Assembly (NCBI GenBank): GCA_021832345.1
Contig: JAKBKY010000003.1
Location: 1 to 64,000, forward strand
DNA length: 64,000 nucleotides
Reading direction: 5' to 3'
From: a bacterium
GTDB taxonomy: Bacteria; Vulcanimicrobiota; Vulcanimicrobiia; Vulcanimicrobiales; Vulcanimicrobiaceae
Positions 1 through 64,000 of the stretch are shown here, piece by piece; the first letter of the stretch is position 1; every line of letters begins with the position of its first letter. Position numbers and translations under genes: made by a program. The notes below the pieces were generated by a model. The model made no database searches, was not told the origin of the DNA, and saw nothing but the letters and a program-made list of their open reading frames with translations.

Positions 1-1492
1 AGATCTTCTGCGCCGGCTTCCAGTAGTTCACATACGAGAGGATGAACGAGCCGATCCCGAGTGCCGCCGCAATCGCGTAATCCAGCGGCCAGCGCAACCC
101 CTTTAAACCTTCCGCAGGGTCATACCAACCGCGAGGACCACTCGGCGTCGCCTTCGGCACGTCAACGGCCTGCGCACGCACAACGGTCATGGGAAGGTCG
201 GCCGCGCCCAGATACAGGTAGCCCAAACCGAAGAAGATCGCAACGTTGGCGAAGGAGAGCGCCTGCGTGATGCCCGGCCACAGGTCCGACGGATTCACTC
301 CGGGTGTATGATTCGTCGCCACGGCCAGATACTGAAATGAATAGATGAGATTGAGCAGCAAAGTCACCGACAAGGCGGCTGCCGCCCACAGGTATCGGCG
401 TGCGAGTGGAATGCATGCGATAACGAAGAGAAACCCATCGAAGATGTAGCGTTCGTGCATTCGTGTCGCCAGGATAAAGAACCCAAGCAACGCGATCGCC
501 GAACTTTCGAGCAGCGCGCGCGAGGTACGCAACTGCAGGTAGCGCCAGAGCGCAAGCCCCGTCGAAGCTACGACCAGCAGTGTGCCCCACAGATACTGCG
601 GAAGCCCAAGAATGGGGATTGAATCCAACTGCCAGAACGGGCGCCATACCGTCCACAGATTGAACGCATTGACGGAGTTAAACGGGTAGACGTCTTTGCC
701 GTAGTTATATTGGCCGTACAACCAGCCGAGCACCGCGATCGGATTATGCGTGTCGGCAAACGGTGCCGACAGCACAATGACGACAAAGAGTGAAAGGAGC
801 GCACCGACCACCGTTGCTCCAAGACGCGCCGCTCGACGCCGCGGATCCACAAAGGCAAATGCAATGAAGAGCGGCAGCAACACCGTCGCCTGCGGCTTGA
901 TGAACAGCGAGTAGGCGAACGCCAGCCATGCCCCGACGATGAACCACGACGGGCGTTCCGCCTCCTCGTCATCGGAGCGCAACAACAGGTAGACGCCCAG
1001 TAACGCGAGACCCCCTGCGATCGAATCGACTTGCCCCCAAATCGCTGAAATGACGATCACGGCCGGGTTCAAAAGGTAGAAGGCGGCCACACCGAGCGCC
1101 CAGCGCTCGTCGGCAAAGCGACGCACCAGCGCGTAGAGAAGCCAGCCGACCAGCAAGTCCGCCAGAATCGCCGGCAGCTTGACGAGGTCACCTAAGATCG
1201 CAAAATTAGCCGGACTGCTCCGAAACAGATGCTCCCAGAGCGTGCCGATGACCGCCAGAACGTAGAAGTAGCCCGGCGGGTAATCGGCAAATCCGGCCTT
1301 TGCGTAGAACGTCGAAAAGGGATGCGTCGCTAGCGTCATCGCCCACGATTCGAAGGCCTGCACATCGTTCTTGAATCCCGGGTTGCCGATGACCGACAAG
1401 CGCAGGAGCAACCCCGCGACAATCAGCCCGCCGAGCACCAGGGTGGCACTGAGCGGGCGAGCGGACGTAGGAGCGTTCGCCTGTGACTTCAC
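1..1492 (-). CDS. GT-C type integral membrane glycosyltransferase (3' end outside window)
   Basis: Open from a GTG start at 1490-1492 through the window edge (about 497 codons visible), so the C-terminus is missing. A GGGAGG ribosome site lies just upstream of the GTG. The product is strongly hydrophobic with about ten membrane segments. Near the N-terminus it reads FKNDVQAFESWA and ADYPPGYFYVLA, followed by NPAVIVISAIWGQVDS, a pattern typical of GT39/GT87-like, polyprenyl-phosphate-sugar dependent mannosyl- or glucosyltransferases; later THRMHERYIF-like and YNYGKD segments also fit. It would transfer sugars on the outer face of the inner membrane. It is the last visible gene of the run starting at 5730 and follows the polyprenyl synthetase by 27 bp, so a lipid-linked sugar role is inferred. 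Exact substrate unknown. Confidence 0.75.
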   Translation of the reverse strand, partial: MKSQANAPTSARPLSATLVLGGLIVAGLLLRLSVIGNPGFKNDVQAFESWAMTLATHPFSTFYAKAGFADYPPGYFYVLAVIGTLWEHLFRSSPANFAILGDLVKLPAILADLLVGWLLYALVRRFADERWALGVAAFYLLNPAVIVISAIWGQVDSIAGGLALLGVYLLLRSDDEEAERPSWFIVGAWLAFAYSLFIKPQATVLLPLFIAFAFVDPRRRAARLGATVVGALLSLFVVIVLSAPFADTHNPIAVLGWLYGQYNYGKDVYPFNSVNAFNLWTVWRPFWQLDSIPILGLPQYLWGTLLVVASTGLALWRYLQLRTSRALLESSAIALLGFFILATRMHERYIFDGFLFVIACIPLARRYLWAAAALSVTLLLNLIYSFQYLAVATNHTPGVNPSDLWPGITQALSFANVAIFFGLGYLYLGAADLPMTVVRAQAVDVPKATPSGPRGWYDPAEGLKGLRWPLDYAIAAALGIGSFILSYVNYWKPAQKI

Positions 1493-1519
1493 GCGGACAG
1501 AGACCTCCCTCTAGACGGG

Positions 1520-2449
1520 TTATGAGACGGCGAGATCCAGTGATCCCAACAAGAACCGGCGCACGGGCACCGATTGCGCCGCTTCGACAGGACGCAAGTG
1601 TTCGCCGAGCGCACGTCGCGCGGCCTCTCGCGCGCCCATCTCTTCCAACGCTCCAACCACCCGGGCAACCGCCTCGTCGCCCAGCGGCTCTCGACGTGCA
1701 TAGGCGTCTTCGATCATCGAGCGCGCGGAGCAGGCCGGCTGGGCCAGTGCCCACGCGACGGGAAAACTCCACTTGCGTCGAGCGATATCCCCGGCAACGC
1801 CCTTGCCGGTTGCATCCGTCGACCCCCACACACCCAACAGATCGTCACGAATCTGAAACGCCATGCCGAACGCACGGCCGATCTCCTCGTAGGCGGCAAC
1901 GCTGCGCTCGTCAGCCCCGGCAGAGGCGGCGCCCAGAGCGCATGCCGCGCCGAAGAGCGACGCCGTCTTGGCCGCGATCATCCGTTCGTACGAGGCAAGG
2001 TCCACATGCACCGCGTCCTCAAACGAGAGATCCAAGGCTTGCCCGTCGCACATCACGCGATGAGCCTGGTGCAACGTGCCGATCATCCCGAGCACTTGTG
2101 CCGCATCGAGCTGGGAGACCGCTGCCGCCAGGGCGAGAAAACTGCGGGCGCAGAGGGCGTCGCCGGCATTGAGTGCCTGCGCGATGCCGTAGCGTGCCCA
2201 CAGCGTGGCTCGCCCATGGCGCAACTCGTCACGATCCTCGATGTCATCATGGATGAGCGAGTAGTTGTGAAGAATCTCAACCGCGACCGCCGCCGGGAGC
2301 GCTCGTTCCGGTGAGCCTCCTTCCGCCTCTGCTATCCGCAGGACGAGCTGCGGACGCAGCCGCTTCCCGCGACGGGTAGGCCCAAAGGCGCCGTAGCCAA
2401 AGTGGTAGGCAAGCAGTTGCGCCATCGGCGCCTCGTGGGCATCGGCCAA
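1520..2449 (-). CDS. Polyprenyl (geranylgeranyl-type) diphosphate synthase
   Basis: A 309-residue all-trans isoprenyl diphosphate synthase condensing isopentenyl diphosphate onto an allylic diphosphate. Both Asp-rich motifs are present: HDDIED near residue 67 (first DDxxD) and IRDDLLGVWG near residue 200 (second motif, DDxxG form). GKRLRPQLVL near residue 28 and GRATLW after the first motif are family hallmarks. TTG at 2447-2449 is the first usable start: the frame runs back to a stop near 2495 with no ATG, GTG or other TTG. The reading frame upstream of the TTG still looks like the family N-terminus (SFDRFEECLEAAV), so a non-canonical start inside the ispH tail is possible. Product chain length cannot be read from sequence. 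The neighbour ispH supplies its IPP/DMAPP substrate. Confidence 0.9.
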   Translation of the reverse strand: MADAHEAPMAQLLAYHFGYGAFGPTRRGKRLRPQLVLRIAEAEGGSPERALPAAVAVEILHNYSLIHDDIEDRDELRHGRATLWARYGIAQALNAGDALCARSFLALAAAVSQLDAAQVLGMIGTLHQAHRVMCDGQALDLSFEDAVHVDLASYERMIAAKTASLFGAACALGAASAGADERSVAAYEEIGRAFGMAFQIRDDLLGVWGSTDATGKGVAGDIARRKWSFPVAWALAQPACSARSMIEDAYARREPLGDEAVARVVGALEEMGAREAARRALGEHLRPVEAAQSVPVRRFLLGSLDLAVS

Positions 2450-2480
2450 GACGGCGGCTTCAAGGCACTCCTCAAAGCGA

Positions 2481-3323
2481 TCAAACGAGCTGACGGGTCA
2501 ACTCCTCCATCCGCCGCTCGACACCATCGACGAGCCAACCCGGCGTGGAAGCGCCGGACATGAGTCCGGCGACGCGCACACCTGCAAACCACTCGGGACG
2601 CAGATCCTGCGGTCCCTCGATATGGTAGGCCTTTGCCCCGTGACGCTCCGCGAGTTCGGCCAGATGCTTGGTGTTGGCGGAGGTCTTCCCGCCGACCACG
2701 ACCATGACCTCAACCTCCGTTGCCAGCCGTGAGGCTTCGCTTTGGCGGTTGTTGGTATCCGTGCAGATCGTGTTGACGGCGCGCACTTCGTAGTACTTCT
2801 GTGAGAGCGCCTTGACGATATCCGTAAACCGCTCGCGCGAATAGGTGGACTGGGCGACGACCCCAACCTTGCTTCCGCGCGGCAGCCGATCCACGTCCTC
2901 GACCGTCTCGATGCACCAGGCTTCGGGCACGTGACTGAGCGTACCGCGCACCTCGGGATGCTGCGGATCGCCGACGATGACGATCTTATAGCCATCCGAT
3001 TTGAGGCGCTCGGCCTGTACGTGAATTTTGGTGACCATCGGGCAGGTCGCATCGATGATCTCGAGCCCCTTTTCGGCGGCCTTCTCGAAGACCTCGACGG
3101 GCAGCCCGTGCGCGCGAACGAAGAGCGCCCCCGCCTCGACCTCGTCGATCGAATGGGCATTGCGCAAGCCGCGCTGCGCAAGCGAAGCGACCATCTGCGG
3201 ATTATGCACGACGTGGCCCAGCGTCGTGATGTCGTCACGCGCCGCGATAGCCTCTTCTGCCTTCTTCACCGTAATGGCCACCCCAAAACAGAACCCTTGA
3301 ACCTTAGCTTTCCGAATCTCCAC
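2481..3323 (-). CDS. ispH: 4-hydroxy-3-methylbut-2-enyl diphosphate reductase (IspH/LytB)
   Basis: Last enzyme of the MEP pathway, an Fe-S reductase that makes IPP and DMAPP. The three cluster cysteines are visible in GFCFGV (near the N-terminus), ATCPMVTKIH and NTICTDTNNRQ. Substrate-binding signatures HNPQMV, GDPQHPEVRGTLSH and GASTPGWLVDGV are also present. The GTG at 3321-3323 is preferred because it places the first cysteine motif about ten residues in, as in the family; a longer frame upstream runs into plsC. About 280 residues, a normal length. It overlaps the plsC end by 20 bp. The order cmk, plsC, ispH is seen in many bacteria and here feeds the following prenyl synthase. Confidence 0.96.
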   Translation of the reverse strand: MEIRKAKVQGFCFGVAITVKKAEEAIAARDDITTLGHVVHNPQMVASLAQRGLRNAHSIDEVEAGALFVRAHGLPVEVFEKAAEKGLEIIDATCPMVTKIHVQAERLKSDGYKIVIVGDPQHPEVRGTLSHVPEAWCIETVEDVDRLPRGSKVGVVAQSTYSRERFTDIVKALSQKYYEVRAVNTICTDTNNRQSEASRLATEVEVMVVVGGKTSANTKHLAELAERHGAKAYHIEGPQDLRPEWFAGVRVAGLMSGASTPGWLVDGVERRMEELTRQLV

Positions 3324-3930
3324 CGATGCTCCCAGCCAGCGCGTCAATCGCACCCATCACCTGCGCCGTGAAGTTCTCCAACTCGTCCCGAGTTGCTTTC
3401 CTCTCCCCTTGTAAGCGTATCGGCTCTCCAAAGGCGACCGTGATCCGGTGCAGGCGCAGCGCGCGATCGGTCCCGACCAGCACGGCCGGCACGACCGCAG
3501 CCCCGCTCATCGACGCCAGCAAGGCGACGCCCGCTCGAGCGGCCGCGGCACCGTCGCGGTTTCGCGTCCCCTCCGGGAAGATTCCGACGGCGCCGCCCGC
3601 GCGCAGCACCGCAACCGAACGCTTGATCGCCGCAATCGGGCTTGCGCGACGATCCACGGGATAGGCCCCAACGGCTCGGATCGTCGGCCCGAGCAGCGGG
3701 ATGTGGAAGAGTTCCTCCTTCGCCATATAGGCCAGCGGCCGCGGAACCGCTGCACCGAGAAGCATGGGATCGAGGTAGGAGCGATGGTTGGCGGCGACCA
3801 CCAGCGGGCCGTCGAGGGGGACATGCTCGGCGCCGACGACCCGAAACCGCCAGATGCGGGCGCCAAGGTTGATCAACCTGTGCGCCGCGGCGTAGAGCGG
3901 AACGGCTTGGCGCAGGAGACGAGTGCTCAC
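3304..3930 (-). CDS. plsC: 1-acyl-sn-glycerol-3-phosphate acyltransferase (PlsC family)
   Basis: Acylates lysophosphatidate to phosphatidate at the inner membrane, a phospholipid-synthesis step. The family block I motif NHRSYLD (NHxxxxD catalytic dyad) and the block III motif FPEGTRNRDG are both intact, in a protein of about 208 residues, the usual size. The GTG start at 3928-3930 overlaps the cmk stop by 4 bp, indicating translational coupling; the frame is open much further upstream but only through cmk. It sits between cmk and ispH as in many genomes. An alternative is acylation of another lipid alcohol made in this cluster, such as a glycolipid, but housekeeping PlsC is the simplest reading. 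Confidence 0.93.
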   Translation of the reverse strand: MSTRLLRQAVPLYAAAHRLINLGARIWRFRVVGAEHVPLDGPLVVAANHRSYLDPMLLGAAVPRPLAYMAKEELFHIPLLGPTIRAVGAYPVDRRASPIAAIKRSVAVLRAGGAVGIFPEGTRNRDGAAAARAGVALLASMSGAAVVPAVLVGTDRALRLHRITVAFGEPIRLQGERKATRDELENFTAQVMGAIDALAGSIGGDSES

Positions 3931-4616
3931 AAGCGCGCCTCGGGGACGAAGGCGCAGATAGCATCGACCACCTGCTCTGCATCGAGCGCGCTCGAATCGA
4001 GGATCAGCGCATCGTCCGCCGGCACCAGCGGCGAGACGCGGCGCGTACGGTCGAGCCGGTCGCGCTCCTCGATCTCCTCCCGCAGCCGATGCACGCTGAT
4101 GTCGACGCCGGCCGCCGCCAGTTGCCCGCGCCGCCGCGACACGCGCGCGTCCACGCTCGCGGTGAGAAAGATCTTCAGCGGCGCCTGCGGCAACACCACC
4201 GTGCCGATATCGCGCCCCGCCATCACCACGGCAGCGCAGCCGGCGATGCGCCGCTGCTCCTGCACCAGAGCCGCTCGCACGCGTGGATGCGCTGCAACGG
4301 TCGAGACGATCGCCGTCACCGCGTTGCTCTGCAGGGTCGCTTCGTCGCACTCCTGCGCGCCGGCGAAGATCCGAAACCCCATCGGGGCCGCCGGCTCAAG
4401 ACGCACGTCGATGCGATAGAGACCGCACAGGCGCAGCAACGCGTCTTCGTTGTCGACATCGGTACGCGTCTGCAGCGCAAGCACCGCGAGCGCGCGATAC
4501 ATCGCGCCCGTGTCAAGATACAGAATGCCCAGGCGCTTGGCCAAACGGCGCGCAACGGTGGTCTTCCCCGAGGCAGCGGGGCCGTCGATGGCGATCTGCA
4601 AGGCAACGGCGGTCAC
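3927..4616 (-). CDS. cmk: Cytidylate kinase
   Basis: Phosphorylates CMP/dCMP with ATP in pyrimidine salvage. The Walker A motif IDGPAASGKTT begins about residue 9 and is followed by LYLDTGAMYRA, the NMP-binding signature of bacterial Cmk; GRDIGTVVLP and the RRRGQ/RTRRVSPL arginines also fit. About 229 residues, the standard single-domain form. The GTG at 4614-4616 is chosen because it starts eight residues before the P-loop core; upstream codons belong to the glycosyltransferase, which stops 16 bp away. Start is 4-bp coupled to plsC downstream. Confidence 0.96.
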   Translation of the reverse strand: MTAVALQIAIDGPAASGKTTVARRLAKRLGILYLDTGAMYRALAVLALQTRTDVDNEDALLRLCGLYRIDVRLEPAAPMGFRIFAGAQECDEATLQSNAVTAIVSTVAAHPRVRAALVQEQRRIAGCAAVVMAGRDIGTVVLPQAPLKIFLTASVDARVSRRRGQLAAAGVDISVHRLREEIEERDRLDRTRRVSPLVPADDALILDSSALDAEQVVDAICAFVPEARL

Positions 4617-4632
4617 GGCGCGGGCCTTTCGC

Positions 4633-5730
4633 TTAGCGGAGCGCGCGGCCCCGCCAGCGGATCCTCCCGCGCTTGCGATCGACGATAGCGATGAGCGCCG
4701 CCGCCGCCGCAAGCAGCCCCGTGAGCGGCGCCAGCACGATGCCCCACGACGATTGGCGCATGCGCACGGCCAACACCGCGCGCGCCGCCAACACGGCACT
4801 GACACCCACCAGCCCCGCCGTCATCCCCATAGCCGCGAAAACGAACGGCGCAACGAACGCCGCGCCCTGCCAGAGAGCCACGGCGATACACCCAACCGGC
4901 CCCACGCCGAAGACCAGCGAGCGCCCGTACCCCCACAGGTTCGCAGTGAGCGACCCATAGCCGCGCACGCTGCCGATCCCGGCCGCCGACGCCAGCGCAA
5001 TGCGCGTGCCGCAACGCTTGAGGGCACGCGCCAGATCGAGGTCCTCGACGGGATGCACGAGCGCCGCATGCCCACCGGATCGCAGGTAGGCTTGCCGCGA
5101 GATCAAGAACATCTGGCCGTTCCCGGCGGCAAACCGCGGATCGGTTCCCCGGGCGATGCGCATGGGGAGTACCTGTGTGAGGAAGAGCGTCACGGTCGGC
5201 GAAAGCAAGAGCGACCAGAGCGTCGGCGTCGCCACGCGCGGCCACGCGCTGACCGCACCGACCCGGCGCTTGCGCGCGAAGGCAATCAACGCGCCCACCG
5301 CACCGGCTTCTAAGCGGACATCGGCATCGACGAAGAGCAACCACTCGGCGATCGGCGGCACCGCAGCGATGGCCTGGCCCAGCGCCCGTGCTTTTGGCGA
5401 AGGATGAACGCAACTGGGCACCGGCACGGTAACGACGTGCATCTTTTCGACGGTGTCGCAGACCGTTGCCAGAATCGCCGGCGTCGCGTCCTGCGATCCG
5501 TCCTGCGCAACGATCAACCGCGCAATGCCCGGCACCGCGAGCGTCGTCCGCAGAAACTCTGCGGCATTGGATTCCTCATCGCGCATCGCCACGTAGAGGT
5601 CGACCGACTCGCCGCTCTCCGGGGCCGGATGCAGATAGACGAACTCACCAAGGTTGGAGAGTTCGACGAGGAAGCCTATCACCGCGAGCGACGCGCAACA
5701 CCACGCAAGAATCAGCATCAGCAGACGCAC
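4633..5730 (-). CDS. Membrane-anchored family 2 glycosyltransferase
   Basis: A GT2-fold enzyme of about 365 residues with one N-terminal membrane helix, a cytoplasmic catalytic domain and two or three C-terminal helices. Visible catalytic features are the DxD-type metal site in LLFVDADVRLE (near residue 135), the donor site DGSQDATP, and the acceptor-region GNGQMFLISRQAY and VEDLDLA. This architecture resembles CrtQ-like and other lipid glycosyltransferases, but the acceptor cannot be read. It is the first gene of the minus-strand run leading to prenyl synthase and a GT-C enzyme. Starts GTG (5728-5730) or TTG (5731-5733) are adjacent; neither has a good Shine-Dalgarno sequence, so the message may be leaderless. 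Confidence 0.8.
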   Translation of the reverse strand: MRLLMLILAWCCASLAVIGFLVELSNLGEFVYLHPAPESGESVDLYVAMRDEESNAAEFLRTTLAVPGIARLIVAQDGSQDATPAILATVCDTVEKMHVVTVPVPSCVHPSPKARALGQAIAAVPPIAEWLLFVDADVRLEAGAVGALIAFARKRRVGAVSAWPRVATPTLWSLLLSPTVTLFLTQVLPMRIARGTDPRFAAGNGQMFLISRQAYLRSGGHAALVHPVEDLDLARALKRCGTRIALASAAGIGSVRGYGSLTANLWGYGRSLVFGVGPVGCIAVALWQGAAFVAPFVFAAMGMTAGLVGVSAVLAARAVLAVRMRQSSWGIVLAPLTGLLAAAAALIAIVDRKRGRIRWRGRALR

Positions 5731-6252
5731 CAACGGGAGGTTAGACCTTTACTGCACGTAACGACCATGAGCGCTTAGATGCGCCGCGTCGATAGCCGGC
5801 ACCCGGTCATCCTTGCAACAATCGCATAGAAGCCGGATGCCCAATGATTCCTGCGTTCATGCTGTCGGCAGGGCCGGCGTAGCGACACGAAGACGAATCG
5901 ATCCGTGGCCAATCCTCTCGGGGCCGAAGGCAGTTGCATACACCGGGTTCAGTTCGCCTTCGAGCGCCCGTGGCCCGCATATCCTCCAAGCCGCGTCGAA
6001 GCCATGGCCGCACGACCGAAGAGCAACGACGAAGCAGCCGAAGAGATCACCCAAGCCGGAGCTGCCGGTGCGCAGGCCCCGGACCAGCCGCAAACCTGGT
6101 CTCACGACGCAATCGCGGCTTCACCCTTGATGAGTGAATCCGATTTCAGAACGCGCCGGCACACACGACAGATCCTCGCCCGTATAGGCTTGCCGAGCAT
6201 TGTAAACCGTGTTACAACATGCCGATGTTTTCTAGTAACGGGAGAGAATCAT
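5731..6252. other. Intergenic stretch without a convincing gene
   Basis: About 520 bp between the glycosyltransferase start and the TnpB element. The plus-strand frame from about 6001 to 6270 (starting MAARPKSNDEAAEEI) has protein-like composition but no recognisable domain, and its stop falls inside the element's terminal repeat, so it might be a gene whose 3' end was replaced by the insertion. A hairpin with arms GACCAG and CTGGTC lies at 6082-6101. The promoter of the minus-strand run must be near 5740-5800, but I cannot assign boxes. No tRNA is seen. Confidence 0.4.
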
Positions 6253-6390
6253 TTCGTTGTGTGTGCCTAGGCCGCGCATCGTGCGCGTCCACCGGCGTCC
6301 TCGGCCGGGATTAGCTCACTCGTGAGCGCCAACTGCGCTCGTCCCCGGATCACCAGCGCGGCGTTCACGTCGGCGTGGCAGGTGAAGCCA
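6233..6390 (-). ncRNA. Predicted omega/right-end RNA region of TnpB
   Basis: TnpB nucleases use an RNA derived from the 3' end of their own gene plus the element's right end, with the guide read from flanking DNA. Given the right end at 6253, the guide would be the reverse complement of about 6233-6252, starting ATGATTCTCTCCCG. The 5' limit of the RNA is not visible; roughly 100-150 nt is assumed from the family. The position rests on family knowledge plus the observed boundary; no secondary-structure prediction was run. Confidence 0.4.
6253..6278 (-). repeat. Right-end terminal repeat of the TnpB element (copy 1)
   Basis: 26 bp identical to 50653-50678, containing the palindrome GCCTAGGC and the tnpB stop codon. 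In tnpB orientation the shared sequence ends with ACACAACGAA, after which the two flanks diverge immediately; this marks the right-end cleavage point. Confidence 0.8.
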
Positions 6391-7511
6391 CACGCAACGC
6401 AACGAAAGCGCCTTCTCCGGCGACTCTCGCGCGCAATCGTGCCGCATCTGCTGCACTCCTGCGACGAGAATCTCGGGTCTACCAGCACCACTCGCCGAGC
6501 AGCCTCTTCCGCTTTCTCGGCAATCAATTGGTGCAAGAGACCAAATCCCGCGTCGAGGATGACGCGATTGAGGCCCGCCTTGGCCGCGACGTTGCGGCCG
6601 GGCTGCTCGGCGGTGCCCTTGGCGCTGCGGGTCATATTCCGCAACCGCAATGCTTCCAAGCCGATCACGTCGGCGTTGTTGACGATGTCTCGTGCGACCT
6701 TGTGCGCATAGTCGCGCCGGGCGTTGGCCTCGCGCTCCTTGGCGCGGGCCAACCGCTTGACGGCCGCGATGCGCTTGGGATCACGCTTGTTCACGCAGCG
6801 CCGTCCGCGCCCGGTGCCGACATAGAGGCTCGCGGCGGCGAGGTCACGCTGCAGGCGAGTTATGGCGGCACGGCGCTTCTCGCCAACCGCAAGGTTGGCA
6901 ATCAGCACACCGTCGCTCGTGGCCGCCAAGACGTGAACGCCCCGATCGATGCCGAGGATTGCCCTCGTTGCGGGCAAGGGCTGGACGGCGCGCTCGCACT
7001 CGAAACAAGCGTACCAGCGAGCGTTGCGCTCGACCAGCCAGGCTCGGCCGTACTCCGGCACGGCGCGGCCTTTGCGTAGCCGCAACGTCCCGACGCCCGG
7101 TATCGTCACGCGCTGCTGCGCCGCGTCGAACTTGAGCGCCCGGTCGCCGTGCGGGAACGTGATCTGGTGCCAGCGGTCCCGCGCCTTGAACCGCGGAAAG
7201 CCCGGCACCTCACCACGCTTGCAGCGCCGAAAGAACGCCTGCATGGCGAGATCGAGCCGATGCAGGACCGCGTCCTCGCACTCGCGGTAGACCGCCGTCA
7301 GGCGCGTATCCAGCCGATGAATCGGCTTACGCAGCGCCGTCAACTCGGCCTCCTGCATCTTGGCCGAGACCTTCACGCCGCGCAGGCGATAGGCGTCGCG
7401 GCGCTCTTGCAGCGCGGCATTATAGAGTTCGCGCGTGACGTCGAGCATGAAGCGCAGCGCTGCCTGTTGGCGCTGGCTCGGATAGAGCCGGACTCGCTCG
7501 ATGCGCTTCAC
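6267..7511 (-). CDS. tnpB: RNA-guided nuclease TnpB (IS605 family)
   Basis: 414 residues, the normal TnpB size. The N-terminal helix-turn-helix-like region (VKRIERVRLYPSQRQQAALR) is followed by a RuvC domain whose three acidic residues are all present: D189 in ILGIDRGVH, E286 in VIGLEALRL and D381 in CHADVNAAL. The zinc-ribbon is intact: C353/C356 in CSRCG and C371/C374 in CVACG. The enzyme should therefore be catalytically competent. It cuts DNA next to a short target motif under right-end RNA guidance and helps retain the element. The GTG at 7509-7511 is chosen because family homology begins exactly there; the frame is open to 7688 through the left-end repeat. Confidence 0.93.
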   Translation of the reverse strand: MKRIERVRLYPSQRQQAALRFMLDVTRELYNAALQERRDAYRLRGVKVSAKMQEAELTALRKPIHRLDTRLTAVYRECEDAVLHRLDLAMQAFFRRCKRGEVPGFPRFKARDRWHQITFPHGDRALKFDAAQQRVTIPGVGTLRLRKGRAVPEYGRAWLVERNARWYACFECERAVQPLPATRAILGIDRGVHVLAATSDGVLIANLAVGEKRRAAITRLQRDLAAASLYVGTGRGRRCVNKRDPKRIAAVKRLARAKEREANARRDYAHKVARDIVNNADVIGLEALRLRNMTRSAKGTAEQPGRNVAAKAGLNRVILDAGFGLLHQLIAEKAEEAARRVVLVDPRFSSQECSRCGTIARESRRRRRFRCVACGFTCHADVNAALVIRGRAQLALTSELIPAEDAGGRARCAA

Positions 7512-7639
7512 GGGAGTGAGCCTACCGCGGTCGAGTGACAGATGCCTGGCACACAACGCATGGATCGAGCCGCCGTTCGTGCTTTCCATGCGCCGCGAGA
7601 CCGACATCGCTTCGCAGGGCACCACCGCGCCGAAAGAGG

Positions 7640-7684
7640 TCGGCGCTCGCGGCGGGGTCGTTCGCATCCTACTCACTACCAAGG
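7640..7684 (-). repeat. Left-end terminal repeat of the TnpB element (copy 1)
   Basis: 45 bp matching 52010-52054 with a single mismatch (7666 versus 52036). In tnpB orientation the repeat opens CCTTGGTAGTGAGTAGG and the DNA outside differs between copies, so the left end, or the left end plus its fixed target motif, lies at about 7684. Confidence 0.8.
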
Positions 7685-7721
7685 ACAAGAGCCGGTGGGG
7701 CTATGTCTTTCGTTTCGGGCA

Positions 7722-7736
7722 TTTGGAAATTCCAAA
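7722..7736. promoter_or_regulatory. Palindrome upstream of radA, operator-like
   Basis: TTTGGAA and TTCCAAA arms around one central base, in the otherwise gene-free stretch between the TnpB element's left end and radA. The position about 100 bp before the radA start suits an operator. It does not match the classic LexA boxes I know, so no regulator is named. Confidence 0.3.
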
Positions 7737-7835
7737 ATCAGACTTCGAGATAATCGCGACCAGTATGCTGGACGGCGCCGCGTCAAGCGCGCCGAGCGCG
7801 AGGCCCGGCCCGGCACCGTAGCCAACGAAGGAGGC

Positions 7836-9161
7836 GTGGCCAAGTCTCGATCCATCTTCTTCTGCTCCGGATGCGGCCATGAGTCGCCCCGGTGGCTCGG
7901 CCGCTGCCCGCAATGCGAAGCCTGGAACTCCTTCGATGAGCGTCCCTTCGTCGTGCCGGCGGCCTCGCGCGCGGTTCGATCCGCAGCCGCGCGCCATAGC
8001 ACACCGGCACCGGTCGCGCTACGCGAGATCGCACGGGAGCGCGTGCCGCGCATCGCGACCGGCGGTCGGGAGTTCGATGCCGTCCTGGGAGGCGGGATCG
8101 TCCCGGGCAGCGTCACGCTCGTCGGCGGGCCTCCCGGCGCGGGCAAGTCGACGCTCGTCCTGCAAGTGGCCGCGACGCTGGCGCGCGAGGGATCATCGGT
8201 GATCTACGTCTGCGGCGAAGAATCGCCCGCGCAGGTGAAGTTGCGCGCCCAAAGGCTAGGCCTCGGCGACGAGGTCCTGGTCTTCGCCGAAACCAACCTG
8301 CGAGCGATCCTCGATGAGCTGGAGCGGCGCACCGTGACCGCGCTCATCGTCGATTCCATCCAGACGGTCTGGCTGCCGGAATCCGAGTCGTTTGCCGGCA
8401 GCGCGACCCAGGTCAGAGACTGCACACAAGCCCTGGTGGAGTACGCCAAGCGAACCGGCTGCGCAACGTTTCTCGTGGGTCACGTCACCAAAGACGGCGC
8501 GATTGCCGGCCCCCGTCTGCTCGAGCATCTCGTCGATACGGTGCTCTACTTCGAAGGCGAGAGTTCAGGCGAGTATCGCATCCTGCGAGCCTATAAGAAT
8601 CGCTTCGGCTCGATCGACGAGATCTGCGTCTTCGCCATGCACGACGCGGGCCTGCGCGAGATCGCCAACCCCTCGGAACTCTTCCTATCAGAGCGACGCG
8701 AACGGCCCAGCGGAAGCTGCGTGGTCGCGTCGATCCTGGGTTCGCGTCCGGTGCTGGTCGAGGTCCAAGCCTTAGTCGGCGAGAGCACGTACGGCACACC
8801 GCGGCGCCTGGCCAATAATCTCGACCAGGCGCGCCTGGCGATGATTCTCGCGGTCCTGGAACGGCGCGTCGGCCTCCAGCTCGGCACTCACGACGTCTAC
8901 GCATCCGTGGCCGGCGGTCTGCGGGTGGTCGAGCCGGCAGCGGATCTGGGCATTGCGCTCGCCATCGCATCGTCCTTTCGCAACATCGCGCTTCCGGCGG
9001 ATGCTGCAGCCTTCGGCGAACTCGGTCTCTCCGGTGAGCTACGCACCGTCAACGCAGCGCCGCGGCGCAGCTCCGAAGCGCGCAAGCTTGGCTACACGAC
9101 GATCTTCTCGCCGGCGACACACGCGGATATCGCCGACGCCATCCGCTCGGCGCTCGGATAG
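7836..9161 (+). CDS. radA: DNA repair protein RadA (Sms)
   Basis: RecA-like ATPase and branch-migration helicase acting in recombinational repair. All hallmarks are visible in order: N-terminal four-cysteine zinc finger (CSGC ... CPQC, residues about 10-27), Walker A GGPPGAGKSTL near residue 97, the RadA-specific KNRFGS motif near residue 255, and a C-terminal Lon-protease-like domain (DVYASVAGGLRV ... ELGLSGELR). 441 residues is the standard size. The GTG at 7836 has a strong GAAGGAGG site just before it; the frame extends upstream into the mobile element but without homology. ftcD follows after 5 bp. Confidence 0.97.
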   Translation: MAKSRSIFFCSGCGHESPRWLGRCPQCEAWNSFDERPFVVPAASRAVRSAAARHSTPAPVALREIARERVPRIATGGREFDAVLGGGIVPGSVTLVGGPPGAGKSTLVLQVAATLAREGSSVIYVCGEESPAQVKLRAQRLGLGDEVLVFAETNLRAILDELERRTVTALIVDSIQTVWLPESESFAGSATQVRDCTQALVEYAKRTGCATFLVGHVTKDGAIAGPRLLEHLVDTVLYFEGESSGEYRILRAYKNRFGSIDEICVFAMHDAGLREIANPSELFLSERRERPSGSCVVASILGSRPVLVEVQALVGESTYGTPRRLANNLDQARLAMILAVLERRVGLQLGTHDVYASVAGGLRVVEPAADLGIALAIASSFRNIALPADAAAFGELGLSGELRTVNAAPRRSSEARKLGYTTIFSPATHADIADAIRSALG

Positions 9162-9166
9162 AGATC

Positions 9167-10012
9167 ATGGCCCTCTATGAGATCGTCCCCAACCTTTCAG
9201 AGGGTCGCGACATGAGGACGATCGACGCAGCCGTCGCGGCCGTGCAGGCCGGCGGAGCGCAGCTCCTCCATCGCACGAGCGACGCGGTGCATCACCGCAG
9301 CGTGCTGACCATCGTCGGCAACGAAGCGCAGCTCCTCGAGGCGGCGCTGGCGTTGGCCGGCGTCGCATGCGAACGAATCGACCTCCGCACGCATCGCGGC
9401 GTGCACCCGCGCATCGGCGCCCTCGATGTGCTTCCTTTTATTCCACTACGCGGCGCGAGCATGGAAGACGCCGTCAGGGTGGCGCAAGTCGCAGGAACGC
9501 GCATCTGGGAGACCTACGGGATTCCCGTCTTCTTCTACGGAGCCGCCGCGAGCACGCCTGCGCGCACGGCGCTTTCGCATATCCGGCGGGGTGAGTTCGA
9601 AGGACTCGAGGCGCGCTATGCCGATCCGGCCCTACGCCCCGACATCGGCTCGCTGCCGCGTCATCCCAGCGCCGGCGCCGTCGCGATCGGCGCGCGAGAG
9701 ATTCTGGTTGCCTTCAATATAGAGCTGGCGACCGGCAACCTTGCCGCTGCGCGTGCAATTGCACGCGCTCTGCGGCAGTCCGGCGGAGGGTTTCAGACGC
9801 TGCGGGCTCTTGCGTTCCAACGCACACAGGATCGCGTGCAGGTTTCGCTCAACGTGACGGACGTCGCGGCGACTCCGCTTGCGCGCATCCTCGAAACGGT
9901 GCGTCTGCTGGCGGCACGATACGACATCTCGATCGCTCGCGGTGAACTGATCGGCTGCTTACCCCGCCAGGCCGTTGAAGACGCGGCCCGGTATTACCTG
10001 GGAGTTCCATGA
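9167..10012 (+). CDS. ftcD: Glutamate formimidoyltransferase
   Basis: Transfers the formimino group of formiminoglutamate to tetrahydrofolate. The 281-residue protein corresponds to the formiminotransferase half only; there is no cyclodeaminase domain. The N-terminus LYEIVPNLSEGRD, the active-site segment THRGVHPRIGALDVLPFIP (with the catalytic-type His) and the C-terminal QVSLNVTD match the family well. It lies between radA and an M16 peptidase, away from the hut genes at 31.8-37.7 kb, and overlaps the peptidase start by 4 bp (ATGA). Together with the HutF-like deiminase, this gives the cell two possible routes for formiminoglutamate. Confidence 0.93.
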   Translation: MALYEIVPNLSEGRDMRTIDAAVAAVQAGGAQLLHRTSDAVHHRSVLTIVGNEAQLLEAALALAGVACERIDLRTHRGVHPRIGALDVLPFIPLRGASMEDAVRVAQVAGTRIWETYGIPVFFYGAAASTPARTALSHIRRGEFEGLEARYADPALRPDIGSLPRHPSAGAVAIGAREILVAFNIELATGNLAAARAIARALRQSGGGFQTLRALAFQRTQDRVQVSLNVTDVAATPLARILETVRLLAARYDISIARGELIGCLPRQAVEDAARYYLGVP

Positions 10013-12699
10013 AACGCTATCTCGGCATCCTCATTCTCGCTGCCGCGCTCGTGGCCGCCAACGGTTGGGCACAGGCAAGTCCAAGAGCTTCATTCTCGTC
10101 GGACGTCTACTCCACGCACCTGGCCAACGGCCTGCAGGTGGTCGTCATCCAAGATCGTTCGACGCCGGTCGTTGAGACCCAGATGTGGTATCGCTTCGGC
10201 TCCCTCGACGAAACGCCGGGCAAGACGGGCCTGGCGCACGGGCTCGAACATATGATGTTTCGCGGGACACACAACGTTTCGGCGGGCGGACTCGACGACA
10301 TCGTCGCCCGGCTCGGTGCCCAGATGAACGGAAGCACGAGCTACGATTACACCAACTTCTACTTCATGATGCCCGCCGACAAGCTCGACATCGCGCTCTA
10401 CTTGGAAGCGGATCGCATGCAGAACCTCGCCTTACGAGCGCGAGATTGGGCCGTGGAGCGCAAGGCCGTGCTCGATGAGATCGAAGGCGACCAGAGCTCT
10501 CCGTTCTTCAATCTGCTTGCCCGCGTTCGTGCGGCGGCGTTTCCCAATCAACCCAACGGCCGCACGCCGCTCGGTCATAAAGCAAATGTCGAACATGCAA
10601 CCGTTGCCGATCTGCGCCGCTACTACGACGAGTGGTATGCTCCAAATAATGCAACGCTCGTGGTTGCCGGCGACGTCAACCATCAGACGGTCTTTGCCGA
10701 CGCAGCGCACTTTTTCGGCGCCATTCCCGCGCGCAAGACACCGCATCACTACGACGCAAACCCCAAGGCGTCAGCCGGTGCCGTGGTCGAGGCCCAGTTC
10801 CCCTATCCCTTTGACATCGTGGACCTGGCCTACGCCGTGCCGGGAGATACGCAACCCGGCGAGCCCGCCATTGCGACGCTTGCGACCCTGATTCAAAACG
10901 AACGCTCGCCCTTCTATCGGGCGCTCGTTCAATCCAACATCGCGCTGTCCGTGCAAACCAATGAAGACACGCAGCTCAAAGGCGGCCTGCTCGATGTTTT
11001 TCTGGTTCTCAATCCAGGGCATACCAGTGCCCAGGCCCAGCGCGTCTTCCAAGCGACGATGAATCGCGTGCTGCGCACCGGTTACGCGCCAAGCCTCGTG
11101 CGCGCGGCCAAGCGCGTCACCCTGGCGCAACGACTCTTTGCCGAGGACTCCATCGACGGCTATGCGACGCTGGCCGGCTATACCTACGGCGTCGTCGGCG
11201 AGCGCATGCGCGACGAACAGAACCGGATACGCGCCTTGACCTCGTCGGATCTTCTAGCGGCAACCCGCGCGTATCTGGCAACGCCGACGGTGGTTGGGCA
11301 CCTGCGGCCTACCGACACGCCGCCAAAACAAAGTTCAAACGCCGATACGACGACCGCCAGCGATAACTTCTCTAAGCGTGTGCCCAACGGCCCGATCATC
11401 ATGCCGAGCTGGATTCGTACCGCCATCGACACGCCGACCACCGTCTCCAGCACGCTTCATCCGGTCTCGTTTACGCTGCCCAATGGCCTGCGCGTCATCG
11501 TCGAACGCAAGACGGACCATCCGACCTTTGTGGTGAGCGGCACGATCGGCTGGTCGCCCGCCTTCGAGCCCAAGGGTTTGACGGGGATCGAAAGCCTCGC
11601 AAACTCGGTGGCCGACTACGGTAGCCAACACTATCCATTCGCCAAGCGGCGCCAAGCCATCGACGATCTCGGAGCGGAGGTCGCCGACGGGCAGAGCTTT
11701 GGAGCCCGCGGGGTGGTCAGCGACTTCGTCCCCATCCTGCGCATCATGGCCGATGGTCTGGTCTACCCGTCGTTTGCGCAACCCTGGTTCGGCATCGAGC
11801 GTGCACAACTGGCGAACAGCCTCAATGCGCAGAGTCGAATCTCGGGCGTCGTGATGAAGCGTGCGTATCTGCATCTTCTCCTGATGCCAGGCGATCCGGC
11901 CCTACGTCAGGCGACACCGGCGAGCGTTCGTCGAATCACGCACGCGGATCTGCTTGCCTACACCAAACGGTACTGGCGTCCGGATCTCACCACCCTTGTC
12001 GTCGTCGGCGATCTCTCGGTCGCGCAGGTGCGTAGCGCCATGTATGCGGCGTTCGGCTCCTGGCAGAACCACGGACCCAAGCCGAACACGCGACTGCCGG
12101 CACTTCCTCCGGCGGCACCCGGACACGCCTGGGTGGGTACCTCGGCCAATCAAGTCAGCGTGCAACTCGGTCAGCCGGCCATCGGTCGCGAGAATCCGGA
12201 TTACGAGGCATTGCGCGTTCTCAATCAGATTCTCGGCGCATCCGGAAACTTCGAGTCGCGCCTCTGGCAAGGGCTACGCCAGAAGCGCGGCCTGGTCTAC
12301 TCGGTGGGCAGCCGGCTTGCGGCAAGCCGTCATCGCGGGGACTTCAGCGTCGACTTCTCAGCGTCGCCCAACCACGTGGTTGCGGCCGTGGCATTGATTC
12401 GCAAGGAGATTCGCCGCCTGCAACGCGAGCCGGTCACCGCAAACGAGCTGGCCGACGCGAAGAGCCGGATCACCGGCAGCGCGCTCCTGCAAGAAGCCTC
12501 AAGCGGTGGCCAAGCCGGACAGCTCTTAGGCCTGGCCATCGAAGGTGAACCGCTGAACTCCATGCGCACGCTGCGAGCGCGCCTGGCAGCGGTCACCGCC
12601 GCCGACGTGCAACGCGTTGCCAAGAAGTATCTCCATCCATCGCGCATGATTCAGATCTACGGCGGCCCGCCGGGGCTCTGGTCGAACACCAGCCTCTAG
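10009..12699 (+). CDS. Exported two-domain M16 family metallopeptidase
   Basis: 896 residues with an N-terminal signal peptide (hydrophobic ILILAAALVAANGWAQA). The first M16 domain carries the inverted zinc motif HGLEHMMF (HxxEH, near residue 80) and a downstream Glu in RDWAVERKAVLDEIEG, so it is probably active. The second M16 repeat (from about residue 485, FTLPNGLRVIVERKTD) lacks HxxEH (it reads GIESLANS) and is the non-catalytic partner. This zinc/non-zinc fusion resembles pitrilysin-type or PqqL-like periplasmic peptidases that degrade peptides. Starts with ATG overlapping the ftcD stop. Substrate unknown. Confidence 0.9.
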   Translation: MKRYLGILILAAALVAANGWAQASPRASFSSDVYSTHLANGLQVVVIQDRSTPVVETQMWYRFGSLDETPGKTGLAHGLEHMMFRGTHNVSAGGLDDIVARLGAQMNGSTSYDYTNFYFMMPADKLDIALYLEADRMQNLALRARDWAVERKAVLDEIEGDQSSPFFNLLARVRAAAFPNQPNGRTPLGHKANVEHATVADLRRYYDEWYAPNNATLVVAGDVNHQTVFADAAHFFGAIPARKTPHHYDANPKASAGAVVEAQFPYPFDIVDLAYAVPGDTQPGEPAIATLATLIQNERSPFYRALVQSNIALSVQTNEDTQLKGGLLDVFLVLNPGHTSAQAQRVFQATMNRVLRTGYAPSLVRAAKRVTLAQRLFAEDSIDGYATLAGYTYGVVGERMRDEQNRIRALTSSDLLAATRAYLATPTVVGHLRPTDTPPKQSSNADTTTASDNFSKRVPNGPIIMPSWIRTAIDTPTTVSSTLHPVSFTLPNGLRVIVERKTDHPTFVVSGTIGWSPAFEPKGLTGIESLANSVADYGSQHYPFAKRRQAIDDLGAEVADGQSFGARGVVSDFVPILRIMADGLVYPSFAQPWFGIERAQLANSLNAQSRISGVVMKRAYLHLLLMPGDPALRQATPASVRRITHADLLAYTKRYWRPDLTTLVVVGDLSVAQVRSAMYAAFGSWQNHGPKPNTRLPALPPAAPGHAWVGTSANQVSVQLGQPAIGRENPDYEALRVLNQILGASGNFESRLWQGLRQKRGLVYSVGSRLAASRHRGDFSVDFSASPNHVVAAVALIRKEIRRLQREPVTANELADAKSRITGSALLQEASSGGQAGQLLGLAIEGEPLNSMRTLRARLAAVTAADVQRVAKKYLHPSRMIQIYGGPPGLWSNTSL

Positions 12700-12713
12700 C
12701 CGCCGGCGTACGT

Positions 12714-14087
12714 ATGAGCATCGTAACGATCGATCCATCCACCGGCAACGTTCTCGAACGCTTCGACTATCAGTCTTCCGCGGATATCGGTCACGTGCTC
12801 GACGCGGCCGTCACCACCCAGCGGCAGTGGGCGGCACGCCCGCCGGCCGAGCGCGCTGCGCTCCTACGGCGCATCGCCGAGCAGTTGCGGAGCGAACGCG
12901 AGACGTTGGCCGCCACGGCGGTGCGGGAGATGGGCAAGCCCATCGTGCAGGCGCGAGCGGAGATCGAAAAGTGCGCCTGGTGCTGCGAGTATTTTGCCGG
13001 CCACGCGGCCGAGATGCTCGCCGATCTCCAAGCGCCGTCGAACGCCTTGCGCAGCTACGTCGCTTATCGACCACTCGGGCTCCTCTTGGCGATCATGCCG
13101 TGGAACTTCCCGTTCTGGCAGGTCACGCGAGCCCTCGCGCCGGCCCTGCTGACCGGCAACGCGGTCATCCTGAAACATGCCGCGCAAACCACGCGCTGCG
13201 GCCTGGAGTTCATCCGCATCGTGCGCCAAGCCGGCGCACCGGACGGCCTCTTTGAGGCGATCCGTCTGAGCGATGAGGACGCCGACGCCCTGGTGGCCGA
13301 CGCGCGCATTGCCGCGGTAACGCTGACGGGAAGTACCCGCGCCGGCTGCGCGGTGGGCGCCGCCGCAGGCACCAGTTTGAAGAAGTGCGTCCTGGAGTTG
13401 GGCGGCTCGGACGCGTTCATCGTCCTGCCCGATGCCGACATCGGACGCGCCGCCGCAGTCGCGTGCGACGCGCGCTTTCAGAACAACGGGCAGAGTTGCA
13501 TCGCTGCCAAACGATTCATCGTCGAGAGCTCATGCTACGATGAGTTTATCGAACGGTTCGAAGCCGGCGCGCGCGCGCTCGTCCTGGGAGAGCCGCTGCA
13601 CGACGCCACGACGCTCGGCCCGCTGGCGAGCGCCCGTGGGCTCAAACTCCTCCACGATCAAGTGCGTGCCACGCTCGAGGCAGGCGCACGACTCGTCTGT
13701 GGCGGCCGTGCCGTCGAGCGCGCGGGGAACTTCTATGAGCCGACACTCATCGCCGACGTCCGGCCCGGGATGCCGCTCTTCGATGAAGAGACCTTCGGGC
13801 CGGTTGCAGCCATCGTGCGAGCGACCGACGCCGACGATGCGCTCGCCCTGGCCAATCATTCACACTACGGACTCGGCGGATCCATCTGGACGCGCGACAT
13901 CGAGCACGCCGAAGCCATGGCAGCGCGCATGGAGTGCGGCATGGTCTTCATCAATGGGATGGTCGCAAGCGATCCGCGCCTACCGTTCGGCGGCATCAAG
14001 CAGAGCGGCTTTGGACGGGAGCTCTCCAGCTTCGGTGTGCATGAGTTCGTCAACGTGCAGACCGTGAGTATCGCCGGCCAAACCTAG
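12714..14087 (+). CDS. NAD(P)-dependent aldehyde dehydrogenase, succinate-semialdehyde type
   Basis: 457 residues of the ALDH superfamily. The catalytic Cys is in NNGQSCIAAKRF (about residue 262) and the general-base Glu in LELGGSDAF (about residue 227); the cofactor region IMPWNFPFWQ and FNPxxP-like FPFGGIKQSGFGREL segment are intact. The short, N-terminally compact form with SCIAAKRF resembles GabD1/Sad succinate-semialdehyde dehydrogenases. It converges with the aminotransferase gene (7 bp between stops). The cognate aminotransferase for GABA is not obvious nearby, so the substrate is inferred only from family resemblance. Confidence 0.85.
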   Translation: MSIVTIDPSTGNVLERFDYQSSADIGHVLDAAVTTQRQWAARPPAERAALLRRIAEQLRSERETLAATAVREMGKPIVQARAEIEKCAWCCEYFAGHAAEMLADLQAPSNALRSYVAYRPLGLLLAIMPWNFPFWQVTRALAPALLTGNAVILKHAAQTTRCGLEFIRIVRQAGAPDGLFEAIRLSDEDADALVADARIAAVTLTGSTRAGCAVGAAAGTSLKKCVLELGGSDAFIVLPDADIGRAAAVACDARFQNNGQSCIAAKRFIVESSCYDEFIERFEAGARALVLGEPLHDATTLGPLASARGLKLLHDQVRATLEAGARLVCGGRAVERAGNFYEPTLIADVRPGMPLFDEETFGPVAAIVRATDADDALALANHSHYGLGGSIWTRDIEHAEAMAARMECGMVFINGMVASDPRLPFGGIKQSGFGRELSSFGVHEFVNVQTVSIAGQT

Positions 14088-14093
14088 CATGCG

Positions 14094-15239
14094 CTAACCG
14101 GCCGCGCGACACCACTTGGCGATGCGCTCGATCCCCTCGATCACCCGCGGCATCGGCCCGACCCAACTCAAGCGCAGCCACCCCTCAAACGACGGACCAA
14201 ACGCGATGCCCGGCACGGCGATAACATCCTCGTCGGCGGCGAGGGCATGCGCCGCCGGCAACGATGCGACACCTGCCGGAAGGCGAACGCACGCATAGAA
14301 GCTCCCCTCCGGAGCGATGAACCGCAACCCGCTCTTGTCCAAGGCATCGACGACGTCCGTACGAGCCGCAGCGTACCAGGATGCATGCTCTTGCAGGGCC
14401 CCAGGCGTACGGAAGATCGAGAGCGCAACGCGTTGCGCAAAGGTATCGGCGCAGGACGTGATCCATGCGTGCGCCTTGATCGCGGCTTTCGTTACCGGCG
14501 CAGGCGCCAAGAGCCATCCCAACCGCAGGCCCGTGAGCGCGTTGCTCTTGCTCACGGAGTTCGTCACCAGCGTGTAGGGGTACAGGCGAGCGAGGGAGGC
14601 CGCATCGTCGACGTACGTCTGTTCACGGTAGATCTCATCGTGGATCAGCCAAACGGGATCTCCACCACGACGCTGTAACGCCACGACCAGCGCATCTGCG
14701 GCGTCCTGCGAGAGCACTCGTGCCGTCGGGTTACATGGAGAGCAGATCACCACAGCCTTCGTGCGCGGGCCGATCGCCGAGAGAATGCGCTCGGGATCGA
14801 AGGCAAAGTCGTCGCGTTCGTCCATCGCGACACCCCGTACAAGCACACCTTCGAGGCGTGCCATCTTTGCGTAGGACGGAAAGGCCGGCTCGACGACGAG
14901 CAGCTCATCGCGAGCCGGATCGAGCAACGTCTTGATCGCAACGTACATCGCCTCTTGCGAACCGGTCGTCACGCACACCGCGTCTTCGCCGGCCATGCCC
15001 GGATAGGCATAGTGGGTCGCGATGGCGCGGCGCAGCTCCGGATCGCCGGCATTGGGGGTATAGCGCAAGCCGTCGGCCTCGACGTCGCGCATCGCTGCCT
15101 GTAAGTGCGTAGACGTCGGCATGAGGGTCGGCTCGCCCAAGCCGAGATCCAGTGACGACGGCCGCTTCTTGCCCGCAATCTCGCGAATCAACGAACCGGG
15201 GATCTCCAGCACGCGAGGGTTCAAGGCCGGCACGATCAT
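14094..15239 (-). CDS. PLP-dependent class I aminotransferase, probable succinyl-diaminopimelate aminotransferase
   Basis: 381 residues of aspartate-aminotransferase fold type I. The PLP lysine lies in TNSVSKSNALTGLRLGW (about residue 230), with the NPT cofactor contact in SPCNPTARV and the phosphate-anchor LRLGW Arg. The start ATG overlaps the dapD stop by 4 bp, so the two are co-translated. That coupling is the main reason to assign N-succinyl-L,L-diaminopimelate aminotransferase (DapC role) in lysine/meso-DAP synthesis. On sequence alone it could be another aspartate-family transaminase. Confidence 0.8.
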   Translation of the reverse strand: MIVPALNPRVLEIPGSLIREIAGKKRPSSLDLGLGEPTLMPTSTHLQAAMRDVEADGLRYTPNAGDPELRRAIATHYAYPGMAGEDAVCVTTGSQEAMYVAIKTLLDPARDELLVVEPAFPSYAKMARLEGVLVRGVAMDERDDFAFDPERILSAIGPRTKAVVICSPCNPTARVLSQDAADALVVALQRRGGDPVWLIHDEIYREQTYVDDAASLARLYPYTLVTNSVSKSNALTGLRLGWLLAPAPVTKAAIKAHAWITSCADTFAQRVALSIFRTPGALQEHASWYAAARTDVVDALDKSGLRFIAPEGSFYACVRLPAGVASLPAAHALAADEDVIAVPGIAFGPSFEGWLRLSWVGPMPRVIEGIERIAKWCRAAG

Positions 15240-16075
15240 CGCGCGACCTCATAGTCGCGCAGCACGCGTTCGAGTGAGGTCTTGCGGTCCGTTGTCGCGG
15301 TCCGCTCTCCAATGATGAGAGCGCAGGGCGTCCCGAACTCACCAGCGGGAAAGCGCTTCGGGAAGATCCCGGGGATGACGACCGCTCGGCTGGGAACCCG
15401 TCCCTTCGTGATGACGGGCACACTCGCTCGGACATCGACGATGGGAGTCGATGCAGTGAGCACGACCCCTGCCCCCAAGACGGCTTCACGCTCCACATGG
15501 ACCCCTTCGACGACCACGCAGCGCGAACCGATGAACGCACCGTCCTCCACGATGACCGGTTGGGCCTGCGGTGGCTCCAAGACGCCGCCGATTCCGACCC
15601 CACCCGAGAGGTGGACGTCGCTGCCGATCTGCGCGCAGGAACCCACGGTGGCCCAGGTATCGATCATCGTTCCGGCGCCGACATACGCGCCGATATTGAC
15701 GTAGCCGGGCATCAACACCACGCCGCGGCCCAAGAACGATCCATACCGCGCGATGCCCGGCGGAACGACGCGCACCCCAAGGACGTCGTAGTTGCGCTTG
15801 ACCGGCAGCTTGTCGTAGAACGCCGGGGTCGGGCCGTGCGGATCGCCGATCCACGCCGCCTCTCGCCGCCGGAAGTAGAGCAGGATCGCCGTCTTGATCC
15901 ACGCGTATGTCGTCCAAGAGCCGTCGCTCTGCAGCGAAGCGACCCGGAGACGACCCGTATCGAGGGCCTCGACGACCTCGTCGAGCACCTCTCCTTCGGT
16001 GCCGCGCGGATCCCCTTCGCCGCGAGCCAGCGCCTCGATCGCCGAGCGTAAGCGCGCCGTCTCTCTCTCTATCAC
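15236..16075 (-). CDS. dapD: 2,3,4,5-tetrahydropyridine-2,6-dicarboxylate N-succinyltransferase
   Basis: Succinylates tetrahydrodipicolinate in the lysine/DAP pathway. The 279-residue protein has an N-terminal helical part and a left-handed beta-helix of hexapeptide repeats (about residues 105-225). Characteristic DapD blocks are RVVPPGIARYGSFLGRGVVLMPGYVNIGA, GTMIDTWATVGSCAQIG, LSGGVGIGGVLEPPQA and a C-terminal region IPGIFPKRFPAGEF (quoted in pieces). The start is GTG at 16073-16075. The gene is divergent from tkt, leaving a 154-bp shared upstream region. A diderm carrying DapD points to DAP-type peptidoglycan. Confidence 0.96.
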   Translation of the reverse strand: MIERETARLRSAIEALARGEGDPRGTEGEVLDEVVEALDTGRLRVASLQSDGSWTTYAWIKTAILLYFRRREAAWIGDPHGPTPAFYDKLPVKRNYDVLGVRVVPPGIARYGSFLGRGVVLMPGYVNIGAYVGAGTMIDTWATVGSCAQIGSDVHLSGGVGIGGVLEPPQAQPVIVEDGAFIGSRCVVVEGVHVEREAVLGAGVVLTASTPIVDVRASVPVITKGRVPSRAVVIPGIFPKRFPAGEFGTPCALIIGERTATTDRKTSLERVLRDYEVAR

Positions 16076-16229
16076 GCCGTCTATGATACGGGACCACGTC
16101 GGCGCCGCCCCGCTTCAGGGAGTCCGGGAAGGCCTCGAGGAGGCCGCGACCCAAGCAGGCAAAGCGGGTATGATCCCCCCATAGGGGCACGCAGCGCCGT
16201 GCCTTAGGTTCCCCTGCGAAGGAGATTTC

Positions 16230-18221
16230 GTGCCGAACTCGCGTGACGACGAGCGCCGCATCAATGCGATCCGCTTCCTGGCGGTCGATGCGGTGCAGAA
16301 GGCCAACTCCGGCCATCCCGGGATGCCCCTTGGTGCAGCCGCCTTTACCTATACGCTCTGGACACGGCACCTACGCTTCGATCCAGCGGAGCCGGACTGG
16401 TTCGATCGCGACCGTTTCATCCTCTCGGCAGGGCACGGATCGATGCTCCTCTACGCACTGCTCTACCTCACCGGCTACGCCGTCTCCATGGACGACCTCA
16501 AGTCGTTCCGGCAGTTCGGCAGCCTCACCCCGGGGCACCCGGAGTTCGGGCACACGCCGGGCGTCAGCGCGACGACCGGACCGCTGGGCCAGGGCGTCGG
16601 CAACGCGGTCGGCATGGCGATCGCGCAAGCCCACCTGGCCGCCCGCTTCAACCGCGATGCGCGGATCGTCGAGCATTTCACGTACTGCATCTGCGGCGAC
16701 GGCGACCTCATGGAGGGCATTAGCCAAGAGGCGCTCTCGCTCGCTGGACACCTGCGGCTGGGCAAGCTGATCCTGCTCTACGACGACAACCAGGTGTCCC
16801 TCGCCGGGCCGACGGAGATCACGCTCAACGACGACGTTCTTGGCCGGTTTGAAGCCTCCGGTTGGCACGTGCAACGCGTGACCGACGGCAACGATGTCGC
16901 CGCGGTTGACGGGGCACTCACCGCCGCCAAGAACGTAACCGACCGCCCGTCGCTGCTCGCCTTGCGTACCCATATCGGGTATGGATCACCCGAACAAGAT
17001 AGCTTCAAGGCACACGGCGAGCCGCTGGGCCCGGAGAACGTCGCCAAGACCAAGGAGCGGCTCGGCTGGCCGCTGACGCCCGCGTTTGAGGTGCCCGACG
17101 ACGTCCTCGCCTTCTTCCGCGAGGTGGGTCGCCGCGGAGGTGCCCTCAACGCGCAGTGGCAGAGCGCCTTCCGGATGTGGGAAGCCGCGCATCCGGATCT
17201 GGCCCAAGAGTTCCAGCAGATCGCCGCAGGCAAACCGACAACCTCCCTCGCCTGGCCGCAGTTCGATGCAGCCAACGGCAGTGTGGCAACGCGCGACGCG
17301 GGCGGTCTAGTGATGAACGCCATCGCCGCGAGTCTCCCGGAGCTGATCGGCGGCTCGGCAGACCTCGATCCGTCGACCAAGACCTATCTTCACGGCGCCG
17401 GAGATTTCGAGCCCGGCTCTTACGAAGGGCGCAACATCCACTTCGGCGTACGCGAACACGCGATGGGCGCCATCGCCAACGGCATCGCCTACCACGGCAG
17501 CCTCCTGCCGTTCACCGCGACCTTCTTCAACTTCTCCGATTACATGAAGCCGGCGATCCGGCTGGCGGCACTCTCCAACCTCCACGTCCTCTTCATCTTC
17601 ACCCATGACTCGATCTTTCTGGGTGAAGATGGGCCGACGCACCAACCGGTAGAGCAACTGGCGATGCTTCGCGCGATGCCCAACCTCACGGTCGTTCGTC
17701 CGGCTGACGCGCTGGAGGTGGCAGAGGCCTGGAAACTCATGATCGCGCCGCAGAGCGGGCCTTGGGCGCTGGTTTTAACGCGGCAGAAGACGCCGTTCCT
17801 CGGCGAACGCGTAGCGGCAGTGGAGCGCGGAGCGTACATCATCGCCGATGCCGGCGGAACCGCCGATCTGATCTTGATCGCGACCGGCTCCGAGGTGGCG
17901 TGTGCCCTCGAAACGCGGCGCTTGCTGGCCGCCGGCGGCATCGCGGCTCGCGTCGTTTCGATGCCCTCCTGGGAGCTCTTCGAGCGGCAGCCTCAATCCT
18001 ACCGCGATGAGATTCTCCCGCCCGGCATTACGGCACGCATGTCCATCGAAGCCGCCGCGACGTTTGGTTGGGAACGCTGGACCGGATCGCAAGGCTACGC
18101 CTTCGGCGTGGATCGCTTCGGCGCATCGGCGCCGCTGGCGGCCATCGCCGAGGCCTATGGATTCACCCCGGCAAACCTCGCGGCAGTCGCCGCCGAGCGA
18201 TTCGCCTTCGCTACGCATTAG
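16230..18221 (+). CDS. tkt: Transketolase
   Basis: 663-residue thiamine-diphosphate enzyme moving two-carbon ketol units in the pentose phosphate (and, if present, Calvin) cycle. The cofactor motif GDGDLMEG starting near residue 150 ends in [15 protein letters not shown] at the N-terminus, the catalytic-region HxPGHPE-like [10 protein letters not shown] and [19 protein letters not shown] are all present. GTG start at 16230 with a clear GAAGGAG site. A hairpin with arms GGCACG and CGTGCC (16186-16203) lies in its leader. First gene of the pentose-phosphate operon; the fused tal-pgi begins 10 bp later. Confidence 0.97.
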
Positions 18222-18231
18222 GAGCATCTTC

Positions 18232-21075
18232 GTGAAGAATCAACTCGTCCAACTCCTTGCGGCCGGACAGAGCGTCTGGCTTGATAACCTGCGTCGCAGC
18301 ATGTTCGCCTCCGGAGAGCTGGCTCGACTTATCGCTCTGGGTCTGCGAGGCATGACGAGCAATCCCACCATCTTTGAGAAGGCCATCGGCACGAGCGACG
18401 ACTACGACGAGCAGTTGCGCGCGCTGATCGGAACCCGACACGATCCGGCGGAACTCTTCTGGAGTCTTGCGATCCAAGATATCCGCAGCGCCTGCGATCT
18501 CTTTGCCCCGGTCTACCATGCTTCACAGGCAACCGACGGGTGCGTCAGCCTCGAGGTCTCGCCTCTGCTCGCCGACGATACCGCCGGCACCATCGCGATG
18601 GCTCGCGATCTGTGGGAGCGAGTCGATCGCCCGAACGTCATGATCAAGATCCCGGGAACGCCCGCCGGGCTGCCTGCCATTGAAGAGTGCATCTACGCCG
18701 GACTGAATATCAACGTCACCTTGATCTTCTCAACGGAGATGTACGCCGCAGGGGCCGAGGCATATATCCGCGGGTTGGAACGCAGGCTGCGCGAAGGCAA
18801 GCCGATCGATGGCATCCGTTCGGTGAACAGCGTTTTTGTCAGCCGCATCGACACGGCCATCGACCAACTCCTCCAGGATCGCATCGCTAAAGGCGAGCGC
18901 CTCGCGCATCTGCTCGGCAAGGCGGGCATCGCCAACCTCAAGTTGACCTACCACCGCTTTACCGAACTGTTCGACGGCGCGCGGTTTGCCCCAATCCGCG
19001 CTGCCGGCGGCGCGCCTCAGCGGCCGCTCTGGGCCAGTACGTCAACCAAGAATCCCACCTATCCCGACCTGATGTACGTTGAGCCGGTCGTCGGTCCGCA
19101 TACGGTGAACACGATGCCTCCACAAACGCTTGACGCGTTGCTCGATCACGGACAGGTCGTCGCAGGCACGGCGCAAACCGGTCTCGATGACGCCAAGGCC
19201 ACTTTGGCTGCGCTGCACGATGCCCGCATCTCCTTCTACGACGTTACCCAAGGCTTGCAGCGTGAAGGCGTTAAGCTCTTCGCCCAATCCTTCGATGCGC
19301 TACTCGCCGCGATCGTCTATAAGCAGCAGCACCTGGCATCCGGATCGCAGCGGGTTGCCGTTTCGGTTCCCGCAACGCTCCAAGGATCCATGGACAAAGC
19401 GCTCGCGACGCTTTCGCAGAACGACGCGCTGACACGCATGCTCTCCAAGGACGCAACGCTTTGGTCGAAAGATCCCGCCCACGTCGCCATTATCGACAAA
19501 GCCCTCGGATGGCTCGATATCGCCCAACGCCTGCGCGAAGCCGTGCCGGCGCTACAAGCCTTTGCGGCCGAGATTGCGGCTGAGTTCTCACACGTTGTGG
19601 TCCTCGGGATGGGAGGCAGCTCCCTCGCACCGGATACCCTCCGTGTGACGTTCGGACACGTCCGGCACTTCCCCGAGCTGCACGTCCTCGATTCGACCGA
19701 CCCGCAACAGATTGCCGAGCTTGAGGCAGCGATCGATCCCGCTCATACGCTCTTCATCGTTGCCAGCAAGAGCGGAACAACAACCGAGCCCAATGCCTTC
19801 TTCGCATACTTCTACGAGAAGGTCACGAAACTCGTCGGCGCCGATCGCGTGGGATCGCACTTTGTGGCGATCACGGACCCCGGAACGCCGATGGTCCAGG
19901 TTGCCAAGGAGCACCGTTTCCGCCGCATCTTCGAAAATGACCCGAACATCGGCGGCCGCTACTCGGCGCTCTCGTACTTCGGGATGCTGCCGGCGGCGCT
20001 GGCCGGATACGATGTCGGCCTGATCCTCGATCGAGGGCTAGGCGCCATGCATGCCAATGCCAAGACCGTCGCAGTAGACCAGGCGCCCGGGATGCGTTTG
20101 GGCGCAGCTCTCGGCAGCCTAGCGCTCGCGGGCCGCGACAAGTTGACCATCCTCTGCCATCCCAGCGTCGCGGCCTTCGCCGATTGGGCCGAACAACTGG
20201 TGGCCGAATCGACCGGGAAGCTCGGGCGCGGCATCGTTCCGATCGCGCAGGAACCCTTAGGGCCGGTGGACGCGTACGGCGATGACCGAACCTTCATCTA
20301 CGTAGGTGCCACCCTTGCAGGCGCGCCGGCGCAGACCGAGGCACGGCTCCAAGAGCTTGAGGCAGCCGGGCATCCGGTCATTCGCCTGGCCATGAACGAT
20401 GCCTACGATATCGGCGAGCAGTTCTACCTCTGGGAGATCGCCGTAGCGACCGCCGGCTCACTCTTGGGGATCGACGCGTTCGACCAGCCCAACGTGCAAG
20501 AGTCCAAAGAGAATACCAAAGCGATCCTCGAGCAGTTCGCCCGCACCGGAAAGATGGTCAAGCCGGCGATCACCGCACACGCTGACGCCTTCGACATCAC
20601 GCTCCTCTCGGGCAGCGGCACACTCCACGCGAGGACGCCGGCCGAGGCGATCGGCGCACTCCTGGCAGGCCTCAAGCCTCCTGACTACCTCGCCATCACC
20701 GCGTACATCGCGCGAGATGCGGCTCATGAGGCGCTCGCAAGCGAACTGCGCGTCCGCATTCGCGCCGCTCGCAAGGCTGCCACCTCCCTCGGATTCGGGC
20801 CACGCTTCTTGCACTCCACCGGACAACTTCATAAGGGCGGCCCGGCCACCGTCGTCACCTTACAGATCACTGCGGACCCTGTCGACGACCCAACGATTCC
20901 CGGCATGCACGTTGGTTTTCGCACGCTCATCGCGGCGCAAGCCCTCGGTGACTGGCAAGCGCTCGACACCCGCAAACGGCGCGGCGTCCGCGTCCACCTC
21001 CACGGAAACGTCGTCGCGGGATTGCGCGCGCTCCTGGCAGCCGTCGACAACGCCCTCGCGGCGCACACGCCCTAG
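18232..21075 (+). CDS. tal-pgi: Bifunctional transaldolase / glucose-6-phosphate isomerase
   Basis: A 947-residue fusion. Residues about 1-370 are a TalB-like transaldolase with RGMTSNPTIFEKAI near the N-terminus, the Schiff-base Lys in NVMIKIPGTPAGL and STSTKNPTYPDL. Residues about 400-940 form a phosphoglucose isomerase with two SIS folds, including VLGMGGSSLAPDTLR, the sugar-phosphate loop ASKSGTTTEPNAF and QPNVQESKENTK. The GTG at 18232 (GGAGCATCTTC upstream) is chosen since the transaldolase N-terminus begins there; the open frame further upstream overlaps tkt. Such fusions are known in some cyanobacteria and others. It links glycolysis with the pentose cycle in one polypeptide. Confidence 0.95.
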   Translation: MKNQLVQLLAAGQSVWLDNLRRSMFASGELARLIALGLRGMTSNPTIFEKAIGTSDDYDEQLRALIGTRHDPAELFWSLAIQDIRSACDLFAPVYHASQATDGCVSLEVSPLLADDTAGTIAMARDLWERVDRPNVMIKIPGTPAGLPAIEECIYAGLNINVTLIFSTEMYAAGAEAYIRGLERRLREGKPIDGIRSVNSVFVSRIDTAIDQLLQDRIAKGERLAHLLGKAGIANLKLTYHRFTELFDGARFAPIRAAGGAPQRPLWASTSTKNPTYPDLMYVEPVVGPHTVNTMPPQTLDALLDHGQVVAGTAQTGLDDAKATLAALHDARISFYDVTQGLQREGVKLFAQSFDALLAAIVYKQQHLASGSQRVAVSVPATLQGSMDKALATLSQNDALTRMLSKDATLWSKDPAHVAIIDKALGWLDIAQRLREAVPALQAFAAEIAAEFSHVVVLGMGGSSLAPDTLRVTFGHVRHFPELHVLDSTDPQQIAELEAAIDPAHTLFIVASKSGTTTEPNAFFAYFYEKVTKLVGADRVGSHFVAITDPGTPMVQVAKEHRFRRIFENDPNIGGRYSALSYFGMLPAALAGYDVGLILDRGLGAMHANAKTVAVDQAPGMRLGAALGSLALAGRDKLTILCHPSVAAFADWAEQLVAESTGKLGRGIVPIAQEPLGPVDAYGDDRTFIYVGATLAGAPAQTEARLQELEAAGHPVIRLAMNDAYDIGEQFYLWEIAVATAGSLLGIDAFDQPNVQESKENTKAILEQFARTGKMVKPAITAHADAFDITLLSGSGTLHARTPAEAIGALLAGLKPPDYLAITAYIARDAAHEALASELRVRIRAARKAATSLGFGPRFLHSTGQLHKGGPATVVTLQITADPVDDPTIPGMHVGFRTLIAAQALGDWQALDTRKRRGVRVHLHGNVVAGLRALLAAVDNALAAHTP

Positions 21076-21132
21076 CCACCAACGCACCTCGATGACCCCT
21101 CACCGCCATCCTAAGAAAGAAGAACACGACCG

Positions 21133-22044
21133 ATGCGACTGGGAATGATCGGACTCGGCAAGATGGGTGCCAATATGACCACGCGACTGCTCAACGCCAA
21201 ACACGAAGTCGTGGTCTACGATCGAAGTGCCGACGCCGTGAAACACGTTGCCGCCGGCGGGGCCGACGGCGCAGCGTCGATCGCAGATCTCGTAAAGAAG
21301 CTCGGCGATGGACCTCGCGTGGTTTGGATCATGGTCCCCTCCGGTCCACCCACCGACGAAACGATCGATGCGCTCGCTTCGCTCCTTACCAAAGGCGACA
21401 TCATTATCGACGGCGGCAACACGAACTACAAAGATGGCTTGCGCGCCTACCGGCGTTGTATCGCTGCCGGGGTCTCTCTCATCGACGCGGGCACAAGCGG
21501 CGGCGTCTGGGGACTCAAAGAAGGGTACTGCTTGATGGTCGGCGGCGATGCGCCGGCGGTTACCCACTGCGAACCCATCTTTCGCACCTTGGCGCCTGAG
21601 GGCGGATATGCGCACGTCGGGCCGCCGGGTGCCGGCCACTTCTCAAAGATGGTCCACAACGGGATCGAATATGGGCTGCTCCAAGCCTATGGTGAAGGAT
21701 TTGAGATCCTCGAGAAGTCGCCGTTTACATTTGACTTAAAACAACTGGCCGAACTCTGGGGACACGCCAGCGTGGTGCGTTCGTGGCTTCTAGAACTTGC
21801 CGTCCTGGCCTTCGATGCAGATCCGGGTCTGAAGAACATTCGCGGCTACGTTGACGACACGGGCGAGGGACGCTGGACGGTTCAGGCTGCGATCGACGAG
21901 AGCGTCCCGGCACCGGCGATCACGGCAGCCTTGATGGCGCGTTTCGCCTCGCGCCAAGACGAATCGTTCAGCGCCAAGGTCATCGCAGCGTTACGCAATC
22001 AGTTCGGCGGGCACGCAGTCAAGCCCGAGAGTACGCATGCCTGA
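21133..22044 (+). CDS. gnd: 6-phosphogluconate dehydrogenase (decarboxylating), short NAD-type
   Basis: Oxidatively decarboxylates 6-phosphogluconate to ribulose 5-phosphate. Rossmann motif MIGLGKMGANM at the N-terminus, then IIDGGNTNYKD, the substrate block DAGTSGGVWGLKEGYCLMVGG (split here: DAGTSGGVWG, GYCLMVGG) and the catalytic HFSKMVHNGIEYG. At 303 residues it is the short form lacking the long C-terminal domain of the 470-residue enzymes; this class often prefers NAD. Overlaps zwf by 8 bp. Its C-terminal overlap and operon context make the assignment firm; cofactor preference is inference. Confidence 0.94.
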   Translation: MRLGMIGLGKMGANMTTRLLNAKHEVVVYDRSADAVKHVAAGGADGAASIADLVKKLGDGPRVVWIMVPSGPPTDETIDALASLLTKGDIIIDGGNTNYKDGLRAYRRCIAAGVSLIDAGTSGGVWGLKEGYCLMVGGDAPAVTHCEPIFRTLAPEGGYAHVGPPGAGHFSKMVHNGIEYGLLQAYGEGFEILEKSPFTFDLKQLAELWGHASVVRSWLLELAVLAFDADPGLKNIRGYVDDTGEGRWTVQAAIDESVPAPAITAALMARFASRQDESFSAKVIAALRNQFGGHAVKPESTHA

Positions 22045-23602
22045 CGCCGTGGTGACCCAAGCCCATGACGCAGGGAGCCGGCCGGCCGCCGCAAACCCGC
22101 TGCGTTCGGGCCTGACGACCGGCCGAATCTCCGATGCCTGCAACATCGTCTTCTTTGGCGCAAGCGGCGATCTCTTCAAGCGCATGTTGCTCCCCGCGAT
22201 CTGGGAGCTGCATCGTGGCGGCATCCTGCCGGCACAAACCGGGATCATCGGCTTCGCGCGCACGGCCTTTGACGATGCCGGCTTCCGAGACTACTGCCAC
22301 GAACAGCTCACAGCGTTCTCGACCTCCGGGCCGCCCGACGATGAGCTCTGGAAGACGCTTGCCGAACGCATCAGCTATATCACCGCGGATTTCACCGACC
22401 CAGCCCACTTTACGCAGCTCAAAGATCTGCTGGACGCGCGTGATAAGAAGTCTTCCAAGGGCGGCAATCGGCTCTTCTACCTTGCGACCCCGCCGCCGGT
22501 CTTCCCGCAGATCATTCGCCAACTTCAAACGGCCAAGCTCGATCCACATAGTAATAAGAAGGGTTGGACTCGCGTCGTCATCGAGAAGCCTTTCGGCACC
22601 GACCTTGCTTCAGCCCGAGCGCTACAGCGCGAAGTCGAGCAGGTCTTCGATGAGAGTCGCGTCTATCGCATCGACCATTACCTCGGCAAAGAACCCGTCC
22701 AAGATATCATGGCGCTGCGCTTTGCAAATACGATTTTTGAGCCGGTCTGGAATCGTAACTATGTCGACTCCGTTCAGATCACCGCAGCCGAAACGCTCGG
22801 TGTCGAGGAGCGCGGCGGCTACTATGACGGCGCCGGCGCCCTACGCGACATGATCCAGAATCACGTCATGAATCTGCTGGCGCTGGTAGCGATGGAGCCG
22901 CCGTCATCGAACGACGCCGATGCCATTCGCACGGAAAAATACAAAGTCTTTGCAGCGATTCGCCAGCCGAAGCTTGAAGACGTCGCGCAGATCGCGGTCC
23001 GCGGCCAATACGGCAAGGGTACGGTTGACGGAAAACCCGCGAAAGAGTACCGCGAAGAGGACGACGTCCGGCCGGACTCCAACACGGAAACGTTTGCCGC
23101 CGTTAAGTTTGAAATTGAGAATTGGCGATGGGCGAGTGTGCCGTTCTATCTGCGAAGCGGTAAACGCTTAGCACGCAAGCGCTCTGAAATCGCAGTCACG
23201 TTTAAGTCAGTGCCGCACCGTCTCTACGGAGAATCGACCGACGCCATCGAGCCGAACGTCCTAGTGCTGAAGATTCAGCCGGATGAAGGCATCTCGATGC
23301 GTTTTGAAGCCAAGGTCCCTGGGTCGAAGCAACATATTCGCAGCGTCTTCATGGATTTCAACTACGGCACTGGTTTCAGAATCGAATCGCCGCCTGCCTA
23401 CGAACGCTTGATCGGCGATGCGATGCGCGGTGATCAGACGCTCTTCACGCGATGGGATGCGGTCGAACGCGCTTGGGAACTCGTGACCCCGATTCTGGAA
23501 ACGTGGTTAGCGGAACGCGATTCCTCCTTCCCCAACTACTTGCCCGGCGGTCAAGGCCCGGCGACGGCGGACAAACTCTTCTCCGGCTGGCGGCCGCTCT
23601 GA
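22037..23602 (+). CDS. zwf: Glucose-6-phosphate 1-dehydrogenase
   Basis: First oxidative pentose-phosphate enzyme, 521 residues. Nucleotide-binding GASGDLFKRMLLPAIW is near residue 38 and the substrate signature RIDHYLGKEPVQDI near residue 212 (catalytic His and Lys included). EKPFGTDLASA and the C-terminal RYERLIGDAMRGDQTLF-like segment (YERLIGDAMRGDQTLFTRWD) also match. The stop overlaps the opcA start by 1 bp (TGATG), and opcA product is known in cyanobacteria as its redox-linked activator. Confidence 0.96.
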   Translation: MPDAVVTQAHDAGSRPAAANPLRSGLTTGRISDACNIVFFGASGDLFKRMLLPAIWELHRGGILPAQTGIIGFARTAFDDAGFRDYCHEQLTAFSTSGPPDDELWKTLAERISYITADFTDPAHFTQLKDLLDARDKKSSKGGNRLFYLATPPPVFPQIIRQLQTAKLDPHSNKKGWTRVVIEKPFGTDLASARALQREVEQVFDESRVYRIDHYLGKEPVQDIMALRFANTIFEPVWNRNYVDSVQITAAETLGVEERGGYYDGAGALRDMIQNHVMNLLALVAMEPPSSNDADAIRTEKYKVFAAIRQPKLEDVAQIAVRGQYGKGTVDGKPAKEYREEDDVRPDSNTETFAAVKFEIENWRWASVPFYLRSGKRLARKRSEIAVTFKSVPHRLYGESTDAIEPNVLVLKIQPDEGISMRFEAKVPGSKQHIRSVFMDFNYGTGFRIESPPAYERLIGDAMRGDQTLFTRWDAVERAWELVTPILETWLAERDSSFPNYLPGGQGPATADKLFSGWRPL

Positions 23603-24528
23603 TGCAGGTTGCTCGCACAGTCACGCTGACCATCTTTGTCTATGTCGTGGATCCGGCGATCGCGACATGGTTTCGCAAGCGCATGCGCGCCTTCGTCGCC
23701 AAGCACCCGGCCCGCCTGGTGCTGCTTGATGCCACCGGAGCACAACCCACTGTACAGGCTCAGGACGCCTCGCCTGCGTTCTTGGAACTGGCGGTCGCCG
23801 ACATTGATGCAGAGACACTGCGCGCCTATGCGCACGAGCAGTTGATCGAAGACGTTCCCAGTATTCTGGCGTGGGCCGGGGGGATGCTCGGCGAGGATTC
23901 CCGCTTCGTTGCGCTCGACGGCCTAACCGACGCGTTGCTCATCGATGCGTCGCGTGGCAATAGCTCGACGTTACAGCTTCACGCTCTCTCGACCTATGTG
24001 CAATCGCACCCCAATCGCGCGGTCAATGATCTCTCTTATCTTCGCCTCCTGCCGTGGCAAGATGTGATCGCCGGCTTCTTCGACGATCGCGACGCGATGG
24101 ATGACCTCTTCGCGCTGCGCAGCGTCGAGATCGCTGCGGGCTCCTCCGCCGAGGCCTATTATCTGCTCGGATGGCTCGCAAGCCGGCTCGACTGGCGCCC
24201 CCACGATAAGAAGACACTACGGGCTCGCGACGGCAACGAGGTTTCGTTTGCGATTGCGACCTCGGGCATAGCGCGAAGGATCCATTCGGTCACCCTACGC
24301 TCGAATCGTCAAATCTTCACGGCGACTGCCGGCCAAGATGATCTGCACCGCGTATGCCTGGAGACCGACGCTCCGGGCGCGGCCGATGGGCACTGGGTTC
24401 CACTGCAAGACATCAGCAGCTTGGAGCTCTTCGAACGCGCAGTATTGGAGCGTTCCACCTTGCCGCTCTATCACGAAACGCTCGATCTCGCGCATCGCAT
24501 TGCGATGCTGGTGGAGGGGAAGGCATGA
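23602..24528 (+). CDS. opcA: OpcA-like glucose-6-phosphate dehydrogenase assembly/activator protein
   Basis: 308 residues, no catalytic motif. The assignment rests on immediate coupling to zwf (1-bp overlap) and pgl (4-bp overlap) and on resemblance to the OpcA family: N-terminal ARTVTLTIFVYV and a central WQDVIAGFFDD plus SAEAYYLLGWLASRL segment typical of these proteins. In cyanobacteria OpcA promotes the active oligomer of G6PDH. The annotated start is ATG 23602-23604; the frame is open upstream but only within zwf. No regulatory cysteines pattern could be judged. Confidence 0.8.
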   Translation: MQVARTVTLTIFVYVVDPAIATWFRKRMRAFVAKHPARLVLLDATGAQPTVQAQDASPAFLELAVADIDAETLRAYAHEQLIEDVPSILAWAGGMLGEDSRFVALDGLTDALLIDASRGNSSTLQLHALSTYVQSHPNRAVNDLSYLRLLPWQDVIAGFFDDRDAMDDLFALRSVEIAAGSSAEAYYLLGWLASRLDWRPHDKKTLRARDGNEVSFAIATSGIARRIHSVTLRSNRQIFTATAGQDDLHRVCLETDAPGAADGHWVPLQDISSLELFERAVLERSTLPLYHETLDLAHRIAMLVEGKA

Positions 24529-25259
24529 GCCGGGACCCAGGCCGCCTTGAAGTCTGCGACGATGCGACGAAGCTCGCTGCAGCGACGGCCGCGTATATCG
24601 TGACCCGTGCACGAGACGCCATCGCCAAACGAGGCAACTTTGCCCTGGCGCTTTCAGGCGGAGAGACTCCACGAGCAACCTACGAACTGCTGGCGAGCAC
24701 TCCCTATCGAGACCGCATCGCCTGGGAGCACGTCGAAATCTTCTTCGGCGACGAGCGATGCGTACCGCCGGCGGACGCCCGCTCGAACTATGCGATGGCC
24801 CGCCAAGCGCTGCTCGATGCCGTGCCGCTCTCCGCAGGCAGCGTCTACCGCATGTGCGGCGAGCTCGACCCAACGCTCGCAGCGAACCACTATGCCGCGC
24901 TCTTGGCGGATCGCCTCGGTCGCCCGCCGATCATCGACCTCATGCTCTTGGGTCTGGGCCCCGACGGTCATACCGCCTCGTTGTTTCCCGGGAGCGACCC
25001 TACGAACGAGGACGAAGCCTTGGTACGCGCTCTCTACGTCGAGAAGCTTGCCATGTGGCGACTCACCGTCACGCCCCGCGTCATCAACGCCGCACGTGCC
25101 GTTGCCTTCATCGCGCAAGGAGATGCGAAAGCCCAAGCGCTTGCGGCGGTGCGCATGGGCCCATGGGACCCAAAGACCTACCCGGCGCAGATCGTCGCCC
25201 CGACAAACGGTCAGCTCATCTGGTTTGTCGACGAAGCGGCTGCAAAAGCTCAGGCGTAG
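24525..25259 (+). CDS. pgl: 6-phosphogluconolactonase
   Basis: Hydrolyses 6-phosphogluconolactone, completing the oxidative branch encoded here. 244 residues of the DevB/SOL family: ALSGGETPRATYELL (phosphosugar loop), FFGDERCVPPADARSNY and LLGLGPDGHTASLFPG are all intact. ATG at 24525 overlaps the opcA stop by 4 bp. It is the last gene of the pentose-phosphate run; 64 bp follow before the next gene, including a GAGGTT-CGCA-AACCTC hairpin at 25287-25302 without a T tract. Confidence 0.95.
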   Translation: MSRDPGRLEVCDDATKLAAATAAYIVTRARDAIAKRGNFALALSGGETPRATYELLASTPYRDRIAWEHVEIFFGDERCVPPADARSNYAMARQALLDAVPLSAGSVYRMCGELDPTLAANHYAALLADRLGRPPIIDLMLLGLGPDGHTASLFPGSDPTNEDEALVRALYVEKLAMWRLTVTPRVINAARAVAFIAQGDAKAQALAAVRMGPWDPKTYPAQIVAPTNGQLIWFVDEAAAKAQA

Positions 25260-25323
25260 ACGAACATCTGCCGTTCCGCCACTATGGAGGTTCGCAAACC
25301 TCGACGGCTAAGGGCAAGCATTC

Positions 25324-26274
25324 ATGCACCACATCCTTTTTGCCATCCTCGCGGTCCTCATCGTTGCCACCGCCGGCATTTACGCAGTCTTTGCACGTGA
25401 CCTGACAGACGCCCGCGCCCGCCTCGTCGGCCGCAGCAAGACGGTAGAGACATCGTTCGGCACGTTGGAATACGTTGTGATGGGGGAGGGCGAGCCGGTG
25501 CTGAGCGTTCACGGCGCCGGCGGCGGTTTTGATCAGGGCCTGGAGATGGCCGGCGCGTTGGCCGGGCGGGGTTATCGGCTCATCGCTCCGTCGCGCTTTG
25601 GCTATCTGCGGTCGAACTTGCCCAGCAACCTTACGACCGCGATGCAAGCCGATGCCTACGCGCAACTCCTCGACCGTCTTGGCATCGGCAAGGTGGCCGT
25701 TGTCGGCATCTCTGCCGGCGCTTGGTCATCCATGCAGTTCGCCATCCGTCATCCGGAACGCTGCCGGGCACTGGTACTCCTCGTCCCCACCGATTCCTTG
25801 CCGGCAGGGACGTCCATCCACGGCGGTGCCGTCGTCAGGGCAATTTTCAACTCCGATTTCGCCGCCTGGGTTGCCTTGAAACTGATGCCGGTCATGCCTG
25901 GCGGAATGACCCGGATGATGCTCGGCACAGACGCTGCGATTGTGCACGCCGCCGAGCCCAACGAGAAGGCGCGAGCGCAGCAAGTTCTGGAACACCTTCT
26001 GCCGGTAAGCTCGCGTTTCGGAGGGATGCAGTTTGACATTGAGACTGCTGCCGCGCACGGAGCGTATACGATCGAGAAGATCGTCTGTCCGGTCCTGACG
26101 ATCAGCGCCGAAGACGATAGGTTCGGAACGGCCGGTCGTGCGAAGTATATCGCCGCCGGCGTACCCGACGGCAGGGCTATCATCTTCCCAACCGGCGGTC
26201 ATGCCTTGGTCGGACGCTATGCCGACGCCCTGCGCGAGATCACATCGTTTCTCCAAATGCACCCACAGCATTAG
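25324..26274 (+). CDS. Membrane-anchored alpha/beta hydrolase
   Basis: 316 residues. An N-terminal hydrophobic helix (ILFAILAVLIVATAGIYAVFA) anchors or exports it. The alpha/beta-hydrolase core shows the oxyanion HGAGGGF, the nucleophile elbow GISAGAWSS (Ser about residue 134), the acid in ISAEDDRFG and the His in GGHALVG, so the triad is complete. The substrate is not predictable; families include esterases and C-C hydrolases. It may be the last gene transcribed with the pentose-phosphate operon, but function gives no reason for a link. Confidence 0.8.
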   Translation: MHHILFAILAVLIVATAGIYAVFARDLTDARARLVGRSKTVETSFGTLEYVVMGEGEPVLSVHGAGGGFDQGLEMAGALAGRGYRLIAPSRFGYLRSNLPSNLTTAMQADAYAQLLDRLGIGKVAVVGISAGAWSSMQFAIRHPERCRALVLLVPTDSLPAGTSIHGGAVVRAIFNSDFAAWVALKLMPVMPGGMTRMMLGTDAAIVHAAEPNEKARAQQVLEHLLPVSSRFGGMQFDIETAAAHGAYTIEKIVCPVLTISAEDDRFGTAGRAKYIAAGVPDGRAIIFPTGGHALVGRYADALREITSFLQMHPQH

Positions 26275-26286
26275 GAATCCGAACCC

Positions 26287-26870
26287 CTAGCGACGAAGCC
26301 GTTTCACGGTTTCGATCATGTCGATGCGCGCGTTCGAAGCATCGCTGCAGTCCGTACGTTCTATGATGTCCTTATGCCGGCGCTTGGCTTGTCCCACGTT
26401 GTGGATGGTTGGGCCACGGCACGCGAATACTATGAGTCCGAGCCGGCGGGCGAGTTGCGCCGCTTCTTCGGACTACACGAAAGTGCCGGCCACCGCGAGA
26501 TGGACACCAGGATCGCTTTCACTGCCGCGAGCCGCGCGGACGTCGATCGCATCGCTGAGGTCGTTCGTGTAGCCGGCGGCCGCAACATCGAAGGACCGGA
26601 AGACGCCTATGAGCATGAGCCATACTATGGGACACCTCGATAAATCCCGGCACTCGTCTTTGTCCCCAGGGAAACGCATCTGCTTCGTCGGATGCTCAGT
26701 CACAGATCACGCTGTATATGCTCCCTTGCACCCTCCTCGCATCTGCATTCCCCGATGGCCAAAACCAAGCACCCGGATTTATCGAGGTGCCCTATGCCGT
26801 GTTCTTTGAAGACCACGAGGGGACGAAGCTTGAGGTTTGCCATCGGCCCGGGTCTGCGACCTTCCCTTAA
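26287..26870 (+). pseudogene. VOC/glyoxalase-fold gene interrupted by a small inverted-repeat element
   Basis: The frame from 26287 reads ATKPFHGFDHVDARVRS then FYDVLMPALGLSHV and RIAFTAASRADVDRIAEVV, the pattern of a glyoxalase/bleomycin-resistance (VOC) protein. It runs into foreign sequence after EHEPYY and stops at 26641-26643. The missing C-terminus, AVFFEDHEGTKLEVCHRPG, reappears at 26796-26870. Removing 26630-26796 (element plus one CTATG copy) joins the halves in frame as EPYYAVFFEDHEG. In addition no ATG/GTG/TTG precedes the conserved N-terminus; a CTA codon sits where the start is expected, so the gene seems doubly disabled. An internal ATG at 26374 would give only a truncated product. 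Confidence 0.8.
26630..26791. mobile_element. 162-bp MITE-like element with terminal inverted repeats and CTATG duplication
   Basis: Terminal inverted repeats CACCTCGATAAATCC at 26633-26647 and its exact complement at 26775-26789, extended imperfectly by a few bases on both sides. The sequence is flanked by CTATG at 26625-26629 and again at 26792-26796, a probable 5-bp target duplication (a 2-bp TA duplication is the alternative). There is no coding capacity, so it would be mobilised by a transposase elsewhere. Its excision restores the VOC reading frame exactly, which independently supports the boundaries. Confidence 0.75.
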
Positions 26871-26934
26871 AGACGGCAACCCTCGGCATCACGCCGGTTG
26901 CGATCCCCGGTATAACGTCGCAGCCGCCATCGGG

Positions 26935-27066
26935 CTAGCGCCGCTCGGGCAGCGGCGTGCGACTATTCCAGCGCTCCAACTCACGAACGTAGAGCTCTGC
27001 AGAGCGCTCCAAAAGCCGACGCTGTGCACGCGGCGAAAGGCGAACCCGTTGCGTACGCTTGGTCAT
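26935..27066 (-). CDS. 43-residue basic small protein coupled to the outer-membrane efflux gene
   Basis: Reads MTKRTQRVRLSPRAQRRLL then ERSAELYVRELERWNSRTP and ends PERR. The ATG overlaps the stop of the TolC-like gene by 4 bp (ATGA), the same coupling used throughout this operon, which argues that it is translated. It is highly basic (about a quarter Arg/Lys) and helical, with no membrane segment. No family recognised. The remaining sequence up to 26870 holds nothing obvious. Confidence 0.45.
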   Translation of the reverse strand: MTKRTQRVRLSPRAQRRLLERSAELYVRELERWNSRTPLPERR

Positions 27067-28916
27067 TTATGTACCCCGGCGCCAACGTCTTCGAGTCGTA
27101 CGTGATTCGAGGTTAGGATATTCCCGCTCACGCGCTCCAACTCGACGACAGCTTTATTGAGGTCCGTCTGTGCCTGGAGTTCTAGCCCGCGATTCTGTTC
27201 GAGTTGCACCTGGCGCTGCAGAACGAAGTACGTCGTTGCCGCCCCGTTGCGAAAACGCCGCTGTTCGCTCGCCAAGACCTGCGCGGAGGTTTCGCCGGCT
27301 TGACTTGCAGCGGCCAAGCGCGCGAGCGCCGTGCGATAGTCTTGCAGAGCGTTGCGAGCTTGGATCGCGATGCTCTGAATGGTGGTCGCTTCCTGGATCT
27401 GGGCGACGCGTTCGCCTTCCACGGCCTGCTCGAACTCTGCCTTACGCGTCTGATTGCCGAGGGGAATCGCAAACGTGAGCGCTGCGCCATACGTAGGATA
27501 GCGGCCGTTGAAGAGATTGTTCAGCGATTGATTCAGATTGCCGATCAGGTACGGTGGAGGTAACGGCCCGTTGCCTAAGGGAAGGGACGGGATCTGTTGG
27601 TTCGGCGGCAGCAGCCTGGTATTGACTGCAGCGATCAGCTGGTCGATTGCAAGCGTCTGCTGCGCGGAGCTGACCGCAAGCGGATCGTTGTTGGGATTGG
27701 TCAGCGCTCCGGCAAACCCGTTGCTCTGATAGGACAGCGCGAGATCCAAACGGGGTTTTAGTTGATTTCTTGCGTAGGCAAGCTTGAGATCGGCAGCCTT
27801 GCGCGCATCGATGACTTCACGCATCTCGGGGCGATTCTTGAGTGCCTCCATCACCAGCCGTTGTAAGCTTGGAACGTGCGGCAAGCTCAGGACCGGTGAG
27901 GTCGGGACGAGATTCGCGTTCCATATGGCGGCTGACGGATCGGTTACGAGCAGCGCCTTGAAGCTGTTCTGCAAGGCCGCGACACTCTGCAACGCCGAGT
28001 AGACATTCTCTTGAAAGATATGCACTTGCGTACTGGACTCTACCGCAGAGATGGGCGCCGCCACACCGTGTTTGGCCAAGCGAATATTGCTCTGCTGCTG
28101 GGCAATGGCCTGTTTGAGCGCATCTTCTTGAATGGCGACGTTCCGCCAGCCGGAAACGAGATCCCAATACGCATCCTCGACCTGCGCAATCGTCGTCGAT
28201 ACGGCAGTGAGTGTTTGCGCGGTGCTCCTATCCGCTCCGATACGCGCGAGTTCCAGGCCTTGCTTCGCCAGGCTCATCCCGGCGCCGCGCAGGATCGGCT
28301 GCACGAACGACGCGCTCAGGTTCGTGGGGTAGTAGGGGTCAAACGTATTAATGATCGTATTGTCGTCGATCTTGGCTTCGGATAAATTCACGCTGTACTG
28401 CTGACCATTCGGCAGAATCCCCTGGAGGCCACCCGAGACCTTCTGCGTGTTCTGCGAAATGGCGCCAAAGTTCTGGCCGGCGAAGAAGCTGCTGGTCGGC
28501 GGCCGCTGCGAATGGAGGAACGACGGAACGACCTGGAAGCGCACGTTAAATGCTCCCTTTGCAGCGATGATTTGGTAGCCGGCGATGCGACGGTTTGCCT
28601 GAGCGACGGCAAGCTGCCCGTTCTGTGAGAGCGCCATACCGATCGCGTCGGATAACGAGATCCCCACAAACGGGCGTTGCGTGACCCCCACGATGCCGGC
28701 AGCCGGCTGAGGCACCCTTGGTGCGCGATACCCACGCGCGACCGTGGGAACGGCGGGTAGAACCGGCGCTGCGGGCGGCGGCGGTATGGTCGCACCCACG
28801 ACCGGTCGCGGCTGCGACGGGGCGGCGGCGACAGGACCGATCGCAGCGAAAGCGAGCGCAAGAGCGGCCGTCACCGTAGCCGGCCCGATGAGACGAATGC
28901 GAGGATATCGCGGCAT
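27063..28916 (-). CDS. TolC-family outer-membrane efflux protein
   Basis: 617 residues with a signal peptide (TAALALAFAAIGPVAAA). It shows the two repeated outer-membrane-factor modules: first ISLSDAIGMALSQNGQLAVAQANRR (quoted start ISLSDAIGMAL) near residue 85, second LQRLVMEALKNRPEM near residue 355, each followed by long helical coiled-coil regions; SYQSNGFAG and YGAALTFAIPLGN are the beta-strand parts. A Pro-rich linker (residues about 35-75) follows the signal. It forms the outer-membrane channel of the pump whose adaptor is encoded 8 bp upstream. It does not carry an obvious lipobox. Confidence 0.92.
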   Translation of the reverse strand: MPRYPRIRLIGPATVTAALALAFAAIGPVAAAPSQPRPVVGATIPPPPAAPVLPAVPTVARGYRAPRVPQPAAGIVGVTQRPFVGISLSDAIGMALSQNGQLAVAQANRRIAGYQIIAAKGAFNVRFQVVPSFLHSQRPPTSSFFAGQNFGAISQNTQKVSGGLQGILPNGQQYSVNLSEAKIDDNTIINTFDPYYPTNLSASFVQPILRGAGMSLAKQGLELARIGADRSTAQTLTAVSTTIAQVEDAYWDLVSGWRNVAIQEDALKQAIAQQQSNIRLAKHGVAAPISAVESSTQVHIFQENVYSALQSVAALQNSFKALLVTDPSAAIWNANLVPTSPVLSLPHVPSLQRLVMEALKNRPEMREVIDARKAADLKLAYARNQLKPRLDLALSYQSNGFAGALTNPNNDPLAVSSAQQTLAIDQLIAAVNTRLLPPNQQIPSLPLGNGPLPPPYLIGNLNQSLNNLFNGRYPTYGAALTFAIPLGNQTRKAEFEQAVEGERVAQIQEATTIQSIAIQARNALQDYRTALARLAAASQAGETSAQVLASEQRRFRNGAATTYFVLQRQVQLEQNRGLELQAQTDLNKAVVELERVSGNILTSNHVRLEDVGAGVHK

Positions 28917-28924
28917 GATAGGGC

Positions 28925-30181
28925 TCAGCGAACCTTCACGTAAGTCTCGACCGACATCCCCGGACGCATCGGATACTTCTTCGTGTTATAACCGACAATC
29001 GAGATGCGCACCGGAATGCGCTGTGTGACCTTCACGAAGTTTCCGGTTGCGTTCTGCACGGGAATCAATGCATACGTGTTCTGAGAGGCCGGGTTGATCG
29101 AAAGAACTCGCCCGTGAAAAGTCTTGCCCGGGTAGGCATCCACGGTGATATCGGCGGTTTGACCCGGGTGCATATCGCCGACGGCGGTCTCTTTGTAGTT
29201 GGCCGTGATGAAGATCTTCTTTTGCGAGGGAATCAACGTGAGCAACGTGGTTCCCGGGCCCACCACTTGGCCAACCTCAGCGCTGCGCTCGCCGACGTAA
29301 CCGTTGATCGGCGAATAGATCCGCGTATAGTCTAACTGCTGTTTGGCCAACTGCAACGCCGCCTTCGCGGATTCGACTTGACTTGGGGACTTGGATTGTG
29401 CCAAGCGCCCTTGGGCCGTCTGGAGCACGCCCTGCGAGGAGCCTACACCTGCCGTCGCCGCGCCGACGCGCTGGCGCGCGGCGACGAGGTTCGCCTGCGC
29501 CATGGCAAGTTCTTGCCGCGCCGCTCGCGACTGAGCGGCGGCTGCGGCGCTCGCAGCCCGCTGCGCGTCGAGATCCTCGGCCGGCAGATCCCCGGTCGAC
29601 ACAAGCGATGCAACGCGAGCCAAGTTCGCCTGGGCTTTGACCTCGTTCGCCCGGGCGGCCGGCAGTTGTGCGGCGGCGCTGCGTACGGCAGCTTGCGCTG
29701 AGGCGACACCCGCTTGCGCCAGGGAGACTTGAGCCTGGGAGTCCGAGATGCCGGCCCGAGCGCTTGCGACTCCACCGATACCCTGCTGCGTTGTGGTCTG
29801 CTGCGTCGCTAAGGCGAGGTGGTACTGTGCGTCTGCCTGCTTGAGGCGGGAGATCTCGCCGCGATCGTCCAGCACGACTAATAACTGGCCCTTCTTCACC
29901 GGCTCGTTGGCATCGACGAGGATGGCGTTGATCCGCTCGGCGATCTTGCTATTGACCAACACGTCGTTGGCGTCGATACGGGCATCTGTGGTCCCCGCGT
30001 GAACGCGGGCAAAGAGATACCACTTGACCCCATAGAACAGCACGACGAACGCCAGGATAGCTCCAAGGACACTGAAGATGACGCGGCGCCTTGGCCTCGT
30101 TCGCTCAGCCGCTGCATCATCGACATCGTCGATCTGCTCTGAATCCTTCGGCTCCTCTGCGGCTTCGCCGGTCGAGATCAC
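28925..30181 (-). CDS. HlyD/EmrA-type membrane fusion protein
   Basis: 418 residues: a short charged cytoplasmic tail rich in Asp/Glu, one membrane helix (VIFSVLGAILAFVVLFYGV), a biotinyl-lipoyl half-domain (VHAGTTDARIDANDVLV ... VKKGQLLVVLDD), a long Ala/Gln-rich coiled-coil hairpin (about residues 100-270), then the second lipoyl half (YTRIYSPINGYVGE) and beta-barrel (FITANYKETAVGDM). This is the adaptor of EmrAB-type tripartite pumps. GTG at 30179-30181 overlaps the tetR stop by 4 bp. No inner-membrane transporter lies in the operon; an EmrB-like MFS protein is at 42702-44243. Confidence 0.92.
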   Translation of the reverse strand: MISTGEAAEEPKDSEQIDDVDDAAAERTRPRRRVIFSVLGAILAFVVLFYGVKWYLFARVHAGTTDARIDANDVLVNSKIAERINAILVDANEPVKKGQLLVVLDDRGEISRLKQADAQYHLALATQQTTTQQGIGGVASARAGISDSQAQVSLAQAGVASAQAAVRSAAAQLPAARANEVKAQANLARVASLVSTGDLPAEDLDAQRAASAAAAAQSRAARQELAMAQANLVAARQRVGAATAGVGSSQGVLQTAQGRLAQSKSPSQVESAKAALQLAKQQLDYTRIYSPINGYVGERSAEVGQVVGPGTTLLTLIPSQKKIFITANYKETAVGDMHPGQTADITVDAYPGKTFHGRVLSINPASQNTYALIPVQNATGNFVKVTQRIPVRISIVGYNTKKYPMRPGMSVETYVKVR

Positions 30182-30783
30182 TTGTTCGCTACTCCATTCA
30201 GAAACACACTTACCAGGAACCGCAACGCCACCTCCGGTTCGGAGAAGCTCGCGGTCGCGGCAAACTTCTTGCGTCCCAGGACATGAGCGAAGATCATTCC
30301 CATGAAGAACCGCGAGAGGTCTTCGGCGTCGCCTTGCAGATCGCCCGCGGCTACGCGACGCTGCATATACTCGATCACGACGCTCATGATCGCATCCGGC
30401 GACCGCCAGGCTTGCCCGCCGATCGGCTGCCGATCCTGGAAGTCCTCCTCGACCAGAGACCAACAGATGAGATCCCGGAGCGACTCAAGACGCACCATCA
30501 GGAGCGTTCCAATCGCCACGAGATCATCGCGGAGGTCACCCGATAACCGGCCGATGCTGTCCTTGAGCTCCACCACGCCGCAGTAGTGCTGCGCCATGGC
30601 ACTGAGTAGCCCGTCCTTGTGCCCAAAGTGCCGAAAAAGAGTCGCCTCGTTCACCCCGGCGACTTCGGCGATCTCGCGTGTCGTCGCCCCACGTTTCCCC
30701 TTACGGCCGATAACCTCGCGTGCCGCCGCTAGAATGCGATCGCGCGTCTGATCCCGGGTCGAGAGATGCGCTATAGCGATCAT
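30178..30783 (-). CDS. TetR-family transcriptional repressor
   Basis: 201 residues. N-terminal helix-turn-helix: TTREIAEVAGVNEATLFRHF (residues about 33-52) preceded by RDRILAAAREVIGRKG. The C-terminal ligand domain is divergent, as usual. It is co-transcribed with, and 4-bp coupled to, both its neighbours, so it most likely autoregulates this efflux operon through the two palindromes at 31731-31788. Inducer unknown. Confidence 0.92.
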   Translation of the reverse strand: MIAIAHLSTRDQTRDRILAAAREVIGRKGKRGATTREIAEVAGVNEATLFRHFGHKDGLLSAMAQHYCGVVELKDSIGRLSGDLRDDLVAIGTLLMVRLESLRDLICWSLVEEDFQDRQPIGGQAWRSPDAIMSVVIEYMQRRVAAGDLQGDAEDLSRFFMGMIFAHVLGRKKFAATASFSEPEVALRFLVSVFLNGVANK

Positions 30784-31418
30784 GGCTGCGAGAAGACCTT
30801 GCCGCTCACGGCGACGTTGGTATGGTACGTTCCGTAACGCGCTTGCGCCACCGCATGCACGTGCGGGATGGAGATCTCGGCCTGCTGAGTCGAGACGAAG
30901 CTATAGGGCCCCTGCCGGCGATACCACTGGCGCATCACGATCACGCCGCCGTTGGTATAGTGCCATTCCATGCGCACAAGATCGTAGTTGGTAGCGTCCA
31001 CATAGGCAAGCGTGTGATCGAGAACGTCGCTATGAATCTTGTTGGTCAACCGCAGGACGTAGACCGGCCGCCCATCGAGCAACTGAGCACCCGCGACGAC
31101 GATGCGCTGCGTACGTTGCCATTGGGCCGGATCTCCGACATCGTCGAAGAGCTTGCGCAAGCCCTTGGCATATCCGGGCACGCTGTCGAAGACCACTTCA
31201 TACCGGTCGGGCCGCTTAAAATAGGAGGTCCCACGTAGTTGGGGAGAGAGGAAGGGGAAGTTGAGCATGCGGACGTTCACGTGAACACGCGCACGGTAGG
31301 TTGAGACCGACGGGTTGCGCGCAAGCATCCGCGCGACCACGGTATCGGCGCTCGGCAAGCGCGGCACCGATCCAAGCGCGCCGAGCGCTACGACGAGCAA
31401 CAGGGCCAATCGACGCAT
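30780..31418 (-). CDS. LolA-fold exported protein (outer-membrane lipoprotein-sorting-like)
   Basis: 212 residues with a signal peptide (LALLLVVALGALGSV). The mature part shows a LolA/LolB-like pattern: an N-terminal helix (ADTVVARMLARNPSVSTYRA) then antiparallel strands including GTSYFKRPDRYEVVF, YVLRLTNK and DLVRMEWHYTNGG. Related proteins bind lipids or acyl chains in the periplasm. Position between STAS and TetR in an efflux operon suggests it helps handle a hydrophobic or lipid cargo, but this is inference. Its stop overlaps the tetR start by 4 bp. Confidence 0.65.
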   Translation of the reverse strand: MRRLALLLVVALGALGSVPRLPSADTVVARMLARNPSVSTYRARVHVNVRMLNFPFLSPQLRGTSYFKRPDRYEVVFDSVPGYAKGLRKLFDDVGDPAQWQRTQRIVVAGAQLLDGRPVYVLRLTNKIHSDVLDHTLAYVDATNYDLVRMEWHYTNGGVIVMRQWYRRQGPYSFVSTQQAEISIPHVHAVAQARYGTYHTNVAVSGKVFSQP

Positions 31419-31708
31419 TAGGCCGCCTCCTCACAATCGACGATCGGGAAGAGGCGATCGAGGGCTAAGACCCGCAGTTGCTCGCGCAGAGGCGCTTTGG
31501 TCACCGCTAGGCTCAACTCCACGCCAAACTGACGTGCCCGGCGCAGCAGCATGATCAAGCCGCGCACGCCTTCATCGTCGAGCTGGTCGAGGCCGTCTAA
31601 GTCCAGGAGCACGCCTTCGATACCCGCCTCACATGCGGCCAAGAGCGCGGCGTCCAGACGGGCCACCGCAGCCGGCCGGTACTCAAGTTTCAAACTCTGC
31701 GTGGTCAT
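31418..31708 (-). CDS. Small STAS-domain protein
   Basis: 96 residues, a single STAS fold: GVLLDLDGLDQLDDEGVRGLI (central strand and helix; quoted as LDLDGLDQLDDEG) then ELSLAVTKAPLREQLRVL. In anti-anti-sigma factors the loop is DSSG or DSTG with a phosphorylated Ser; here it is D44-D45-E46-G47, with acidic residues in its place. First gene of the operon (1-bp overlap with the LolA-like gene). Besides partner-switching regulation, STAS proteins of Mla-type lipid transport (MlaB) are an alternative, which would fit the LolA-like neighbour. Confidence 0.75.
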   Translation of the reverse strand: MTTQSLKLEYRPAAVARLDAALLAACEAGIEGVLLDLDGLDQLDDEGVRGLIMLLRRARQFGVELSLAVTKAPLREQLRVLALDRLFPIVDCEEAA

Positions 31709-31730
31709 CTTCTGGGATCATCCTTATCTG

Positions 31731-31788
31731 CAAGTGAGTACTTGCACGCAGAGCCTACCACCTTCATTCGATGAATGCAAGTACTTGC
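31731..31788 (-). promoter_or_regulatory. Promoter with two TetR-type operator palindromes ahead of the STAS-LolA-TetR-HlyD-TolC operon
   Basis: Operator 1: perfect palindrome GCAAGTACTTGC at 31777-31788. Operator 2: CAAGTGAGTACTTG at 31731-31744, a near-match with a 2-bp longer centre. Between them, on the minus strand, lies a -35-like TTGCAT (31775-31780), a 17-bp spacer and a -10-like TAGGCT (31752-31757). Operator 1 overlaps the -35 box and operator 2 sits at the expected transcription start. This geometry is classic for repression by the TetR protein of this operon. Confidence 0.7.
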
Positions 31789-31818
31789 TTGCGTCATGCG
31801 CACGCTGCGGCCTCTGCT

Positions 31819-33108
31819 CTAAGGCAGCAACCGCCGAGCGACCTCCGCGCACCGGTGGCGCGCAGCCGCCGCCAGTGGAGAGGGGCCGCCCGCGTAAACG
31901 CGGCGCCCTGCGACAAACGTCCCAAGCACGTGTGCGTCCTGCGCCCGGTAGACAAGAGCGTTGATCGGCGGCGTCCACGGGTCGATGAACGCTGCGTCGA
32001 GTACCACAAAATCCGCCGCGGCTCCCGCCGCCAACTCACCGGCCGCTAGGCCAAGCGCGTCAGCTCCCATCGCCGTGCCGAACGAGAACGCCGCTGCGGC
32101 ATCGAGCGCTGTGCCGTCGCAATGCGCCAGCTTCTGCAACAACGCGGCGGCGCGCATCTCATCGAGCAACGAGGGTTTGACGTTAGCATCCGTCCCAAGG
32201 CCGATGCGCACCCCCTGGGCCAGCAATCCCACCACGTCGCAGGTGCCGTCGCCAAGGTATTGGTTGGTCATCGGATTATGGATGACCCGCGCACCGCAGG
32301 CCCCGAGCAGACGCTTCTCCTGCTCATCAAGGTAGATCGCGTGGATGGCCACCAGCCGCTCGTCAAGGACGCCGAGTTGCTCCAGCAGGCGAATCGGCGT
32401 CGCTCCATACCGCGCGAGGGTCTCTTCGCCTTCGTAAGCGGCCTCGGCAACGTGCATATGCAGAAGGCAATGGTGCTCGCGAGCAAACGCACCCGCCGCA
32501 CGAATCATCTGCGGCGATGCTGCGTGCAGCGAATGGGGCGCGACGCAGATATGAGCGTCCGGATAGCCTTCCATCAACTCCGCGGTGCGCTCGGCGGCCT
32601 GCGAGGTCTCCTCACGGAACGCGGCCGGGGCCTCACCGGCGTCCATCCATGTGCGCGCGAAGACCAGGCGAATGCCGGCATCGGCAGCCGCGCTGATCGC
32701 CGCAACGGCATGAGCATTGCCGGCGCCGTTCAGGTAGAAAAACTCGGCGACCGAGGTGATGCCGGCAGCCAGCATCTCGCAGAACGCCGCCGTAAACACC
32801 CAATAGACGTCCTCCGGAGTCAGCCGCGGGACAACACGGTAGAGCGCTTCGCTGCGCCACTTCGCAAAGGGCCAATCGTCGGCCCACCCGCGAAGGAGAA
32901 TCTGATACGCATGACTGTGGCCGTTCATAAACCCCGGCACGACCAGGCGATCGCTTGGGAAGGAGCGCACCGCTACGTCTGCATGACGGACTCGCAGATC
33001 GGCAAATGCCCCGGCATCGATGATGACGCCGTCGGTGACGACAAAGGCGAAATCCTCGACGGCGCGACCGTGAACGAGCGCGCGCGCGCAGCGGATCAGC
33101 TCACTCAT
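31819..33108 (-). CDS. hutF: Amidohydrolase, probable formimidoylglutamate deiminase (HutF-like)
   Basis: 429 residues of the metal-dependent amidohydrolase superfamily: the metal ligands are visible in NGHSHAYQ (HxH near residue 63), in LLHMHVAEA (His), VAIHAIYLDE (His) and GLGTDANVK (Asp). The segment ITSVAEFFY matches the TSVAEFHY block of HutF. Overlap of 4 bp with hutI and co-linearity with hutHU make formiminoglutamate to N-formylglutamate plus ammonia the likely reaction. No hutG is seen in the window to hydrolyse N-formylglutamate. Other ATZ/TRZ-type deaminases remain possible. Confidence 0.75.
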   Translation of the reverse strand: MSELIRCARALVHGRAVEDFAFVVTDGVIIDAGAFADLRVRHADVAVRSFPSDRLVVPGFMNGHSHAYQILLRGWADDWPFAKWRSEALYRVVPRLTPEDVYWVFTAAFCEMLAAGITSVAEFFYLNGAGNAHAVAAISAAADAGIRLVFARTWMDAGEAPAAFREETSQAAERTAELMEGYPDAHICVAPHSLHAASPQMIRAAGAFAREHHCLLHMHVAEAAYEGEETLARYGATPIRLLEQLGVLDERLVAIHAIYLDEQEKRLLGACGARVIHNPMTNQYLGDGTCDVVGLLAQGVRIGLGTDANVKPSLLDEMRAAALLQKLAHCDGTALDAAAAFSFGTAMGADALGLAAGELAAGAAADFVVLDAAFIDPWTPPINALVYRAQDAHVLGTFVAGRRVYAGGPSPLAAAARHRCAEVARRLLP

Positions 33109-34430
33109 GCGACGTGACGCCCGGCGCGAACGACGACGCTTGCGAGATTCCCACCAAACTGCCAGCCAAACTCCTGTGGTGACTCGATCGCCAAGCAGGC
33201 GAAGTCGGCCGGCCCCCCGAGTCGCAACGACCCGGCATCGGCCCGTAGCGAGCGCGCCGCCGAACGGGTGACCCCATCGAGCGCCTCTGCGGCGCTCAAA
33301 CCAAAGAGCGCACGGCCAAAGAAGGCCACCGTTGCCAGATTAAAGCACGGGGAGGTTCCCGGGTTATAGTCGCTGGCGATGGCCACCCGCCCTCCGCCTT
33401 CGAGAAGAGCGCGCACGGGAGCGCGTCCTGCGAGGTCAAGATACGCGATCGTGGCCGGGCAGGCAACGGTGACGATATCCGCCGCAACGATCGCACGCAC
33501 GTCATCGGGAGCGATGTAGTTGCAGTGATCGACCGCATCGACGCCGACCTGCGCCGCCATCGTTGCAGCCCCGCCGGCGGAGAGCTCGTCGCAATGTACG
33601 CGCAAGCGCAACCCATGCGCGCGCGCTGCTTCCAGATAGCGCCGCGTCTGCGGCGGCGAGAACCATCCCGGCTCGCAAAACGCGTCGGCATAGACCGCGC
33701 CATGCGCACGAGCGGTCGGCAAGCATTGCTCGATGACGTAGTCCATGTACCGAACTTCATCCGCGAACTCCGGAGGAAGTGTGTGTGGCCCGAGAAACGT
33801 AGAGATCAACTGCGGAAGATCCGGCTCGTCGCGGTGCGCCCGGATCACATCCAGCAGCGCATCCTCACCCGGCTTATGCAACGCGTAACCAGTCTTCGTC
33901 TCAAGCGTCGTAGTGCCGTGCTTGAGTATGAGATAGAGCCGCTCTCGCAAGATATCATCCCAGAAGCTCTCCGGCTCAAGCAACGCTGCACGGGTGCGCT
34001 GGATCGTGTGGAGCATCCCCAGCGGCGCAGCGGCGCCGCGAGTCTGTGCCGCAAAATCCGCTTCGCGATCGCCTGCGTAGAGCGGGTGCGCATGAGCGTC
34101 GACCAGCCCGGGAACAACGATCCCATCGAGATCGAGTTCGAGAATCTGCGAGCGCCAATCCGGCATCGTTGACGTCCGCATGCGTCCGGCGATAAGCGCT
34201 TCGCCGAGGCCGGCGGCCCGCATCGCTCGCTCCACCAACGCGTCGAAATCCACAAGCTGGTGTTCCACCTCGCGGCGCGTACCGATAGCAGCGATCCGCC
34301 CACCAAGAGCGAGTAACGCGCCATCCTCGATCATGCCGAGGCGTTCGAAGGTGACATCACACTGCGCAGCGTCGGTATCGCAGGTAATGATTCGAGGAGC
34401 ACGCACCAAGAGCGGGCGCGCCGGATGCAT
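33105..34430 (-). CDS. hutI: Imidazolonepropionase
   Basis: Opens the ring of 4-imidazolone-5-propionate to give formiminoglutamate. About 441 residues of the amidohydrolase superfamily: metal motif VPGLVDAHAHPLYAGDRE, then TTTLETKTGYAL, VHCDELSAGGAA, DHCNYI and ASDYNPGTSP, which are specific HutI blocks. Two starts are possible: ATG at 34428-34430 (used) or TTG at 34452-34454, which has a GAAGGG site six bases upstream and overlaps hutU by 13 bp. Fourth enzyme gene of the hut run. Confidence 0.94.
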   Translation of the reverse strand: MHPARPLLVRAPRIITCDTDAAQCDVTFERLGMIEDGALLALGGRIAAIGTRREVEHQLVDFDALVERAMRAAGLGEALIAGRMRTSTMPDWRSQILELDLDGIVVPGLVDAHAHPLYAGDREADFAAQTRGAAAPLGMLHTIQRTRAALLEPESFWDDILRERLYLILKHGTTTLETKTGYALHKPGEDALLDVIRAHRDEPDLPQLISTFLGPHTLPPEFADEVRYMDYVIEQCLPTARAHGAVYADAFCEPGWFSPPQTRRYLEAARAHGLRLRVHCDELSAGGAATMAAQVGVDAVDHCNYIAPDDVRAIVAADIVTVACPATIAYLDLAGRAPVRALLEGGGRVAIASDYNPGTSPCFNLATVAFFGRALFGLSAAEALDGVTRSAARSLRADAGSLRLGGPADFACLAIESPQEFGWQFGGNLASVVVRAGRHVA

Positions 34431-34441
34431 CGGCGCGTTTC

Positions 34442-36103
34442 TTATAGGCGCCAATCGATGCCCTTCGCATCGGCCGTTGCAATCGCTTCTTCATAACCGG
34501 CGTCGGCATGCCGAACGACCCCCATGCCGCAATCGGTGGTCAGAACGGCTTGGAGACGCTGCTGCGCATCCTCACTGCCGTCGGCAACCACCACCATGCC
34601 GGCATGCAGGCTATAACCGATGCCGACACCGCCGCCGTGGTGGAAACTCACCCAATGCGCACCTGCGGCCGTGTTGAGCAGGGCGTTGAGAATCGGCCAA
34701 TCGGCAATCGCATCGCTCCCGTCGCGCATCGCCTCGGTTTCGCGGTACGGCGAAGCGACGCTGCCCGTATCCAGGTGATCGCGGCCGATGACGATCGGCC
34801 CTTTGAGAGCGCCGCTACGCACCAGTTCGTTAAAACGTAATCCAGCCTTTGCGCGATCCGGGTACCCAAGCCAACAGATTCGTGCAGGCAACCCTTGAAA
34901 GGCCACGCGCTCGCGCGCCAGCGTGATCCAACGCTGCAACGTCTCATCCTCGGGGAAGAGCGCCGACAACTCCCTATCGCAGCGATAGATATCCTCGGGA
35001 TCGCCCGAGAGTGCCGCAAAGCGAAACGGGCCCGAGCCGCGACAGAACATCGGTCGAATAAAGGCCGGAACGAAGCCCGGAAAATCAAAGGCGCGCAACA
35101 CCCCCGCGCGTTGCGCCTGCGCGCGAATGTTGTTGCCGTAGTCGAAGACGATCGACCCGGCATCCAAGAACGCGAGCATCGCTTCAACGTGCTTGCCGAC
35201 ACTGACGAGGCTGCGTCGTTCGTACTCTTGTGGGTCGCGCCGGCGCAGCTCTTCGGCCTGAGCAAGATTGAGCCCGGCCGGCACGTATCCATTGAGCAGG
35301 TCGTGCGCGGAGGTCTGATCGGTGAGGGCATCCGGCCGTAAACCTGCCGCAAAGAGCGCCGGGAACTCCTCGGCGGCGTTGCCTTCGTAGCCGATGGAGA
35401 GGGCCATCCCATCGCGCTTGGCCCGTTCGGCCTGCGCAAGAGCCTCCTGTCGCGAAGCGGCAACTTCATCGAGATAGCGCAACTCGCGGCGACGCTCCAA
35501 ACGCGCGCGATCGACATCCACAACTAAGGCGACTCCACCGTTCATTGTAATAGCCAGCGGCTGCGCGCCGCCCATGCCGCCGATGCCTGCGGTCAAGCAG
35601 AGTCGCCCTCGCAGGCTCCCCGCAAAGTGCCGGCGCGCCAGCTCTGCAAACGTCTCGTAGGTGCCCTGCAGGATGCCCTGCGTGCCGATATAGATCCACG
35701 ATCCGGCGGTCATCTGCCCAAACATCGTGAGCCCCTGCGCCTCCAGCGCGCGGAACGTCTCCCAGTCCGCCCACTTCGGCACCAGATTCGCGTTCGCAAT
35801 CAAAACCCGCGGGGCGCGTTCGTGCGTGCGCCAGACCGCAACCGGTTTGCCGCTCTGCACGATCATCGTTTCGTCATTCTTGAGTCTGCGCAAGGTCCGA
35901 ACGATGGCGTCGAAGGCCTCCCACGAACGCGCCGCGCGACCGCTTCCGCCGTAGACCACCAAATCGTCGGGACGCTCCGCCACCTCGGGGTCGAGGTTGT
36001 TGCAGAGCATGCGCAACGCCGCTTCCTGCGGCCAGCCCAGGCACGAGAGTTCGCTGCCGCGTGCCGCGCGCACGGTCCGAGCTCCGCTCGAAGTCGCACT
36101 CAT
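34442..36103 (-). CDS. hutU: Urocanate hydratase
   Basis: Converts urocanate to imidazolone propionate using tightly bound NAD. 553 residues, the normal size. Family blocks are easy to read: [48 protein letters not shown], the NAD loop [25 protein letters not shown] and [17 protein letters not shown] (shown partly; each well under the whole). ATG at 36101-36103 is selected because AAGGAGGAG lies six bases before it; in-frame ATGs upstream have none. hutH ends 14 bp upstream. Confidence 0.96.
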
Positions 36104-36117
36104 CAGGTTCTCCTCCT

Positions 36118-37662
36118 TCATTCTTCGTTCCATTCTTCGTTCGCCGTGCCGGTCGACGCGGCCGCGCGCACGAGCGCACCGGAAGCGATCAACGCGCGAG
36201 CCGCTTCAATGTCGGGCGCGGGTACGCGATCTTGCGTCCAGGGAGCGATGCGCTCCCGGCCGCACGCATGGGCCGCTCCGGTGCCGCGACCGGAGCGCAG
36301 CGGACGACGCAGATCCGTAGCGACAAGTGCACCCAGGAGTTCGCAGGCGAGCGCGCCTTCGACGTTATCGAGGAGACGAACGAGGTTATTGGCGCTCGTC
36401 ATTCCCATGGAGACATGATCTTCTTGACCCGCGGAGGTCGCTATCGAATCGACCGAAGAGGGCCAGGCCAACCCCTTGTTGTCGTTGACCAGGGCGGCGC
36501 TGGTATACTGCACGATCATCAATCCCGACTGCAACCCGGAGCGCCCGGTGAGAAAGAGCGGCAGACCTCGATCCTCCGCATTGAGGAGCAGGTAGAGTCG
36601 CCGCTCAGAGATCGACGCGAGTTCCGAGGCCGCGATTTTCATAAAATCACAGGCCAGCGCTACCGGCTCCCCGTGGAAGTTTCCGCCCGAAAGGAAGACG
36701 CCGTCCTCGGGAAACACGAGCGGATTATCCGTCACGGAGATCGCTTCGATTTGAATCGTCGTCCGTGCGTACGCCAGGGCGTCCCGCACGGCCCCGTGGA
36801 CGACGGGAATGCACCGAAACGAATAGGGATCTTGGACGCGTCCACACTCGCGATGCGATTGCATGATCTGCGAATCGGCCAGCAGCTCCCGCAGACGATC
36901 GGCGACGTAGGCCTGCCCTGCATGTGGCCGCAACGCGTTGATCCGGCGATCGAAGACGCGATCGGTGCCCAGAAACGCCTCTAGCGACATGGCGCCGATG
37001 ACATCGGCGGCATCGGCCAATCGCTGCGCGCGCAGCACCGAGAGCGCTGCGATACCGGCCATGACCTCCGTCCCGTTGACCAGTGCAAGCCCTTCCTTGG
37101 CGCCTAGCTCGATCGGGACAAGCCCCGCCAGACGCAATGCTTGCGCGCCCGGCATTCGCTCGCCGCGAAAGAACGCTTCGCCTTCGCCGATCAGCACCAA
37201 GGTCATATGCGCAAGCGGCGCGAGGTCTCCGGAGGCGCCGACCGAGCCCTGGCAAGGCACCACCGGCGTGACTCCACGGTTGAGCAGTTCGACCAGCAGC
37301 GCCAGTGTCTCCGGTTTGATACCGGAATGCCCGGCGGCGAGCGAGGAGGCTCGCAGGACGCCGGCGGCGCGCACCAGCTCCTCGCCGAGCGGTGCTCCCG
37401 TACCCGCCGCGTGGCTGCGTACGAGATTAAGCTGCAAGAGGCCGGCATCCGCCGCAGCGACCGGAACGTTCGCCAATCGACCGAAACCGGTCGTCACGCC
37501 GTAGATGGCCTCTCCGCTGGCAAAACGCTCGTCGACAAACGCGCGAGCCTGTGCCACGCGCGCTTGCGCCTGCGGCGTCACGCGGACGTGTGCGCCACCG
37601 ACAGCGATCGCTTCGATAGCCTCAAGCGAGAGGCTGCGCCCATCGAGGTCGACGACGCTCAC
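36118..37662 (-). CDS. hutH: Histidine ammonia-lyase
   Basis: First enzyme of histidine degradation, making urocanate and ammonia. The MIO electrophile precursor Ala-Ser-Gly lies in [14 protein letters not shown] (near residue 140). [23 protein letters not shown] and [10 protein letters not shown] are further signatures. About 514 residues. GTG at 37660-37662 gives a 4-bp overlap with the exported-protein gene upstream and a family-like N-terminus; ATG at 37672-37674 is four codons earlier. The C-terminus is acidic (TANEEWNEE). Confidence 0.96.
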
Positions 37663-38177
37663 ACCATGTTCCAATCGACGGGCTTGGGCGCCGCAAAGGG
37701 CGGACCGTTCTGTATGACGATGGTTTCATGATCGCGCAGCACGATGTCGCGAGGGTTCGCACCGTGCCACGGGTGCCCGTTCACCCAAATCGACAGACGT
37801 CGGCCGCGCGGCGCGCGCAAGCTCGCCGCTCGGCTCCAAGAGAGCGGCTGCTGCCAGATATCGAAGAACTCGCCGAGCTTGAAGGTGCGCTTCACCGGCG
37901 ACTCCACGTGGATAAATCCGTCGGTCGCATGCGTATGGAGCCAGTACAGGCACCCCGCGCCAGGTGGAATACCGATCTGCGACGGGAGCACGACCTGATG
38001 TCCGCGATCGAAGAGCTGAAGATTCGAATGAATGTGCTCAAAGACTTGTTCTTGCGCCTGGCAGGGGATACCATCTACAGGCAGACCCGCGAAGAAGCTC
38101 CCGGCAGATACACGTGTCGCGCGCGCATATCCAAGGACAAGCAGTAGACAGCACGTGAAGGTGACCAAACGTCTCAT
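37659..38177 (-). CDS. Exported protein of unknown function at the head of the hut genes
   Basis: 172 residues with an N-terminal signal or anchor (TFTCCLLLVLGYARA). The mature part has an unusual His-rich core: FEHIHSNLQLF, then CLYWLHTHATDGFIHVESP, followed by FKLGEFFDIWQQPLS and WVNGHPWHGANPRDIVL. The paired HxH/HTH elements on predicted strands look like a cupin-like metal-binding beta-sandwich. I do not recognise a named family. The stop overlaps the hutH start by 4 bp, so it is translated with the histidine genes; periplasmic histidine or metal binding is conceivable but unsupported. Confidence 0.6.
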   Translation of the reverse strand: MRRLVTFTCCLLLVLGYARATRVSAGSFFAGLPVDGIPCQAQEQVFEHIHSNLQLFDRGHQVVLPSQIGIPPGAGCLYWLHTHATDGFIHVESPVKRTFKLGEFFDIWQQPLSWSRAASLRAPRGRRLSIWVNGHPWHGANPRDIVLRDHETIVIQNGPPFAAPKPVDWNMV

Positions 38178-38220
38178 GACGCCTCACTTCGGTGAAGGGG
38201 GGGAAGAACCCACCCGACCG

Positions 38221-39237
38221 CTAAGCGTCGCCGAGATAGCGTTGCGCAATCGAGCGCGCAAGTTCTTCCATCTGTCGGCGCAGTTCGGCCGGGGCCAGCA
38301 GCTCGGCCTGCGCGCCCCAACCCAGCACCCAGCGCATCAACTCTTGCGGATCGGCGATGTGATAGGTGATCTCCACACTGCCGTCCGGCTGTCGCTGCAC
38401 GTCACGCGTATGGACCACCCGCGCAGCGATCGCCGCCTTGGAGATGCGAGCATCGAAACGCACCCGGGCGTCGAAGCGGGCCTCACCGGAGACCAGCCCA
38501 CTGATCGACGCGCCGGCGAAGGCGTGGACATCGAAATCCGGACGGCGCAGGAACGTTCTTGCCAGCATCTCCGGTTCATCGACGTTATCGAGCGCAAAGA
38601 CTCGCTCGGCCTTGCGGCTGTGGTCGTAGCCGACGCAGTAGACGCGACCTCCGCTGACGATAAATCCATAAGGATCGACGACGCGCCGCTCTCGACGCCC
38701 TTCCTTATCTTCGTAGAGGAATCGTACCGTACGGCGATCGCGCTCCGCCGCGGTAAAGAGCGAAAATGCGCGCTCGCCCCGTGCATCTAAGGTGACGGAC
38801 GGTACGCGAAACGCCAAGGAACTACGCGCCGGGAGAGCAGACGCGCGCGATGAGCCGACCAACTTCTCGGTCGCGCCTGAAATCGTCGCACCGAGCGATC
38901 CACCCAATGAGGAGCCAAGCGCACGGAGTGCCACGACCCCAAAGAGTTCGTCCCTTGAGAGTTCGAGGCGTTTGAGGCTATAGCCGTCAGCGAAGCGATA
39001 GACGTTGCGTTGGCGATCGAAGAACCATGGGAATCCTGCGGCGGCCAAGATCGAGAGATAGCGCCGTAGGCTACGCGTACTCGGGGGCTTACCTTCGAGG
39101 CTGATGTGCGTCTTGAGCGCCTCGAAGCCATGGCGGCCCTCGTCGATCGCGTTGAGCAGGCGCATCAGCAACACGACCTTGGGCTCACCGGCAGGTTCGA
39201 TTCCGCGCTCGAGGCTCACGCCGGGAGAGTACCGCAT
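38221..39237 (-). CDS. WYL-domain transcriptional regulator
   Basis: About 338 residues. The N-terminal winged helix-turn-helix reads KPPSTRSLRRYLSILAAAGF (residues about 50-70) and is followed by FFDRQRNVYRFADGY and a WYL domain with VRFLYEDKEGRRERRVVDPYGFIVSGGRVYCVGYD (quoted as its start VRFLYEDK and VDPYGFIV), then a WCX C-terminal part ending LLAPAELRRQMEELA. WYL proteins sense ligands and control metabolic or stress genes. It lies 43 bp upstream of the exported protein and hutHUIF on the same strand, so it could be their regulator. Confidence 0.85.
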   Translation of the reverse strand: MRYSPGVSLERGIEPAGEPKVVLLMRLLNAIDEGRHGFEALKTHISLEGKPPSTRSLRRYLSILAAAGFPWFFDRQRNVYRFADGYSLKRLELSRDELFGVVALRALGSSLGGSLGATISGATEKLVGSSRASALPARSSLAFRVPSVTLDARGERAFSLFTAAERDRRTVRFLYEDKEGRRERRVVDPYGFIVSGGRVYCVGYDHSRKAERVFALDNVDEPEMLARTFLRRPDFDVHAFAGASISGLVSGEARFDARVRFDARISKAAIAARVVHTRDVQRQPDGSVEITYHIADPQELMRWVLGWGAQAELLAPAELRRQMEELARSIAQRYLGDA

Positions 39238-39268
39238 AACGGCGAGCACTCCCCGCTACGCCGGCGGG

Positions 39269-41770
39269 CTAGGTAGCGACCTGTTCCGTGGGCGGCGGCG
39301 CGACCGGCGGGTCCACCGAAGGAATCTTGCTGAACTTGAGCTTCTCCGGCTTCTCCGGATCCGCGTCCCCCAGGATGTGATCGCCGTAACCGAAGGTGCC
39401 GCGCAACAGCTCTTCAGAGAGCTCGTCCTCAACCTCGCGTTGAATGGCCCGGCGCAGCGGCCGCGCACCGAACTGCGGATCCCAGCCTTTCTTGGCCAGG
39501 ATCGCCTTAGCGGCGTCGGTCACTTTCAACTGCATGCCCTGGACTTCTACCTCACGCTTGACCTTCTCCAGTTCCAAGCCGACGATCTCTTCGATCTGCG
39601 GCCGAGTTAGCTGATGGAAGACCACCACCTCATCCACGCGATTGAGAAACTCCGGCCGGAAAGTCTGTTTAACCTCCTCCATGACTTTGTTCTTCATCCG
39701 TTCGTAGGATTTGGCTTCGTCGTCGCCCTCGCTCTTCTGAGTGCGGAAGCCGATGTCGGTCGTCGTCTGAATGCCGGTTGCGCCGATGTTCGACGTCATG
39801 ATGATGACCGCGTTCTTGAAGTCGACTTGACGCCCTTGCGAATCGGTCAAACGACCGTCCTCAAGCACCTGCAGCAAGAGATTAAAGACGTCCGGATGGG
39901 CTTTCTCGATCTCGTCCAAGAGAACGACGGAGTAAGGGCGCCGCCGAACCGCTTCGGTCAACTGACCGCCCTCTTCGTAACCGACGTATCCCGGCGGTGC
40001 GCCGATCAAGCGGCTCACCGAATACTTCTCCATGTACTCCGACATGTCGATGCGGACCATCGACTCCTCGTCGTCGAAGAGGAACGCAGCGACGCTGCGC
40101 GCCACCTCGGTTTTGCCGACCCCGGTCGGCCCGAGGAAGATGAAAGACCCAATCGGTCGACACGGGCTCTTCAAGCCTGCGCGAGAGCGGCGAATCGCCC
40201 GAACGATCACTTCGAGGGCCTCGTCTTGGCCGATGACGCGCAGATGCAACGATTCGATCATCTTCAGAAGTTTTTCGGTCTCGGCCTGAGCCAACCGGCT
40301 CACCGGAATCTTCGTCCAAGAGGCCACGATGTGAGCGATGTCATCGGCGGTCACGCGCAGAGGCGTATCCTGATGCGCTTTACGCTCGTGCCAAGCCTGC
40401 TCCAGGCGAGCCTTCTCCAAGCGGAGCTTCTCTTCACGGTCGCGCAACTCCGAGGCCTTTTCAAACTCCGCACTTTTGACGACCGCTTCACGTTCGGCGA
40501 CCACGCGACGCAGTTGCCCATCGACGTCCCGCAGCTCCGAGGGTGGGAGCGTGGCCTGCAGACGCACTCTTGAACCGGCCTCGTCGATAAGATCGACGGC
40601 CTTGTCCGGAAGAAAACGGTCGGTGATGTAGCGATCTGCCAAGCGCGCCGCCGCAGCCAATGCCTCATCCAGAATCTCGACCTTATGGTGCTGCTGATAG
40701 CGCTCGCGCAATCCTTTGAGGATCTCGATGGTCTCATCGACCGAAGGCTCGCCCACGATAACCGGCTGAAAACGGCGCTCAAGGGCCGAGTCTTTTTCGA
40801 TGTGCTTGCGAAACTCGTTGAGCGTCGTCGCGCCGATGCATTGCAACTCACCTCGAGCCAGAGCGGGCTTGATGATATTGCTGGCATCGATCGCGCCTTC
40901 GGCTGCACCGGCACCGACGAGCGTGTGCAGCTCATCGATAAAGAGGATGATCTCACCCGACGCAGTGCGAATCTCATCCATGACGCGCTTCATGCGCTCT
41001 TCAAACTCGCCGCGGTATTTGGTACCGGCTACCAAGCCGGCAAGGTCGAGGGTAATCACTCTCTTATCGCGGAGCTGATCGGGAACATCACCTACAAGAA
41101 CGCGTTGCGCCAACCCTTCGGCGATCGCCGTCTTGCCCACTCCCGGCTCTCCGATAAGCGCCGGATTATTCTTCGTGCGACGCGCCAGAATCTGAATCAC
41201 GCGCTCGATTTCATTGTTACGGCCAACGACCGGGTCGAGCTTCCCCTCGCGCGCGAGCTGCGTGAGGTCGCGACCGTAGGCATCCAACGTCGGCGTCTTA
41301 CTCTTGCCTTTCTGGGGCACGGGCTGCCCTTCGGCGCCCAACAGCGACGTCGTCTGCACGCGCACCTTCGCCGGGTCTACGCCAAGATTGGTCAACACGC
41401 GTGCAGCGACGCCTTCGCCCTCGCGAATGAGACCCAGCAGGAGGTGTTCGGTGCCGATATAGTTATGATTGAGTTGACGAGCTTCTTCGAAGGCAAGTTC
41501 GATGACGCGCTTTGCACGCGGAGTGAAGACCATCTCCTGTTGAACCGTCTGGCCGCCGCGACCGACGATCGCCTCGACCTCTTGGCGAACCTTCGCGAGG
41601 TTGACGCCCAACGACTCAAGGACCTTGGCCGCTAAGCTCTCGCCCTCGGAGATGATGCCCAGCAGAATATGCTCGGTCCCAATGTAGTTGTTCCCAAGGC
41701 GCTGCGCTTCTTCTTGCGCCAGGACGATACTGCGCCGCGCGCGTTCGGTAAATGGTTCCCACATCGACAT
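39269..41770 (-). CDS. clpC: ATP-dependent Clp protease ATPase subunit ClpC
   Basis: 833 residues, an HSP100 unfoldase. Two N-terminal Clp repeats ([33 protein letters not shown]), first AAA+ module with Walker [16 protein letters not shown], a UVR/coiled-coil middle region (about residues 415-460, [17 protein letters not shown]), and a second AAA+ module with [19 protein letters not shown]-type ClpP loop, [15 protein letters not shown] and the arginine finger region are in place. The middle domain type marks ClpC rather than ClpB or ClpA. Upstream bases 41771-41848 must hold its promoter. No McsA/McsB neighbour is present. Confidence 0.96.
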
Positions 41771-41848
41771 CGGTTTACGCTCCGGCCTCCGCTTGGATCA
41801 CACCCTGCATACGTGCTACTATCCTGCCCAGCCCCGGAGGGTTGCGCA

Positions 41849-42304
41849 TCAGAGCGTAAAGCGCAAGCCAAGGAAGCCCGCTGTGGTTCCGCCGTTGCGG
41901 GTACTTTGGAGCAACCGGATCTCGATCGCGGTATTGGGGGCGATCGGTTTCCCCGCAAAGACCGTAAGGACCGGGCCCGGGGTCCGATTGGCCGAGAGGT
42001 TGCCGATGCCGGCACCGGCGCCGACGTAGGCACCTCCAAAGCCGCCGCCGGTGAGACCGCGGACCTCGCCCAGCACGGCATAGCCACCGGACTTTGCAAG
42101 CGGCAAGAAGAGCGTCGCCTGAAGCTGGACGGGGAGTACCGGAATCGAGGCGCTACTGCTAATCATGACGGCCCCGCCGCCGGCCGAAGGAGCCTTAGCC
42201 ACGTAGCCGCCGCCGGCCACGGAGATCGCCGCCGGCGCAGGCAAGCAAGCCGGCAGTGCGAGTCCGATCGTGGCGGCCGCTGCAAGAAGAATCGCTCGTC
42301 CCAT
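41849..42304 (-). CDS. Small exported glycine-rich protein
   Basis: 151 residues with a signal peptide (AILLAAAATIGLALPACLPAPAA); the Cys in LPACLPA could be a lipobox (LALPAC is imperfect). The rest alternates hydrophobic strands and Gly-rich turns (VRGLTGGGFGGAYVGAGAGIG), ending in aromatic FLGLRFTL like outer-membrane or surface beta proteins. Function unknown. ATG 42302-42304 is preferred because the signal peptide begins there. Lies upstream of clpC on the same strand. Confidence 0.55.
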   Translation of the reverse strand: MGRAILLAAAATIGLALPACLPAPAAISVAGGGYVAKAPSAGGGAVMISSSASIPVLPVQLQATLFLPLAKSGGYAVLGEVRGLTGGGFGGAYVGAGAGIGNLSANRTPGPVLTVFAGKPIAPNTAIEIRLLQSTRNGGTTAGFLGLRFTL

Positions 42305-42364
42305 AGGCGCTGACTTTAGGCGAAACCGCGGGAGAGCCTTTCGGGGCGCCGAACCGCCCGGAGC

Positions 42365-42676
42365 ATGCCGACCCCTGAACAAGTCCGCACCGCACTGCGA
42401 GAGGTCAAGGACCCGGAGTTAAATCTTGGGATCCTGGAGTTGGGCTTGGTCTATGACGTCGCCGTCGCCGGAGAGCGGGGCGAACACGTCACCGTGACCA
42501 TGACGCTCACCTCACCCATGTGTCCGGTAGCTCCGCTCTTCAAACAGTCCGTCGAGGAGAACGTCAAGAACATCGACGGCGTGAAGAGCGTAACGGTCGA
42601 CATCACCTTCGACCCACCGTGGGACCCGCACACGATGGCCTCGGACGATGTCAAAGTGATGCTCGGGCTCTGGTAG
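42365..42676 (+). CDS. DUF59/MIP18-family iron-sulfur assembly protein
   Basis: 103 residues, the usual size of stand-alone DUF59 proteins (SufT, PaaD-like). N-terminal ALREVKDPELNLGILELGLVYDV contains the DPE motif; MTLTSPMCPVA carries the conserved Cys (about residue 57), and the C-terminus FDPPWDPHTMASDDVKVMLG is typical. Such proteins help mature Fe-S enzymes. It heads a plus-strand run; the MFS gene begins 26 bp later. Confidence 0.9.
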   Translation: MPTPEQVRTALREVKDPELNLGILELGLVYDVAVAGERGEHVTVTMTLTSPMCPVAPLFKQSVEENVKNIDGVKSVTVDITFDPPWDPHTMASDDVKVMLGLW

Positions 42677-42701
42677 CGCGGCAGAACCTCCCTTCGCCGG
42701 C

Positions 42702-44243
42702 GTGAGCACAACCATGAAGCACGACGAGTCGCTGGTTGAATTCGGTACGCGCCGTTGGCTCGTCGTGGCCGGCGTCATGTTGGCCACGCTGCTCCAAGTA
42801 CTCGACTCCACCATCGTGAATGTCGCGCTGCCCACGATTCAGGGCAATCTCGGCGCCAACTTCGACGAGGGCGCCTGGATCGTTACCGGCTACATCATCG
42901 CCGCCGTTATCGTCATCCCCCTGACGCCCTGGCTGCAACAGGTGTTCGGGCGACGACAGTACTACGTCGGCGCGATCATCGGCTTCACCGTAGCCTCGGC
43001 GCTCTGCGGCCTCTCTCACTCGCTCGACGAACTGCTCTTCTTTCGCATCCTGCAAGGCTTCTGCGGCGGCGGCCTGATCTCAACCGGACAGGCCATCATG
43101 CGAGATACGTTTCCGGCCAAAGAGCTCGGCAAGAGTCAAGCGCTCGTCTCCATCGGGGCGATCGTAGGCCCCTCGATCGGACCGACGCTCGGGGGCGTGC
43201 TCACCGACGCGCTCTCATGGAACTGGATCTTCTACATCAACATCATCCCGGGCATCACGGCAGCGATCATCTGCGCCATGATGCTTCGCAATCCGCCGCG
43301 CGAAGGCAAGCCCTCACTCGACGGCGCGGGACTCCTCTTCATGGCCCTGGGCCTGGGTTGCCTACAATACGTCCTCGATGAAGGCGAACGCTATGGCTGG
43401 CTGGGCAGCGAACGCATCCGGCTCTTTTCGTTCGTCGCCGTAGCGGCACTAGCGCTCTTCGTCTACTGGGAGCTGCGGGTTGCCAAGCGGCCGATCGTCG
43501 ACCTGCGCATCTTGAAGAACCGCACCGTCGCATCGGGCTGCCTGTTGGCACTGGCGCTGGCCTTCTCGTTGTTCGGCGGCGTCATCCTCGCACCGCAGTT
43601 TCAGCAGCGCCTGCTCGGCTTTACGCCGACGCTCTCCGGTGAGTCGATTCTGGTGCGAGCGCTCGCGATCGCCGCAATGACCCCGATCACGCTGTTCTTA
43701 CTCAGTCGCCTGAGAGTCTCGCCGAAGCTGCTGCTCGGGATCGGCTTTGCCATCGCGGGCGTAGCCAACATCGCCTTCGCACACGTCGTGACCACCCAAT
43801 CGGATTTCTGGAGCTTTGTCCCGGCGCTGGCCTTGGGCGGCATCGGCCTTGGGATGATCTTCGTGCCGCTCTCTGTCGTCGTCTTGACCTCCGTGCACGG
43901 CCTGGCGACGCAGAAGGCAACGTCGTTGCTGAGCCTATGCCAACTGCTGGGCGGTTCGATCTCCACCGCTACGATGGTGACCCTGCTCGATCGGCGGTCG
44001 GCATTCCATCTGAGCATGCTCGCCGGCGCCATCAACTGGCGACGACCGGCGGTATTCGAGGCGCTGCAGCGCGCCTCACCCAGCGCGCTGTTTGGACTGG
44101 TCTCCCAACAGGCCGCGACCATGGCGTTTGCCGACGCCTTCTTCGTGCTGGGCGTGGTCACGTTAATTCTCGTGCCGCTGGTCCTCATCTTGAAGGTGCC
44201 GCGTTCTCTGCACGGAGCGGTCCCTATGGCGATTGCCGACTAG
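42702..44243 (+). CDS. DHA2-family MFS multidrug exporter (EmrB/QacA-like)
   Basis: 513 residues with about 14 membrane helices. The DHA2 signature [17 protein letters not shown] is in helix 1 and the motif [13 protein letters not shown] after helix 2; FYINIIPGI occurs in helix 5-6. GTG 42702 or the ATG at 42714 could start it. EmrB-type proteins work with an EmrA adaptor and TolC; such partners are encoded at 27063-30181 without their own inner-membrane pump, so this could be the missing component. It directly precedes the carboxylase operon, perhaps by chance. Confidence 0.9.
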
Positions 44244-44280
44244 CCAGGTCTCACCCGGCCAGGCGTACAAGCGGCGACCG

Positions 44281-45834
44281 ATGAAGACACGTGCAGAGAA
44301 GGTCGCGGAGCTGGCCCGGCGAGGAGAGCTTGCGCTGGCGCCCGCCGGCGCGCCGGCGCTCGACAAACAGCATGCCCGCGGCAAGCAGAGCGCGCGCGAG
44401 CGCATTGCGGCGCTCGTGGATCCAGGCTCCTTTAGCGAGTTCGATCGATTCGTCGTCCACCGCACCGACGGCTTTGGCTTAGACGACCGAGAGTTCTTAG
44501 GCGACGGCGTCGTGACCGGTCGCGCCACCATCGACGGCCGCCAAGTCTTTCTCTTTTCACAAGACTTTACGGTGCTCGGCGGTTCCCTCGGCGAAGCCTA
44601 TGCCGAGAAGATCTGCAAAGTTATGGACCTGGCGGTGCGCACCGGTTGTCCCATGATCGGCATCAACGATTCGGGTGGCGCACGCATTCAAGAGGGTGTG
44701 GCGAGTCTCGGTGGCTATGCGGAGATCTTCTGGCGAAACGTCCAAGCCAGCGGCGTGATTCCACAGATCAGCCTCATTGCCGGGCCCTGTGCCGGGGGAG
44801 CCGTCTACTCGCCGGCGATCACCGACTTCGTTCTGATGACCGAGAAGATCTCGCAGATGTTCATCACGGGCCCCGAGATCATCAAGACCGTCACCGGCGA
44901 AGACGTCACCTTCGATGACCTCGGCGGCGCATCGACCCACGCGACGAAGAGCGGCGTTGCTCATTTCGTCGCTCACGACGAAGACGACCTCGTCGATCTG
45001 GCGCGCTCGCTCCTCTCCTTCATCCCACAGAATAACCTCGAGGATCCACCCCGCCTCGTCTGCGAGGACGATCCCCACCGCGACGTGCCGCAGCTTGACG
45101 ACGTCATTCCAGATGCACCAAACAAGCCGTACGATATGCACGACGCCTTCGTCCCCATCCTCGACGACGAGGATTTCTTCGAAGTCGCCGCTCTCTATGC
45201 ACGCAACATTATCGTCGGTTTTGGACGAGTCGACGGACGCAGCGTCGGCATCGTCGCCAACCAACCAAACGTGCTCGCCGGCGTCTTGGATATTGCCTCG
45301 TCGATCAAGGCGGCGCGGTTCGTACGCTTCTGCGACGCGTTTAACATTCCACTGCTGACCTTCGTCGACGTTCCCGGTTTTCTACCGGGAACCGATCAAG
45401 AGTTCGGCGGCATCATCCTCCACGGCGCAAAACTCCTCTACGCCTTCGCTGAAGCCACCGTCCCCAAGATCACGGTTATCACGCGCAAGGCATATGGCGG
45501 CGCGTACGACGTCATGTCCTCTAAGCACATTCGTGCCGATCTGAACCTCGCATGGCCGAGCGCGGAGATCGCGGTGATGGGGGCCGAAGGCGCGGTGAAG
45601 ACGATCTTCCGGCGCGAGATCGCCACGGCTGCGGATCCGCTTGCTCGGACCCAAGAGTTGGTCGATGAGTATGTGGAGCGATTTGCCAATCCCTACATTG
45701 CGGCACAACGGGGGTACGTCGACGACGTCATCGAAGCGCGGCGCACCCGCAGCGTCGTAACCACCGCGCTCGACATGCTTGAAAACAAGCGTGTCGAACG
45801 CCCCAAACGCAAGCACGGCAACATTCCTCTCTGA
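44281..45834 (+). CDS. pccB: Acyl-CoA (propionyl-CoA) carboxylase, carboxyltransferase beta subunit
   Basis: 517 residues, the AccD5/PccB type. N-terminal [20 protein letters not shown], then the acyl-CoA oxyanion [12 protein letters not shown] and [16 protein letters not shown], and the biotin oxyanion [14 protein letters not shown] with [25 protein letters not shown] follows. Together these show an active carboxyltransferase accepting short acyl-CoA (propionyl/acetyl). ATG at 44281 is used. The methylmalonyl-CoA mutase and epimerase downstream support propionyl-CoA as substrate. Confidence 0.95.
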
Positions 45835-45968
45835 GCAGGTTGCAGGCTCCGTTCCTGGTATCTAGGGTGCGTGAACCTCTATCGTTGGTCGATTGCGGCC
45901 GGCTTCGCGCAAGCGCTGAACACCTCGTCCTACCATGCCGTGGGGATGTCCCCGCCGCAGGCCGGCGC

Positions 45969-46217
45969 ATGAGATTCGTCGTCGAAGGACCCGTCGACGA
46001 GCAGACCGTTGCCGCCATCGCAGCGGCACTGCGTGCTCACCGTTCTGCGCTGCAAACGCCCAAGAAACCGCCACGGCGCCAGTCACCGTGGAAGCTGGCG
46101 ATGCGCCACGATCTCCTCGCACCGTTCTCTCGATGGGACGCGCTCGATCCCAGTGAGCAGCCTCGCATGACCGTATCCGAGCGTTGGATGAGCGGCGAGA
46201 GGGAGACCGGTGTTTAG
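45969..46217 (+). CDS. Candidate acyl-CoA carboxylase epsilon-like small subunit
   Basis: 82 residues from ATG 45969: RFVVEGPVDEQTVAAIAAAL at the N-terminus, a Pro/Lys linker (QTPKKPPRRQS), then PWKLAMRHDLLAP and W in SRWDAL. The order beta-hairpin/helix, linker, SxW motif and late Trp resembles the AccE/PccE epsilon subunits known from actinobacterial carboxylases. It lies exactly between the beta and biotin-carrying subunits and overlaps the latter by 8 bp. The frame extends upstream to 45840 with less convincing sequence. Assignment by context and pattern only. Confidence 0.5.
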   Translation: MRFVVEGPVDEQTVAAIAAALRAHRSALQTPKKPPRRQSPWKLAMRHDLLAPFSRWDALDPSEQPRMTVSERWMSGERETGV

Positions 46218-47985
46218 CAAGATCCTGGTTGCCAATCGCGGTGAGATCGCAGTGCGCATCATGCGAACGGCTCGCGAGATGGGAATCCTCTGTGTCGCCG
46301 TCTACTCCGAGATCGACCGGGATGCGCGCCATGTCGCGCTCGCCGACGAGGCCTATCTTCTTGGCCCCGCGCAACCCTCCCAGAGCTATCTCAATAGCGA
46401 GCGGATCCTTGACCTCGCCGAGCGCTGCGGCGCGCAAGCGATCCACCCGGGATATGGCTTTCTCGCCGAAAGCGCGGCGTTCTGCCGCGCCGTGACCGCA
46501 CGGGGTCTGATCTGGATCGGCCCACACGCCGAGGCCATCGATGCCATGGGCGACAAGCTCCGCGCACGGCAGGCGATGGAGCGGGCAGGGGTCCCTTTCG
46601 TCCCCGGGGGGACCGAACCGATTGCAGATCTCGCCGCCGCGCGCCGCGCAGCGCAGGCCTACGGCTTTCCGCTTGCGCTCAAGGCATCGGGCGGCGGCGG
46701 CGGCAAGGGGCTGAAGATCGCGCACTCGCTCGACGATCTCGAATCTGCCTATTCGACCGCGCAGCGTGAAGCGATCGCCTACTTTCAGAACGGCACGATC
46801 TATGCCGAACGCTACCTCGAAAACCCTAAACACATCGAACTGCAAGTTCTTGCCGACAAGCACGGGAGCGTGCTTCACGTGGGAGAGCGCGACTGTTCGC
46901 TGCAGCGTCGTCACCAGAAGCTCTGGGAGGAGGCTCCAGCCCTGATCCCCGAGCGCGTTCGCACCGGCATACGAGAGGCCGGGATTCGTGCGGCGCGAGC
47001 AATCGGCTATGACTCCGCCGGAACGATTGAGTACCTGGTGGCAGACGACAAGTTCTACTTCCTGGAGATGAATACGCGGATTCAAGTCGAGCATACCGTG
47101 AGCGAGATGATCTCCGGTCTCGATCTGATTCGGGAGCAGATTCGCGTCGCAGCCGGAGAGCCGCTCGGCTTCTCGCAAGAGACGATCTCTTTTTCGGGCG
47201 CGGCGATCGAGGCGCGTATCAATGCCGAAGATCCAACGCAAGCTTTTCGGCCCGCGCCCGGGCGGATCAAGGCCTATCGCGAGCCGGGCGGACCGGGCGT
47301 GCGCATCGATTCCGCAGCGTCACCGGGCTACGAGGTGGTTCCCGACTACGACTCCATGATCGCCAAGCTCATCGTGTGGGCGCCGACCCGGCAGCAGGCA
47401 CTTGCCCGGATGCGCAGGGCTCTGGATGAGTACGTCATCACCGGCATTCCCACGACGCTTGGCGTACTACGAGCGCTCTGTGAGAGCGCCGACGTCCAGG
47501 ATGCGCGCTACACAACGGCGACGCTCGAACCGTTTGCAGCCCAGTGGGCGGCACAAGCGCCCACCGGCGACCACGGCACGCTCGATAGCCTTCCCACGCC
47601 GCATGCAGGGGCTGCGCCCGATACGCTGCGCATCGAGGTCAACGATCGCCTCTACCGCGTTCGTTTCGTAGATGAGCCCTCCGGCGCTGAGCGTCGAGAG
47701 CCGGCAACCGCGCGCCGTCCGCGCCGTACCTTACAAGAACGTGCGGGATCGAAACCGGGCACCTCTCCACGGAACGAGGTCGTGGCGCCGATGCACGGCG
47801 TCGTCGTGGACCTGCCCGTCTCCGTTGGAGAGCGCGTCTGCGAAGGCGGAGTGCTCGCCGTGGTCGAGGCCATGAAGATGATGAACGAGATCCGCGCCCA
47901 TACCTCGGGCGTCGTTTCGGCGATTCACGTCTCGCTCGGCAGCACCGTTGAGGCAAACGCTCCCCTCGTCACCATCGCCGAATGA
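46210..47985 (+). CDS. pccA: Acyl-CoA carboxylase alpha subunit (biotin carboxylase plus BCCP)
   Basis: 591 residues. The biotin carboxylase part starts KILVANRGEIAVRIMRTAREM, has the ATP-grasp Gly loop KASGGGGGKGLKI and EMNTRIQVEHTVSEMI, both catalytic blocks. A short linker region leads to a C-terminal biotinyl domain whose acceptor Lys is in VEAMKMMNEI (about 35 residues before the end). GTG start at 46210. Forms the enzyme with pccB and perhaps the small protein upstream, making methylmalonyl-CoA for the next genes. Confidence 0.96.
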   Translation: MFSKILVANRGEIAVRIMRTAREMGILCVAVYSEIDRDARHVALADEAYLLGPAQPSQSYLNSERILDLAERCGAQAIHPGYGFLAESAAFCRAVTARGLIWIGPHAEAIDAMGDKLRARQAMERAGVPFVPGGTEPIADLAAARRAAQAYGFPLALKASGGGGGKGLKIAHSLDDLESAYSTAQREAIAYFQNGTIYAERYLENPKHIELQVLADKHGSVLHVGERDCSLQRRHQKLWEEAPALIPERVRTGIREAGIRAARAIGYDSAGTIEYLVADDKFYFLEMNTRIQVEHTVSEMISGLDLIREQIRVAAGEPLGFSQETISFSGAAIEARINAEDPTQAFRPAPGRIKAYREPGGPGVRIDSAASPGYEVVPDYDSMIAKLIVWAPTRQQALARMRRALDEYVITGIPTTLGVLRALCESADVQDARYTTATLEPFAAQWAAQAPTGDHGTLDSLPTPHAGAAPDTLRIEVNDRLYRVRFVDEPSGAERREPATARRPRRTLQERAGSKPGTSPRNEVVAPMHGVVVDLPVSVGERVCEGGVLAVVEAMKMMNEIRAHTSGVVSAIHVSLGSTVEANAPLVTIAE

Positions 47986-48032
47986 CACAGCCCCCTCGGG
48001 GAAAGCTCGGCGTCCCGTCGTAGTAGAGCCCT

Positions 48033-49613
48033 GTGCCACGAGAGATCAACGCGTCCGGCATTTCGCTCAAGCCGGTGTACGAAGCTAAGGACTGCCCTGC
48101 GCTAGACGTAGGCATACCCGGGCAGTTCCCATTCGGCCGCGGAGTTCGTGCGGATATGTATCGTGGCCGCCTTTGGACGATGCGACAGTATGCCGGTTTC
48201 GCCAGCGCCGCTGAGTCGAACGCGCGCTACCGCTACCTGCTCGACCGAGGGCAGACCGGACTCTCCGTCGCCTTCGACCTGCCGACCCAACTCGGCTATG
48301 ACTCCGATGCTCCGCAAGCCAGGGGTGAAGTCGGCAAAGTGGGCGTCGCCATCGACTCCATCGCCGACATGGAAACGCTCGTTGACGGCATCCCCCTCGA
48401 TCGCGTGACCGTCTCCATGACCATCAACGCGCCCGCCTCGATTCTGCTGGCGCTTCTGCTTGCCGTTGCGCGCCGGCGCGGCATCGCCTTCGACCGATTG
48501 GGTGGGACCACGCAGAACGACGTCCTCAAAGAGTATGCCGCTCGCGGTACGTATATCTTCGCGCCCGGCCCCTCGATGCGGCTCATTACCGATGTAATCT
48601 CCTACTGTGCGCATCATGTACCGCAATGGAATACCATCTCTATCTCCGGCTACCACATTCGCGAGGCCGGTTCGACTGCGGTGGAAGAGATCGCCTTTAC
48701 CCTCGCCAACGCCAAGGCCTACTTGCAAGCGGCACAGGCCGCCGGGCTCGATCTCGATGCCGTCGCACCACGGCTCTCCTTCTTCTGGAATGCACACAAC
48801 GACTTCTTTGAGGAGGTCGCGAAGTTTCGCGCTGCGCGCGTCCTCTGGGCACATATGACGCGAGATGAGTTCGGCTGCCGCGATCCCCGCTCGCAGATGC
48901 TCCGGTTTCACACGCAGACCGCCGGTTCGACGCTCACGGCCCAAGAACCCGACAACAACGTCGTGCGCGTCACGCTGCAGGCCCTCGCGGCCGTACTCGG
49001 CGGAACCCAATCGCTGCACACCAACGGAAAAGATGAAGCCCTGGCGCTGCCTACCGGCCAAAGCGCCAAACTCGCCCTACGAACGCAACAGATCATCGGC
49101 TATGAAAGCGGCGTTGCCGATGTCGTAGACCCGCTCGCCGGCTCCTACTACGTCGAAGCTCTCACCGCCGAGCTGATCGCTCGCGCGAAGGCCCTCATCG
49201 GCGAAGTCGATGCCGTCGGCGGCGCGGTCGCGGCCATTGAAAGCGGCTGGATGCAGGGACGCATCGGCGAGTCCGCTTACCGGGCGCAGCAAGCGATCGA
49301 GCGCGGGGAAAGCGTCGTCGTGGGCGTCAATCGGTTTGCCGAGAGTAGCGAAGTCGAGAACCCCATGCCGTTGCAGCGCGTCGACGTGCAGGTCGAACAC
49401 AGCCAAGTTGCCGCCCTTGCGGCCTTTCGCGCATCCCGCGATCAAGCTGCCGTCGACGAACGTCTCGCGGCGGTCCGCCGCACTGCCGCCGGGACGGCGA
49501 ACCTCATGCCCGTCTTCATCGAGGCGGTCGATGCCGGCGCCACGTTGGGAGAGATCTGCGATGTGCTTCGCAGTGTCTTCGGCACGTATCATGCCAAGGA
49601 GATCATCGCGTGA
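48033..49613 (+). CDS. Methylmalonyl-CoA mutase, catalytic (large) subunit without B12 domain
   Basis: 526 residues, the TIM-barrel part only. [22 protein letters not shown] holds the substrate Tyr, followed by [27 protein letters not shown] and [26 protein letters not shown] is also conserved. The cobalamin-binding domain (DxHxxG) is absent, as in split mutases where it is a separate gene; none lies in the window. The coupled epimerase and the carboxylase upstream indicate methylmalonyl-CoA rather than isobutyryl- or ethylmalonyl-CoA, though these relatives cannot be excluded. Start GTG 48033. Confidence 0.9.
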
Positions 49614-50011
49614 AGATCGACCATGTAGCGCTGGTCGTCGCCGACCTGGAGAGCACGCTCGCGCTCTATACGCAGACGCTTGGGTTCACGCCGGTCTACC
49701 GCGAGATCATCCTTGACCAAGGAGTTGAGGCCGTCGGCTTGCAGGCCGGCGAGTCGATCGTCGAACTCCTGCGCCCGCTGGATCCCGACTCTCCCATCGC
49801 CCGCTTTCGCGGCGATGCAGACGGCAGGATGCATCACGTTGCGTATCGCGTCGATGACCTTGCCGCAACCTTGAGCCGGCTTCAAGCAGCGGGCATCCGC
49901 CTCATCGATGAGACCCCGCGCAAAGGCGCGCACGGCAACCGCATCGCCTTCTTGCATCCCAAGTCAACGGGCGGAGTGCTCATCGAACTCTGCCAACCCG
50001 GTGGCGCCTAA
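49610..50011 (+). CDS. mce: Methylmalonyl-CoA epimerase
   Basis: 133 residues of the VOC fold. The metal ligands are visible: [13 protein letters not shown] (His near residue 4), [11 protein letters not shown] (His near residue 74) and LIELCQ (Glu near the end). GVLIELCQP and [13 protein letters not shown] match epimerases. GTG start overlaps the mutase stop by 4 bp. It interconverts the (R) and (S) isomers so that the carboxylase product can enter the mutase, and is the last gene of this module. Confidence 0.94.
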
Positions 50012-50021
50012 GCCTTCACCT

Positions 50022-50534
50022 CTATCGAATCGCGTTGGCGTGGAAGTAGTGGTTGTTGTCGTAGTATCCGTAGGCTGTGATCGAGCGCGTCGGGTAGAGC
50101 GCGCCGTTCGTGTTGTTGTACCGGATCGCGCGGGTGGCATCGAACGTTATCGTAGAAAGCCCCTGCAGAATGCTCACCCGGCCGTTCCTTACGCTGGTAA
50201 CGATGCCTTGTAACTGCGCGTTCTGGACGTTACGGTTCCCATAGTAGCCGTTCTGGTTGCATGAGCCGCGCTCACTGCCCCCGTTACCGCCGGAGTTGAC
50301 GCAGTTGTTCCCATTTCCCCGGCCGCCGTGGTCGTCGTTCCCGCTCCGGCCGTTGTCGTCGCCGCCGTTCCCGTCGTTCTGGTTCCCATTCTGGCCGTAC
50401 TGGTACGGATTGTTCTGCTGGTTGCGGCCATGGTCGCCGTGGCCGTGGCCGTCGGCTAATACGGGTCCGGCCGTGCCGGCCATCAGCATACCGGTGGCGA
50501 GGAGAAGGGCGAGAGTCGCTTTGAAGATTTTCAT
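50022..50534 (-). CDS. Exported Asn/Gly-rich protein with small C-terminal beta domain
   Basis: 170 residues. A signal peptide (FKATLALLLATGMLMAGTAGP) is followed by a His/Gly/Asp then Asn/Gly/Asp low-complexity stretch (about residues 30-105, with pieces like DGHGHGDHGRNQQNNPYQ and NGNQNDGNGGDDNG) and by a C-terminal domain LQGIVTSVRNGRVSILQG ... RAIRYNN ... YGYYDNNHYFHANAI that resembles DUF5666-type OB-like modules. A GGAGGT site lies 8 bases before the ATG at 50532-50534. Acidic-His repeats could bind metal. Same strand, alone between the epimerase and the second mobile element. Confidence 0.65.
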   Translation of the reverse strand: MKIFKATLALLLATGMLMAGTAGPVLADGHGHGDHGRNQQNNPYQYGQNGNQNDGNGGDDNGRSGNDDHGGRGNGNNCVNSGGNGGSERGSCNQNGYYGNRNVQNAQLQGIVTSVRNGRVSILQGLSTITFDATRAIRYNNTNGALYPTRSITAYGYYDNNHYFHANAIR

Positions 50535-50652
50535 GATGGTGTTACCTCCAGGTATCTCTAGTATCTCCTCGGATGAACGAATCGCGACCCACCGAAGTTT
50601 GCAATCATGGGCTCGCTTACTCATATTTGTTAACGCCGTCGTGATGGAAGCG

Positions 50653-50678
50653 TTCGTTGTGTGTGCCTAGGCCGCGCA
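50653..50678 (-). repeat. Right-end terminal repeat (copy 2)
   Basis: Identical over 26 bp to 6253-6278. The flank outside (50640-50652) is unrelated to the flank of copy 1, so this is a true element boundary. Confidence 0.8.
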
Positions 50679-50737
50679 GAAACCCGAGCCCGCGTAGCGG
50701 AGGCACTACCGATCTTGCCTAAGCACCGGCGCTTAGC

Positions 50738-51297
50738 CTAACGGTGAAGGATTGCTGCCAGGAGTGCGGTTGCGATGGCGATGACGCTGGTGAGGCCAAC
50801 GAAGAGCGTCAGGGTACTCTTCGCGATCGTGGCCTCCAAGCGGTTTTCGACGCCGGTGATCTTGGCGTCAAGGCGTTGTTCGACCAGGAGCAGATCGTTC
50901 TTGGTGACGGCTCGTTCGTTAATGGCTTCTCCGATTGCGTCAGCCATGCCGCGGGCGGTCGCAAGGTCGAAGATCCCAAGATCGCCGACGATGTCGACGC
51001 CGACTCGGGCGGCTCTGTTTTCGAAGAAGAATTTTCCGGTACGACCGGCTTGATTTCCATCGGGGCAGCATTAGCTATCGCTTCGAGTTCGCGAAGCGTG
51101 GCGAGATCGGGCCGATAGCGTTGCAGCTTTTCGAGGAAAGCTCCATAGCGCTTTTCGGCGCAATAGAGGCAGCGATAGGTCCCATCGGGATCGTCGAAGC
51201 GCCCGCCAAAGGGTGCATAGATCCAGTTCGGCAGGGTGAAGACTTTATTGATGAGACCTACACGAAAGACGTGTTGTGGTAGTTCGAAACGCGGCAC
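50738..51297 (-). pseudogene. RES-domain toxin, frameshifted and merged with a coiled-coil/membrane segment
   Basis: From the GTG at 51295-51297 the protein reads LPQHVFRVGL ... FGGRFDDPDGTYRCLYCAEKRYGAFLEKL, the N-terminal half of a RES (NAD-degrading) toxin; likely active-site positions are R33, Y45 and E56. Around 51060 the homology moves to another frame, reading PDGNQAGRTGKFFFENRAAR and DIVGDLGIFDLATARGMADAI, which resembles the next RES strand region. That frame then continues as NERAVTKNDLLLVEQRLDAKITGVENRLEA plus a membrane helix (LFVGLTSVIAIATALLAAIL) to 50738, like DUF1640-type coiled-coil proteins. The toxin is therefore probably inactive. A 69-residue protein from ATG 50945-50947 could still be made alone. 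Confidence 0.6.
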
Positions 51298-51299
51298 GG

Positions 51300-51698
51300 T
51301 TACTCTGCGAGTTCGCGTCTTGCAGCTTGCAGCAGCCGCGTACCCTTCCGATCGATCTCCTCGTCGTTTTCCAACGAACGTACGTAGGACGATGGGGAGG
51401 CGTCATCGAGGAAGTCGTTCAGCCACGTGAACCACGCCTGAATGCGATCGCGATCGTAGCGTTCCTTAAGCGTTAGAGCGCCGGCATAGGCAAGCTGGAG
51501 CCGGCGGCCTGCCAAATGCGGAACGTCGCCTCGGGTCCATGCGGCCACAGTCCGGGCGTCCTTGACTCCGCCGATATAGGCGACAAGCCGAGACCCGATC
51601 AGGTCGACGAGCTTTTCTACGACGAGCGGGTAGGGGGTGGTCGCCGCCAGGTCTTTGGCTGCAAGATCAGGGCGCGCGTCGGTTTGTGTTCTTTCCAT
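51300..51698 (-). CDS. Xre/MbcA-like antitoxin of the RES-Xre family
   Basis: 132 residues. A helix-turn-helix-like core (LVDLIGSRLVAYIGGVKDARTVAAWTRGD; quoted as AYIGGVKDARTVAAWTRG) is followed by a DUF2384-type C-terminus, IQAWFTWLNDFLDDASPSS. Its gene precedes the RES reading frame by 2 bp, the usual antitoxin-toxin order. The ATG at 51696-51698 has AGAGG eight bases upstream; longer starts exist to 51746. It should neutralise RES and repress its own promoter. As the linked toxin is broken, it may persist as an orphan antitoxin. Confidence 0.75.
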   Translation of the reverse strand: MERTQTDARPDLAAKDLAATTPYPLVVEKLVDLIGSRLVAYIGGVKDARTVAAWTRGDVPHLAGRRLQLAYAGALTLKERYDRDRIQAWFTWLNDFLDDASPSSYVRSLENDEEIDRKGTRLLQAARRELAE

Positions 51699-51790
51699 GA
51701 GGATTACCTCTGGCATGATTGCCTGCCAATTGCAGCGATAATGCAATAGGTTTGTCTTAAATATTGCTAGGAATCTGTGCTAGGAGCGGG

Positions 51791-51985
51791 ATGTGGGCCG
51801 GGATTGCCCGCGCTCGACGCGAACGTGTGTTCGAAATGTCACGACGGGTCGAAGAGCTGGAGGAACGCGCCTGCCACGATATCGAGGGCGCAAAGGCGGC
51901 TATCAACAAGGGGCGCCCGAGCGTGCGCTTGTTCTGTCCTGGCTCGCTCTTTACCAAGAAAACCAAAGTTTACCGACAAATCTAA
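51791..51985 (+). CDS. Possible 64-residue protein, unrecognised
   Basis: ATG at 51791 with AGGAG four bases before it. Reads MWAGIARARRERVFEMSRR then VEELEERACHDIEGAKAAIN, with a helical charged middle, and ends KTKVYRQI. No family recognised. It is divergent from the antitoxin, inside the second element and close to its left end, in a stretch (51699-52009) where nothing else is seen besides the antitoxin promoter, which must lie here. Confidence 0.3.
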   Translation: MWAGIARARRERVFEMSRRVEELEERACHDIEGAKAAINKGRPSVRLFCPGSLFTKKTKVYRQI

Positions 51986-52009
51986 AGTTTCTCAAGGTAC
52001 GGGTCGTCA

Positions 52010-52054
52010 TCGGCGCTCGCGGCGGGGTCGTTCGCAGCCTACTCACTACCAAGG
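52010..52054 (-). repeat. Left-end terminal repeat (copy 2)
   Basis: Matches 7640-7684 over 45 bp with one mismatch. It ends 25 bp before the DUF4127 stop, so the element inserted immediately downstream of that operon. Confidence 0.8.
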
Positions 52055-52079
52055 TGCGTCGGCGCCTTACGCGAGAAGC

Positions 52080-53669
52080 TTAGCGAGCGGGTGGCGGCAG
52101 ATTCGGAGCGAGCGCGACGTCGATCCGCGTTTCAAAGGTACGATCCCACGGCAGCGTAATGCGCATCGCGGCGATATGCAGCGCCGGATAGAGTTTCGGG
52201 AGAATGGCTGCCGCCCGGTTCCAGAGAAGCGCTCGATTCAGGCGTGCGATCGGCGCGGCCACCTGGGGCAAGAGGTAGGTGTGGTCGGCGATTCCTTCGA
52301 GATCGAGCGTTCGATTGAGGTCCGGCCGAACGTCCACGTGAAAGGCCACGTCATCGAGAATCCGATCGAAGGTAAACTCTTGATGCGCCAGACGATTGTA
52401 CCTCCCATCCCGTCGCCCAACGCCCGCAGCGATGGCTTCCGCCAAGGCCGTACCGACGCTGTTCGCGTCCGTATTCCACGACGCGTACGCATCCAAACGC
52501 GACATGAGGCCGTCGTCGAGCAACCGGCGCGCAAAATGCCCTTGAGCGCCGTAGCCTCCGCCGATAAACGACAGATCGACGAACGCCACCGGCTCGCCGC
52601 GCTCAATCGTCCTTCGCAGCCGAGCGATGAGCCTGGAATCGCGTGCCTTACCCGCATGGGGTAAACGCACGAAGAGCGTGATATCGGCTCGCTGTCGAAC
52701 TTCGCGTCCACCGCACACGTTGATCAGCGATGCGATGGTCGGCCCGATCGGCGCAAACTCCAATGGATCCTGGAACGACGCTCCATCGGGCGTGGAGTAG
52801 CGCACGGCGATACGGGGGCGCCATCCGATCCCGCGCGCCAGCGCATGCGCCACCAAGGCCATCCCAAGCTCGTCGGTACCGGGTTCGATGCTCGCCCGAC
52901 TGCCGAGGCCGAGCTGAACCATCGTTGCTTGGAGCTGGAGAATATCCGGGATGTGCATGCCGACGAGCCCGGCATCATCCTGTCCGAGCACAACGCGATT
53001 CAACGTTCCTTGCGCAGTCAGATGCAGAATCAGGCGATCGACACGACGATTCCGTGCGCGCGTTGCCAGATACGCATCCAGGGTAGGAGGACCGATGAGC
53101 CTGGCCAGGTGCCGCGCGCGGGCACGCTCTGCCGGCAGCAACGGATCGTGGAGATTGGCGTACGCTTGCAGATACTTCCATGCCGGATAGGCCGCGAAGA
53201 AGCCGCGGGCCGGGCCGATCGCCGGAACGCCGGTCGGCGCCAGGCGCATGATCGTTCCAAAACCTGCGATCCAGGCGTGCGGGCGCACTCGGCGCAGATG
53301 CTCGAGTTCGTGCAGGCGAAAGTAGGCGTCAGCGTAGGTTGCACCGGGAACCCGCGATGCCACCAGGCCGCCGTAGGCGAGCATGTCGGTCGAGATGATG
53401 AATGCACCCGCACGCCGCCTTGGAGCTCCGTTGAGCCAGGCGACGATCGGGTCCGGCTCTCCGAACGTAAGGTAGTTGCCGAGCAAGGCCCTCGGCGGTT
53501 CGATCACGCTGCGCCCGGCGATGCGGCCGAGCATCTGCGGGAGCTGCTGCGTTACCGGGCGGTCATCCAGCGGAACGAGCGCGATCGGCGAACGCGCGGG
53601 AAGCGCTGCGCGAGCGGCCAGCGGACCGATGAGCACCATGAGGATGAGCCCGGCGCGGCGACCCTTCAA
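52080..53669 (-). CDS. DUF4127 family protein with N-terminal export signal
   Basis: 529 residues. After a hydrophobic N-terminus (GLILMVLIGPLAARAA) the mature protein begins ALVPLDDRPVTQQLPQML, the DDRP motif characteristic of DUF4127. Further conserved-looking blocks are ISTDMLAYGGLVASR, VLGQDDAGLVGMH, EPGTDELGMALVAHAL, FVDLSFIGGGYGAQGH and ASWNTDANSVGTALAEA. The acidic and His residues in these loops suggest a hydrolase-like active site, but no biochemical role is known to me. TTG start overlaps the murQ stop by 4 bp, tying it to muropeptide recycling. Other genomes also place this family near amino-sugar recycling genes. Confidence 0.85.
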   Translation of the reverse strand: MKGRRAGLILMVLIGPLAARAALPARSPIALVPLDDRPVTQQLPQMLGRIAGRSVIEPPRALLGNYLTFGEPDPIVAWLNGAPRRRAGAFIISTDMLAYGGLVASRVPGATYADAYFRLHELEHLRRVRPHAWIAGFGTIMRLAPTGVPAIGPARGFFAAYPAWKYLQAYANLHDPLLPAERARARHLARLIGPPTLDAYLATRARNRRVDRLILHLTAQGTLNRVVLGQDDAGLVGMHIPDILQLQATMVQLGLGSRASIEPGTDELGMALVAHALARGIGWRPRIAVRYSTPDGASFQDPLEFAPIGPTIASLINVCGGREVRQRADITLFVRLPHAGKARDSRLIARLRRTIERGEPVAFVDLSFIGGGYGAQGHFARRLLDDGLMSRLDAYASWNTDANSVGTALAEAIAAGVGRRDGRYNRLAHQEFTFDRILDDVAFHVDVRPDLNRTLDLEGIADHTYLLPQVAAPIARLNRALLWNRAAAILPKLYPALHIAAMRITLPWDRTFETRIDVALAPNLPPPAR

Positions 53670-54589
53670 GCGCGAAGCTCGCTCTGCGCAAGAACCTCTC
53701 GGAGACGATCGCGATGCACGGCAAGCAGCCGGCGCGCCGCATCGACATCCAGATTGCATCGAGCCATGACGACGGCCACCTTCACGTTCCACTCTGCGCG
53801 CCCCAGCAACGCCAAGGCTTGCTCTTGCGTGATCGCTCGGCGCGGCTGCGTGGGGCTGGAACCCAGACGAATGGTGAGCCGCACGGCACGAGCGCGCAAC
53901 TTCTCGTTGGTGGGGCGAACGTCGACCATGGCGTTGCCATAGACGCGTCCCAGGCGAACCATGACGGCGGTGGAGAGCGCGTTGAGCACGATCTTCTGGG
54001 CCGTGCCGGCGGTCAGCCGCGTGGAACCGGAGAGCGGCTCCGCACCGGTCGATACGATGATGACCTGCTGCGCCGCGCGTGCGAGCGGGCTCTCCTCAAC
54101 TCCGGTAATTGCGACCGTATATGCACCGAGTGCCCGAGCGGCGGCCACGGCCCGGACCACGAACGGCGCGCCACCGCTGGCCGAGAGACCGACCACCGCA
54201 TCGCCCGGCGTCACCGCGTCATGGATCGCCTGCGCGCCGGCTTGGCCGTCGTCCTCTGCGCCTTCGACTGCATGCTGCAACGCGTCCGCTCCACCGGCCA
54301 GATGAACGCGCACAAGCTCCGGCGCCGTGCCGAAGGTCGGAGGAAGTTCGGCCGCATCGAGCATCGCCAATCGTCCGCTCGTTCCGGCACCAACGTAGTG
54401 CAGCCGCCCACCGGCATCGAGGCGAGCGGCGATCTCATCGACGACTGTTGCGATGCCGGTAATCTGCGAGGCTGCAGCATCGACGGCTCGACGTTGCAAG
54501 CCGATGAAGAGCGCCACCAGCGCCTGGGTTGAGAGCAGGTCGAGATCCGCGCTCTGCGGATGCTCTCCCTCGGTGGGAATCTCACTCAT
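53666..54589 (-). CDS. murQ: N-acetylmuramic acid 6-phosphate etherase
   Basis: Cleaves the D-lactyl ether of MurNAc-6-P to GlcNAc-6-P in the cytoplasm. 307 residues with the SIS fold: VGAGTSGRLAMLDAAELPPTFG near residue 65 (quoted as GAGTSGRLAMLDAAE), VGLSASGGAPFV (second sugar-phosphate loop), GAEPLSGSTRLTAGTAQKIV and a C-terminal NLDVDAARRLL. All are standard MurQ motifs. Overlaps the kinase gene by 8 bp. Acts after AnmK, encoded two genes upstream. Confidence 0.96.
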   Translation of the reverse strand: MSEIPTEGEHPQSADLDLLSTQALVALFIGLQRRAVDAAASQITGIATVVDEIAARLDAGGRLHYVGAGTSGRLAMLDAAELPPTFGTAPELVRVHLAGGADALQHAVEGAEDDGQAGAQAIHDAVTPGDAVVGLSASGGAPFVVRAVAAARALGAYTVAITGVEESPLARAAQQVIIVSTGAEPLSGSTRLTAGTAQKIVLNALSTAVMVRLGRVYGNAMVDVRPTNEKLRARAVRLTIRLGSSPTQPRRAITQEQALALLGRAEWNVKVAVVMARCNLDVDAARRLLAVHRDRLREVLAQSELRA

Positions 54590-55499
54590 GCCGGCCGCCT
54601 GCCGGGAGCGTCCGCGCGAGGTTCAGGGCACCAAACTGTGGAGCGGGAGCATCCTTGACGATCCGCACCGCGGGCATCTCGTTGGCAACGCGCGTCTCAA
54701 TGAGGTAGGTCAGCAGGCTGTTCTTGGAGAGCAGCCCACCGGAGAAAACCAACGCGCCGTCCCGATCCGATAGTCCGGTCATACGCAGAACGCATTTGAC
54801 CAGTTCGAAGAGTTCCAGTGCAGCCGCCTGTACGATCTTGGTTGCCGCGCGATCGCCGGCGTCCGCGAGCGCCAGCACCGTCTGGGCAAGGGAGGCGATG
54901 CGCTTGACCGGTTGCGCATCCTCATAGATCGCCGCCAACACCTCGGCTCGCGACTCCGCCGAAAGGAGCGTCGCCAGGGCCTGCGTCAGCGCATCGGATA
55001 CTCCCCGCCCATCGTAGACTCGCAGCAGCATCTCAAGCGCCGCCGCACCGAGCGCGAATCCCGACCCTCGATCGCCCAGGAGTGCGCCGTAGCCGCCGGC
55101 ATGAGCCTTCCGTTCTCGGTTCTGGGCGTACGCCACGGCGCCCGTCCCGGCTACGAGAACAGCCCCGATGCCCTCCGGCGCACCGGCCAGCAGCGCGATC
55201 TGCGCATCGTCGGTGACGACGATGCGCGCCTGGGAAAATCGCGTGGCCAACAGCGCTTCCAAGCGACGAGCGACCTGTTCCCGCCCCGCACCTGCGACAC
55301 CAACGCAGAGGAGATCCGTCCGCTCACCGGCCAGCGCCGACTCGACCGCGTGGGAGATGCTCTCGACCGCTGCGACCAGGCCGACGACATTGGGGTTCGC
55401 TCCACCGGCCGTGCCCTGCCCGATGATGTGGCTGCCGTCGGCGGCCACGGCACACACGGCGCTTGCGCCTGCATCCACCCCGACGATTATCCGCGGCAT
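54582..55499 (-). CDS. BadF/BcrA-type sugar kinase (GlcNAc or MurNAc kinase)
   Basis: 305 residues of the ASKHA fold: phosphate-1 motif IVGVDAGASAVCAVAADG at the N-terminus, GTGAVAYAQN and GDRGSGFALGAAAL, then FSGGLLSKN. These are features of the N-acetylglucosamine kinase/MurK group. In this operon it would phosphorylate GlcNAc released by NagZ, or MurNAc; sequence does not decide. Overlaps anmK by 13 bp and murQ by 8 bp. Confidence 0.88.
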   Translation of the reverse strand: MPRIIVGVDAGASAVCAVAADGSHIIGQGTAGGANPNVVGLVAAVESISHAVESALAGERTDLLCVGVAGAGREQVARRLEALLATRFSQARIVVTDDAQIALLAGAPEGIGAVLVAGTGAVAYAQNRERKAHAGGYGALLGDRGSGFALGAAALEMLLRVYDGRGVSDALTQALATLLSAESRAEVLAAIYEDAQPVKRIASLAQTVLALADAGDRAATKIVQAAALELFELVKCVLRMTGLSDRDGALVFSGGLLSKNSLLTYLIETRVANEMPAVRIVKDAPAPQFGALNLARTLPAGGRHE

Positions 55500-56641
55500 T
55501 CGGCGGCCACCTTCGCAAGCAACGACGAGAGATCGTAGGGCGCGAGCCCCCCGAGCACAACCCGGTGCCGCGCCCCGGTCACGCTTGGGAGGTTGGCCGG
55601 GCGCCCACGGAGCGTTTCGTAACCGAGTACCGCAAAGGCCACCGCTTCCTTCGCATCCGGATCGATCCCCATCACGGCCGTGCTTTCTACGCGCATGTCG
55701 GGAAGCCGTGCCGCAATGCGTGCTAAGAGTACGGGGTTGCGCACGCCGCCGCCGCTGCAGAGCACTCGCGGGCGATCGAGACCCAGCGCCCGGATGGCCT
55801 GCGAGAGGCTCGCTGCGACAAGCTCCGTCAAGGTTGCAGCGCCGTCGGCGGTAGAGAGCGCGGCCAGACGCCGTGCATGAAGGTCGAGAAAGGCTGCGCC
55901 GAAGTGCTCGCGCCCAGTCGACTTCGGCGGCATCTGGGCGAAGTACGGATCGGCGAGCATCTCATCGAGGAGCGCCGCATCGCAGCGTCCGGCCGCCGCC
56001 AGAGCCCCGTCCACATCGCAGCGCAAGCGGTGCCCGGTCCGAGCCTGCACGAAGGCATCCAACGTCAGATTGGCAGGACCGACATCGAAACCCAGAACGG
56101 CCGATGGGTCGCCGGCGGCACGACGCGGCAAAGCGGTTAGGTTCGCAACGCCGCCCAGATTCACGACAACGCGATCTTCACCACGGTCCCCAAGCAACAA
56201 CGCATCGACATAGGGCACAAGCGGCGCACCATGGCCGCCGGCCGCGCAGTCGGCGGAACGAAAATCGTAGCACACCGTCGCATGCAGCGCCTCTCTGAGA
56301 AGAAACGGATCCCCGACCTGCAACGTGATCGATCGCGCTCCGTCGTGCCAGAGCGTTTGGCCGTGCGAAGCCACGAAATCCACCGGCCTGCCGTCAACGA
56401 TTTCCAGCGCAACCTCGGCGAACGCTCGACCCAAGCGCTGGTGAAGCTCGGCCACCATGCGCGTACTTCCTTCTCTCGGAGCAAGCACGCTCTGCAGCGA
56501 CTGCGCGAGATCCGACGGCATCGGTGCGGTCTGCGAGGCGAACATCTCGACCCGATACCCTGTCCCCTTCGGCTGGAGGTCGACGAGCGCGACATCGATG
56601 CCATCGAGCGACGTGCCGCTCATGATGCCCAGGGCGATCAT
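55487..56641 (-). CDS. anmK: Anhydro-N-acetylmuramic acid kinase
   Basis: Phosphorylates and hydrolyses 1,6-anhydro-MurNAc to MurNAc-6-P. 384 residues: GIMSGTSLDGIDVALVDL at the N-terminus, ASHGQTLWHD, NLGGVANLTALP, GFDVGPANLTLDAFV and LCSGGGVRNPVLL are all AnmK signatures. Presence of anhydro-sugar recycling implies lytic transglycosylases and a diderm-style recycling pathway. Start ATG at 56639-56641 overlaps the serine hydrolase stop by 4 bp. Confidence 0.97.
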   Translation of the reverse strand: MIALGIMSGTSLDGIDVALVDLQPKGTGYRVEMFASQTAPMPSDLAQSLQSVLAPREGSTRMVAELHQRLGRAFAEVALEIVDGRPVDFVASHGQTLWHDGARSITLQVGDPFLLREALHATVCYDFRSADCAAGGHGAPLVPYVDALLLGDRGEDRVVVNLGGVANLTALPRRAAGDPSAVLGFDVGPANLTLDAFVQARTGHRLRCDVDGALAAAGRCDAALLDEMLADPYFAQMPPKSTGREHFGAAFLDLHARRLAALSTADGAATLTELVAASLSQAIRALGLDRPRVLCSGGGVRNPVLLARIAARLPDMRVESTAVMGIDPDAKEAVAFAVLGYETLRGRPANLPSVTGARHRVVLGGLAPYDLSSLLAKVAAECRG

Positions 56642-57672
56642 CGCAAACCGAGATCCTCCAGCAACGCCGCATAGAAGGCGCTACGAATATCCCGCGTATC
56701 GGAGCGTCCGAAATAGACGGCGTTCGTGAGCAGGACGCCTTGCACGTCGCGCGTCGGGTCGGCCCAGACGCAGGTCCCGACGAAGCCCGTGTGTCCGAAG
56801 CTGGCAGATGCGAAGGCGGGACCGCACGAGTTCTCGTCGCTCGTCTTCAACGCCCAACCAAGACCGCGCCGCAAGACCGGATCGGATGCTTGCTCTCGGG
56901 TCGCCTCACGCACCAGCTCCGGCGTCAGCAACGGCGTGCAAGCTCTCCCCGAAAGGGGCGCGAGGTAGATATCCGTGAGCCGCGCAACGTCGCCGGCGGT
57001 GCCGAAGAGACCGGCGTGCCCCGCCACACCGCCCATCAAATACGCCTTCTCATCGTGGACAACGCCTTGCACCCGTCCACGCCAACCGTCGTCTTCGGTC
57101 GCCGGTATCGCCGAACGCCGTGAGAACGGCGGCCGAAATCCCAGCGTCGGAGACGCTAGCAGATCCCCGGCGAGTGCTGCCAGCGTACGGCCGGCGACGC
57201 GCTCCAGCAGTACGCCAAGCGTAATGAAACCTAAGTCGCTGTAGATGACGCGTTCGCCCGGCGTCGCCAATAACTCGCGCTCCAGTGCGTACCGCACCAC
57301 GTTCTCATCGAGCAAGAGACGATAATCCGCACCGGAGTGCATGCCGGATTGATGCGCCAGCAAGCTACGGACGGTGATCCTCTCCTGCGGTCGATCCGCC
57401 CATTCGGGGAGCCAACGCACCAGCGATTCATCGAGCGCTATCCGTCCCTGCGCAACCATCTGCAACACCGCAGTTGCCACGACGAGCTTGGTGAGCGAAG
57501 CGAGATCGAAGCGCGTATCCACATAGACTGCTTGCCGCCCGCCATCCTCGCGCGTGATTCCGTAAGCGCGTTCAAAGACCAGGCATCCGCGATGTTCCAC
57601 GCGCGCCACGGCCCCGGTGAAGTCCGTTCCGGCGTACGCGCGCAGAACACGATCGACTGCCGGAAAGGACAC
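56638..57672 (-). CDS. Serine hydrolase, class C beta-lactamase/PBP-like
   Basis: 344 residues. The catalytic SxxK is SLTK in FDLASLTKLVVATAV (about residue 52), the second element is YSD in VIYSDLGFITLG, and the third is HTG in FGHTGFVGTCVW, so the active site is complete. No signal peptide is visible from the GTG start at 57670-57672, suggesting a cytoplasmic enzyme. In a muropeptide operon it could trim peptides or act as an esterase or amidase; class C beta-lactamase relatives in other recycling clusters do similar jobs. Upstream frame to 57885 is within nagZ. Confidence 0.85.
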   Translation of the reverse strand: MSFPAVDRVLRAYAGTDFTGAVARVEHRGCLVFERAYGITREDGGRQAVYVDTRFDLASLTKLVVATAVLQMVAQGRIALDESLVRWLPEWADRPQERITVRSLLAHQSGMHSGADYRLLLDENVVRYALERELLATPGERVIYSDLGFITLGVLLERVAGRTLAALAGDLLASPTLGFRPPFSRRSAIPATEDDGWRGRVQGVVHDEKAYLMGGVAGHAGLFGTAGDVARLTDIYLAPLSGRACTPLLTPELVREATREQASDPVLRRGLGWALKTSDENSCGPAFASASFGHTGFVGTCVWADPTRDVQGVLLTNAVYFGRSDTRDIRSAFYAALLEDLGLR

Positions 57673-57676
57673 CGGC

Positions 57677-59197
57677 TCAGCGTACGGCCGCGAACTCAAC
57701 CGGCAACCTCCCAAGGGGCGGCGATCCGCCGAAGAGCACATCGGCGAGGCCCCCGATCGATGCCGGGCCGTCATCGTAGGCACAGAGCAGGTGACGCGCC
57801 TGGGGGAAGAGCGCGATGTCGTAAGGCTCACGCAGAGAGACCACGAGTGCATCGGGATGCGCGGCAAGCACGCGCGCCGCCACACGAGCCTGTGCGGGGT
57901 AGATATGCGCGCGGCGCATCAGCAGAATGGGTCGGCGAGATGTCTGCGCGAGCCGTTCCAGTATCTGCTCAGCCACCCCATCCTCGGGGTCAAGCGGCGC
58001 GCGCCATTCCAGCAACGCCGGTGCTTGTGCGACCAGCGACGGGAACTCACGGCGCAGGCCCTCGGCTCCTTGGTCGGTGACCGACTCAAAGGAGATCACC
58101 AGGCACGCGGTCGCATCGGCGCCCCCTTCGCCACGCACGAGCGTCACCGCGCGCCGCGCAGCCTCCCGGCCGACGCCGCGATGCACGGCCGGCGTATCGA
58201 GCGGCAACGGCTGCGCAAGGGATGCGCGTAGGGTAGCCATACGTGCGGCCGCTTGGACCAACCGTTGCTCCGAGAGGGTGCCGTCTTCCACCGCCTCCAC
58301 GATCGTCTCGACGCAGGTCACCGCCAAGTCCAGCTCCCCCGTGAGCAGCACGCAATCGGCACCGGCGGCAAGCGCAGCGATCGCCCCTTCGACGACCCCG
58401 ATGTACTTGACGATAGCCTGCATGTGCAGCGAATCCGTGAAGCAGACACCGGCAAACCCGATCTGCGTTCGCAGAAGATCGGTGAGGACGTGCGGTGAGA
58501 GCGTTGCGGGACGCCGCGGATCGAGAGCGCGCAGCAGAATGTGCGCCGTCATCACTGCCGGCGCACCCGGCAGCAGCGCCATGAATGGGGCGAGGTCACG
58601 GCTACGAAAGGTCACCTCGTCGATGTCGATCGCAGGCAGGTCCAGGTGTGAATCGATCTCGGTCGAGCCGTGCCCGGGGAAGTGCTTGTACGTCGGAACG
58701 ATCCCGCCGCAACTCAACCCCTTCGCGAGCGCCCCGCCCAGGCGCGTAACCACATCGGGATCGCTGCCGAAGGAACGCGTTCCGATCACGGTGTTGTTGC
58801 GTTCGACCGTCACATCCAGAACTGGAGCAAAGTTGACGTTCACACCGGCCCGGCGCAGATCCAAGGCGATCTGTTCACCGACGCGTTGGGCGAGCAATGC
58901 ATCCCCAACCGCACCCAGCGCCATCATCGAGGGGATGCGCTCTACGCCGGCGTGCAGGCGCACGACCGGACCACCCTCTTGATCGATCGCAATGACCGGC
59001 GGCAAACCGGACGCATAGCAGCTACGCAAGGCATCGGTCAGCTCGCGGACCGCCTCAAGGCTTGCAACATTCTCCGCGAAGAGCGTGAAACCGGCGAACG
59101 GCATCGTGCGCAGGAGGGCCGCCGAACGCGCATCGAGGCTGGGGCCGGGCAGGCGAACGGCAACGACTGCAGCGGCGGCGGCGCGCAGATCGTTCAC
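57677..59197 (-). CDS. nagZ: Beta-N-acetylhexosaminidase NagZ (GH3)
   Basis: 506 residues: a GH3 barrel plus a C-terminal alpha/beta domain like the Bacillus type. The NagZ signature YKHFPGHGSTEIDSHLDLP includes the His-Asp catalytic dyad, DQEGGPVVRL binds substrate, and the nucleophile Asp is in CFTDSLHMQAI. It removes GlcNAc from GlcNAc-(anhydro)MurNAc-peptides, giving substrates for AnmK and the sugar kinase. No signal peptide, so probably cytoplasmic. ATG overlaps the ABC ATPase stop by 4 bp. Confidence 0.95.
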   Translation of the reverse strand: MNDLRAAAAAVVAVRLPGPSLDARSAALLRTMPFAGFTLFAENVASLEAVRELTDALRSCYASGLPPVIAIDQEGGPVVRLHAGVERIPSMMALGAVGDALLAQRVGEQIALDLRRAGVNVNFAPVLDVTVERNNTVIGTRSFGSDPDVVTRLGGALAKGLSCGGIVPTYKHFPGHGSTEIDSHLDLPAIDIDEVTFRSRDLAPFMALLPGAPAVMTAHILLRALDPRRPATLSPHVLTDLLRTQIGFAGVCFTDSLHMQAIVKYIGVVEGAIAALAAGADCVLLTGELDLAVTCVETIVEAVEDGTLSEQRLVQAAARMATLRASLAQPLPLDTPAVHRGVGREAARRAVTLVRGEGGADATACLVISFESVTDQGAEGLRREFPSLVAQAPALLEWRAPLDPEDGVAEQILERLAQTSRRPILLMRRAHIYPAQARVAARVLAAHPDALVVSLREPYDIALFPQARHLLCAYDDGPASIGGLADVLFGGSPPLGRLPVEFAAVR

Positions 59198-60195
59198 GCG
59201 AGCAGGCCGCCGGTGATGCGATCGTAACGAACGATCCGCTCCGGCGCAAATTCGACGCCGACCGATCCGCGCAAGGCGATGGCCTCTCCGCTTGTCACCC
59301 GCGCGAGCAACGTGCCGGCAGGCGTTTCGATATGAACGAACGCATCGGCCCCGGCGCTCTGCCGGGCGGTCACCCGACCAGGCAAGCCTCCGGTTTTCAC
59401 CACGCGAACGTACTCCGGCCGAATACCGATGATGACATCTCCAAAGCCGTACCCTTGCGGCATACGATCGAGGAGATTCATCGCTGGGGAACCGAGAAAC
59501 CTGGCGATACGCACGGAACTCGGCGCATCGTAGAGCGTTTGCGGATTCCCAAGAGCCTCGAGGCGGCCGTCAATGAGTACCCCCAGGTCATCGGCAATCG
59601 CCATCGCTTCGACATGATCGTGTGTCACATAGATGACGGGACCGGCAAAGCCGCCGCGCACGCGCAGAAGCTCCGAGCGTACGTGAACCCGCAGGGGCGG
59701 GTCGAGATGCGCTAAAGGCTCATCGAGCAAGAGGGCGTCTGGGTCCGAGAGCAGCGCGCGCGCGATCGCCGCCCGCTGGCGCTCGCCGCCGGAGAGTCTA
59801 TCGGCCCGTCGATCGAGCAGTTCGCTCAGATGCAGCGCCTGCGCCGCATCGGCAACGCGTTGCGGCGCGTTGTTCCGAGCCCGCAGAGCAAAGCGAAGGT
59901 TCGCTCGCAGCGTGGCATGAGCTATGAGGGCATCATCTTGGAAGACCATGGCAATTCGGCGTGCCTGCGGGGTGAGGCGATCGAGAGCGCGCCCGCCTAG
60001 GCGCACCGTGCCGCTGTCTGCCGCCTCCAAACCGGCGATGATGCGCAACAACGTGCTCTTGCCGGCGCCCGAGGGACCGACGACGGCAAGCGTCCGCCGC
60101 GGCGACACCGAGAACGAGATGCTCTGCAAAGCCGCATGTCGCCCACGCGCACCGGGGAACGACTTCGCAAGTTCGGCGACCTCGAGGATCGGCAC
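59194..60195 (-). CDS. Sugar-type ABC transporter ATPase (MalK/UgpC/MsiK-like)
   Basis: 333 residues. Walker A GPSGAGKSTLLR (near residue 42), Q-loop MVFQDDALI, signature LSGGERQRAAIARAL, Walker B ALLLDEPLAHLDP, switch His in VTHDH, and a C-terminal TOBE regulatory domain (IIGIRPEYVRV). This is the CUT1/MalK layout, serving carbohydrate importers. No permease or binding protein is in the operon, so it must work with components elsewhere, as MsiK does. In this context amino-sugar or disaccharide uptake is plausible. Ends 4 bp into nagZ. Confidence 0.92.
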   Translation of the reverse strand: MPILEVAELAKSFPGARGRHAALQSISFSVSPRRTLAVVGPSGAGKSTLLRIIAGLEAADSGTVRLGGRALDRLTPQARRIAMVFQDDALIAHATLRANLRFALRARNNAPQRVADAAQALHLSELLDRRADRLSGGERQRAAIARALLSDPDALLLDEPLAHLDPPLRVHVRSELLRVRGGFAGPVIYVTHDHVEAMAIADDLGVLIDGRLEALGNPQTLYDAPSSVRIARFLGSPAMNLLDRMPQGYGFGDVIIGIRPEYVRVVKTGGLPGRVTARQSAGADAFVHIETPAGTLLARVTSGEAIALRGSVGVEFAPERIVRYDRITGGLLA

Positions 60196-60197
60196 CG

Positions 60198-60548
60198 CTA
60201 CTGCAGGCGCACGATCTCGGCCACTAAGTGCCCGTTCACCCGACTGGTTGAGATCGTCACATGTACGCCGGGACGCAGATCCGCGAGCGTTGCATAGCCG
60301 TGCTTGCGCGCAAAGATATTCGTCGAAGGAAGCAGGGCCACGCTCACCGGTCCATGCGCCGTATCGACGACCAGCGTGGCGCGAGCGTAGTCGATGCTGG
60401 CGATGCGACCGTGCAGGGTCCCATGGGCCGCGAAGCCGCGCTCGGCCGGCGACGACGGAGGCGCGGCCATAGCCGGCAAGGCCATGCTTGGCCCTACCAG
60501 CACGCTTGCTGCGAGAACTGCACTCCAGAGTGCTCGTCCCTTGGTCAT
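60198..60548 (-). CDS. Small exported protein with DUF5666-like domain
   Basis: 116 residues: a signal peptide (ALWSAVLAASVLVGPSMALPAMA) then HGTLHGRIASIDYARATLVVD and LRPGVHVTISTSRVNGHLVAEIV, a small OB-like beta domain as in DUF5666 proteins and similar in pattern to the C-terminus of the protein at 50022-50534. It stops 2 bp before the ABC ATPase start and heads the muropeptide operon, whose promoter should be in 60549-60638. Function unknown. Confidence 0.6.
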   Translation of the reverse strand: MTKGRALWSAVLAASVLVGPSMALPAMAAPPSSPAERGFAAHGTLHGRIASIDYARATLVVDTAHGPVSVALLPSTNIFARKHGYATLADLRPGVHVTISTSRVNGHLVAEIVRLQ

Positions 60549-60638
60549 ATAGGCTCCTCTACGCTCCCTTAACGTCGTCAAAACGCCCACCGTTTCGAGC
60601 GGCTGCCGAGCGTTGCCCAGCCTTTTTCCGACAGCCTC

Positions 60639-62072
60639 CTAGAACAGGTTCCAGAGATACTGGTTGTAAACTTCGTGGTGGTACTGCACCTCTTGGGATT
60701 TCACGAAGGTCCCAAGTAACCGTGGGCAACGATCGGCACTGGCCTCTTTGAGCTGCGCGTAACGAGCCTTGACGTCCTCTCCGAGCAGTTGCGAGGTCCA
60801 CGCAGACCTGCGAAACTCGGCCATCGCGTCATAGATGTTCCCAGGCAGATAGCGCTCGGCCTGGCGCAGATTCTTCACTTTGCCGATCGCGCCGGCCAAA
60901 CCCGTTTGAAAGATCGCAAGCATCACCATATAGGGATTGGCATCGGGGGCCACCGAGCGCACTTCAACCCGCGCGCTGCCTTCGTTGCCGATCGGGATGC
61001 GCACCATCGCGCCGCGATCGACGGCGGACGCTTTGATTTGATTGGGGGCCTCGAAATGTGGATCGAGCCGCCGGTAGGCGTTCACGCTCGCGTTGAGCAT
61101 CAAGCAGATGTCGTTCCCATGCGTGAGGATGCGATCCACAAACTGCCACGCAAACGAGCTGATCTTCTCGTCGCCCTTGGCATCCCAGAAGAGATTCTTG
61201 CCGGCCTTGCTCACCGAAACGTTGGCATGCATTCCGCTGCCGTTGACTCCCACCACGGGCTTCGGAAGAAAGCTGGCCGTCATCCCTAACCGTGTCGCCA
61301 CTTGCCGGCAGATGAGCTTATAGAGCTGCACCTGATCGGCAGCCGTAACGGCTTCGCCATACTTGTAGTTGATCTCGAACTGCGACGGTGCAACTTCCGG
61401 GTGGTCCTTCTCATTCTCGAATCCCATCGCCCGCTGAACCTCCGCCACCGTGTCGATAAAAGTTCGCAGCGAATCGCCGGGCAACGAGTGGTAGTAACCG
61501 CCGGTGTTGACATACTCAAAAGCGCCCGTCTCGTGGTAATGGCGCTCGGCGTCCAGCCCTTGGAAGAGGAAGCCTTCGATCTCGTTGGCGGCGTTGAGAA
61601 CGTAGCCATGCGATTGAAACTGCTGGTGTGAGAACTTCTTCAGTTTCCCTCGCACGTCTCCGGAGAACGACGCTCCATCGCGATCGACCACATCGGCAAA
61701 GACGAGCACCTTGCCGGGACCGAAGACGTCACCGGGAGCCAAGTAGAAGGCGCTCCAATCGAGAAAAAGGCGCAAGTCGCTCTCGCGCTGTGCGGTGAAC
61801 CCGCGGATGGATGACCCGTCAAAGGTGAGGTTGTCATACGATTTCAGCAGAAACTTCTTGTCGTAATCCAGCATCTGTAAGCGCCCTTCCAGATCGCTGA
61901 ATAACACCGTGACCGCCTTGATCCGAGGCTCGTCAGCCAGATACTTGAGTCGCGCCTCTTGAATCTGATCCAGCGGCATCTGATCCTTGCGCTGCTGCTT
62001 CGCAACCAGGTTCAGTTCTTCCAGTTCGCTGTACGGAAGCATCAGAAAATCGCGCAGCTCGGTGGTCATCAT
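60639..62072 (-). CDS. glnA: Glutamine synthetase
   Basis: Makes glutamine from glutamate, ammonia and ATP. 477 residues, type I size: DGSSIRGF near residue 88, EIEGFLFQ, QFEINYKYGEAVTAADQVQLYK, NGSGMHANVSV and RIPIGNEGSARVEVRSVAPDANPY (blocks quoted in part). The last block is variant (usually SxRxE.R.PDPxxNPYL), so it is a divergent branch. A Tyr in PGNIYDA sits where type I enzymes are adenylylated (NLY). Tandem ATG codons start it at 62072 and 62069, with AAAGGAG upstream. A leader hairpin is listed separately. Confidence 0.93.
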   Translation of the reverse strand: MMTTELRDFLMLPYSELEELNLVAKQQRKDQMPLDQIQEARLKYLADEPRIKAVTVLFSDLEGRLQMLDYDKKFLLKSYDNLTFDGSSIRGFTAQRESDLRLFLDWSAFYLAPGDVFGPGKVLVFADVVDRDGASFSGDVRGKLKKFSHQQFQSHGYVLNAANEIEGFLFQGLDAERHYHETGAFEYVNTGGYYHSLPGDSLRTFIDTVAEVQRAMGFENEKDHPEVAPSQFEINYKYGEAVTAADQVQLYKLICRQVATRLGMTASFLPKPVVGVNGSGMHANVSVSKAGKNLFWDAKGDEKISSFAWQFVDRILTHGNDICLMLNASVNAYRRLDPHFEAPNQIKASAVDRGAMVRIPIGNEGSARVEVRSVAPDANPYMVMLAIFQTGLAGAIGKVKNLRQAERYLPGNIYDAMAEFRRSAWTSQLLGEDVKARYAQLKEASADRCPRLLGTFVKSQEVQYHHEVYNQYLWNLF

Positions 62073-62102
62073 CGGTCATCTACTCCTTTACCGGACAAGG
62101 AA

Positions 62103-62115
62103 CGGGGTTTCCCCG
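62103..62115 (-). terminator. GC-rich hairpin between the small ORF and glnA
   Basis: Perfect CGGGG-AAA-CCCCG hairpin on the minus strand, 53 bp after the stop of the 62169-62519 gene and 30 bp before the glnA start. It is followed by TTCCTTGTCC rather than a T run, so it may terminate weakly or act in the glnA leader. Confidence 0.35.
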
Positions 62116-62168
62116 ACGCTTACACAAGAGGCCGCCCTCGCCTTTGTCCATCCGCTTAAACCGCAACG

Positions 62169-62519
62169 TTACCACCCGGCAACCTCGGCGGCAAAGGCCG
62201 TCTGCGCCGCAGCCGCGCTCGCACCGCCCGCTCTGGCCGCTTCGCTCAGATCCCGTAAGCGCCCGACGGCCTCATCGCTGGGCGATCTGCCCGACAAAGC
62301 GAGGCGCAGGGCACAGATGGCGAGATCAGGCGTGCGAGCCCCGAGTACGCGCATGCCCTCAAGGAAAGGGCGCGCCTCCGGTGGAGGCGCCGACCAAGCG
62401 AGCAACTCGGCGACGACCTCGACCTTCTCCGGCGAGCCGTGCAGCAGATAGGAGTCGATGGCGGCGAGATTCATGCCGGCCTCGTTCGCCACGCAGGCGA
62501 CGGCGCTCTGCCGCGCCAC
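62169..62519 (-). CDS. Hypothetical alpha-helical protein upstream of glnA
   Basis: 116 residues from a GTG at 62517-62519 (an ATG at 62472-62474 is the alternative). It is mostly helical and Ala-rich, with LAAIDSYLLHGSPEKVEVV and RTPDLAICALRLALSGRSPSD. No family recognised. It has no membrane segment or signal peptide. It is divergent from the DUF167 gene. Confidence 0.5.
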   Translation of the reverse strand: MARQSAVACVANEAGMNLAAIDSYLLHGSPEKVEVVAELLAWSAPPPEARPFLEGMRVLGARTPDLAICALRLALSGRSPSDEAVGRLRDLSEAARAGGASAAAAQTAFAAEVAGW

Positions 62520-62562
62520 CCGCTAGGCGGGGCTCACGCAGAGCGGCTAGAAGAGTCTCGCG

Positions 62563-62838
62563 ATGGCACGGCTCGTGCTCCGCGTCAAGCCCGGTTCCAA
62601 ACGACCCGGGTTCGCCCGTGAAGGCGAAGGCTACGTGCTGCGCGTGGCCGAGCGCGCCGTTGACGGCGCCGCCAACGCCGCCTGCATACAGGCCCTGGCC
62701 GCGATCTTCCACATCGCCCCGTCGCGCGTGACACTCCTGCACGGTGCCCACTCTCGCACCAAGCAGTTCGCCATCGACGGCTTCGACGCCGCGATGCTGG
62801 ATCGGCACGTGCGTAGCGTGAGCGCGCACCGCCCGTGA
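62563..62838 (+). CDS. DUF167 (YggU-family) protein
   Basis: 91 residues. RLVLRVKPGSKRPGF at the N-terminus, LRVAERAVDGAANAACIQALA (the conserved V.A.PVDGKANxAL-like stretch) and VTLLHGAHSRTKQFAI, matching the pattern of this small conserved family (usually VxGxxSRxKxxxI). Function not established. ATG at 62563; stops before an 84-bp gap leading to the lipoprotein gene. Confidence 0.88.
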   Translation: MARLVLRVKPGSKRPGFAREGEGYVLRVAERAVDGAANAACIQALAAIFHIAPSRVTLLHGAHSRTKQFAIDGFDAAMLDRHVRSVSAHRP

Positions 62839-62922
62839 GCGCGCACCGCCGACGATGAACGCTCGGTTAAAATCGCCTGAACCACCCCCCGATTGCGCGC
62901 GTTCCTCTGCTAGAATCGCCTT

Positions 62923-63387
62923 ATGAGATATGCGGCGCCGGTTCTCGCAATCTGTGTGTTTGGGTTGAGCCTGGCTGCCTGCAGCTCCGGCCAAGGGTCC
63001 AATCCCTCTTCCGTGCCGTGTAGCGTACCGGCCGGCACGCAAGTGCAGTTGCTCTATCCCATTCCGAGCGCAACGGCGGTGCCCGACTCCCCACAGCAGA
63101 TCGTCATCGGAGCATCATCGGCACTCCCTGTCAACGGCAACTCCGCGTGGGACGTGGTCCTCGATTCAAACACGCAAACGGTCTTCGGGAATGCGTTTGC
63201 CACGATCAGCGCATCGCAGGTGCCGCAGCCAAGCGCCACGCCGTCCTTCCCCAATGCCGTCTACCAAAGCAGCACGTTGCCGGGACCGTTGAGCGCGATG
63301 ACCGCCTACACCGTCTATCTCAACGACTCGAACAGTTTCTGCGTCCCGGCACCGATGCCGGGTGGAAACACCTTCACGACGCAATAA
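62923..63387 (+). CDS. Putative lipoprotein
   Basis: 154 residues. Signal peptide with a lipobox LSLAAC giving Cys about residue 20 after cleavage; the mature part is Ser/Pro/Ala-rich with a single Ig-like pattern (VQLLYPIPSATAVPDSPQQIV ... TAYTVYLNDSN). A -10-like TAGAAT lies 20 bp before the ATG. Outer-membrane or surface anchored by inference. No function recognised. Confidence 0.7.
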   Translation: MRYAAPVLAICVFGLSLAACSSGQGSNPSSVPCSVPAGTQVQLLYPIPSATAVPDSPQQIVIGASSALPVNGNSAWDVVLDSNTQTVFGNAFATISASQVPQPSATPSFPNAVYQSSTLPGPLSAMTAYTVYLNDSNSFCVPAPMPGGNTFTTQ

Positions 63388-63426
63388 CCGAGCAGGCTCG
63401 TCGGCCCACCGCGCGAAGTTTGCCCC

Positions 63427-63996
63427 ATGCAACGTCGTGTGAGCGCGAGTTTGGTGGCCCTATGGCTCGTATGCATGGCAGCCCTACCAGCCGGCGCGCA
63501 GATGCGTACGCGATCACTTGGCCTCGACCCATGCACGGTGGTCGCGGTAGAGATGCTCGGTAGCGTCGATTCGAAGACGGCACAACCCGGCGACTTCTTT
63601 CGCTTCCAGACGATCAACGCCGTGACCGTGCGCACGCATATTGCGATTCCGGCACGAACGATGGGCTACGGCATCGTCGTCATCGCATCGCCGGCGGCCC
63701 GCGCCGGTCGCCCCGGGACGCTCTTGCTCGAACCGCGCTACCTCGTTCTGCCGAACGGTCGCAAGCTCGGGGTGGTACTCGATCACTCGGCCAGCGGCCT
63801 CTACCGCAGCGGGCCGACCGGCGACGCACCTGGGTACCTCGGCGTTATACCGCTGCCTGCTCTCGACGCGGCCGTCAACATCTTCAACCTGTTCCACAAC
63901 GGGAAGAACATCGATATCCCCCGCGGCACGGTCTTCGCAATCTTTCCCAGCGACGATCCTTCGGTTGAGCGCTGTCAAGCACACCCCGCGTACTAG
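63427..63996 (+). CDS. Exported protein of unknown function
   Basis: 189 residues with a signal peptide (SLVALWLVCMAALPAGAQ). The mature part contains VEMLGSVDSKTAQPGDFFRFQTIN and RTHIAIPARTMGYGIVV, then LLLEPRYLVLPNGRKLGVVLD. These strands resemble bacterial TrbI/VirB10-like or DUF-type beta domains that expose hydrophobic surfaces, but I cannot name a family. The stop is 4 bp from the window end; another gene may follow outside. ATG start at 63427, 39 bp after the lipoprotein stop. Confidence 0.65.
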   Translation: MQRRVSASLVALWLVCMAALPAGAQMRTRSLGLDPCTVVAVEMLGSVDSKTAQPGDFFRFQTINAVTVRTHIAIPARTMGYGIVVIASPAARAGRPGTLLLEPRYLVLPNGRKLGVVLDHSASGLYRSGPTGDAPGYLGVIPLPALDAAVNIFNLFHNGKNIDIPRGTVFAIFPSDDPSVERCQAHPAY

Positions 63997-64000
63997 CAGG

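What the first reader, a model, noticed from the sequence alone, without database searches (positions are those of the whole stretch)
6233..7684. Intact TnpB with right end and natural guide defined by internal comparison
All RuvC residues (D189, E286, D381) and four zinc cysteines are intact. Because two copies share their end repeats exactly, the right-end boundary is fixed at 6253, so the guide should start ATGATTCTCTCCCG at 6252 running leftwards. The left end opens CCTTGG, suggesting that the target motif lies within or next to it. No TnpA is present, so the element may depend on a transposase in trans while TnpB remains selected.
Basis: partly seen in the sequence, partly recalled or inferred. 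Interest (0 to 1): 0.55.

Follow-up and report, generated by a model that had tools for sequence, protein, structure and literature searches.

The report
TnpB-only mobile element with RNA scaffold
A small bacterial jumping gene that carries an RNA-guided DNA cutter but no enzyme to move itself; it is mostly ordinary, but its insertion sites and relatives suggest an unusual C-rich recognition motif and an unidentified mover.

Summary
The window (Ca. Eremiobacterota) carries an IS200/IS605-type, TnpB-only element at 6253-7680(-). Empty sites in relatives and conserved ends fix the right end at 6253, so the inferred natural guide is 6252 leftwards. The left end is GG at 7680; CCTT (7681-7684) is the host target, not element. 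The real TnpB is 414 aa (GTG 7511 to stop 6267), with D189/E286/D381 intact and dN/dS about 0.17. A covarying RNA scaffold (13 of 15 pairs with double changes) ends exactly at 6253. Targets follow WCCNN (CC in 21 of 26 insertions). That would be a C-rich, degenerate TAM, whereas one published survey found TAMs nearly all AT-rich. No copy has a TnpA. Of 17 family genomes with this TnpB, only this genome has any Y1 hit, and its two full Y1 elements are TTAC/TCAA (IS608-like), so they look mismatched. Insertions are polymorphic between two genomes lacking Y1 and IS607 transposases. Known kind of element; the open points are TAM and transposase.

The parts
6253..7680 (-). E1: TnpB-only IS200/IS605-type element (left end GG at 7680, right end ...CGAA at 6253)
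   Evidence: conserved ends in own and related genomes; boundaries transferred from empty sites of relatives. No empty site for E1 itself was found (26 genomes).
6267..7511 (-). tnpB, GTG start, 414 aa, stop codon inside the right end
   Evidence: dN/dS 0.166 against the C5 copy
7512..7680 (-). 5' non-coding stretch with the conserved left end (7640-7680)
   Evidence: repeat D1 minus the CCTT target; open frame here has dN/dS 1.15
6253..6278 (-). right-end terminal repeat, identical in E1 and E2
   Evidence: D5
6253..6354 (-). predicted omegaRNA/reRNA 3' scaffold with two covarying hairpins (about 6324-6340 and around 6273-6287)
   Evidence: 95.7% of cells paired, 13 of 15 pairs with double changes, 0/500 shuffles on four of five measures, 10/500 on the fifth; model R1 110.4 bits, E1 being a training row
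6233..6252 (-). inferred natural guide (ATGATTCTCTCCCG...; length assumed about 16-20 nt)
   Evidence: position directly 3' of the right end; no RNA data
7681..7684 (-). host target tetranucleotide CCTT (consensus WCCNN, the inferred TAM)
50653..52050 (-). E2: derivative with the same ends, no tnpB, no RNA scaffold
   Evidence: model R1 only 15.1 bits; target CCTT at 52051-52054
51300..51746 (-). E2 cargo: Xre/MbcA-like antitoxin ORF, 148 aa
   Evidence: PDB MbcA (6fkg) E 0.002; no Pfam or NCBIfam match; relatives L099 and L100 carry a RES-like ORF next door
50809..51297 (-). E2 cargo: RES-domain gene, broken (N-terminal part only, then frame change)
   Evidence: Pfam RES E 6.9e-7, profile 20-75 of 157; frames

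Best explanation
E1 is an IS200/IS605-type element of the TnpB-only (IS1341-like) kind. Shown: it begins GG and ends CGAA, sits 3' of a CCNN tetranucleotide, relatives insert without target duplication or shared core, its tnpB is intact and selected, and a conserved structured RNA ends at the right end. Inferred from the studied TnpBs: TnpB and its mRNA-derived RNA (3' end of tnpB, right end, and about 16-20 nt of flank) form a nuclease that cuts the restored empty site CCTT|ATGATTCTCTCCCG..., with WCCNN as TAM, so that repair from an intact copy puts the element back. Also inferred: new insertions come from single-strand 'peel and paste' by a HUH/Y1-type transposase not encoded in the element and not identified here.
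For: Protein: (ISDra2 TnpB 8bf8/8h1j E 5e-22). Ends. Empty sites: of 6 sites drawn, L137 and L141 against G094 and L140 against G092 are clean joints CCNN|flank, L139 fits less exactly; L151 against G024 is clean for the GGTAG type. Target: C at -4 in 24 of 26, C at -3 in 23 of 26, CC in 21 of 26, W at -5 in 20 of 26; positions -10 to -6 flat. RNA: (rows not used for building: L048 85.9, L191 79.7, L034 72.5, L028 70.8 bits). Selection: dN/dS 0.12-0.20 in all 11 pairs counted; orthologous in-place pair L140/L145 0.199.
Against: No RNA or cleavage data. No empty site for E1 itself. The single-sequence RNA fold is no better than shuffles (z -0.15) and the E1 left end forms no convincing DNA hairpin (z -0.59), although the related genus-37 left end (z -3.09) and the E1 right end (z -2.50) do. 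A TAM read from insertion sites is the transposase's target first of all. Rfam has no match.
Confidence: 0.85

Rival explanations
1. An IS607-type element moved by a serine recombinase; three IS607 transposases exist in this genome.
For: Three IS607 TnpA over the cut-off in this genome; GG lies at the left tip.
Against: Clean empty sites show no dinucleotide common to target and both junctions, as the overlap mechanism needs (passages of PMC4058570); genus-37 genomes with polymorphic copies have no IS607 hit over the cut-off; NCBIfam scores this TnpB higher for IS200_TnpB (141.7) than IS607_TnpB (82.9 bits), both under their cut-offs.
Confidence: 0.05
2. A domesticated TnpB (regulator or host-function nuclease) no longer mobile.
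For: One copy pair (L140/L145) stays in place under purifying selection; no transposase in the element.
Against: RuvC triad intact; several copies at different sites; presence/absence differences between close genomes with the end structure kept.
Confidence: 0.07
3. A mobile relic: moved in the past by a Y1 TnpA since lost or rarely visiting on plasmids or phages; TnpB keeps it by re-copying. (This differs from the best explanation only in timing and in the source of TnpA, so the two confidences overlap.)
For: Extant copies within G096 are only about 83-91% alike and the differences from G094 could be precise losses; MAGs can miss repeats.
Against: Polymorphic between genomes with about 97% identical flanks.
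Confidence: 0.45

Closest known systems
ISDra2 / ISDra2 TnpB (IS200/IS605)
   Same: TnpB domain set, RNA scaffold from the right end followed by flank-derived guide, insertion 3' of a short motif without duplication (PMC8612924, passages read); PDB match E 5e-22
   Different: No tnpA; predicted motif WCCNN instead of TTGAT; ends CGAA
IS1341-type TnpB-only transposons and PATEs of haloarchaea (PMC3119063, passages read)
   Same: tnpB without tnpA, short tnpB-less derivatives (L188, 327 bp), diverse copies, strain-specific insertions in a strain whose tnpA genes are all broken
   Different: Eremiobacterota; here most genomes have no Y1 gene at all; intact and selected tnpB
IS608-like elements of this genome (G000:C11 about 275 kb, C3 about 270 kb)
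   Same: IS605 architecture, right-end palindrome
   Different: carry Y1 tnpA; ends read as TTAC...TCAA; TnpB only 35-36% identical

Membership tests
TnpB RNA-guided endonuclease | RuvC D-E-D and C-terminal zinc ribbon | tested here: met
TnpB RNA-guided endonuclease | structured RNA from tnpB 3' end/right end, ending at the element boundary | tested here: met
   covariation; as sequence signature only
TnpB RNA-guided endonuclease | guided DNA cleavage next to a 5' TAM | not testable with these tools
   needs biochemistry; insertion motif WCCNN found
IS200/IS605 family | insertion 3' of a short motif, no target duplication, no terminal inverted repeats | tested here: met
   empty sites of relatives
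IS200/IS605 family | subterminal palindromes at both ends | tested here: inconclusive
   right end yes; left end yes in genus 37, not in E1
IS200/IS605 family | Y1 TnpA in the element or genome | tested here: not met
   none in the element; 16 of 17 genomes with this TnpB lack any PF01797 hit. TnpB-only members are an accepted subgroup, so this limits the claim to that subgroup
IS607 family | overlap dinucleotide shared by target and ends | tested here: not met

The most novel reading that the evidence does not exclude
A family-restricted Eremiobacterota TnpB clade uses a C-rich TAM with two free positions next to the guide (WCCNN), and its elements move by an enzyme that current Y1 and IS607 models do not recognise, free of the TnpA-TnpB co-evolution thought to keep TAMs AT-rich.
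Probability: 0.25. Interest if true: 0.7.

Novelty: new member of a known kind. Interest (0 to 1): 0.42.

Why it matters
What moves TnpB-only elements is an open puzzle. The Haloquadratum paper found insertions hard to reconcile with its broken tnpA genes (PMC3119063, passages). Here boundaries, guide, target motif and empty sites are defined well enough to test both TAM and mobilisation directly. A survey of 59 orthologs reported TAMs nearly all AT-rich, a few G-rich, with little degeneracy (PMC10278001, passages); WCCNN would widen that range.

Tried and rejected
Rejected: IS607 mechanism (no shared core). Rejected: resident IS608-like Y1 as obvious helper (different ends). Chance matches: many 3-mismatch right-end hits have no TnpB nearby, and the reversed control in the same call also gave scattered hits. 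Empty-site search for E1, E2 and C3 gave none; C5 aligned to G026 and G018 only roughly. Of the 6 sites drawn, L146 and L147 did not give a clean right-hand joint. L142 and L148 were in the query but were not drawn. Viral contigs: no relative. Guide plus CCNN has no other match in the window with up to 3 mismatches than its own edge. For the target tally I used 26 insertions whose left end I could place; L145 was dropped as ortholog of L140, and L138, L143, L144, L149 and the copies of G001, G002, G060, G072, G085, G097 were left out because the left end was cut off or not placed. Some left ends were found with a pattern that included CCTTGG, a mild bias; those (pattern starting at GG) and genus 37 (alignment) were not. 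For the right-end listing 39 of 40 attempted rows are shown, and most were located by their own end motif, so that list is not an independent count. The site totals behind the Fisher test assume 27% synonymous sites. Whether E2 moved with its cargo or had its interior replaced later could not be decided; the cargo is found once (best other antitoxin-like match 41% identical).

Full report
What is there. On the minus strand at 6253-7680 lies a 1428-bp element (length) with one gene, tnpB. The longest open frame (473 aa) starts outside the element; homologues align from about residue 57-60, and the codons before V59 evolve without constraint (dN/dS 1.15, 60 codons) whereas the core gives 0.166 against the 83%-identical copy on contig C5. 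The gene is therefore GTG 7511 to stop 6267, 414 aa, with D189, E286, D381 and two CxxC pairs. The stop codon lies inside the right end.

Ends. This genome has four elements with these ends: E1, E2 (window 50653-52050), a decayed tnpB copy at C3:472591-473631 and an intact one at C5:147164-148586. The right end ...ACACAACGAA is followed by unrelated sequence in each and in relatives. For the GGTAG left end of the E1 type, L151 (G025) against G024 gives the same reading. So 6253 is the right boundary, GG at 7680 the left, and CCTT (7681-7684) the target. I found no empty site for E1 itself.

Target motif. In 26 insertions with a placed left end, C stands at -4 in 24 and at -3 in 23, CC together in 21, A or T at -5 in 20; positions -10 to -6 and -2, -1 vary (selection of rows told under Tried and rejected). 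In studied TnpBs the transposition target doubles as TAM (PMC8612924, passages; PMC10278001, passages), so WCCNN is the predicted TAM. PMC10278001 states that nearly all TAMs in its screen were AT-rich, with a small G-rich subset, at most 5 nt and little degeneracy. A search for 'TnpB' with 'Eremiobacterota' found 0 papers.

RNA. An alignment of 20 right ends gives two hairpins, 15 pairs: 95.7% of cells paired, 13 pairs with changes on both sides, covariation score 0.756 against 0.228 in shuffles and at most 0.133 when slid; RNAalifold on its own proposes the same pairs. A covariance model built from it finds E1 (110.4 bits; E1 is a training row), and rows not used for building, among them the decayed C3 copy (85.9), L191 (79.7), L034 (72.5) and a copy from another family of the order (L192, 32.9 bits), but scores E2 at only 15.1 bits, E 0.052. 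Rfam has no match in the window. A single-sequence fold of the E1 scaffold is not better than shuffles, so the case rests on covariation.

Spread and mobility. At E <= 1e-100 the TnpB occurs in 17 of 99 family genomes and 18 of 149 genomes of the phylum; named loci of close relatives are Ca. Eremiobacterota. Y1 TnpA (PF01797) is found in 4 of 99 genomes; only G000, the window's own genome, is in both lists, and none of its Y1 hits is near an E1-type copy. G096 (7 contigs, 97% complete) has five copies, G094 six; two sites filled in G096 are empty in G094 with 97% identical flanks. Neither genome has a Y1 hit, and G096 has only sub-threshold IS607 hits (39.3 and 28.9 bits against 110), G094 none. 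Copies within G096 are about 83-91% alike, so these differences may be old losses or arrivals from outside rather than fresh jumps. The orthologous pair L140/L145 keeps dN/dS 0.199 in place (Fisher p about 1e-7 with approximate site counts).

E2. Its interior holds a 148-aa antitoxin-like ORF (weak match to MbcA, E 0.002) followed by a RES-domain gene that keeps only the N-terminal part of the domain and then changes frame. In relatives, two of the antitoxin-like loci (L099, L100) show a RES-like ORF downstream; I judged that likeness by eye. The RNA scaffold and the left arm of the right-end hairpin are gone. A 327-bp tnpB-less derivative also exists in G021 (L188). Whether E2 ever moved with its cargo is open.

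Verdict. It is a member of the known TnpB-only IS200/IS605 kind. What deserves attention is the WCCNN motif, and the lack of a matching transposase in genomes where the element shows presence/absence variation.

Noticed in passing
window 50653-52050: Element ends of the E1 type enclose an antitoxin-like ORF and a broken RES gene instead of tnpB.
   Followed up: partly
window 26627-26795: Long imperfect inverted repeat (57-nt arms, 72% complementary) starting near GGGACACCTCGATAAATCC; looks like a miniature inverted-repeat element. A similar string stands in the left flank of the C5 tnpB copy.
   Followed up: no
L050, L051, L052 (G000 C4, C6, C11): A third TnpB element group (about 39-40% identical to E1 TnpB) with ends AGCGGCGCAG...GTTCAT; the C6 member has a Y1 remnant next to it.
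   Followed up: partly
G000:C7:71971, C7:164996, C10:117936: Three full-length IS607 transposase genes in this genome.
   Followed up: no
L189 (G026:C203): An E1-identical right end of about 45 nt with unrelated DNA inside it; possible second cargo-type derivative or a solo end.
   Followed up: partly
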